Below the pieces are notes generated by a model. That model was not told the origin of the DNA. It was given only the letters and a program-made list of their open reading frames with translations, and did no database searches. From Spirochaetota bacterium (lineage in GTDB: Bacteria; Spirochaetota; UBA4802; UB4802): a stretch of 34,486 bases of DNA. Of the stretch, positions 1 through 34,486 are shown one piece after another. Positions within the stretch are counted from its first letter, which is position 1. Every line of letters starts with the position of its first letter. The stretch is from assembly GCA_026414805.1 (NCBI GenBank), contig JAOAIH010000029.1, forward strand, positions 1 to 34,486. The letters run 5' to 3'. A program made the translations under genes and the position numbers.

Positions 1-470
1 TTTTATACACATTACCATCAGACGGAATAGTCTTGGTGCCCTTTACCTGAAATGAAACTGCAATCCGCTCTTCTTGCATTGCAGGCATTTCAGCCTCCTG
101 GGGGTGGCCTGCTCACTGTCTTCTTCACTCCTCAGTTGCATGCTTTTAGCAGAATCTTTATAATAATACAGCTGATACACATCAAGATACCACGCATTCA
201 TTGTTGGCAATTGTGTAGCAACAAATGGCTTTGAGGTCGATAGCTCCAAAACTACATCCTTCCAATCTTCTCCGGTGCGCTGATACACCCGTGCAGTAAA
301 TCAATTACAATTAGATTTTCACCTTTATGCAAATTCAGCCTTGCTTCTTTCTTCACCTGTGCGCAATCATAATATACAATAACTTTAGTAATTTCAGGTT
401 TAACTGTCTGTGCAAAAATTACTGTTGAGCTTATAACAATCATCATTATTACTAATATAGCTTTTTTCAT
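1..470 (-). pseudogene. MuiA-family (DUF4139/DUF4140) secreted protein, decayed and cut by the window edge
   Basis: The reading frame starts at the ATG at 470, behind a GGGAGGG ribosome site, with a clear signal peptide (MKKAILVIMMIVISSTVIFA). It then reads ITKVIVYYDCAQVKKEARLNLHKGENLIVIDLLHG, which resembles the N-terminal DUF4140 domain of mucoidy-inhibitor MuiA-family proteins. At about 285-300 it jumps into another frame directly at YQRTGEDWKDVVLELSTSKP, the start of the central DUF4139 domain, so the intervening coiled-coil region (normally over 100 residues) is missing. A second frame change lies near 98-105 in a run of G on the plus strand; after it the frame reads VSFQVKGTKTIPSDGNVYK, again typical DUF4139, and runs off the left edge. 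One deletion and at least two frame breaks make this a pseudogene unless the assembly is wrong. Family assignment is from remembered motifs. Confidence 0.75.
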
Positions 471-555
471 AGAAAACCCTCCCGGAAAATAGAATATACG
501 CATTTTGCTCATCCTTCTCTTGAGTAAAGTAAAGAAAAGCATTGAGTGTGAAGTA

Positions 556-1344
556 CTATTTGTGTAACCTCACCTGTGCAATCTGTCGTGAAAGTGACAC
601 CAGTCTGTTGTTGTCCCAGATTTCAGTATCAGTTTCAAGCAATCCACAGGTTATAAACCGTGTGCGACTATAAAACAAAAGCCATTCAGATTGTGGCATA
701 TTCCTGATATTGACTGTCAATTCTATTGTTGGAACCCAAGCAACAAGCCCTAAGCTTACAAATACTGCAGGTGGGATTGCATCTGAAAAAAGTAGCAATG
801 AAGGAATATCATATTCTCTTTTTTGTCTAAAAGATATCCACCCTTTTTGTATTGATTCTTCACGAAGTTTTCCTTGCATCCACCCAGCTGAATATGGATC
901 AAGGCGAATATCTACCTGAGAAGATAGTGAATAGTTGGGTATTTCCGGAATTGCCATACACTCATGTATAGCACAAACCGTGGGTACACCTGTTTCATAT
1001 TTTTCAATATCACAATCTATTTTTTCATTTGCAAAGGTGCCCCATGCCCGTATCTTTTCTTTACCATCCTGAAAAAGGCGTGCCTGATACCTGTTAAATT
1101 GTGAGGATTGTGCAAAACATTCAACATGCACTTCACAGTCACCAGGGTTGCAACGGGAAATATAATTGGCTGTAACAATAGGTGTTGATTTTTTGTCGCT
1201 TTGCAAAAGCATTGCTTTTCCAAGTAATGCAATGAGATAGCCACCATTGGGAATTCCATTTACCAGCCAGTTGTGCGAAATAAACCCTTGAAGCCTGCCA
1301 TTACCAGATACTATGAAACTACTATCATTATCAAAAACATGCAT
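556..1344 (-). CDS. acyl-CoA thioesterase, TesB-like double hot-dog family
   Basis: A 262-residue cytosolic protein starting at the ATG at 1344, with GAGGT six bases upstream. The N-terminal half contains HNWLVNGIPNGGYLIALLGKAM, the pattern of the first hot-dog domain of thioesterase-superfamily proteins (PxGGY before the long helix). The second half (PSLLLFSDAIPPAVF, then WVPTIELTVNIRN and WLLFYSRTRFITCGLLETDTEIWDNNRLVSLSRQIAQV) has the second hot-dog domain, with the conserved Asp near SDAIPP and the closing SRQ-AQV strand. Length fits a two-domain thioesterase (about 260-290 residues). Such enzymes hydrolyse acyl-CoA to free acid and CoA; the substrate cannot be read from sequence. It lies upstream of and on the same strand as the decayed MuiA gene and is transcribed divergently from nhaC. 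Confidence 0.8.
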   Translation of the reverse strand: MHVFDNDSSFIVSGNGRLQGFISHNWLVNGIPNGGYLIALLGKAMLLQSDKKSTPIVTANYISRCNPGDCEVHVECFAQSSQFNRYQARLFQDGKEKIRAWGTFANEKIDCDIEKYETGVPTVCAIHECMAIPEIPNYSLSSQVDIRLDPYSAGWMQGKLREESIQKGWISFRQKREYDIPSLLLFSDAIPPAVFVSLGLVAWVPTIELTVNIRNMPQSEWLLFYSRTRFITCGLLETDTEIWDNNRLVSLSRQIAQVRLHK

Positions 1345-1448
1345 TTTCTACCTCAAATAGTGTTATTTTTGAGTAATACTATACATATGGATGATATTTA
1401 TTCAAACAAATTCTATAAATTATTGGAAATACCAATTCTATATTCTAT

Positions 1449-1477
1449 TTGACATTTTTACAAAGCATCCATAGCAT
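1449..1477 (+). promoter_or_regulatory. candidate sigma-70 promoter for nhaC
   Basis: A perfect TTGACA at 1449-1454 is followed after 17 bases by TAGCAT at 1472-1477. It sits in the 278-bp gap between the divergent thioesterase and nhaC genes, about 145 bp before the nhaC start. The -10 box is weak, so this is a pattern match only. Confidence 0.3.
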
Positions 1478-1622
1478 ATCATACTTCTTTTCCGGTGGTT
1501 GTATTTTTAGCTGCTTTCACTTACACCCGGGCAGATGAATTGTGTATCTTTAGTCAATCAACCCCTTTTTTACAGGAGCCAGTATTTCATAGTAAAAAAT
1601 TAAAAACAACAATTGAATAATC

Positions 1623-3005
1623 ATGAAGAAAAAACTACCATCTTTTTTTGACTGTATTGCTCTTTTATCTATTACAATAGTCCTTCTTTTTACCGGCACT
1701 GTTGTATTCAAAATACCCATTCCATTGCTGCTCATAATTTCAGCTTCCATTGCAGGAATCAAAAGTTTTCTTCTTGGGCATAACTGGTCAGAAATTGAGA
1801 GCAGTATAGTCAATGTCATAAAAGGTACTTTGCCTGCTATTATGATTCTACTGACTGTTGGAATATTATCTGGAGGCTTCATTGCCTCAGGAACCATACC
1901 GCCGCTTATCGATTACGGATTAAGGCTAATTCATCCCACATGGATTTTACCCGCGGCCTATATTGTATGCTGCATAAGCAGCCTTGTTATCGGCAGTTCC
2001 TGGACAACAGCTGCAACGATAGGAGTAGCACTTGTGGGGATGGCTGATGCAATGAATGTATCTCCTGCCATTTGTGCTGGTGCTGTTGTTTCAGGTGCAT
2101 ATTTTGGCGATAAACTATCTCCACTTTCAGATACAACGAATTTAGCCCCAGGTGTTTCAGATACCGATCTTTTTTCTCATATACGTGCCATGATGGCAAC
2201 TACTATCCCAGCTTGGGGAATAGCACTTATAGGCTTTATTGTGGCAAACATATATATTGTCCCTGATACAAATAGTCGACTGGAACAGATTGGTTCTATA
2301 CTACATACATTGGAGTCATCCTTCAACCTTCACCCTGTTACAATTCTTCCACTTGCTTGTGTTATAATCATGGCATTACTTCGTTTTCCGGCTGTTGTAA
2401 TTCTTTTATCAGGAAGCTTTGTTGCAATACTGATTGGGTGGCTTGTACAATCACATAGTTTGATTTCAGTGCTTCAATCTGCATACTCAGGCTATTCAAT
2501 TGATACAGATAATGAAATAATTAATAATCTTTTAAACCGCGGTGGTATCGTTAGTTTTCTGGAAACAACTCTTATCATTCTCTGCGCAACAGGATTAGGA
2601 GGCATTTGGGAAAGCGGAGGATATATAACATCGCTACATGATAATTTGCTTCATAAAATTAAGACCAATAAAATGCTTATAATAGCAACAGTTGTTACAG
2701 CAACTATCTCAAATATAATTATGGCCGAACAATATTTATCTATCGTAATAACTGGCAGAATATATAAAGATGCATATAAACGAAAAAAACTACAACCATT
2801 TATGCTTTCCCGCTCGCTTGAGGATGGCGGCACAGTGACATCAGCACTGGTGCCCTGGAATTCCTGTGGGGCATTCATGAGCTCTGCTCTTGGGGTATCT
2901 ACTGTGCAGTATCTTCCATTTGCCTTTTTTAATCTTGTAATGCCGACTGTTGCAATTGTCTTGACAGCATTAGGGCTATTTATCTACAGGAAGAAAGAAA
3001 ACTAA
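1623..3005 (+). CDS. nhaC: Na+/H+ antiporter NhaC
   Basis: A 460-residue polytopic inner-membrane protein with roughly eleven hydrophobic segments. It carries the family signature GSSWTTAATIGVALVGMA followed by SGAYFGDKLSPLSDTTNLAPG (about residues 126-183), which is highly characteristic of NhaC antiporters. A late segment LEDGGTVTSALVPWNSCGAFMSSALGV (residues about 400-426) is also typical of the family. NhaC exchanges cytoplasmic Na+ for external protons, maintaining sodium and pH balance. Length matches the family. The ribosome site before the ATG at 1623 is poor, but the next methionine lies inside the conserved body. It is followed after 44 bp by pepF on the same strand and may be cotranscribed with it. 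Confidence 0.92.
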   Translation: MKKKLPSFFDCIALLSITIVLLFTGTVVFKIPIPLLLIISASIAGIKSFLLGHNWSEIESSIVNVIKGTLPAIMILLTVGILSGGFIASGTIPPLIDYGLRLIHPTWILPAAYIVCCISSLVIGSSWTTAATIGVALVGMADAMNVSPAICAGAVVSGAYFGDKLSPLSDTTNLAPGVSDTDLFSHIRAMMATTIPAWGIALIGFIVANIYIVPDTNSRLEQIGSILHTLESSFNLHPVTILPLACVIIMALLRFPAVVILLSGSFVAILIGWLVQSHSLISVLQSAYSGYSIDTDNEIINNLLNRGGIVSFLETTLIILCATGLGGIWESGGYITSLHDNLLHKIKTNKMLIIATVVTATISNIIMAEQYLSIVITGRIYKDAYKRKKLQPFMLSRSLEDGGTVTSALVPWNSCGAFMSSALGVSTVQYLPFAFFNLVMPTVAIVLTALGLFIYRKKEN

Positions 3006-3049
3006 TTGTTTTCAACTCAAAATAAAGAAGAACTCAGGAGTAATTATTC

Positions 3050-4867
3050 ATGCAAAATAACATAAAAAAAATACCTTCTCGTGAAGAAATCCCTGCTGAA
3101 TATAAATGGGACCTTACCCCTTTGTTTTTATCCGATAGTGACTGGGAAGCCTTATACAAGGCAATAGAAAATGCATTGCCCACATATACTCAGTATGAAG
3201 GCAAGTTACAAGACTCGTTTGACGTTTTTCTTAACGCAATTGAATTTGATTTATCCATTGCACGTGATATTGACAGGCTCTATACGTATGCGCATTTAAA
3301 AAGCGATGAGGACACCACCAATCAGAATGCGCAGGCAATGCTACAAAAAGCACACGCAATAGCCCAGCGTGCTGCAGAAGCTTCAAGCTTTTTAGTACCC
3401 GAAATACAATCACTGCCTGAAGCTGTTATCAATAACTATCTGTCACATCCTGAAATGACCCTCTATACATTTTATATTGAAAAAATACTCCGTTATAAAG
3501 ACCATACACTTTCAAAAGAGATTGAAGAAATTCTGGCAATGGCGCATGAAGTTGTAATTGCACCGGTGGAATTTTTCCGTAAGCTTGACAATGCCGACAT
3601 GCACTTTGGCACAATCACCACTGAAGATGGCACAACCGTTGAATTAAGCCACGGAAATTTTATCACATTTTTGATGAACTATAACCGTGATATACGCATG
3701 AATGCCTTTCATACCTACTATCAGGCATACTCCAATCATAAATACAGTCTTGCACAGTCACTAGCAAGTTCGGTGAAGAAGGATGTTTTTTTTGCACGCG
3801 TTAGAAAGTTCAAAAGTTGCTTGCATCAGGCCTTGTTTCCTGACAATATCCCTGAAAGCGTCTACCACTACCTCATAGAAACAGTCACATCAAATCTGCA
3901 CGGGCTTTTTAAATATTTAAACTATAGAAAAGAGGCATTACAACTTGATGAACTGCACTTTTATGATACTTATGTACCGTTAGTTGAGGATATCCCTTTT
4001 AGCATGGAATATGAAGAAGCCTGTAATCTCTGTGCCCAGGCACTGCACCTACTTGGCGATGAATATGTTTCTGTTTTGCATAAGGGCTTGCTGGGAGGAT
4101 GGGTTGACCGCTATGAAAACAGGGGCAAGATAAGCGGTGCGTATTCATCTGGCTGTTATGACTCTCCACCATATATTCTTATGAACTATGATGCACATAC
4201 CATCAACAGCCTCTACACCCTCATACACGAATCAGGCCACTCCATGCATTCATATTATTCCAGGAAAAACCAGCCATATGTGTACCACGAGTACACCATC
4301 TTTGTTGCTGAAGTTGCCTCCACTCTCAATGAAATTCTCTTAAGCCACTATCTGTTGCAGCGTTATAGTGATAATCCTCACATGCAGGCATATATCCTTA
4401 ATCGTGAAATAGATGAAATACGGGGCACATTATTCAGGCAAACAATGTTTGCAGAATTTGAGCTTATTACACATACCATGGCTGAGAATAATAATCCCCT
4501 TACGTTCCAGTCCCTCACAGAAACGTATACTAACCTGTTACAAAAATACTTTGGCACTACTATTACAATCGATAGCGAGCTTTGTATTGAGTACCTGCGT
4601 ATACCACATTTTTACTCATCATTTTATGTATATAAATACGCAACAGGAATAGCAGCGGCACTCTCACTTGCTCGGCACATTATAAAAGACCCTGATGCAT
4701 CAAAGCGTTACCTCCAATTCCTGTCGTTAGGTGGGAGCAAATTCCCCCTTGAGCAATTACGGGTTGCTGGTGTTGATATGGAGTCGCCTGCACCAATTAT
4801 AGATGCCCTACATTATTTTGACAGCCTTGTAGACAGGTTTATTGAAATTCATAAAAAGCTTCATTAA
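3050..4867 (+). CDS. pepF: oligoendopeptidase F, M3 family metallopeptidase
   Basis: A 605-residue cytosolic zinc peptidase. The HExxH motif is HESGH at residues 393-397, and the third zinc ligand is the Glu in the downstream FVAEVASTLNE segment (about residues 423-433). The N-terminus has the usual PepF opening (IPAEYKWDLTPLF) and the C-terminus the usual FYVYKYATGIAAALSLARHI. The length is that of a complete PepF. These enzymes degrade short peptides left after proteolysis. The start is set by AGGAG eight to nine bases before the ATG. Its stop codon overlaps by 4 bp the stop of the convergent SpoIIE-family phosphatase. Confidence 0.95.
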   Translation: MQNNIKKIPSREEIPAEYKWDLTPLFLSDSDWEALYKAIENALPTYTQYEGKLQDSFDVFLNAIEFDLSIARDIDRLYTYAHLKSDEDTTNQNAQAMLQKAHAIAQRAAEASSFLVPEIQSLPEAVINNYLSHPEMTLYTFYIEKILRYKDHTLSKEIEEILAMAHEVVIAPVEFFRKLDNADMHFGTITTEDGTTVELSHGNFITFLMNYNRDIRMNAFHTYYQAYSNHKYSLAQSLASSVKKDVFFARVRKFKSCLHQALFPDNIPESVYHYLIETVTSNLHGLFKYLNYRKEALQLDELHFYDTYVPLVEDIPFSMEYEEACNLCAQALHLLGDEYVSVLHKGLLGGWVDRYENRGKISGAYSSGCYDSPPYILMNYDAHTINSLYTLIHESGHSMHSYYSRKNQPYVYHEYTIFVAEVASTLNEILLSHYLLQRYSDNPHMQAYILNREIDEIRGTLFRQTMFAEFELITHTMAENNNPLTFQSLTETYTNLLQKYFGTTITIDSELCIEYLRIPHFYSSFYVYKYATGIAAALSLARHIIKDPDASKRYLQFLSLGGSKFPLEQLRVAGVDMESPAPIIDALHYFDSLVDRFIEIHKKLH

Positions 4868-7101
4868 TGCGATAGCTTCTGTAAAAGTTTCTGTGCCTTG
4901 ACATTACCTGGATCAGCAGCAAGGATTTTATTACAGTATTCTATTGCTTCGCTTGTTTTATGCAACGCTGCACAAATTGCTGCCATAATCGATAGTGCAG
5001 GGATATATGAGGGCTGCAAGGAAAGTGAATGTGCTGCAGCACGATACGCCTCATCATAATTATGCAGCTTATAATGAGCTATCGCCAAAAAATATTGTGC
5101 CTGGTTGTCATCAGGTTTCTTTGCCACATACTCCTTGAGATGTACCAGTGCATAGTTGAACTGACGTGTATATATATATGAACGTGCTAAAAGATTAAGT
5201 GCCTCAACATCATCTGGATTCATTATAACTGACCGCTTCAGTTCATCAATTGCAAGCTCATATTTCTTTTCTGCAAAAAGCTGTTTTCCATTTTCACGAT
5301 GCTGTAGTGCATTATACATAATTGGATCAAGTTCAAGCAGCACAAACGTCATATCATCACGAGGTGGAGTGCCGCCTAAAAACTTTTCCCATTGTGCAAT
5401 AATATAGTGTTTGGCATCATCTATGGGCATATCAAGTGTTTCCAGTAAAAGCTTCTCTACTCTCTCATCACTAAAGTCTTCATTATTCCAGTTGCGCGAC
5501 TCGGGCAAACCATCAGTATACAAAAACACTCTGTCACCAGGTTCCAGTATCCCAAAATTATCTTCAAAAAGTCCACCAACTTCTTCATTGGGAAGAGCAC
5601 CCAGAAATATCCCTCCAGTATCCCAGTATTGCAAAGTACCTGTATTCCGTTTGCAAACTATAGCTCTTCGATGCGACCCGTTTGCATACATAACATCATA
5701 CGTTGGAAATATCACCATGAAAAATGCAGTTGCATATTCCTGTGTGCGAATGATACTCACCAGTTGATTGTTGACATCAGCAAAGATGCGTCGCGGCAAC
5801 ATGTACTTGCGGCATGCCTCCTGAAAGCTTATCTTCACCATGGTGCTTACCAGGGCTGCAGGAATGCCATGCCCTGATACATCAGCAATCAAAATACCCA
5901 GGCAATCATTGGGCATGCGGATAATATCAAAAAGGTCACCCCCAATATCACTGGAGGCCCTGTTGTACGCAAGTATCCTTATGGCATTATGGAGTATAGG
6001 TGTTTGCGGCAAAATGCCTTGTTGAATATTGGCAGCTATCTTCAATTCTTTATCTATTAGGTCATTCTTTTCTTTTAATGTCATAAGGGCCTGATTCAAT
6101 TCTCTAGTTCTTTGCTCAACTTTTTGTTCCAAATTCCTGCGTATATCATTTACCTCATAGGCAGCAGCTATAAATCCTTTGCTCGTATTGATAAGCTCCT
6201 TATCAAGATAGGGAAGAAATAGAGACCCGCTTCCACCACGTGCAAGGTCAACAGCAGCAGATTCAATTTCACTTAAAGACTCTTCTATAGAAAGCAAATA
6301 GAAGAATAAAATAATAAATACTATAAATCCAGTGATTACAATAAACAGAATGGGTATTGTAGAAAATATTTCATAATTATTGTAGTATATCATTAGCCCC
6401 AGCTCAAGCATTGCAACAAGTACCATTATATTAATAAATATGAACTTGCCTCTTATGCTCAATATATAGCGCTCGTTAAATGAAATGCCCCGCTTTACTA
6501 AAAGCCATTTGACCTTACGGCGCATCCTACCTGATAAAAGCTCAGCAACAATATACGTTAAAAAGACATATATAAATATTGCTGATGATATCCCTAAAAA
6601 AAGAAAAATTACATTAGTGACATTCCCTTTAATGGCTTCATAGATACATACTCCAACCATAACTATTGAGGGATAAATCAATGCTGCCGTCATATTATCC
6701 TTTGGGAGATGTTCTAGAGCTTCCAGTAGCTGTATAGCTTCACCATCACTCATAGTCTGATGCAGGGTATTTTTATGAATATATTTATTTATAAAAGAAA
6801 GACGGCGGGTAAAGCATGGAATTCCCACTTTATATAACAATCCAAAATGTATATAGTATAATGGCGCATATACAAAAAGAGTTAATGCCGTAAAAAGTAT
6901 CGCAAAATCAGAACCATTATTGCTGAGATCAAATCGAACAGTAGCCATTAAAAAAAGTGCAATATATGCAGCAATCACAAAACCACCTAAACTGGTAGTG
7001 AATGCTATGGCAAATGTGTAAGTAATGTGTTCACTGATAAAATTAAAAATTGCAAAAAAAGGCTTTATTGCCCATGACTCAAATTTCTGTATCGATATCA
7101 T
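4864..7101 (-). CDS. membrane SpoIIE/PP2C-family serine phosphatase with C-terminal TPRs
   Basis: A 745-residue protein. Residues 15-275 contain six hydrophobic segments, followed by a HAMP-like linker (about 271-320), a coiled coil (EQKVEQRTRELNQALMTLKEKND, 326-348) and a PP2C/SpoIIE phosphatase domain (about 355-595). Metal-binding motifs are all present: SSDIGGDLFD (383-392), IADVSGHG (405-412), YTDGLPE (528-534) and RDDMTF (581-586). Three TPR-type repeats fill 600-745. This layout belongs to bacterial partner-switching phosphatases, which dephosphorylate an anti-sigma-factor antagonist in response to a signal from the membrane part; no such partner is encoded nearby. It is transcribed divergently from the HD-GYP regulator across 285 bp, a hint of a shared signalling role. 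The target is unknown. Confidence 0.88.
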   Translation of the reverse strand: MISIQKFESWAIKPFFAIFNFISEHITYTFAIAFTTSLGGFVIAAYIALFLMATVRFDLSNNGSDFAILFTALTLFVYAPLYYIHFGLLYKVGIPCFTRRLSFINKYIHKNTLHQTMSDGEAIQLLEALEHLPKDNMTAALIYPSIVMVGVCIYEAIKGNVTNVIFLFLGISSAIFIYVFLTYIVAELLSGRMRRKVKWLLVKRGISFNERYILSIRGKFIFINIMVLVAMLELGLMIYYNNYEIFSTIPILFIVITGFIVFIILFFYLLSIEESLSEIESAAVDLARGGSGSLFLPYLDKELINTSKGFIAAAYEVNDIRRNLEQKVEQRTRELNQALMTLKEKNDLIDKELKIAANIQQGILPQTPILHNAIRILAYNRASSDIGGDLFDIIRMPNDCLGILIADVSGHGIPAALVSTMVKISFQEACRKYMLPRRIFADVNNQLVSIIRTQEYATAFFMVIFPTYDVMYANGSHRRAIVCKRNTGTLQYWDTGGIFLGALPNEEVGGLFEDNFGILEPGDRVFLYTDGLPESRNWNNEDFSDERVEKLLLETLDMPIDDAKHYIIAQWEKFLGGTPPRDDMTFVLLELDPIMYNALQHRENGKQLFAEKKYELAIDELKRSVIMNPDDVEALNLLARSYIYTRQFNYALVHLKEYVAKKPDDNQAQYFLAIAHYKLHNYDEAYRAAAHSLSLQPSYIPALSIMAAICAALHKTSEAIEYCNKILAADPGNVKAQKLLQKLSH

Positions 7102-7314
7102 TCTAATTGCACCTGAAGCGTCACGTATTTTAGATATTTAGAATTTACTTGTTAATTGTAGTATATCATACTTAAAAAATCAATTAAAAAAATTTTTATA
7201 ATGAGCCAGATGTATTCTCCACAAAAATATTCATATTATTTTCACTGTTATAATATAATATTACCATACCCTTTTAAGTGCCAGAAAAATATTTTTTAAT
7301 TTGATATTTTACTG

Positions 7315-7344
7315 TTGACGTAATAAAAATTATAGCTATATACT
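7315..7344 (+). promoter_or_regulatory. candidate promoter of the HD-GYP regulator gene
   Basis: TTGACG at 7315-7320, an 18-base spacer, then TATACT at 7339-7344. It lies 43 bp before the start codon in the AT-rich divergent gap. Both boxes match sigma-70 consensus at five of six positions. Confidence 0.4.
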
Positions 7345-7386
7345 TTCATTATCGTTAGTACAAAATCAGGATATCTGGTATAATCA

Positions 7387-8985
7387 ATGCAGGAAGCCCC
7401 AATTCCAAAATGCACGCAAACGGTTTTGGTTGTAGATGATGAGGAATCCATCAGAAATATATTGTCACGATATTTGTCCTTGAAAGGCTATGCAGTCATT
7501 ACTGCTTCTGATGGCAATCAGGCTATTGAGCTTCTCCATTCACACCCTGTTGATCTTGTTCTTACTGATTTAATAATGCCAAATGTCAACGGCAGAGAGC
7601 TTCTACAGAAAATGGCAGAGCTTTTTCCCGAAATCCCCAAAATAGTCTTAAGTGGTTATGGAACCAATGAAGACATGTTAGTTGCCCTTAAAACTGGTGC
7701 CTATGACTTTATACAGAAGCCACTTACCGATTTTGAGATATTGGACAAAGCAGTTGAAAGAGCTGTTGAAAGCAAACTTCTCAAGGAAGAGCGCAACCGT
7801 TATATACAGCAGCTAACTTATCTAAATGACATCATAGGTTTTTTAAATAAGGGTGTTTCCCTTGAGCAAATCTTTGATATCATTGCCAGTCGTATGAAAA
7901 AAGCAATTCCTTTTAATCGTTTGGCGATAGCTCTAATTAATGATGCTGGTCTTGTGGAAACTACACTGGTATCTTCTGATAAACCAGTACTAATTGCACC
8001 TGGTTTTAAATTCCCTTTAGAGGATTCATCACTTGCAATAGTAGCACAAACAAAAAAATATAATATCATAAATGATCTGGAGGAATACAGCAAACAACAT
8101 AACTCCGAAAAAGCTAACATGCTACTGAAGGAAGGCATGCAATCAACAATGACAATACCTCTTGTTGCAGCTGGAAGGCTTATTGGTTTTTTGTTGTTTG
8201 CATCAACAAGCAAAAACACTTTTGTAACGGAACATGTTCAGTTTGCTGAAACCGTGAGTGGCCATATTGTTTTCAGCTTGCAGCGCGGTGAACTTCTGCA
8301 TCAATTGGATATATACAATAAAAAATTAGAAGAGATAGTTAAAATCCGTACCCACCAGCTTTTAAAAACACAGAAAGCCACAATATTTGCATTGAGCAGT
8401 TTAGCAGAGCTTCGCGACCCTGAAACAGGCTATCATCTTGAACGAATCCGTGGATACTGTATGCTACTGGCACAAATTGCTAAATATTCTGCAGGATTCC
8501 TTGAAATTAACAATCAGTTTTTACGCGACCTCTACGATTCTTCTATTTTACATGATATTGGCAAAGTAGGAATATCCGACAGTATTTTACTAAAACCAGG
8601 AAAACTGACCCATGACGAATTTGAAATAATAAAGACGCACACCACCATTGGATACAATGCGTTAAAGCGTGCATCCGAAGAGATGGGTCAGGATTCTTTT
8701 CTCAATATGGCAATGGATGTTACTCTATACCATCATGAAGCGTGGGACGGTTCAGGGTATCCCCACGGATTATCAGGCGAGGAAATACCACTGACTGCAC
8801 GCATTGTAACTATAGCCGATGTATATGATGCACTCACAACCCACAGACCATATAAGACCGCCTTTGATCACCAGAAAGCAATTGCAATCATGCAAGAGGA
8901 ATCGCATCGCTACGATCCAAAACTTTTTGAATTATTTATACAAAATGCAGACGATTTTGATGAGATACGAAAAAAGTACCAGTAA
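7387..8985 (+). CDS. response regulator with REC, GAF and HD-GYP domains (cyclic-di-GMP phosphodiesterase)
   Basis: A 532-residue cytosolic regulator. Residues 10-125 form a receiver domain with acidic pair D17/D18, phosphoacceptor D61 (LVLTDLIMP), S89 and K111. Residues 150-300 form a GAF sensor. After a coiled coil (300-330) comes a complete HD-GYP domain (330-525) with HD at H389/D390 (ILHDIGKVGI), the YHHEAWDGSGYP motif at 448-459 and TIADVYDALT. HD-GYP proteins hydrolyse cyclic di-GMP when the HD and GYP residues are intact, as here. The GAF domain is strikingly like that of the histidine kinase at 30273-31532, so the two may sense the same ligand. The ribosome site is weak. It is followed after 11 bp by the rhomboid gene, probably as an operon. 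Confidence 0.92.
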   Translation: MQEAPIPKCTQTVLVVDDEESIRNILSRYLSLKGYAVITASDGNQAIELLHSHPVDLVLTDLIMPNVNGRELLQKMAELFPEIPKIVLSGYGTNEDMLVALKTGAYDFIQKPLTDFEILDKAVERAVESKLLKEERNRYIQQLTYLNDIIGFLNKGVSLEQIFDIIASRMKKAIPFNRLAIALINDAGLVETTLVSSDKPVLIAPGFKFPLEDSSLAIVAQTKKYNIINDLEEYSKQHNSEKANMLLKEGMQSTMTIPLVAAGRLIGFLLFASTSKNTFVTEHVQFAETVSGHIVFSLQRGELLHQLDIYNKKLEEIVKIRTHQLLKTQKATIFALSSLAELRDPETGYHLERIRGYCMLLAQIAKYSAGFLEINNQFLRDLYDSSILHDIGKVGISDSILLKPGKLTHDEFEIIKTHTTIGYNALKRASEEMGQDSFLNMAMDVTLYHHEAWDGSGYPHGLSGEEIPLTARIVTIADVYDALTTHRPYKTAFDHQKAIAIMQEESHRYDPKLFELFIQNADDFDEIRKKYQ

Positions 8986-8996
8986 AGAGGGATTAC

Positions 8997-9848
8997 ATGC
9001 AATCATATTATACTTTTGGCAGTTCCATTACCCCATCAGTAAAAAAAATAATAATTTTTACATCAGCTGTGTATATACTACAGCTTTTTGGTAACATTTT
9101 TGCTCAAGGAGTAATTGAAAACACCTTTGGGATTCACCACATAGGATTTGCACACCAGTTCAAATTATGGCAACCGTTCACCTACATGTTTCTACACGGG
9201 AATTTTTTGCATATATTTTTCAATATGTTTGCACTATGGATGTTTGGCAGTGATCTTGAAGACTTATTTGGCAGTAAAAATTTTATGCGTTTTTACTTAT
9301 ATAGTGGTGTGGGTGCTGGTTTATGCATAGCTTTGATGAACGCATATATATTTGAGCACTATGAATACAACCCTATTACAATAGGAGCATCAGGTGCCAT
9401 TTATGCACTTCTTTTAGCGTATGGCATGATATGGCCCAATCGTGAAGTGCTCTTATATTTTCTTTTCCCAATAAAAATGAAATATCTGGTGTTAATTTTT
9501 GGAGCAATAGAATTTTTTGGCACATTAGCATCAGCTTCAGGAGCTGGTGGGGGAATAAGCCACATAGGCCACTTTGGCGGGCTTGTTACAGGTTTTATTC
9601 TTTTAAAGACAAAATTCTGGTACAAGAAAAAAGAGGTTTTCAACCCATTCAACCGGCTTCTAAGGAGCTATCGCTTAGCACAACATAGAAAAAGGATAGA
9701 AGACCGAATTAAAGCTAAGGAAATAATTGACACGCTTCTGGATAAAATCACTCGCTATGGTTTTAGCTCGCTGACCAAGGAAGAAAAGCAAGCATTGGAG
9801 TGGGCACGCAAACATTACTACCCGGATAATAATGATATTATCCATTAA
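8997..9848 (+). CDS. rhomboid-family intramembrane serine protease
   Basis: A 283-residue inner-membrane protein with about six transmembrane segments. The catalytic serine is S132 in GASGA and the partner histidine is H192 in SHIGHFGG, with the HGNFLHIFFNMFALWMFG segment (about residues 65-82) that shapes the active site. Rhomboids cut transmembrane substrates within the membrane. Residues about 205-283 form a basic, helical cytoplasmic tail of the kind often attached to bacterial rhomboids. The start follows an AGAGGG ribosome site six bases upstream. It sits 11 bp behind the HD-GYP regulator gene; a functional link is not evident. Confidence 0.92.
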   Translation: MQSYYTFGSSITPSVKKIIIFTSAVYILQLFGNIFAQGVIENTFGIHHIGFAHQFKLWQPFTYMFLHGNFLHIFFNMFALWMFGSDLEDLFGSKNFMRFYLYSGVGAGLCIALMNAYIFEHYEYNPITIGASGAIYALLLAYGMIWPNREVLLYFLFPIKMKYLVLIFGAIEFFGTLASASGAGGGISHIGHFGGLVTGFILLKTKFWYKKKEVFNPFNRLLRSYRLAQHRKRIEDRIKAKEIIDTLLDKITRYGFSSLTKEEKQALEWARKHYYPDNNDIIH

Positions 9849-9932
9849 TGGTGGCATACCTGGTACAATAACTTCTTGACATCCTTGTAGAGTATGGCAG
9901 TATCGTGTAATACTGTTATATTGAGGTGTCCA

Positions 9933-11228
9933 ATGTACTGGAATGAGGAAATTGAAACATTAAGCCGCAAGGACCTTGAATCATTGCAGTTTAAAAAATT
10001 GCAGAAAGCACTGCAGGCTGCTTCACACACACCTTTTTATAAAAAGGTTTTTGAAGAAAATAAAATCAACATTGATAACATCAAAACTCTTGACCATATC
10101 AAAGACCTACCGTTTACCACTAAAAACGATCTTAGATTAAGCTATCCTGATGGTATGGTGGCAGTTCCAAGAAAAGAAATAGTCCGTATGCATGCTTCAT
10201 CAGGGACAACCGGCAAATCCACAGTCATATTCTATACAGCAAAAGATATAAAGGATTGGGCATCACTTGTTGCTCGATGTATGGTTGCTACCGGTGCAAC
10301 CCCGGACGACGTGTTTCAGAACATGATGGGATACGGACTTTTTACTGGTGGCCTTGGGCTTCACTATGGTGCTGAGCTATTAGGGTGTATGGTTATTCCG
10401 TCAGCATCGGGAAATACGCTGCGGCAAATTCAGCTTATGCAGGATTTTGAAACAACTATTATTCACATTACGCCAAGCTACTGCCTTCACCTGGTAGAGG
10501 TAATCCGTGCCGAAGGTATTGACCCGTATGCATTGACTGTCAAAAAAGCATATTTAGGTGCCGAGCCATATTCAGAGGCAACCCGCAAAAAGATTGAAGA
10601 GCAGTTTGGCATCGATGCTTACAACTCGTACGGATTAAGCGAAATGAACGGACCCGGCGTTGCTTTTGAATGCACTTATAAAAATGGAATGCATATATGG
10701 GAAGATTACTATATTGTTGAGATAATTAATCCTGATACCTGCGAAGTATTGCCACCCGGTGAAGAAGGCGAACTGGTCCTCACTCATATCAACCGTGAAG
10801 CAATGCCCATTATCCGCTACAGGACTCGCGACCTCACCAAACTCATACCAGAACCCTGCCCGTGCGGAAGGACTCATTACCGTATAGACCGCATTAAAGG
10901 GCGAACTGATGACATGTTGATAGTCAGCGGTGTTAATGTATTTCCATCACAGATTGAAACAGTTCTTATGAAATTTCCTGAGGTTGGCAACAACTATCAG
11001 ATTATCCTTGATAGGGAAAATAACCTGGACAGGATGCACATCAAAGTAGAGTTATATTCCAAGCTTTTCCATGGCGACATCAAAGAAATTGAAAGAATCA
11101 AAAACAGGCTCAAGGAAGCATTGAAGGCATTAATTACTATAAATCCCCGCATAGAGCTTCTGGAGCCAGGCTCACTGCCACCAAGTGAGGGGAAAGCCAA
11201 GCGTGTTATTGATAACCGATCGCTATAA
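9933..11228 (+). CDS. phenylacetate-CoA ligase family, AMP-forming
   Basis: A 431-residue adenylate-forming enzyme. The open frame extends to 9894, but GAGGTG upstream of the ATG at 9933 and the family-typical N-terminus MYWNEEIETLSR support this start. The ATP-binding loop is ASSGTTGKS (residues 88-96); other family motifs are YNSYGLSEMNGPG, the RYRTRDLT segment and the Cys-rich PCPCGRTHYRIDRIKGRTDDMLIV stretch. It would activate an aryl or related carboxylic acid to its CoA ester using ATP. The gene is followed after 21 bp by an ACT-domain protein, a pairing well known in anaerobes, often near indolepyruvate oxidoreductase, suggesting aromatic-amino-acid catabolism. No ior genes are in this window. 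Confidence 0.9.
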   Translation: MYWNEEIETLSRKDLESLQFKKLQKALQAASHTPFYKKVFEENKINIDNIKTLDHIKDLPFTTKNDLRLSYPDGMVAVPRKEIVRMHASSGTTGKSTVIFYTAKDIKDWASLVARCMVATGATPDDVFQNMMGYGLFTGGLGLHYGAELLGCMVIPSASGNTLRQIQLMQDFETTIIHITPSYCLHLVEVIRAEGIDPYALTVKKAYLGAEPYSEATRKKIEEQFGIDAYNSYGLSEMNGPGVAFECTYKNGMHIWEDYYIVEIINPDTCEVLPPGEEGELVLTHINREAMPIIRYRTRDLTKLIPEPCPCGRTHYRIDRIKGRTDDMLIVSGVNVFPSQIETVLMKFPEVGNNYQIILDRENNLDRMHIKVELYSKLFHGDIKEIERIKNRLKEALKALITINPRIELLEPGSLPPSEGKAKRVIDNRSL

Positions 11229-11249
11229 TTACATTAGGGGAGGTGCCCT

Positions 11250-11678
11250 ATGGCATATCAGGTTTCAGTATTTGCCGAGAATAAACCAGGAAAGATTGAA
11301 AGGATAACCAGCGTTCTTGCAAAACAGAATATTAATATCAGAGCTATAACAATAAATGATTCTGGTGATTATGGTATTATAAAGTTGCTGCTGGACAGGC
11401 CTGAGGATGGATGTACAGCACTTAAAGAAGAAGGTATTGCAGCTACATTAAAGGAGATAGTAGCTGTGAAAATACAGGATAAGCCGGGAAGCCTGCATAA
11501 AGTTGCCGCCATACTAAAAGAACATTCAATCAATGTAGATGATGCATACGGATTTACCGTAAAGCCTCATGAAGAATCTGTTTTTGTATTCCAGGTTGAC
11601 AATCCAAAATCAGCACAAAAAGTACTGAAAGAAGCAGGCTACCAATTATTAGCTGATAAGGAATTATATTTACTGTAA
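11250..11678 (+). CDS. tandem ACT-domain amino-acid-binding protein
   Basis: A 142-residue soluble protein consisting of two ACT domains (about residues 1-68 and 69-142). The first begins YQVSVFAENKPGKIERITSVLAKQNINIRAI, the second VAVKIQDKPGSLHKVAAILKEHSINVDDAYG; both have the ligand-loop motif NKPG or DKPG. There is no catalytic domain, so it is presumably a sensor or regulatory partner that binds an amino acid. A strong ribosome site (GGGGAGG) precedes the ATG. It follows the phenylacetate-CoA-ligase-like gene closely and is most likely cotranscribed and functionally coupled to it. Confidence 0.9.
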   Translation: MAYQVSVFAENKPGKIERITSVLAKQNINIRAITINDSGDYGIIKLLLDRPEDGCTALKEEGIAATLKEIVAVKIQDKPGSLHKVAAILKEHSINVDDAYGFTVKPHEESVFVFQVDNPKSAQKVLKEAGYQLLADKELYLL

Positions 11679-11690
11679 GATTGGCTCAAA

Positions 11691-11719
11691 GTTACCGTAA
11701 ACTTGATTCAGTATCTCAA
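11691..11719 (+). repeat. degenerate copy of a dispersed palindromic element
   Basis: This 29-bp stretch between the ACT gene and the lipoprotein gene matches 31608-31636 at 24 of 29 positions without gaps, sharing TAAACT, GATTCAG and ATCTCAA. The remainder of the element is not recognisable here. Confidence 0.4.
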
Positions 11720-11788
11720 GATATATACTAATTATTCTTTAAAACTGGAATTACATTGAAAAAATTCTAAAATATAGGAGTACTATCC

Positions 11789-12148
11789 ATGAAAAAAATT
11801 ACTATTATTTTTACTATTTGCATTGTTCTTTTTTCCATCGCATGCTCACAGCAAATCAGCATACAGGGTAAACCTGATGTATTAGTAAAAAAATTTCTTA
11901 AAGATGATTCAACCTATGTCATCATGTGTAAAGGGTACCCAAAACCAGGTACAACCGGCATACAAGCTACCCAAACAGCCAAAGAAGCCGCATTGCTCAA
12001 TGCCCAGTATATTGCTCGGGGCATCTTTTCAGAAGAAGTTGATATCATTAAGGCTGGAATTGTTGATGATTACTCAATAAATCAGGATTTTGTGATCATT
12101 ACATATTCAATACATCATCCCAACATCAAACGCTACCTTCAGGAATAA
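11789..12148 (+). CDS. small lipoprotein, LPP20-like
   Basis: A 119-residue protein with a type II signal peptide and lipobox FSIAC, so the mature N-terminus would be lipidated Cys19. After a Q-rich start it contains KGYPKPGTTGIQATQTAKEAALLNAQYIARGIF, which recalls the alanine-rich helix of LPP20/DUF400-type outer-membrane lipoproteins, and ends with a predicted beta strand (FVIITYSIH). Family resemblance is weak and from memory. Start supported by TAGGAG nine bases upstream. It ends at a perfect hairpin terminator that also serves the facing lipoprotein gene. Function unknown. Confidence 0.75.
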   Translation: MKKITIIFTICIVLFSIACSQQISIQGKPDVLVKKFLKDDSTYVIMCKGYPKPGTTGIQATQTAKEAALLNAQYIARGIFSEEVDIIKAGIVDDYSINQDFVIITYSIHHPNIKRYLQE

Positions 12149-12186
12149 TTCACTTTTTTATCTTTATTTAATGGAACAGGCGGTAA

Positions 12187-12223
12187 ATGAAAAGAGGGAC
12201 AACTTTGATGTCCCTCTTTTCAT
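12187..12223. terminator. bidirectional rho-independent terminator
   Basis: A perfect 15-bp stem (ATGAAAAGAGGGACA at 12187-12201 and its exact complement at 12209-12223) closes a 7-base loop. The stem has A-runs on one side and T-runs on the other, so it can end transcription from both the LPP20-like gene on the left and the small lipoprotein gene on the right. Confidence 0.9.
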
Positions 12224-12240
12224 AAGGTAAATAAAAGCAA

Positions 12241-12381
12241 TTACTTCTGTGCAGGAGCCTGCTCTGCTGGCTGTTCCTGAACTGGCTGCTCAGGAGCTGG
12301 AGCTTCTTCTTTCTTGCAGCCAACAAATGCTACAGCAACTGCGAATACAGCGATGAGAATAAGAGATGCTAATTTCTTCAT
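12241..12381 (-). CDS. 46-residue Pro/Glu/Gln-rich lipoprotein
   Basis: A short gene below common ORF length cut-offs. It starts at the ATG at 12381 behind AGAGGT and ends with TAA at 12241. The product opens with a signal peptide MKKLASLILIAVFAVAVAFVGC, giving a lipobox AFVGC with Cys22, and continues KKEEAPAPEQPVQEQPAEQAPAQK, a low-complexity tail. The mature peptide would be about 25 residues, anchored by lipid. Such tiny lipoproteins may be envelope spacers or abundant membrane lipoproteins, but no function can be assigned. A strong terminator follows 18 bp after the stop, which supports an independently transcribed gene. Translation was done by hand. Confidence 0.85.
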   Translation of the reverse strand: MKKLASLILIAVFAVAVAFVGCKKEEAPAPEQPVQEQPAEQAPAQK

Positions 12382-12471
12382 AGTGCGTACCTCTTGTATA
12401 GTTTAAAATTTTATTTTGTTTGAGTATGTCATAACCAATAAACATAGCAAGAAAAAAAAATCAAGTACATA

Positions 12472-12867
12472 TTAAAAAATTTTTTTTCGGTAGGTTGAAC
12501 GGCATGTGGCTGATTCCCATACAGTAACACTTAAAATATTGATTTTTGTTGCGTGGGTGCATGAATAGTGCTTCAACATTTTATCAAATTTTTGATATAT
12601 AATTTTAGATAATAATTCAGAACTTGGGTTCAGGTTTAAAAATTCTTCTACATCATTTAAATTTTTATGATCAAACTGTTGCAACACCTCTTTGAGCATA
12701 TCCTTTAAATCATGAAAGTCAATCAATATGCCAAGTTCATTAAGTTTTTCTCCATACACCGATACTTCTACCTTCCAGTTGTGTCCATGAATATTTTCGC
12801 ATTTTCCCTTGTATCCACGCAATTGATGTGCTGCCGAAATATAGTCTTCTATTGTCAAAATGTACAT
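12472..12867 (-). CDS. queD: 6-carboxytetrahydropterin synthase QueD
   Basis: A 131-residue enzyme of the T-fold family. Zinc ligands are H14 (SAAHQL) and H27/H29 (ENIHGHNW), the catalytic cysteine is C23, the Asp/His relay lies at FDHKNLND (residues 65-72) and the substrate-anchoring Glu is E118 in VWESA. It converts dihydroneopterin triphosphate to 6-carboxytetrahydropterin in queuosine (tRNA) synthesis; the same family includes 6-pyruvoyl-tetrahydropterin synthases. Length is normal. A start at 12867 follows an AGGTAAGG sequence. It lies 22 bp downstream of the DegT-fold gene and is probably cotranscribed with it. No queC, queE or queF is in the window. Confidence 0.93.
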   Translation of the reverse strand: MYILTIEDYISAAHQLRGYKGKCENIHGHNWKVEVSVYGEKLNELGILIDFHDLKDMLKEVLQQFDHKNLNDVEEFLNLNPSSELLSKIIYQKFDKMLKHYSCTHATKINILSVTVWESATCRSTYRKKIF

Positions 12868-12889
12868 ATACCTTACCTCGTATCACAAC

Positions 12890-13924
12890 TTATGCAAACA
12901 TTGTTAATACTTTGCTTACTTTTTCTATCTCACGTTTTGTAAGTGTGGGATAGATTGGTAAAGAAAAAAGTTTTTTTGAAAGCCGGTCACTATGTGGATA
13001 ATCAAGATTACGGAGTTTGCAATATTGATGTAACGGTACCTCTACTGGATGAAATATCTCAATGCCATTTTTCTTGAAAAATTTTTCAGCAATATCAGGC
13101 TGGGCATCAAATAGTACCGGAAATGCCTGGTAGGTGCAGTGCTCATTATATGCATATAATGTGGCATGATGCGTTTTATGTAATGCGTCATAGTAGATGC
13201 GGGCAATATCACGCCGCCGTTTAACGAAATCTTTCAGCTTCAGCAATTGATTTAAACCAACTGCGGCATGGAGGTCGCTCATGCAATACTCAAAGCCTAG
13301 AATATGTGAATGCGGAACACCGCTTCGCACATCGCGCATAGTTGAAAAATATCGGGAATTATTGGTAAACACCATTGCGCCCATTTCTGTTGTGATCATC
13401 ATTGATGGGGTGAATGATGCAACAGCAATAGATGGCACTGGCAAAAATATATCAGAGGTGTCCATTCCAATGGCATGTGATATATCAAGGATTACCGGAA
13501 CGGAGCTATCGCCCATATCAAAACCTAATGGTATACCAAACATATGCCCCACAACAATTGCTTTTGTATTGTGCGTAATTGCCGCAATAATTGCTTCCTT
13601 TGAAGGATGATACATGCCTTCAGCTATATCAACTAGCACAGGTTTTGCGCCAACCAAAAGGCATGCTTTCAACGGGGCTTCATGAAAAAAAGATGGCATT
13701 ATAATCTCATCACCTGCACCAATTCCCAGTGCCACAAATGCACAATGGTACGCTGCGGTTACTGAATTTGTGGCCACAGAATATTTTATGGATAGAAGGC
13801 TTGCTAATGCTTGTTCAAACTGTTTCACAACTGCACCAGACGCCAATGTGTCCTGAATAAGACAATCAAGCACGCCCTCAAGTTCTTTGCGGGTAATGGT
13901 TGGTTTGCTTGCTACTATTTTCAT
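12890..13924 (-). CDS. DegT/DnrJ/EryC1/StrS-fold protein lacking the PLP lysine
   Basis: A 344-residue protein with the full type I aminotransferase fold of the DegT family: N-terminal RKELEGVLDCLIQDTLASGAVVKQFEQALASLL, then ATNSVTAAYHCAFVALGIGAGDEIIMPS, and DISHAIG at the position of the Asp that pairs with the PLP ring. The usual SF-P-(T/S)-K-x-(I/L)-TTGEGG loop reads SFTPSMMITTEMGAMV, so the Schiff-base lysine is replaced by methionine and the GEGG motif is lost. It therefore cannot form the normal internal aldimine. It may be a pseudoenzyme, or use PLP or PMP without the lysine, as ColD does with His. The frame is otherwise intact and complete. The gene leads a two-gene unit with queD. 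The ribosome site (AGAGG) is unusually close to the ATG. Confidence 0.85.
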   Translation of the reverse strand: MKIVASKPTITRKELEGVLDCLIQDTLASGAVVKQFEQALASLLSIKYSVATNSVTAAYHCAFVALGIGAGDEIIMPSFFHEAPLKACLLVGAKPVLVDIAEGMYHPSKEAIIAAITHNTKAIVVGHMFGIPLGFDMGDSSVPVILDISHAIGMDTSDIFLPVPSIAVASFTPSMMITTEMGAMVFTNNSRYFSTMRDVRSGVPHSHILGFEYCMSDLHAAVGLNQLLKLKDFVKRRRDIARIYYDALHKTHHATLYAYNEHCTYQAFPVLFDAQPDIAEKFFKKNGIEIFHPVEVPLHQYCKLRNLDYPHSDRLSKKLFSLPIYPTLTKREIEKVSKVLTMFA

Positions 13925-14082
13925 GGCCTCTATCGTATACTGTAATATTCAAATGAAATGTACATGTGACAGGTATTAAAAATTGGTCAAGCATCATTTT
14001 GCAAGTACAAAAATTAAATCAAGCTGTGCAATCATTATTCCGATACTACACATAGTATAGGTATTAGCAAAGGAGGCTTTTC

Positions 14083-14892
14083 ATGCGCAAATTTTTTGTA
14101 GTAGTGGTGGCGATAGCTCTTGTAATAACTTTTTTTACATCATGTGCACCTAACAATGTCATGACCAAACGTGATGAAACATATACCTTTGACCAGTCGA
14201 ATGTTCAGGAAAAACCTGTATATTCTGATATGGACTCACCACAGGTAGCTTCAAACAGCGATAGCTCATATTATCAAGTAGGGATAGCCAGCTGGTATGG
14301 AAGAGAATTCCAGGGAAGGCTCACAGCATCAGGGCAGCCGTTTGATATGAATAAATACACTGCAGCACACCGTACACTTCCGTTTGGAAGTGTCATTGTT
14401 GTAACTAATCTGGAAAATGGCAAGAAAGTGAAGTGTACCGTAAACGACAGAGGACCATTCAAGAAAAACCGCATCCTTGATGTATCCTATGCAGCAGCTC
14501 GACAGCTGGATATGCTCACAAAAGGCGAAGCAAAGGTGGGGATTACAGTGCTTTCCTATGGAAATGAAACACAGCAACAGCCACCATCAAATGATGTTGG
14601 TGTTTTTGGTGAACCAGTCAATCCTTATAATGAAAATCAAACTAACTCTTTACAAGATTCAAATGATTACATTGGCATAGCATTGCAGACAGGTGCATTT
14701 TATTCAAAAGCTAATGCCCTCAAACTCAAAGAAAAGATAGAAACAATAATAGATAAGCCTGTCACTGTTGTGCAGGAAGGATATTACTATAAAGTGAGAA
14801 TTATTAACCTCAATGACAGCGATGTCGTACACTACAAAAATATCTTAAAAAAGAACGATATTCCCTCATATAAGGTTACAATAGGCCAGTAG
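14083..14892 (+). CDS. rlpA: RlpA-family septal ring lytic transglycosylase, lipoprotein with SPOR domain
   Basis: A 269-residue lipoprotein: signal peptide ending in lipobox FTSC, then a linker, then a double-psi beta-barrel domain (about residues 63-165: GIASWYGREFQGRLTASGQPF, AAHRTLPFGS, VNDRGPFKKNRILDVSYAAARQL) with the conserved catalytic-type Asp in NDRGP. Residues about 195-269 form a SPOR domain (GIALQTGAFYSKANALKLKEKI), which binds glycan strands lacking stem peptides. RlpA cuts such strands at the septum in other bacteria. Strong AAAGGAGG ribosome site. The signal peptide and the linker each contain a copy of the GCGATAG motif (14110 and 14258). Terminated by the hairpin at 14915-14946. 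Confidence 0.93.
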   Translation: MRKFFVVVVAIALVITFFTSCAPNNVMTKRDETYTFDQSNVQEKPVYSDMDSPQVASNSDSSYYQVGIASWYGREFQGRLTASGQPFDMNKYTAAHRTLPFGSVIVVTNLENGKKVKCTVNDRGPFKKNRILDVSYAAARQLDMLTKGEAKVGITVLSYGNETQQQPPSNDVGVFGEPVNPYNENQTNSLQDSNDYIGIALQTGAFYSKANALKLKEKIETIIDKPVTVVQEGYYYKVRIINLNDSDVVHYKNILKKNDIPSYKVTIGQ

Positions 14893-14914
14893 CAAACACT
14901 ACTATTACAACAAT

Positions 14915-14946
14915 AAAAGGGCGCTCATAGGAGCGCCTTTTTTATA
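14915..14946 (+). terminator. rho-independent terminator of rlpA
   Basis: Stem GGCGCTC/GAGCGCC (extended by a G-T and A-T pairs) around a 4-base loop at 14927-14930, followed by a run of T. It lies 23 bp after the rlpA stop codon. Confidence 0.88.
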
Positions 14947-15092
14947 TACTAAATTAACAAATACAATACTACAACCATAAACTTTACCTTAAATTTTATT
15001 GATTTTTATTCATGGGTATTTTGCTTTGTATATCTGCTCATTGTTTTATAATTCAGCACCAAAACACCAATAAACTAACGAATATGTGAATT

Positions 15093-16214
15093 ATGCATAC
15101 AAATCGCCTTGATTACATTGATTATCTGAGAGCATGGGCAATGGTTGTCATGATAGAAGTCCATGTAGTTAATTGCTTCTTGCAGCCTTCATTAAAATCA
15201 GAATGGTGGTACCATATAATTAATTTTATCAACGGACTTGTTGCACCGATATTTATTTTCCTTTCAGGGTATTCATTCATACTGGCAAATTTCAATAAAA
15301 GGGCTGAACTGATTCAATTATCCTCATTTTTCTTCAAAAGGCTTGGAAGAATTGTTCTTATCATTCTTACAGGATATAGCCTCCATATACCATATTTTTC
15401 GCTCAAGAACATTTCCATCTATGCATCAGATGCAGAATTAAAAGCATTTTATAATGTAGATGTACTACAATGTATTGGTGTGGGGTTACTGGTGTTATTA
15501 ATTCTACGTATGGCAATTAAAAATGACATTTTCTACCTCAAAACCATTACTATACTTGGTCTGCTGATTGTTTTTTTAACACCTTACGTATGGAAAACCG
15601 ATTTTAGCAGATGGCTACCTCTGCCTTTGGCAAGTTATTATAATGAAATGCACGGCTCACTATTTCCTATTTTTCCCTGGCATGGTTTTTTATTGTTAGG
15701 TGCTTCGCTGGCTATAATAAACGCAAACAATACACACACTATCACAATAATGAATCACATGCAGGTAATTGCAGCAGTTGCTTTTAGCATTGCCGGTATC
15801 ATCTTTATGCATTACCGCTCAAAAGATCCCTCATATAATGTAAAAGTATGCCCTATATTTTTTTTCACAAGATTGGCGATAGTTACCGTATTACTTAAAT
15901 CCAGTGCAGTATATCTTGCCTCAAAAAATTCACTGCCAGAGATTTTCTGTGATTTTGGGAAAGAGTCATTGCTTGTCTACTGGCTACATCTGCAGATCCT
16001 GTATCGCCACTTTTTCAATGGAAGATCATGGGAAATGATTGTACATCAACAGTATGCTATAATTGAATGTATATATGCCTTTATTTTTCTGACAGCTTTT
16101 ACATTCTCAATTGCTCTTCTTTGGAATAAGCTAAAGGGACACTTGCCTCAACTATCGCAAAAATTATTTTATTTAATGGTTGTGTGTGTTGTTGCAAAGT
16201 TTCTATTTTTTTAG
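15093..16214 (+). CDS. multi-pass membrane acyltransferase (DUF1624/heparan N-acetyltransferase-like)
   Basis: A 373-residue inner-membrane protein with about ten hydrophobic segments. It opens RLDYIDYLRAWAMVVMIEVHVVN (residues 5-27), the start of HGSNAT/DUF1624-type and related acyltransferase-3 membrane proteins, where the histidine in the first helix is functional. APIFIFLSGYSF follows in the next helix, and SLLVYWLHLQILY near the C-terminus is also typical. Such proteins transfer acyl groups to sugars or lipids across the membrane. Substrate unknown. There is no strong ribosome site before the ATG at 15093. Its stop codon abuts the stop of the facing TPR gene. Confidence 0.75.
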   Translation: MHTNRLDYIDYLRAWAMVVMIEVHVVNCFLQPSLKSEWWYHIINFINGLVAPIFIFLSGYSFILANFNKRAELIQLSSFFFKRLGRIVLIILTGYSLHIPYFSLKNISIYASDAELKAFYNVDVLQCIGVGLLVLLILRMAIKNDIFYLKTITILGLLIVFLTPYVWKTDFSRWLPLPLASYYNEMHGSLFPIFPWHGFLLLGASLAIINANNTHTITIMNHMQVIAAVAFSIAGIIFMHYRSKDPSYNVKVCPIFFFTRLAIVTVLLKSSAVYLASKNSLPEIFCDFGKESLLVYWLHLQILYRHFFNGRSWEMIVHQQYAIIECIYAFIFLTAFTFSIALLWNKLKGHLPQLSQKLFYLMVVCVVAKFLFF

Positions 16215-17036
16215 TCAGTTGCATTCTTTTGATGCAGCACGTGCTAGATATTTAACTGCTGTGGAAGTATTCCCGGTAAAAAGATAACAGAGGCTTAAGG
16301 ATATTAAGCCTTGTGGCGTTGGATTTTTCTTAATTTCTTGTTCTAGCTGCATTATTTTATTAGTAATTGTCCCCTTACTGTCGTTAAATACAGCAGACGG
16401 TACTGTTGCTATATATTCATCAAACTTCCTGAATTCATTTTTCTGTAATGAATGCATTATCAGGGTTTCATCAGTAATCTGCGCACATTTAAGAATTATA
16501 TCTGATGTGATGTCCTTAAACTTAAATGAGTGATGAAACTTGTTATACAACTGCAAATAGTGCAGGGCATCCGTATACTTTTTCTGCTCATAGTATAGAA
16601 GTATAATTGCAGTTAATGCAACTTTATTTGAAGGATTCTTCTTTATGACTTCTTGGAAGCACACAAGCGCTGCTTTATAATTATTTAATTTGCTTAATGC
16701 TATCCCTTTTACCAGTAGCGCAATAAAAAAATCAGGATTATATTTGTTACACTTGTTAAGAATAATGATTGCTTTTTTATAGTGCCCCATTCTGAAATAA
16801 AGGCTACCAATATTAAATAATACAATGTAATCTTCTTTCAATTGCAATGCCTGCAAAAAGCAATCCAGAGCATTGTCAAATTTTGCCATGCGATAGTAGA
16901 GCGACCCTAAATTGATTAATGCAGCTCTGTAAGAATTATCTATCTGCAATATATGTGTGTACCGTTGTAATGCTTCTGTATAATTGCCCTGCTCTTCAAG
17001 CTGAAGTGCTTCCTTAAACTGTTCCTCTAAAGTCAT
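16215..17036 (-). CDS. tetratricopeptide repeat protein
   Basis: A 273-residue soluble protein without signal peptide. About five consecutive TPR units run from residue 2 to about 165 (for example GNYTEALQRYTHILQIDNSYRAALINLGSLYYRMAKFDNALDCFLQAL), with another TPR-like stretch at the C-terminus (ISLSLCYLFTGNTSTAVKYLARAA). TPRs are protein-binding scaffolds; partner unknown. It lies 51 bp downstream of the GGDEF gene on the same strand and is likely in one unit with it, so it may help localise or regulate that cyclase. The gap between them holds an imperfect copy of the iterated motif. Confidence 0.85.
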   Translation of the reverse strand: MTLEEQFKEALQLEEQGNYTEALQRYTHILQIDNSYRAALINLGSLYYRMAKFDNALDCFLQALQLKEDYIVLFNIGSLYFRMGHYKKAIIILNKCNKYNPDFFIALLVKGIALSKLNNYKAALVCFQEVIKKNPSNKVALTAIILLYYEQKKYTDALHYLQLYNKFHHSFKFKDITSDIILKCAQITDETLIMHSLQKNEFRKFDEYIATVPSAVFNDSKGTITNKIMQLEQEIKKNPTPQGLISLSLCYLFTGNTSTAVKYLARAASKECN

Positions 17037-17087
17037 TCTATTAAACCTTATTAATAAAAGAGTAATCCATTGGTAACTATCGGCATT

Positions 17088-18152
17088 TTACTTAAAGAGG
17101 GCAACTCTATTTCTCCCCATCTCTTTTGCCTTATACAATGCTTTATCACATCGTGATATAAAATCTTTAGTCGCTAAATCTCTGGTTGGCTCAAACTGTG
17201 CCACACCAATACTAATGGTGACATGCAGAGGGCCATTTTCACCTTTGAAATGATGTTGTTCTATTATTTTACGTAACCGCTGCGCCACTACACCTGCCTG
17301 TTCAAGCCTTGTCTGAGGTAATATCACTGCAAATTCTTCGCCACCATATCGGCAGGGGATATCCATCTTGCGGAGATCCTTCAAAAAAATTGCGGCAACC
17401 TCTTTTAACACACTATCCCCCTGTAAGTGACCATACATATCATTGAACCGCTTAAAGTGGTCAATATCACACATTAACAAAGAAAGAGGTGTGTTATATC
17501 GCTGACTTCGCTTCATTTCTTCAAGCAACCGTATTTCAAAATAGTGGTGAATGTAAAGCCGTGTCATTCGGTCAAGTGTTGACATTAAATAGAGGCGTGA
17601 ATTTTCAACTGCTACAGCACCAAACCGCGCAACATAATGTAAAAACTCCTTTTCAGAGTTTGAAAATCCACCCCCGGTTATTTTTTTACCTAAGAGCAGT
17701 ATCCCCATTAGTGAATTTTTTGATTTTAAAGGAACTACTATATAAGGATTTAAAAATTCAATTACCTTCAGATCGTCAGCCAAATCGGGCAATTCAAGCA
17801 GTGTTTCATACTCTATGGGATAAGGGTTATTTTCCAAAAATCCCACCAGCGGGCTTATTTCATGTAAAATCACATCTTGCCCAAAATCATCATCATATCC
17901 CTTGGCCATATGTATGTAAAAATCATTTACATCAATATCTTTTTGCAGTAAAAGAACCACCTGCTCCACAAACATCTGACCTATACAGCTGTATAAAAGG
18001 GACTCAACCAGGCTTTCAAACTGCAAATTTGATGATAAGCTTATGCCTAACTCTAAAAGATTCCTCAGATCATATATTTTTTTTTCTAACCCCTGTATAT
18101 CTTCATGAGTTGGCTCTGTTTCATCAAAGTACATTAACCCATTATCATCCAT
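17088..18152 (-). CDS. GAF-GGDEF diguanylate cyclase
   Basis: The open frame reaches 18227, but AGGG seven bases before the ATG at 18152 favours this start (354 residues); the extra 25 codons upstream are AT-rich and lack a ribosome site. Residues about 35-190 form a GAF-type sensor. The GGDEF domain (about 195-354) contains CDIDHFKRFNDMYGH, the active-site GGEEF at 270-274 and YKAKEMGRNRV. The inhibitory I-site RxxD is present as RKMD at 261-264, five residues before GGEEF, so feedback inhibition by cyclic di-GMP is expected. It synthesises c-di-GMP from two GTP, opposing the HD-GYP protein at 7387-8985. The alternative start at 18227 cannot be excluded. Confidence 0.92.
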   Translation of the reverse strand: MDDNGLMYFDETEPTHEDIQGLEKKIYDLRNLLELGISLSSNLQFESLVESLLYSCIGQMFVEQVVLLLQKDIDVNDFYIHMAKGYDDDFGQDVILHEISPLVGFLENNPYPIEYETLLELPDLADDLKVIEFLNPYIVVPLKSKNSLMGILLLGKKITGGGFSNSEKEFLHYVARFGAVAVENSRLYLMSTLDRMTRLYIHHYFEIRLLEEMKRSQRYNTPLSLLMCDIDHFKRFNDMYGHLQGDSVLKEVAAIFLKDLRKMDIPCRYGGEEFAVILPQTRLEQAGVVAQRLRKIIEQHHFKGENGPLHVTISIGVAQFEPTRDLATKDFISRCDKALYKAKEMGRNRVALFK

Positions 18153-18345
18153 ACGATATCCCTGTAATAAAATATTTCTTGCGTTTTTATCAATACTATA
18201 CTCAATGACGTTATTTGTATAGTACATCCATTCATAAACATGAATAAAAAGCTATACAAAAAATACAGTAAATCTTATACTATTTGAAAAAAATGTCAAT
18301 AACTATATAATTGCTATCATATTTAAGTAAATACAGAACATTGCC

Positions 18346-18780
18346 ATGTTACAAGTAAAGATTATAGTACAACCTGGTGCTAAAATACCCCATTATCAAA
18401 CGCCACATTCATCAGGTGCTGACCTTTATGCTTTTCTGGATAAGCCTGTAGTCTTGCAGCCATTACAACGGGCTCTTATCCCTACCGGTATTTCAATAGA
18501 ACTGCCCCCGGGCTTTGAAGCACAAATAAGGCCTCGCAGCGGGCTTGCCATCAATCATGGAATAACGCTTCTCAATACGCCAGGTACTATAGATGCTGAT
18601 TATCGTGGAGAAATTAAACTCATTGTGATAAACTTAAGTGATAAACCGTTTACCATAGAAAATAACATGCGGATTGCCCAGATGGTAATTTCGCATACTA
18701 TACAGGCAACATTTGAGCCGGTTTCAGAATTAACACAGACAATACGAAATGACGGAGGCTTTGGACATACAGGCTTATGA
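18346..18780 (+). CDS. dut: deoxyuridine 5'-triphosphate nucleotidohydrolase (dUTPase)
   Basis: A 144-residue trimeric-type dUTPase with all five motifs: HSSGADLYA (motif 1), RPRSGLA (2), [17 protein letters not shown] (3), RIAQMVI (4) and the C-terminal NDGGFGHTG (5), where many homologues have GSTG. It hydrolyses dUTP to dUMP and pyrophosphate, keeping uracil out of DNA and supplying thymidylate synthesis. Length is normal. It overlaps the start of the RNase J gene by 4 bp (ATGA), indicating translational coupling. The ribosome site before the ATG is weak. Confidence 0.96.
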
Positions 18781-20423
18781 AAGAAAAAAAAATTAGAATC
18801 ATTCCAATAGGTGGCCTTCATGCCATTGGGGGGAACATGATGGCCATTGAATATGATAATGAGATAATCATTATTGATTGCGGTATAACCTTCCCCAACG
18901 GTGAAACCCCTGGCATCGATTTCATGATACCTGACTTCAGTTTTATTCTTGAAAACAGACAAAAAGTAAAAGGTATCATCATTACCCATGGACATGAAGA
19001 TCACATTGGCGCAATCCCATTTCTTTTGCAAAAAATTAACGTTCCCGTATATGCCACAAAGCTCACATTAGGACTTGTAGCAAGCAGGCTGGCTGAGCGG
19101 CCAGTACATACAACTACATTTGTTGAAATAGAGCCCCGTGATGTTATTCATGTTGGCTCATTTGTCATTGAATTTTTACGTGTTAACCATTCAATCATTG
19201 ACGGCGTTGGACTTGCTATAAAGACTCCCATTGGCACCATTATTCATACTGGTGATTATAAAATTGATTATTCACCAGTAGATGGCAATGTTGCCGACCT
19301 TCATCGTTTTGCCGAATACGGACAGCAGGGGGTGCTACTTTTAATAAGCGACAGTACTAATGCAACTAATCCAGGGTACACTCCATCCGAAATCGTCCTT
19401 AAAAAAAAGCTATTAGAAATATTTGCAAAATCAAACGGGCGCATTTTTGTTGCAAGCTTTGCTTCCAACATACACAGGATTCAGCAAGTACTTGAAGCTT
19501 CGCAAAAATATAACCGAAAGGTTGTAATATCTGGCACCACCATGCAAAAGAATATTGAGATAGCTACTGAATTAGGATACCTGAAATATAAAAAGGACCT
19601 GATTATTGATGCAAAAGATATTGGGAAATATACTCATAAAAAGCTTGTGGTGCTGTGTACCGGCTCACAGGGTGAACCAATGTCTGCCCTTTCCCGTATG
19701 GCTACTGGTACACATAAGCATTTTAGAATAGGAGCCGGTGATACTGTTATTATTACCGCTTCGGTGATACCGGGAAATGAACGGATGGTATACAGCGTTA
19801 TTAATTCGCTCATGCAGATGGGTGCAGATGTGTACTATGAACAGGATGAAGAGATTCATGTTTCAGGGCATGCATCGCAGGAAGAGCTTAAACTAATGAT
19901 TACTCTGACACAGCCAAAATACTTTTTGCCAGTGCATGGCGAATACCGCCACCTTAAGGCCCATGCTACACTTGCAACATCACTCAATATTAAACCTCAA
20001 AACATTATTGTCGCGCGTAATGGCGATATTATAGAGCTTACACAAAACCGCTTTGAGAAAAAAGGGAATATCCCTCTTTCAACAGTGTATGTTGATGGCA
20101 ACTATATAGGCGATATCACTGACGATATTATTGCTGAACGCAAAACTCTTGCATCTGATGGTGTCATTATCATAAGCATCGTCATTGGAGATGGACTATT
20201 GTTGTATCCCCCCGTAATAACTGCAAAAGGCTTCATAGGCATAAAAAATGATAAATTTATCCAGGTATTGCAAAAGGAGTTGTCTGTCACCATTGAAAAG
20301 CAATTGCTACAGAATGCTTCGCCTGAACATCTTTCTGTTGCAGTGAAAAAGCTTGCAAAAATGGTTGCTCACCGCTTTACCAACAATACGCCACTTATCG
20401 AGACCATCATTCAGGAGATATGA
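18777..20423 (+). CDS. rnj: ribonuclease J
   Basis: A 548-residue metallo-beta-lactamase/beta-CASP ribonuclease. The metal motif is HGHEDH (H71, H73, D75, H76); other family motifs include [38 protein letters not shown] and [13 protein letters not shown], with [11 protein letters not shown] (beta-CASP) and a C-terminal domain from about 450. RNase J has 5'-to-3' exonuclease and endonuclease activity in mRNA decay and rRNA maturation. It starts within the dut stop codon and ends one base before the uppP start codon, so dut-rnj-uppP form a tightly packed operon. Confidence 0.95.
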
Positions 20424-20424
20424 T

Positions 20425-21258
20425 ATGGCCTATATTATTGCTGTGTTTTGTATCCTGGGAATTATCCAGGGTGTGACTGAATTTTTGCCTGTGTCCTCAT
20501 CTGGGCACCTTGCACTCTTGGAAGCTATACCTCAGGTGCACGCTACCTTTGGCACAATGGACACAGGAGCCAAGCTTTTTTTCAACGTTGCACTGCATCT
20601 GGCAAGTTTGGCGGCAATCATTATTTTTTACTATGATGACATCGTTAGGCTTATTGCCGGAGCTATCGCCGAAATTACAAAAAAAACTTTTGGCGTACAC
20701 TGCCGCTTTGTATGTAATATTGTAATTGCATCCCTACCGGCTGCCCTAGTTGGTGTTTTTTTCAATGATTTCGTGGAAGCATCTATTGCAAGCCCCGAGA
20801 TTGTTGCTGTGTTGCTTATTATTAACGGCATAATGCTTTTAGCTTCTAATAAATTGCCTAAAAAAAGCCGAAAATGTGAAGAGATGGGAATGCTGCAGGC
20901 ATTGCTGGTGGGTATGTTTCAGGCAGTTGCAATTGTGCCTGGTATATCTCGTTCGGGAAGCACTATTGTAGGCGGGTTAATTGCTGGATTGGAACCTAAG
21001 GAAGCTGGGAAATTTTCTTTTTTAATGGCAATACCTGTAATCATGGGGGCTGGTCTTTTAGAATCACGGAAGCTTTTTGCAATTAATTTTTTTGATTTTG
21101 GGATTCCCGTTGTGATTGCTATGGTTGTCACATTTGTTGTAGCACTAGCATCACTGAAGCTTCTCATTTCGATGCTGAAATCACTTCACCTGCATTATTT
21201 TGGGTATTACACTATTGCAGCGGGGGTGGTTGCACTTATTATTTTGTTTGTACACTAA
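20425..21258 (+). CDS. uppP: undecaprenyl-diphosphatase UppP (BacA)
   Basis: A 277-residue inner-membrane protein. An open frame extends upstream into rnj, but AGGAGA before the ATG at 20425 and the family N-terminus MAYIIAVFCILGIIQGVTEF fix this start. The two signature motifs are QGVTEFLPVSSSGHLAL (residues 15-31) and PGISRSGSTI (172-181), which carry the catalytic Glu, His and Arg. It dephosphorylates undecaprenyl diphosphate to recycle the lipid carrier for peptidoglycan and other envelope polymers; overexpression of this family is known for bacitracin resistance. Third gene of the dut operon, followed by ftsK after 29 bp. Confidence 0.95.
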   Translation: MAYIIAVFCILGIIQGVTEFLPVSSSGHLALLEAIPQVHATFGTMDTGAKLFFNVALHLASLAAIIIFYYDDIVRLIAGAIAEITKKTFGVHCRFVCNIVIASLPAALVGVFFNDFVEASIASPEIVAVLLIINGIMLLASNKLPKKSRKCEEMGMLQALLVGMFQAVAIVPGISRSGSTIVGGLIAGLEPKEAGKFSFLMAIPVIMGAGLLESRKLFAINFFDFGIPVVIAMVVTFVVALASLKLLISMLKSLHLHYFGYYTIAAGVVALIILFVH

Positions 21259-21287
21259 CATTACAAAAGGATTACTGTTACACAACT

Positions 21288-23726
21288 ATGTCCAACCGTA
21301 TTACTGAAATACTGTGTGTGATACTGTGGGGCTTTGCTCTCATTGTATTTTTATCACTGATAACATTTCACATATCTGATTATGAAGCATTAGGAAATCT
21401 ACCAGTGCAGAACATGCTGGGACCTTTGGGAGTACTGCTTGCTCAGTTGCTCAGAATATCATTTGGCATTGCATCCTATTTTACTGTTGCTATTCTGATA
21501 CTGACAGGCTGGGGACTTGTTAAATATAAATCTATAGAGCCAGTACTGGAACACATATTTGCCATAACATTTTCCATGGTTACCGCTTCACTACTTATTA
21601 CTATTATCTCCCCAGAAACAATTGCTCCTTTTGCAGGGGGCGTGGTGGGCATGGCTCTTTATCATGTTCTGATTAGCATTATGGGCATAACGGGCGCATG
21701 GATTGCAACTGTTGTGTTGTCCCTCATTTCATTGATACTGCTGGGGATTGTATCAATAAGCTATATCTTAGAAGGCAATAGATTTAACTCACTTGCAAAA
21801 GTTGCCACAATGCTGTATACAAAGCTAGTGCTGTTAAAAAATAAAGACTCCATCCCGCTTATTGACATAAAATCATTCAACGCAGAAAAAAAAATACCCT
21901 GGATTACAAAAACAAAAATTACTCTATACAACAAAACACAATTAAAAAAACCAAAGCTCATTGAATATGATAACGTATTACGCCATAAAAGCGATAGCTC
22001 CTATTATAACGAAGATGATTGTTTAAATGATCTGCAGATTATCACTACAAGCCCATTGCCTACTACAAGCGTTGCGGTGCAGAATTGTTGCCCATCAAAC
22101 GTTGCTACCACTGATGTTGACATTCAAAAAGAAGCTGCACCACAATTTGCTAAAAGCAGTGCAGTGATTGAACTTCAGCCCATAGGCAATGAACCCTATG
22201 AACAGAAAACCACTACCGTTGACACAGAAATCCAGGACAAAAACGAAACTATAGAAGAAGAGTACGAATATAGCGAAGATACAGCAGAAAATGAAGAAGA
22301 CATGGTTGCTCGTAATGTGTTTGAAGAGATTCCCATTAATCAAAAATACAGCATACCTGTAGACTTTCTCAAGCAACATACTGCAGTAGATGAAACAGGA
22401 TATAAACAGGAGATAGCAAAGAATTCAGAGCTTTTAGTTAACACACTGCGTGATTTTGGCATTGAATCAAAAGTAATTAATGTTAACAGAGGCCCTGTTA
22501 TTACACTATATGAATTACAGATAGCTCCAGGCATTAAAGTCAACCGTATTGTGAGCTTAGCTGATGATATTGCGATGTCACTTGCTGCATCACGCGTGCG
22601 TGTTGTTGCACCCATCCCAGGCAAAAAAGCCATTGGCGTCGAAATCCCCAACAAGGTCCGTGAGACAGTTACCCTTAAAGACATCATTTCATCATCTGAA
22701 TATGCCCACCAGCAGGGACGCCTTAAAGTTGGTCTTGGCAAAGACATCATGGGCAAGCCTGTAATTATAGATTTAAAAAAACTCCCACACCTTCTTATTG
22801 CTGGCGCCACCGGTGCAGGTAAATCCGTATGTGTGCACTCTATCATTACTAGCCTAGTATACAACTATGATCCCAATTACGTGCGCTTTATTATGGTTGA
22901 CCCAAAATTAGTTGAACTACAGATTTACAACGGCATTCCACACCTGCTTACCCCTGTAATCATTGAGCCATTTATGGTGCCAAAAGCATTGAAGTGGACA
23001 ATGATGGAAATGGAGCGCCGCTACTATCTGCTTTCAGAATACAACACACGCGACATAGACCGTTACAACCAGATGGTTGAGCGCAACAAAACTGGCGAAT
23101 ATCTTCCTTACATTGTCATTATCATGGATGAGCTTGCCGATCTCATGATGGTTGCTGCAAAGGAGATAGAAGGCTATATCACACGCATTGCGCAAAAGGC
23201 ACGGGCGGTTGGCATACACTTGGTGCTTGCCACACAAAGGCCTTCAGTGGATATTATCACTGGTATCATAAAAGCAAACTTCCCTGCACGCATTGCATTC
23301 CAGGTTGCACAGAAGACTGATTCGCGCACCATCATAGACCAGAATGGCGCAGAGAAGCTTTTAGGTAAGGGGGACATGCTGTATCAATCGCCCATGAGTT
23401 CTTTCCCCATTCGTATCCAGGGAGCATTCATTTCTGAAGATGAACTGTCGTCAATAGTTGCTTATTTAAAAAAGATTGCAAAACCCCATTACGTTGATAT
23501 TGAGCAAAGCCTTGTTGAGTTTGACGAAGACGAGGAAGAGGGCGAAGATGAGCTCTTCATAGAAGCAGTCAAAATTGTTGAAACAACAAAAAAAGCGTCA
23601 GCATCATATTTACAACGAAGGCTTTCCATAGGCTACAACCGTGCTGCACGTATCATAGAACGCATGGAAGAGTTAGGGTATATTGGCCCGCAGCAGGGAA
23701 GCAAGCCTCGTGATGTATATATATAA
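21288..23726 (+). CDS. ftsK: DNA translocase FtsK/SpoIIIE
   Basis: An 812-residue protein. Four to five N-terminal transmembrane segments (about residues 5-165) anchor it at the septum; a charged linker rich in Asp, Glu and Thr follows (about 170-360). The motor domain has the alpha part (KVINVNRGPVITLYELQIAPGIKVNRI), Walker A GATGAGKS at 506-513 and Walker B IIMDELAD at 611-618. The C-terminal winged-helix gamma domain (about 745-812, ending GPQQGSKPRDVYI) reads polar DNA sequences. FtsK pumps chromosome ends through the closing septum and activates dimer resolution. Complete length. The ribosome site is poor (AAAAGG is 16 bp upstream), perhaps because translation is coupled to uppP. Confidence 0.95.
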   Translation: MSNRITEILCVILWGFALIVFLSLITFHISDYEALGNLPVQNMLGPLGVLLAQLLRISFGIASYFTVAILILTGWGLVKYKSIEPVLEHIFAITFSMVTASLLITIISPETIAPFAGGVVGMALYHVLISIMGITGAWIATVVLSLISLILLGIVSISYILEGNRFNSLAKVATMLYTKLVLLKNKDSIPLIDIKSFNAEKKIPWITKTKITLYNKTQLKKPKLIEYDNVLRHKSDSSYYNEDDCLNDLQIITTSPLPTTSVAVQNCCPSNVATTDVDIQKEAAPQFAKSSAVIELQPIGNEPYEQKTTTVDTEIQDKNETIEEEYEYSEDTAENEEDMVARNVFEEIPINQKYSIPVDFLKQHTAVDETGYKQEIAKNSELLVNTLRDFGIESKVINVNRGPVITLYELQIAPGIKVNRIVSLADDIAMSLAASRVRVVAPIPGKKAIGVEIPNKVRETVTLKDIISSSEYAHQQGRLKVGLGKDIMGKPVIIDLKKLPHLLIAGATGAGKSVCVHSIITSLVYNYDPNYVRFIMVDPKLVELQIYNGIPHLLTPVIIEPFMVPKALKWTMMEMERRYYLLSEYNTRDIDRYNQMVERNKTGEYLPYIVIIMDELADLMMVAAKEIEGYITRIAQKARAVGIHLVLATQRPSVDIITGIIKANFPARIAFQVAQKTDSRTIIDQNGAEKLLGKGDMLYQSPMSSFPIRIQGAFISEDELSSIVAYLKKIAKPHYVDIEQSLVEFDEDEEEGEDELFIEAVKIVETTKKASASYLQRRLSIGYNRAARIIERMEELGYIGPQQGSKPRDVYI

Positions 23727-23929
23727 TAAAATTTTTTGCATGACTTTTTTCAAGCCTTCCACTACTATATCTTATTATATAAGGACTATTGAACTATTCC
23801 ACATTATATGATTGCTATGTGGTAATCACAATAGAGGGCTAACGTCACTAATCTGTGTATGATTACTATAAATACATTATATACATTTTATTAAAGTATG
23901 GAACAAAATTTCTTTCAGTGAGGCGCTGT

Positions 23930-25591
23930 ATGAAATATACTAAGTTGATTACCTTTATAGTTATTTGTATTGTAGCGATAGCTCTTACAGTCAGTGCACT
24001 ACCAGGCAAAAAAGTGATAGGCGTTACTGCATTCACCAATCTATCAAAGGATGCAACATTTGACTGGCTATGTATTGGTATCGCTGATACCATATCGTAT
24101 AAGCTGCGTAATGTACAGGAATATATACTCGTGGATAGGGTCAATGTTGATAAGATCATTGGCGAACTTCAGCTTTCGCAATCAGGGCTCATTGACGAAA
24201 ACACGGTTGAAGCGGGTAAAGCGTTAGGTGCCAATATACTTGTTGTTGGCAATTTCCAAAAATTTGGCAACCAGATACGCATTACAGCAAAGATAGTTGA
24301 TGTGAAATCGCATGCGGTAATCAACCAGGTACAGGTTACTGGCTCATTGAATGATATATTCAATCTTCAGGACTCACTAGCATTAGGAATAATAGAAAAG
24401 AATGAAACCGCAATAACTACCGAAACAAAAACAAAGATTGTACAGAATGATACTAATAATATAAGTGCGTATGAATACTTTGTGCGTGGTCAAAAGTTTT
24501 TGCTCTACCAGCTTGATTATACAAAAGCTATTGAGATGTATCAGAAAGCAATATCGATTGATCCCAATTACGCAATGGCCTACGCAGGCCTGGGCAAAGC
24601 ATATTCATTGCGCTCATGGGAACTGAGAGAATACCATAACACAACTGACCCAACACTGATTGAAAAATCCTTCCAGAGCAGCAAAAAGGCGTTGTCACTT
24701 AATCCCAATTTAGATGAGGCCCATTTATCCCTTGCACGGTATTATCAGGAAGTAGACCAGAAAAAGGTACCCAACAAATGGACACTGTGCGAAGATGAAA
24801 CGCGCAAAGCGCTTGAAATAAATCCCAACAATGGCGAGGCATACTTGCTGCTGAGCAAAATCTATGCGTATGATGTTCCAAAATCAGAGATGTATTTAAA
24901 ACAGGCAATTGAAAAGAACAAGTTTTTAGTTGACGCACATAACAATTTAGGGATTATATATTTAGACCGTGGTGATCTGGATACTGCTTTCTCTTACATA
25001 AAAAATGCCATAGATATTGATGAAAATTACGTCATAGGCTATATGAATTTAGGTGTTATTTATGAAAAACGCGGCCAGTATGAAAAGGCTCTGGAAATGT
25101 ACAAAATGGCTGTATCAAAATATCCTAACTATATACTTGGTTTGCGTAACCTTGGCATTGGGTATCGCAATTTAAACAGGCTTGATGAAGCGCTTGATAC
25201 ACTTTTTAAAGCATTAAAGTTAAAAAAGGATGATGCGCAAACATTGAGTGAGATAGGCTATGTATATCTGCTAAAAGCTGATTACACAAAAGCTATCGAC
25301 TTTTTCAAGCAATCCCTGAAATACGACCCTTCATATCGTTACAGCCTGGCAAATTTAGGGTGGTGTCTTGTGCAGCAGGGTAAATATAATGACGCTATCC
25401 CCTATCTGGAAAAAGCACATAATGACAACAAAGACTATGCATGGTCAGCAGGATATCTGGGCTGGTTATACGAAAATAAATTACAGGACTATAACAAAGC
25501 ATTATACTGGTATGGCGAAGCACTAAAGCGCGATCCCAATAATCAGGACTATCGCAATTCATATAACCGATTATCCGGTAACTATCGCTAA
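23930..25591 (+). CDS. secreted FlgO/TolB-like plus TPR protein
   Basis: The frame is open from 23855, but GAGG before the ATG at 23930 and a clean signal peptide (MKYTKLITFIVICIVAIALTVSA) mark the start, giving 553 residues. Residues about 25-165 (KKVIGVTAFTNLSKDATFDWLCIGIADTISYKL, then LVDRVNVDKIIGE, GKALGANILVVGNFQKFGNQIRITAKIVDV) match the FlgO/TolB-N-like fold seen in periplasmic proteins and CsgG relatives. From about 185 to the end there are some ten TPR units. This pairing is common in spirochaetes and related bacteria; the role is probably a periplasmic scaffold. The last codons (NYR then TAA) contain a copy of the iterated motif. It starts 203 bp after ftsK. Confidence 0.82.
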   Translation: MKYTKLITFIVICIVAIALTVSALPGKKVIGVTAFTNLSKDATFDWLCIGIADTISYKLRNVQEYILVDRVNVDKIIGELQLSQSGLIDENTVEAGKALGANILVVGNFQKFGNQIRITAKIVDVKSHAVINQVQVTGSLNDIFNLQDSLALGIIEKNETAITTETKTKIVQNDTNNISAYEYFVRGQKFLLYQLDYTKAIEMYQKAISIDPNYAMAYAGLGKAYSLRSWELREYHNTTDPTLIEKSFQSSKKALSLNPNLDEAHLSLARYYQEVDQKKVPNKWTLCEDETRKALEINPNNGEAYLLLSKIYAYDVPKSEMYLKQAIEKNKFLVDAHNNLGIIYLDRGDLDTAFSYIKNAIDIDENYVIGYMNLGVIYEKRGQYEKALEMYKMAVSKYPNYILGLRNLGIGYRNLNRLDEALDTLFKALKLKKDDAQTLSEIGYVYLLKADYTKAIDFFKQSLKYDPSYRYSLANLGWCLVQQGKYNDAIPYLEKAHNDNKDYAWSAGYLGWLYENKLQDYNKALYWYGEALKRDPNNQDYRNSYNRLSGNYR

Positions 25592-25614
25592 AACATATTT
25601 TAGTATTTGTCATC

Positions 25615-26613
25615 ATGAAAGAAGCACTGTACTATACAACGCATGACGGGGACACAGTACAATGTGTGCTGTGCCCTCATAACTGTATTATCAAAGAAGG
25701 TAAAAGCGGTATATGCAATGCCCGCTACAATAAAGGTGGCACGCTGTATTCGTTAATATATGAAAAGCCCTGTGCCACCCATGTGGACCCCATTGAGAAA
25801 AAACCCTTATATCACTTTTTACCTGGCAGCCGGTCGTTTTCGCTTGGTACAGTAGGATGTAACCTCAAATGCATGCACTGCCAAAATTGGGAGCTTTCAA
25901 CAAGCTCACCCAATGATGTGTTTTGCCACACACTCACATCAGATGATTGTGTGAAACTGGCAGTACAGTATGAATGCCAGTCAATATCCTACACCTATAA
26001 TGAACCAAGTATAAATATAGAATACGTTATTGAAACTGCGCAAAAGGCTCAGGCCAAAGGCATTAAAAACGTCATGGTTACCAACGGATTTATTAACGAA
26101 GAGCCATTGCGCAACCTCTACCAGTACATAGATGCAGCAAACGTTGACCTGAAAGCATTTGATGATGAGTTTTACAAAAAGATATGCAAAGCTCGCCTTG
26201 AGCCAGTGCTTAAAACGTTAACCATTCTAAAAGAGATGAACGTATGGATTGAGGTCACCAACCTGGTAATCCCTACTCACAATGACGACGCACAGATGAT
26301 ACAAAAGCTTGTGGACTGGTTTGTAAAAAACCTTGGCCAGGATGTCCCACTGCACTTTACTGCATTTTACCCGGCATATAAAATGACAGATGTTTCCCCC
26401 ACCCCATTGCGGATACTCAAACAAGCGTATGATATAGCATACAAAGCCGGGATCAAATATATTTATTTAGGCAATGTCCGCGAACGTTCAGTCACCCGTT
26501 GCCCGTCGTGTGGGCGCGACCTTATAGTCCGTAGCGGTTTTAATGTTATGCGCACTAACCTTCATGACGGGAGATGCATCTGTGGAACCACAATTCCAGG
26601 GGTATGGCGATAG
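25615..26613 (+). CDS. amrS: AmmeMemoRadiSam system radical SAM enzyme
   Basis: A 332-residue radical SAM protein. The iron-sulfur motif is C82-x3-C86-x2-C89 (GCNLKCMHCQNWE); an N-terminal Cys pattern (CVLCPHNCIIKEGKSGIC) is typical of AmrS and PflA-like activases, as are SYTYNEPSI and VDLKAFDDEFYKKICKA. A C-terminal pair RCPSCGRDL and GRCICGTTI suggests a zinc-ribbon-like site. The family normally accompanies AMMECR1 and MEMO domain proteins; neither is nearby. Substrate unknown. No good ribosome site before the ATG; it lies 23 bp behind the TPR gene. The stop codon TAG is the end of a GGCGATAG motif. Confidence 0.9.
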   Translation: MKEALYYTTHDGDTVQCVLCPHNCIIKEGKSGICNARYNKGGTLYSLIYEKPCATHVDPIEKKPLYHFLPGSRSFSLGTVGCNLKCMHCQNWELSTSSPNDVFCHTLTSDDCVKLAVQYECQSISYTYNEPSINIEYVIETAQKAQAKGIKNVMVTNGFINEEPLRNLYQYIDAANVDLKAFDDEFYKKICKARLEPVLKTLTILKEMNVWIEVTNLVIPTHNDDAQMIQKLVDWFVKNLGQDVPLHFTAFYPAYKMTDVSPTPLRILKQAYDIAYKAGIKYIYLGNVRERSVTRCPSCGRDLIVRSGFNVMRTNLHDGRCICGTTIPGVWR

Positions 26614-26619
26614 TTACTG

Positions 26620-26901
26620 TTAATGGGATTCCACCTGGTAGAGCTCATCTTTGACGGGCAAAGCTTTCCTCAGATTTTTAATATATGGATATAGGTCACC
26701 TGCTTCGATATAATAATCACACTCATCCATTGTACGCCGTGCAACTGTAAAATATTTGTGCACTTTTTCTTCACCAGAGCGTTTCAACCACTGTTTCTTG
26801 TTACAGCGTACTCGTAACACAAAGGTCTTATTATCACCTTCATAATGCCTGAAAACAGTACAATGCAAACAATTGGCACAAAATACCTTGTTTTCTTCCA
26901 T
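26620..26901 (-). CDS. small Cys-containing conserved protein of unknown function
   Basis: A 93-residue protein with no signal peptide. It starts at the ATG at 26901 behind AGGAGA. The N-terminus has CANCLHC, followed by VLRVRCNKKQW, so four cysteines could bind a metal (C8, C11, C14 and C33). Then comes GEEKVHKYFTVARRTMDECDYYIEAGDLYPYIKNLRKALPVKDELY. I recall similar small proteins in treponemes and other spirochaetes, but this is unverified. No function can be assigned. Its stop codon is 6 bp from the stop of the convergent amrS gene. Confidence 0.75.
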   Translation of the reverse strand: MEENKVFCANCLHCTVFRHYEGDNKTFVLRVRCNKKQWLKRSGEEKVHKYFTVARRTMDECDYYIEAGDLYPYIKNLRKALPVKDELYQVESH

Positions 26902-27663
26902 GTATAATCTCCTGATAGGTATAGTATCTGTATCTATTAATACTTTGTAACTGGTATGATTTACTTAATATAGCATAATTACAGAAAAAATCAAGTACTC
27001 TATGTGGTTTATGACATTTGTTGTGAAGCATTATTTTTGCAAGCATTTTTTAAAGACTTTATTCAATCTGCTGTTTTTATTTTGTTTTTGGTTTTATCTA
27101 TCATTCACGATATCATCAATACTATCATATCATAAAGAGATAATTATTGAAAATTATTTGGTAACATCATCAGATCTTTTCCCATTTTTATAATGAAACC
27201 TTCTTTATCTTAAAATTTAATACTTTTTTAGAGCTATGTTTTTTTACATTGTATAGTTACTAAAATTTTGTCTTTGATTACTTTTTGTAGGTAAAGTGCA
27301 GGTTTTAAAAAAACAGAAAAAATATTATATAATAATATGTTGTAAATGCTCAATCATATATTTTTACAACACGTGCATCCTTTTTTGAATTTCTAATTAT
27401 CATATGTTCCCACAATTATGTCTTAAAAAAATATTTGAACAAACATTGTACATCTCCACCGCACAAGACGCAAAGATGCATATTATTCCATAATCATGTT
27501 CACATCTTTTGCTATACAGTAAAAATTGATTATATTTTTCATATTTAGACATAAAACAGCTTGAAAATAGTATGGAAGGAATATTCCTTCCATTTGAAGA
27601 TATTCATTATGTATATTGTGATAATCAGTGAATTGAATATGCACCAAACGAGGTTTCTATATC
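26902..27663. other. 762-bp AT-rich non-coding region
   Basis: No open frame here has a credible ribosome site or composition. The 63-codon frame at 27002 encodes a Phe/Leu-rich hydrophobic string typical of AT-rich DNA. Visible structures are an imperfect inverted repeat (GCAAAGATG at 27470-27478 against CATCTTTTGC at 27503-27512) and the perfect palindrome at 27572-27593. The region also lacks the iterated GCGATAG motif. It presumably carries the promoter of the thioesterase-TetR unit and could hold an unrecognised small RNA. Confidence 0.6.
27572..27593. promoter_or_regulatory. perfect 22-bp palindrome, likely TetR-family operator
   Basis: Two 11-base arms, ATGGAAGGAAT and its exact complement ATTCCTTCCAT, abut with no spacer. 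The site lies 70 bp upstream of the thioesterase gene that precedes the TetR regulator gene. TetR-family dimers typically bind such palindromes in their own promoter region. I found no second copy in the window. Confidence 0.65.
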
Positions 27664-28056
27664 ATGGAATGCTGCAAAGATCATTACATTACTCATGATA
27701 CATTTGCTAACGCTTTAGGTATACGTGTTGTTAAAGTAACAAAGGATTACGCCCAGTGCACAATAGAGTTAAATGAAAAACATTATAATGGATTGGGGAC
27801 GGTTCATGGGGCAGTAATTTTTGCCATTGCTGATATTACATTTGCAGTTGCATGCAATACCACAAAAACCTCTATTGGTGTTCATGCTGAAATTAAATAT
27901 CTCAATAAACCACAAGGGAACACTGTAATAGCTGAAGCCACACTTATATCAGAATCAAAAAAGATTGGTCATTATTGTGTTTCAATTTACGATGATACAG
28001 GTATTCATATTGCCCAATTTAATTCAATTGCATATCGTATTGCAAATAAAAGTTAA
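27664..28056 (+). CDS. PaaI-family hot-dog thioesterase
   Basis: A 130-residue single-hot-dog protein. The family motif reads HYNGLGTVHGAVIFAIADITFAVAC (about residues 40-64), with the catalytic-type Asp in IADI and HGA in place of the common HGG. PaaI-type enzymes hydrolyse aryl- or hydroxyacyl-CoA esters and often rescue CoA from dead-end products. Start at 27664 follows GAGG 11-12 bases upstream. The next gene, 30 bp away, is a TetR regulator, and the operator-like palindrome lies upstream, so expression is probably repressed until an acyl or aromatic ligand is present. Confidence 0.88.
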   Translation: MECCKDHYITHDTFANALGIRVVKVTKDYAQCTIELNEKHYNGLGTVHGAVIFAIADITFAVACNTTKTSIGVHAEIKYLNKPQGNTVIAEATLISESKKIGHYCVSIYDDTGIHIAQFNSIAYRIANKS

Positions 28057-28086
28057 ATTAAAATTTGTTGAGGAGTAAAGACAACA

Positions 28087-28662
28087 ATGGATAAAAAAAA
28101 AGTTATTGAAGAGGTTGCACTTGATATATTTATTAAAAAAGGGTATATTAAAACACCGGTAAGAGATATAATCGATAGCTCTGGATTTGGAACAAGTACC
28201 TTCTACCGGTATTTCAAAAATAAAGAGGATGTTTTACGGTCATTACTCAACGATTTTCTAAACCAGATACAATCACAAATCAACGAATACTACAAGCAAG
28301 AAAAAGACTTTAAGAAAAGATTTATTGAAACAAAAAAAATTGTAATTGATGTATTCGTAAAAAATAAAAAATTAGCTTTCCTTTATGTCAAATCAGTTGG
28401 ATTAGGAAGCGAAATTGAAAAATGCATCAATGAATTTGAAAATACATTCATTGAATTATCAGCAAAAAACATTGCCTTTGGTATAAAAGGAGGCGTTTTT
28501 CGTGATGTAGAACCGCTACCGCTGGCATATTCAATCCTGGGTATAATTAAGTTTTCAATTTACCAATGGATAGTAGTTAAAAATATAAACAAAAAACAAC
28601 TATACAACATCATATTGTCATTTCATACATCACTTGGACGTGGCTTATTTAATGAAAGTTAA
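28087..28662 (+). CDS. TetR-family transcriptional repressor
   Basis: A 191-residue regulator. The N-terminal helix-turn-helix is typical: KKVIEEVALDIFIKKGYIKTPVRDIIDSSGFGTSTFYRYFKNKEDVLRSLL (residues 3-53), with the TFYRYFKNKE signature. The C-terminal ligand domain is rich in Lys, Ile and Phe and not recognisable as to ligand. Codons are strongly AT-ending, more than in neighbours. A GAGGAG ribosome site precedes the ATG. It is probably cotranscribed with the PaaI-like thioesterase and autoregulated through the palindrome at 27572-27593. Confidence 0.92.
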   Translation: MDKKKVIEEVALDIFIKKGYIKTPVRDIIDSSGFGTSTFYRYFKNKEDVLRSLLNDFLNQIQSQINEYYKQEKDFKKRFIETKKIVIDVFVKNKKLAFLYVKSVGLGSEIEKCINEFENTFIELSAKNIAFGIKGGVFRDVEPLPLAYSILGIIKFSIYQWIVVKNINKKQLYNIILSFHTSLGRGLFNES

Positions 28663-28717
28663 AAATATAAAATATATAATATAAAAACCATAAAAAATGA
28701 TTCAAGGAGATTGAACC

Positions 28718-29431
28718 ATGCATGCATTACTATTAAATGGCAGCGCTCGTGGTCAAAAAGGGATAACGTTCAAACTGCTCAATGCGCTTTCAAAAGGCCT
28801 GATAAAAGCTGGTGTTGAGGTAGTTTTACTCAACATCGCCACATTGCACATTGCTCCCTGCCGTGCATGCTTACACTGCATGCATAAAAGTGCAGGTATA
28901 TGTATACAAAACGATGATATGAAATTAATATACAACCAGCTGCAACAATCCAACCTTGTAGTATTTGGATCACCAGTATACCTTGACGGGATAACCGCAC
29001 AGCTTAAAGCAGTTATTGACAGAACCGTCTGTTGCATGGAGCCTTTTTTGCGTACTGATACTGAAGGTTGTACCCGACATTCATTTTCATGGCAATTCCC
29101 TAAAAATATTATGGTAGTAAGTACATGCGGTTTCCCTGAATATGAAACATTTGCACCTTTAATTGGCTACTTCACAGCATTATCAAAAAACCTTGATTCG
29201 CACCTGGTAGCTACCATGTGCATACCTGGGTCAATAGCTATACAGATGAAACCAGAAACGCTTGATCATAAATTGGAACTTATTGAGTCAGCAGGCTATG
29301 AATTTGGGAAAAAAGGATATATTGAAAAAGAACATATTAATGCAATTAATCAGCCACTTTTTACCAAAGAGGAATATTTATCATTAGCTGAATTGTACCA
29401 ACAGTGGTGCAGGAAGAGTTTGGGAAAATAA
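28718..29431 (+). CDS. flavodoxin-fold NAD(P)H/FMN oxidoreductase, iron-sulfur-flavoprotein-like
   Basis: A 237-residue protein with a flavodoxin fold. It begins MHALLLNGSARGQKGITFKLL, with the phosphate-binding loop for FMN, and has the NLVVFGSPVYLDGITAQLKAVIDRT segment. Between them lies PCRACLHCMHKSAGICIQNDDM, a Cys cluster in the position where iron-sulfur flavoproteins and related FMN reductases place theirs. It would transfer electrons from NAD(P)H or ferredoxin to an unknown acceptor in an anaerobe. AAGGAGA precedes the ATG. It follows the TetR gene after 55 bp of very AT-rich DNA and may be part of that regulon. Confidence 0.85.
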   Translation: MHALLLNGSARGQKGITFKLLNALSKGLIKAGVEVVLLNIATLHIAPCRACLHCMHKSAGICIQNDDMKLIYNQLQQSNLVVFGSPVYLDGITAQLKAVIDRTVCCMEPFLRTDTEGCTRHSFSWQFPKNIMVVSTCGFPEYETFAPLIGYFTALSKNLDSHLVATMCIPGSIAIQMKPETLDHKLELIESAGYEFGKKGYIEKEHINAINQPLFTKEEYLSLAELYQQWCRKSLGK

Positions 29432-29603
29432 AACAAAATGGCATTGAATTATTTTTTTTATGGATTAAATTATTTTGTGAATAAAAAATTAATATTGAAA
29501 TTGCTATTGCCATATAATAGATTTCTTCATTAAAAAATTATATATTAAACAATAAGTGTAATTGAATTACACATGCAGCAAGCAAAGGGAGAGGAGGACA
29601 AAT

Positions 29604-30281
29604 ATGACAAACATGCAATCAATTATAAACTATGGTAATACACCAATTACACATACAGATGCCCTGCTTGTAATAGACATGCAGTATGATTTTATCCCTG
29701 GTGGATTGCTCCCTGTTGTAGAAGGCGATACAATAGTAAATCCCATATCACATTTAATGGAACAATTCTTTGCAAAAGGCGCAACTGTTGTATGTACACA
29801 GGACTGGCATCCTAAAGGTCACCTCTCATTTGCCTCCAGTCACGGGAAACAACCGTTTGAACCAATCAGCCAACCAGGTATTGGTCCAGTGCTGTGGCCT
29901 GATCACTGTGTGGCTGGTACACATGGAGCAGCGCTTCACAATGATTTAGCAACACAGTTTTGTCATGCTATCATCCGAAAAGGCTATAACAAAGCTATTG
30001 ACAGCTACTCAGCATTTCTGGAAAATGACAAAAAAACTGTTACAGGGCTTGCAGGCTATTTACAAAGCCGAGGGGTAGTGAGGATATTTGTGTGCGGGCT
30101 TGCATTTGATTACTGTGTGCATTTTAGTGCAGTGGATGGTGCTGCGGCAGGTTTTGAAGCAATCGTAGTTACCGATTGCACAAAGGCGGTAAACTCACCT
30201 GAAACAAGCGTTGATGATGCCATTGCTAACATGAACGCGCACGGTGTAAAATTCTGCACCTTGAATAATCTTTTATTCTAA
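29604..30281 (+). CDS. pncA: nicotinamidase
   Basis: A 225-residue isochorismatase-fold amidase. The frame is open from 29562, but GAGGAGG eight bases before the ATG at 29604 decides the start. The catalytic triad is D25 (LLVIDMQYDF), K126 (IIRKGYN) and C171 (GLAFDYCV); the metal site is D67, H69 and H73 in TQDWHPKGHLSFA. It hydrolyses nicotinamide to nicotinic acid in NAD salvage, and would activate pyrazinamide. Upstream DNA has a perfect TATAAT (29513-29518) without a good -35 box. The gene's 3' end overlaps the end of the convergent histidine kinase gene by 9 bp. Confidence 0.93.
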   Translation: MTNMQSIINYGNTPITHTDALLVIDMQYDFIPGGLLPVVEGDTIVNPISHLMEQFFAKGATVVCTQDWHPKGHLSFASSHGKQPFEPISQPGIGPVLWPDHCVAGTHGAALHNDLATQFCHAIIRKGYNKAIDSYSAFLENDKKTVTGLAGYLQSRGVVRIFVCGLAFDYCVHFSAVDGAAAGFEAIVVTDCTKAVNSPETSVDDAIANMNAHGVKFCTLNNLLF

Positions 30282-31532
30282 CGGCAACTCTACAGTAAAT
30301 TCTGCATACTGCCCAGGTACTGAGTGTGCGTAAATTTTGCCATTGTGTAAATACACAATATTCCATGATACAAAAAGCCCAATGCCAGAGCCTCTGCGTG
30401 CAAGGAGTTCATCGGTCTCTATGCGGGAAAACCTTTTGAACAGTTTATGCTTCTGTTCTTCAGGGAATCCGGGGCCAGTATTGTATACAACTATCCTGCA
30501 CACATCTTCACGCGTTACTGTGATTCGTATAATGCCATTATCAATATTGTACTTAATGGCATTGCTCAATAGGTTGTGCATCACAATTTTCATGGCATCA
30601 GGATCGCACTGAAGCTTCACATCTTCATAGTGCTTTTCTATTGTGATATGCTTTGCATCAGCTTGTGGTTGTACAATAGCCAGCGCAGGCTCTATAATAT
30701 CGGTGGCGATAGTTACTGTGGATTTGCGTATTGGCATGGAACCGGTCTCAAGGCGAGCAAGGTTTAAATACTCATTTACTATCGCTAACAGATACTCAGC
30801 CTGAGCCATAATACGATCAATGGTGTTTTTACAGTGCTCAGGGATCTGGCCAAAATAACCCTGCTTTAGTGTGATCCCAAGCGTCATGATTGATGTAAGC
30901 GGGCTTTTTAGCTCATGGGTTACAAATGATAGCATTTCCATATAGGCATTAATTGCCGAAGAAAGTTGCTCAATACGGTAAGCTTTTTCAACAGCCTGGC
31001 TTAAGCGCTCTGCAATTGCTTGATGCAGTGCAATTTCCCGTGGACCATACACATTTTTTTTGCGCGAACTTCTGAAAAGAACTCCCACAATGCGCCCTTC
31101 TACATAGAGAGGACACGTCATGCTGGACATCACCCCCTCTTTTAAAAGGAGGTGCGTTGACTGGCTTGTTGGATTTTTTTTGTAATACTCCTCAAGGTCA
31201 TTAATAATACGCGGTGTTTTATTAGTAAAAATTTGTTCTAGCGAGCTGCCTTTCAGATCAGCGGTATACCCTTTGTCAAGGTACAGAGGTTGGTAGGATG
31301 CAATCACATGGTACAATGTTAACCGTTTGCCATCATCAGAAAATGCGATGCCAATCCTGTCACATGGCATTATATGCTGTGTTTCTTTAAAAAAGAACTC
31401 TAAAATTTCAACTAGCGAGTTCCCCGCTGCTATCTTCTGATTGATTGCATCTAGAACCTTTAATTCATCGTCAGTTAAAAGAACCTTGTTATTTCCACCC
31501 TGTATATAGAAAACTGCATCACGTTCACTCAT
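30273..31532 (-). CDS. GAF-domain sensor histidine kinase
   Basis: A 419-residue cytosolic kinase without transmembrane segments. A GAF domain (about residues 34-185) is followed by a HisKA dimerisation domain with the phosphorylated H206 in SFVTHELKSPLTS and a HATPase domain: N-box HNLLSNAIKYN, G1 NTGPGF (351-356), F-box LFKRFSR and G2 GSGIGLF (381-387). It autophosphorylates on ATP and passes the phosphate to a response regulator. No regulator gene is adjacent; the orphan REC-GAF-HD-GYP protein at 7387-8985 has an almost matching GAF domain and is a natural candidate. GAGGTA precedes the ATG. Two copies of the iterated motif fall inside the gene. Confidence 0.93.
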   Translation of the reverse strand: MSERDAVFYIQGGNNKVLLTDDELKVLDAINQKIAAGNSLVEILEFFFKETQHIMPCDRIGIAFSDDGKRLTLYHVIASYQPLYLDKGYTADLKGSSLEQIFTNKTPRIINDLEEYYKKNPTSQSTHLLLKEGVMSSMTCPLYVEGRIVGVLFRSSRKKNVYGPREIALHQAIAERLSQAVEKAYRIEQLSSAINAYMEMLSFVTHELKSPLTSIMTLGITLKQGYFGQIPEHCKNTIDRIMAQAEYLLAIVNEYLNLARLETGSMPIRKSTVTIATDIIEPALAIVQPQADAKHITIEKHYEDVKLQCDPDAMKIVMHNLLSNAIKYNIDNGIIRITVTREDVCRIVVYNTGPGFPEEQKHKLFKRFSRIETDELLARRGSGIGLFVSWNIVYLHNGKIYAHSVPGQYAEFTVELPLE

Positions 31533-31607
31533 GCATTATACCTCAATGTATGTTGTTGAACATGTTTTATAGCAACCATACAATTATGCAAGGTTTTTAT
31601 GTATCGC

Positions 31608-31672
31608 GTCATCCTAAACTCGATTCAGGATCTCAATTAATTAGATGGATTAATGATCAGGCCAGTAATGAC
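31608..31672 (+). repeat. dispersed palindromic repeat element (about 65 bp)
   Basis: The stretch starts GTCATCCTAAACTCGATTCA and ends AATGAC; the ends are GTCAT and ATGAC in inverted order. It contains a hairpin ATCCTAAA/TTCAGGAT around CTCGA. On the plus strand it would encode the string HPKLDSGS, a familiar footprint of a widespread class of intergenic repeats in bacteria (GTCATCCTGAACTxGxTTCAGGATC type). A degenerate partial copy lies at 11691-11719. Confidence 0.55.
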
Positions 31673-31701
31673 ATTAGTAATATTTTTTATAGGCAAGAAA
31701 C

Positions 31702-31721
31702 AATCCATGGTAACTATCGCC
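31702..31721 (-). repeat. intergenic copy of the iterated motif
   Basis: On the plus strand the 20-mer reads AATCCATGGTAACTATCGCC. The complement of 30705-30724, inside the kinase gene, matches it at 18 of 20 positions, and 17064-17084 in another gap matches with one inserted base and one change. It lies between the kinase and acyl-CoA dehydrogenase genes, where no coding constraint explains it. Confidence 0.6.
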
Positions 31722-31738
31722 AAAAAAATAATTGTGTA

Positions 31739-32911
31739 TTATGCATGTGATGGAATTGGCGCATTATCCATGTAATGCTTTGCAATGATGAGCCGTTGTA
31801 TTTCACTTGTGCCTTCGTAAATGGTGGTGACGCGCACATCACGATACAAGCGTTCAATTGGGTAGTCTTTTGTATAGCCATAGCCGCCTAATATCTGCAT
31901 GGCATCATAACATGCTTTATTTGCTGCCTCTGTTGCAAAAAGCTTTGCCATGGATGCTTCTTTCATATACGGCATACCATGTTCCTTATTATATGCAGCT
32001 TGCAACAACAACAGGCGTGCTGCCTCAAGATGTGTATAGTTGTCGGCAATCATCCACTGAATTGCCTGATTATGTATGATGGGTCTGTCAAACTGTGTGC
32101 GTTCTTTTGCATACATTGTTGCATAATCCATTGCAGCAAGGCCAATACCAAGTGCCATTGAACCAATGCCAATGCGTCCCCCGCCTAACTCGCGCACTGC
32201 AATCCCAAACCCATCGTTGAGTACACCAAGCAAATTTTGTTTTGGCACCCTGCAATTATCCAGAATAATCTCATTGGTGGAAGAGCCAAGTTGCCCCATC
32301 TTGTGTTCGTCCTTGCCCACAGTAAATCCTTCAAAATGCGGTTCTACCAAAAATGCACTGATGCCTTTGCCTTTTGGTGCATGTTTATCGGTAACAGCCC
32401 ATACTACAAACACTCCTGCATACTCAGCACTGGTAATAAACATTTTTTTGCCGTTTAGTATCCAGCAATCACCTGCGTCAGTTGCAGTTGTCTTCATTGC
32501 AGCAGGGTCAGAGCCTGCATCTGCCTCAGTTAAAGCAAAGCTACCTGCATAGAATGTTCCATTGCACAGTGGTGGAATATACCGCTTTTTCTGCTCTTCA
32601 GTACCAACTGACTGAATTACCTCTGCAACCATATTGGTGACTGAAGTTGTCACCGCTGTTGCAGCACACGCTTTCCCAAGTTCAGCCATCACTAGGCTGA
32701 AGGCAATGCTGCCTGCACCAGTGCCACCATACTGTGGATCAACTGCAATCCCATTAAAACCCAATGCTGCTAGTTTTTTTAAATTGGATTTCAATATCTC
32801 TCTGTTTTTTGTTGTATCTAGGGTAGATGCAACCGGCTCAAGCTCCTGCTTTGCAAATTTTGCGGCTGTTTGCTGAATTATGCGATGCTCCTGTGTTAAA
32901 CTGAAGTTCAT
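31739..32911 (-). CDS. acyl-CoA dehydrogenase
   Basis: A 390-residue FAD enzyme. A GTG six bases upstream opens the same frame, but GAGGTG is correctly spaced only for the ATG at 32911 (MNFSLTQEH). Family motifs are FALTEADAGSDPAAMKTTA, the flavin-binding WILNGKKMFITSAEYA, QFDRPIIHNQAIQWMIAD and MQILGGYGYTKDYPIERLYRDVR; the catalytic base is E366 in YEGTSEIQ, the position used in short- and medium-chain enzymes. It oxidises acyl-CoA to enoyl-CoA, passing electrons to an electron-transfer flavoprotein. It lies just downstream of a truncated 3-hydroxyacyl-CoA dehydrogenase and near a FadR-type regulator, suggesting a fatty-acid or butyrate-type pathway. Confidence 0.95.
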   Translation of the reverse strand: MNFSLTQEHRIIQQTAAKFAKQELEPVASTLDTTKNREILKSNLKKLAALGFNGIAVDPQYGGTGAGSIAFSLVMAELGKACAATAVTTSVTNMVAEVIQSVGTEEQKKRYIPPLCNGTFYAGSFALTEADAGSDPAAMKTTATDAGDCWILNGKKMFITSAEYAGVFVVWAVTDKHAPKGKGISAFLVEPHFEGFTVGKDEHKMGQLGSSTNEIILDNCRVPKQNLLGVLNDGFGIAVRELGGGRIGIGSMALGIGLAAMDYATMYAKERTQFDRPIIHNQAIQWMIADNYTHLEAARLLLLQAAYNKEHGMPYMKEASMAKLFATEAANKACYDAMQILGGYGYTKDYPIERLYRDVRVTTIYEGTSEIQRLIIAKHYMDNAPIPSHA

Positions 32912-32925
32912 TGGCACACCTCATT

Positions 32926-33495
32926 TTATGTATACTGGTAGAATCCCCTACCCGTTTTACGTCCCAGCCATCCTGATTCAACATATCGGCGCAGTAGGGG
33001 GCACGGCCTGTACTTTGAATCCTTGAAACCCTCATACAGGGTTTCCATGATTGCAAGGCATGTATCAAGCCCAATGAGGTCAGCCAACTCAAGAGGCCCC
33101 ATGGGGTGATTCATCCCTAATTTCATCACCGTGTCTATTGACTCACGCGTCCCCACACCTTCATACAGGCTGTAAATAGCTTCATTTATCATTGGCATAA
33201 GTATGCGGTTAGAAATAAATCCAGGATAATCATGGGCTTCAGCTGGTGTTTTTCCTAATTTGAGCGATAGTTCCCATGTTACATCAAATGTTTCCTGCGA
33301 AGTAGTTAGTGCCCGTATTATTTCCACAAGTTTCATGACAGGCACCGGATTCATGAAATGCATACCAATAATCTTGTCAGGACGTTTTGTAGCAGCAGCA
33401 ATGCGGCCAATAGGAATTGACGATGTATTAGTTGCAAGTATTACCTGTGATTTGCATATACTATCAAGGTCTTTAAAAATTTTAAATTTTATTAA
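32926..33495 (-). pseudogene. 3-hydroxyacyl-CoA dehydrogenase, N-terminal NAD domain lost
   Basis: The frame is open from 33495 and reads [23 protein letters not shown], then [20 protein letters not shown] and [23 protein letters not shown] up to the C-terminal [12 protein letters not shown]. This is the middle and the complete C-terminal domain of a 3-hydroxybutyryl-CoA dehydrogenase (normally about 280-290 residues). The first ninety or so residues, including the GxGxMG dinucleotide loop, are missing: upstream the frame meets a stop at 33496-33498 inside very AT-rich DNA. A shorter frame from the ATG at 33363 has a poor start. Without the NAD domain it should be inactive. The deletion also appears to have removed its promoter, next to the divergent regulator gene. 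Confidence 0.85.
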
Positions 33496-33621
33496 TTAAT
33501 ACGTATCCTTGCTAGGATCAACTGATATTATATACCTTCGATAGCTGATGTAATAACGAACCTTTGTGGAAGTAATGTAAAGGGAATTGTATGTAACAGT
33601 GCACAATAATTATAAAAATTC

Positions 33622-33649
33622 TTGACATTTTTTATACATGCAGTACTTT
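33622..33649 (+). promoter_or_regulatory. candidate promoter of the FadR-type regulator gene
   Basis: A perfect TTGACA at 33622-33627 and TACTTT at 33644-33649 with a 16-base spacer. The operator begins at the next base, so a bound repressor would cover the transcription start. The -10 box is weak. Confidence 0.4.
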
Positions 33650-33672
33650 GGTTGGTGGTATTACCACCAACC
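33650..33672. promoter_or_regulatory. FadR/PdhR-type GntR operator
   Basis: Two perfect 11-base arms (GGTTGGTGGTA and its complement) flank one central base. The core TGGT-ATT-ACCA fits the TGGT-N3-ACCA consensus of FadR-subfamily GntR regulators. It lies 12 bp before the start of the regulator gene, so autorepression is the simplest reading. Confidence 0.8.
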
Positions 33673-33684
33673 ATTTGAGGTACT

Positions 33685-34422
33685 ATGTTTTTAGAACCAC
33701 TTAAAACTGATAGCCTTGTAGAAGCATTCGTGAAGCGCTTTGAGGAGTTGATTATATCGGGTAAGCTTACTATTGGGCAAAAAATCCCTTCCGAGCGAGA
33801 GCTTGCAAAAAAGCTTGGTGTTAGCCGCCCCGTTGTACATGAGGGGCTTATTATTCTGGAACAAAAAGGTCTTGTGTCCATTCGGCCACGCCACGGCGTA
33901 ACTGTCAGTGATTATCGCACGCGAGGGTCGCTTGCTATTCTTCAATCTCTGATTACCTACGGCAGAGGGCAGCTTGAACCTCATATCCTTGAAAGCCTTC
34001 TTGCCACACGCAAACTCATTGAATTGGAAACTGTACGATTAGCTGCAGTAAATCGCACTAATGAACAACTTGATGAGTTTAATGCGATAGTTACTGAAGA
34101 ACAATCGCTTGTACCATCACAGACGCATATCATCGTTGATGTTGATTTTAAATTTCACCATCTCATCGCGCTTGCAAGCGGCAATGTGGTCTATCCACTG
34201 CTTTTAAATTCATTTAAGCAAGTATACACTAATCTTACCTACCAGTTTTTCCTTGATCCTGATGTGGTTTCGTTTGTGTTTGCACACCACCAAAAGCTTG
34301 CAGGAGCTATCGCCAAAAAGGATAGCAAAAAAGCCGTAGCAATAATGACAGCATTGCTTGAACATGGAGAACTTCATCTTAAAAATTATATTACAAAGCA
34401 ACACTCCAAGGAGGCACTATGA
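33685..34422 (+). CDS. FadR-subfamily GntR transcriptional regulator (FCD domain)
   Basis: A 245-residue regulator. The N-terminal winged helix (about residues 5-72) has the GntR signature GQKIPSERELAKKLGVSRPVVHEGLIILEQKGLVSIRPRHGVTV. The C-terminal FCD helical domain (about 95-235) has conserved metal-type histidines (VDFKFHHLIALASGN and AHHQKLAGAI). FadR-type regulators of this kind respond to small carboxylates or acyl-CoA. It starts after a GAGG ribosome site immediately behind the palindromic operator. Its stop overlaps the start codon of the next gene (ATGA), so that gene is its likely coupled target. The divergent fatty-acid genes may be or have been regulated as well. Confidence 0.93.
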   Translation: MFLEPLKTDSLVEAFVKRFEELIISGKLTIGQKIPSERELAKKLGVSRPVVHEGLIILEQKGLVSIRPRHGVTVSDYRTRGSLAILQSLITYGRGQLEPHILESLLATRKLIELETVRLAAVNRTNEQLDEFNAIVTEEQSLVPSQTHIIVDVDFKFHHLIALASGNVVYPLLLNSFKQVYTNLTYQFFLDPDVVSFVFAHHQKLAGAIAKKDSKKAVAIMTALLEHGELHLKNYITKQHSKEAL

Positions 34423-34486
34423 GCCAGACATCACCACAACAAAGATTAAAGCAGCCAAAAAATTTATCGCCACGTATTCAGTGGCT
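34419..34486 (+). CDS. start of an unidentified gene, cut by the window edge
   Basis: An ATG at 34419 overlaps the regulator's stop and follows AAGGAGG. Only 22 complete codons are visible: MSQTSPQQRLKQPKNLSPRI followed by QW. The phrase LSPRIQW loosely recalls the N-terminus of glycyl-radical (pyruvate-formate-lyase-like) enzymes, but this is too short to decide. Translational coupling to the FadR-type regulator suggests it is controlled by that protein. Confidence 0.6.
   Translation, partial: MSQTSPQQRLKQPKNLSPRIQW

Follow-up and report, generated by a model that had tools for sequence, protein, structure and literature searches.

Background

Some proteins with a PLP-enzyme fold are pseudoenzymes: serine palmitoyltransferase LCB1 and antizyme inhibitor have lost the cofactor lysine or cofactor binding and have a regulatory or structural role. 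LCB1 also illustrates that PLP fold-type I enzymes with non-catalytic partners exist. Among DegT-type sugar aminotransferases, Lys-to-Ala mutants of ArnB and WbpE have been crystallized with PLP, as stated in the titles of PDB entries 4oca and 3nys. In the sugar aminotransferase Spr1654 the PLP contacts comprise Lys199, Asp170 (to pyridine N1), His173 (to O3') and Ser194 with Thr59 (to the phosphate), while Glu205 and Gly206 contact the cofactor via water (PMC5936713). Glu205 is said to be conserved among all sugar aminotransferases (PMC5936713). In the dehydratases ColD, E1 and SpnQ, a His replacing the Lys serves as acid/base and PMP is bound (PMC8987622).

Here we analyze a gene of this superfamily, named DegT* for the present purpose, in a contig of 34,486 nucleotides from a Spirochaetota bacterium (JAOAIH010000029.1; the whole stretch is called the window). 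Literature searches found no published report of the DegT* family. Genomes, loci and taxonomic families are cited below by our own numbers (G, L and f), and g1 is the genus of the window.

The DegT* gene and its predicted fold

The following features of the gene and of its former PLP-lysine loop were located in the window:

12890..13924, minus strand: DegT*, putative DegT-fold pseudoenzyme gene, 344 aa (Pfam and AlphaFold2)
13370..13417, minus strand: former PLP-lysine loop, residues 170-185, SFTPSMMITTEMGAMV (from the alignment to ArnB SFHAIKNITCAEGG and the family alignment)
13400..13402, minus strand: Met175 codon ATG at the PLP-lysine position (CAT on the plus strand)

The reading frame is intact, starts with ATG and contains no internal stops. 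Pfam DegT_DnrJ_EryC1 (PF01041) matches the protein over its whole length (residues 9-339, E=3.8e-57, score 194.6 against a cut-off of 19.8), and the NCBIfam equivalogs PseC and ArnB score far under their cut-offs (160 versus 423 bits for PseC). An AlphaFold2 model obtained with the family alignment as input has a mean pLDDT of 89. Its top PDB matches are ArnB (TM 0.87), perosamine synthase and WbpE, with TM values of about 0.85-0.9, and the model thus has the PLP fold-type I structure of the sugar aminotransferases.

Loss of the PLP lysine

In a phmmer search against the PDB, SFTPSMMITTEMGAMV of DegT* pairs with SFHAIKNITCAEGGIVV of ArnB (1mdo), which puts Met175 opposite Lys188 and Met181 opposite the Glu of GEGG. 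The initial annotation, which had described a PLP lysine changed to methionine and a GEGG motif altered to TEMG, was correct on both counts. All 20 canonical DegT rows used as controls (19 from the same phylum, plus ArnB) carry Lys at this position, and 104 of the 110 family rows analyzed do not. Residue 175 is Lys in 6 rows, Met in 33, Asp in 20, His in 13 (occurring in f11 and f22), Ser in 11, Gly in 10 and Arg in 9, with Asn, Glu, Gln, Thr, Cys and Ala in the others. The Lys-bearing rows belong to f9, f14 (two rows), f16, f25 and one genus of f15. Lys was found at 175 in none of the own-order orthologues examined, where Met is commonest and Asp, Ser, Cys and Gly also occur.

A sequencing error was rejected as the source of Met175, because SMMITTEMG is identical in three independent assemblies of the window's genus (88, 87 and 75% identity) and the own-order orthologues lack Lys. 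A replacement lysine elsewhere was also sought, and no family-wide Lys-only position was found; the basic positions 7, 12, 237, 318 and 330 interchange Lys and Arg.

Two ideas attached to the methionine fared less well. One check proposed earlier was whether homologues with Met share TEMG, but TEMG or TTEMG is restricted to g1, the remaining order having TTGNGG (or TTGNGA), and Met175 homologues mostly read TTGNGG, with IGKGA in f22, f38 and f41. TEMG was therefore discarded as a common signature. Met had also been regarded as a distinct functional state parallel to the His of ColD. Column 175 holds 13 residue types and changes 23 times or more over the tree, the per-column median being 27; Thr178 and Gly182 show 0 changes and Asp147 shows 2. 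Because the position takes 13 states and changes about like an average column, Met is not a special residue, and its candidacy as a conserved functional one was dropped. The lysine position is one that has been released, with no special standing for Met175.

Other residues of the cofactor site

Two further codons of the cofactor site are relevant to the comparison:

13484..13486, minus strand: Asp147, counterpart of the aspartate at pyridine N1; 103 of the 104 Lys-less members have it (role of Asp170 in Spr1654, PMC5936713)
13289..13291, minus strand: Glu212, where canonical enzymes have Asn or Lys and Lys-less members mostly Asp or Glu

The aspartate is 98% conserved in the family. The alignment to canonical enzymes is gappy around 197-215, and position 212 is therefore less certain than 175. 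The counterpart of Spr1654 Glu205, which is E or D in canonical rows, is Met181 in the window protein and mostly Asn or Lys across the family, with A, M and others also occurring. The aromatic residue at 81 has given way to Pro, Ser, Asp or Asn. Ser170, the phosphate residue, is replaced by Gly in f11, f22 and f34 and by Asn or Asp in f8 and f10; own-order members mostly retain it, along with Asp147 and His150. When eight positions of the cofactor site are scored, 7-8 are retained in canonical rows and 1-6 in family rows; the Lys-bearing rows fall in this lower range too, and even they lack the Glu and aromatic 81. An independent-pairs comparison of the loss of Lys with the loss of Asn/Lys212 has 2-5 independent pairs only.

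Conserved residues were placed around the pocket via the alignment to Spr1654 and ArnB. By this placement, Thr178, Asp217, His299 and basic residues 7 and 12 would also belong to the retained pocket set. Conservation in the family is 90-100% for Asp147, Thr178, His299 and basic 7 and 12. All 110 members have Arg or Lys at residue 12, where most canonical rows have Glu, Asp or Gln; residue 7 is likewise Arg or Lys almost without exception. Asp147, Gly182 and Arg237 are conserved equally in canonical enzymes.

Distribution, phylogeny and selection

Orthologues of about 343 aa are present in 44 of 46 own-order genomes, the window's included, and the identity of orthologues in the order and in other families is 47-88%. 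Of the two exceptions, G045 (72% complete) contains a canonical DegT only, and G003 lacks DegT*, RlpA and QueD. The absence from G003 is likely an assembly gap because the RlpA and QueD neighbors are missing too. A profile built from 38 order members and searched against sampled genomes of the phylum recovered members of this short family from many further Spirochaetota families at 240-322 bits; a gap separates them from canonical DegT proteins, which score about 210 or less. Divergent rows from f58, f55 and f28 score about 196-211 bits, yet lie inside the family clade on the tree. Scanning genome contigs with exact window peptides returned close Spirochaetota relatives only.

On a tree made without columns 81, 175, 181 and 212, the family forms one side of a branch separating it from the 20 canonical rows (SH-aLRT 100). 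The Lys-bearing rows lie near the family base, except for one inside an Arg clade, and the Lys/non-Lys state requires five changes on this quick tree, in which several inner forks are weak. The exception (L142:5983-7035, G084, f15) is nested in an Arg-bearing Brachyspira-like clade, its lysine having been either regained or retained; the f15 genomes are presumably Brachyspira-like.

Within the genus, dN/dS of DegT* is about 0.05-0.07, like that of QueD and below that of RlpA, the values being rough since dS is high. The view of the initial annotation that this is not random decay is borne out: a decaying pseudogene was rejected on a dN/dS of about 0.06, and the family is conserved across order and phylum. 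DegT* is single-copy and under purifying selection, and probably inherited vertically. G007 (97% complete) and G016 have no full-length DegT match besides DegT*. FliG is found in nearly all genomes outside f49, making flagellar co-occurrence with DegT* uninformative.

The window's own genome contains, outside the window, a second and canonical DegT gene (G000:C71:13313-14352, minus strand) in which an in-frame TAA separates two Pfam pieces of 318.9 and 60 bits, either a pseudogene or an assembly error.

Gene neighborhood

DegT* is flanked in the window by the following genes:

12472..12867, minus strand: queD (6-carboxytetrahydropterin synthase), codirectional with DegT* and 22 bp downstream of it; the genome has no other PTPS-family gene
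14083..14892, plus strand: RlpA-like DPBB lipoprotein, divergent neighbor, conserved in 25 of the compared loci

This placement between a divergent RlpA-like gene and queD is that of the own order. Farther out, most own-order genera have a response regulator and a histidine kinase in convergent orientation, followed by genes c6 (RdgB-like) and c7 (endonuclease III-like), both judged by sequence. By coordinates, about 30 of 44 genomes of the own order have queD directly downstream, codirectional and no more than 300 bp away. queD also adjoins DegT* in f27, and in f18 and f44, where the gaps measure 1 to -1 bp. At L152:5913-8523 (G181, f44), DegT*, queD and tgt form a tight same-strand run with overlapping ends. 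At L068:9445-14988 (G056, f18), DegT* and queD run in the same direction as the genes for a response regulator, for a receiver-domain protein and for a 700-aa protein that resembles the histidine kinase of the own order.

The queD neighbor singled out earlier is thus real and common in the own order, but it is not needed for retention of DegT*. Family f10 and nearly all of f15 (complete Brachyspira-like genomes) have DegT* without QueD, PTPS being absent or a weak match at most, and on these grounds dependence on QueD was rejected. In many f24 genomes QueD is present and DegT* absent.

In other families CheW lies upstream of DegT* (f8, f21 and f58), and NAD kinase and RecN-like genes are neighbors in f10, f21 and f58. 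The order CheW, DegT*, NAD kinase, RecN-like is conserved in f21 and f58 (L148:5467-7992, L135 and L154:5519-7921). Other neighbors are STAS in f14, Rho in f16 and f25, and phosphomannose isomerase (ManA) in f34. The contexts are of housekeeping or signaling genes (QueD, RlpA, CheW, STAS, NAD kinase-RecN, Rho, ManA). Among the loci compared, neither a phylum-wide conserved neighbor nor a nucleotide-sugar cluster or sugar-dehydratase context was seen.

Proposed role and alternative explanations

The residue losses, monophyly, purifying selection and confident DegT-fold model described above are established for DegT*, and we consider it probable, at roughly 0.62, that DegT* is a Spirochaetota pseudoenzyme family whose members lack PLP-aldimine chemistry and function through binding to a ligand or partner. 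Its ancestor would have been an ArnB/PseC-type (DegT/DnrJ/EryC1/StrS) sugar aminotransferase, the single gene being kept by vertical inheritance after PLP chemistry could be dispensed with. Through the loss of the Schiff-base lysine, the conserved catalytic Glu, aromatic 81 and Asn/Lys212, the protein would have retained its fold and some of its pocket (Asp147, Thr178, Gly182, Asp217, His299, basic 7 and 12). The present protein would be a homodimer that works by binding, without transamination, and may serve as a sensor, regulator or scaffold. Its most likely ligand would be small and anionic or heterocyclic, held in the old cofactor/nucleotide-sugar cleft, for which Asp147, Thr178, His299 and the new basic positions 7 and 12 are candidate contacts. 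Since the own order keeps Asp147, His150 and Ser170, non-covalent PLP or PMP binding may occur there, which speaks against the pseudoenzyme reading, as do the crystals of ArnB and WbpE Lys-to-Ala mutants with PLP and the lack of a phylum-wide neighbor. More speculatively, DegT* could be a core spirochaete-specific sensor or adaptor with signaling links, its cofactor pocket refitted to a different ligand around Asp147 and basic 7 and 12; we regard this as rather unlikely. The signaling neighbors are CheW (f8, f21, f58), STAS (f14), and a histidine kinase with a response regulator (f18, and nearby in the own order).

The initial annotation had left a choice between a PMP-dependent enzyme, a non-catalytic partner and a regulator, and the last two together now make the best class. 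A PMP-dependent sugar-modifying enzyme of the ColD/E1/SpnQ type, for which the lysine is dispensable, would fit the DegT fold, the Asp147, His150 and Ser170 of the own order and the His at 175 in f11 and f22. That residue is nevertheless any of 13 types in the family, including Gly, Ala, Met and Asp, and sugar-dehydratase genes were not seen at the compared loci. The idea is further weakened because the Glu, aromatic 81, Asn/Lys212 and, in whole clades, Ser170 (now Gly, Asn or Asp) are lost, and we regard it as quite unlikely. An enzyme with new, PLP-independent chemistry on the retained Asp147, Thr178, His299 and basic 7 and 12 is unlikely too: the high conservation of these residues while the PLP set was lost, and the basic residue 12 in every member, favor it, but Asp147, Gly182 and Arg237 may be structural, being as conserved in canonical enzymes, and the gene context implies no substrate or pathway.

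A component or regulator of queuosine biosynthesis acting together with QueD would account for the downstream queD of the own order and of f18, f27 and f44, and for tgt as the next gene in L152. We hold this to be improbable in view of the complete f15 genomes and f10, which keep DegT* with no PTPS or a weak match only, and of the many QueD-bearing f24 genomes without DegT*. The idea that DegT* pairs with a canonical DegT enzyme as the non-catalytic half of a heterodimer draws on the sharing of DegT active sites between subunits (PMC5936713). As G007 and G016 contain no other full-length DegT, a catalytic DegT partner is not required, and an obligate one was rejected; Asn/Lys212 is, moreover, mostly Asp or Glu in DegT*, and a heterodimer appears extremely improbable.

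Pfam or NCBIfam annotation would label DegT* a DegT aminotransferase, though the residues of the defining chemistry are missing across much of Spirochaetota. The pseudoenzyme family proposed here is a conserved single-copy one in Brachyspira-like genomes and uncultured lineages alike, and its graded series of Lys-bearing, Arg-bearing and Lys-less members lets the change from PLP enzyme to pseudoenzyme be studied.

Comparison with known systems

DegT* has in common with the DegT sugar aminotransferases (ArnB, PseC, WbpE, perosamine synthase and Spr1654) the fold, PF01041, Asp147, a GxGG-type loop and dimer-facing motifs. Unlike them, it has no Schiff-base Lys, conserved Glu or aromatic 81, has Asn/Lys212 replaced, is about 345 aa long and shorter around 197-210, and lies outside sugar clusters. 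The PMP-dependent 3-dehydratases ColD, E1 and SpnQ resemble it in the DegT fold and the replaced lysine, but in these a single conserved His is catalytic and PMP is bound, whereas in DegT* the position is unconstrained, with Met in the window protein, and nearby cofactor residues are lost; nor do DegT* loci have the context of nucleotide-sugar dehydratases. A queuosine-pathway gene would be kept only with QueD, and f10 and most of f15 depart from this. LCB1 and antizyme inhibitor belong to other families, but in them, as in DegT*, a PLP-enzyme fold outlives the loss of the cofactor lysine or of cofactor binding.
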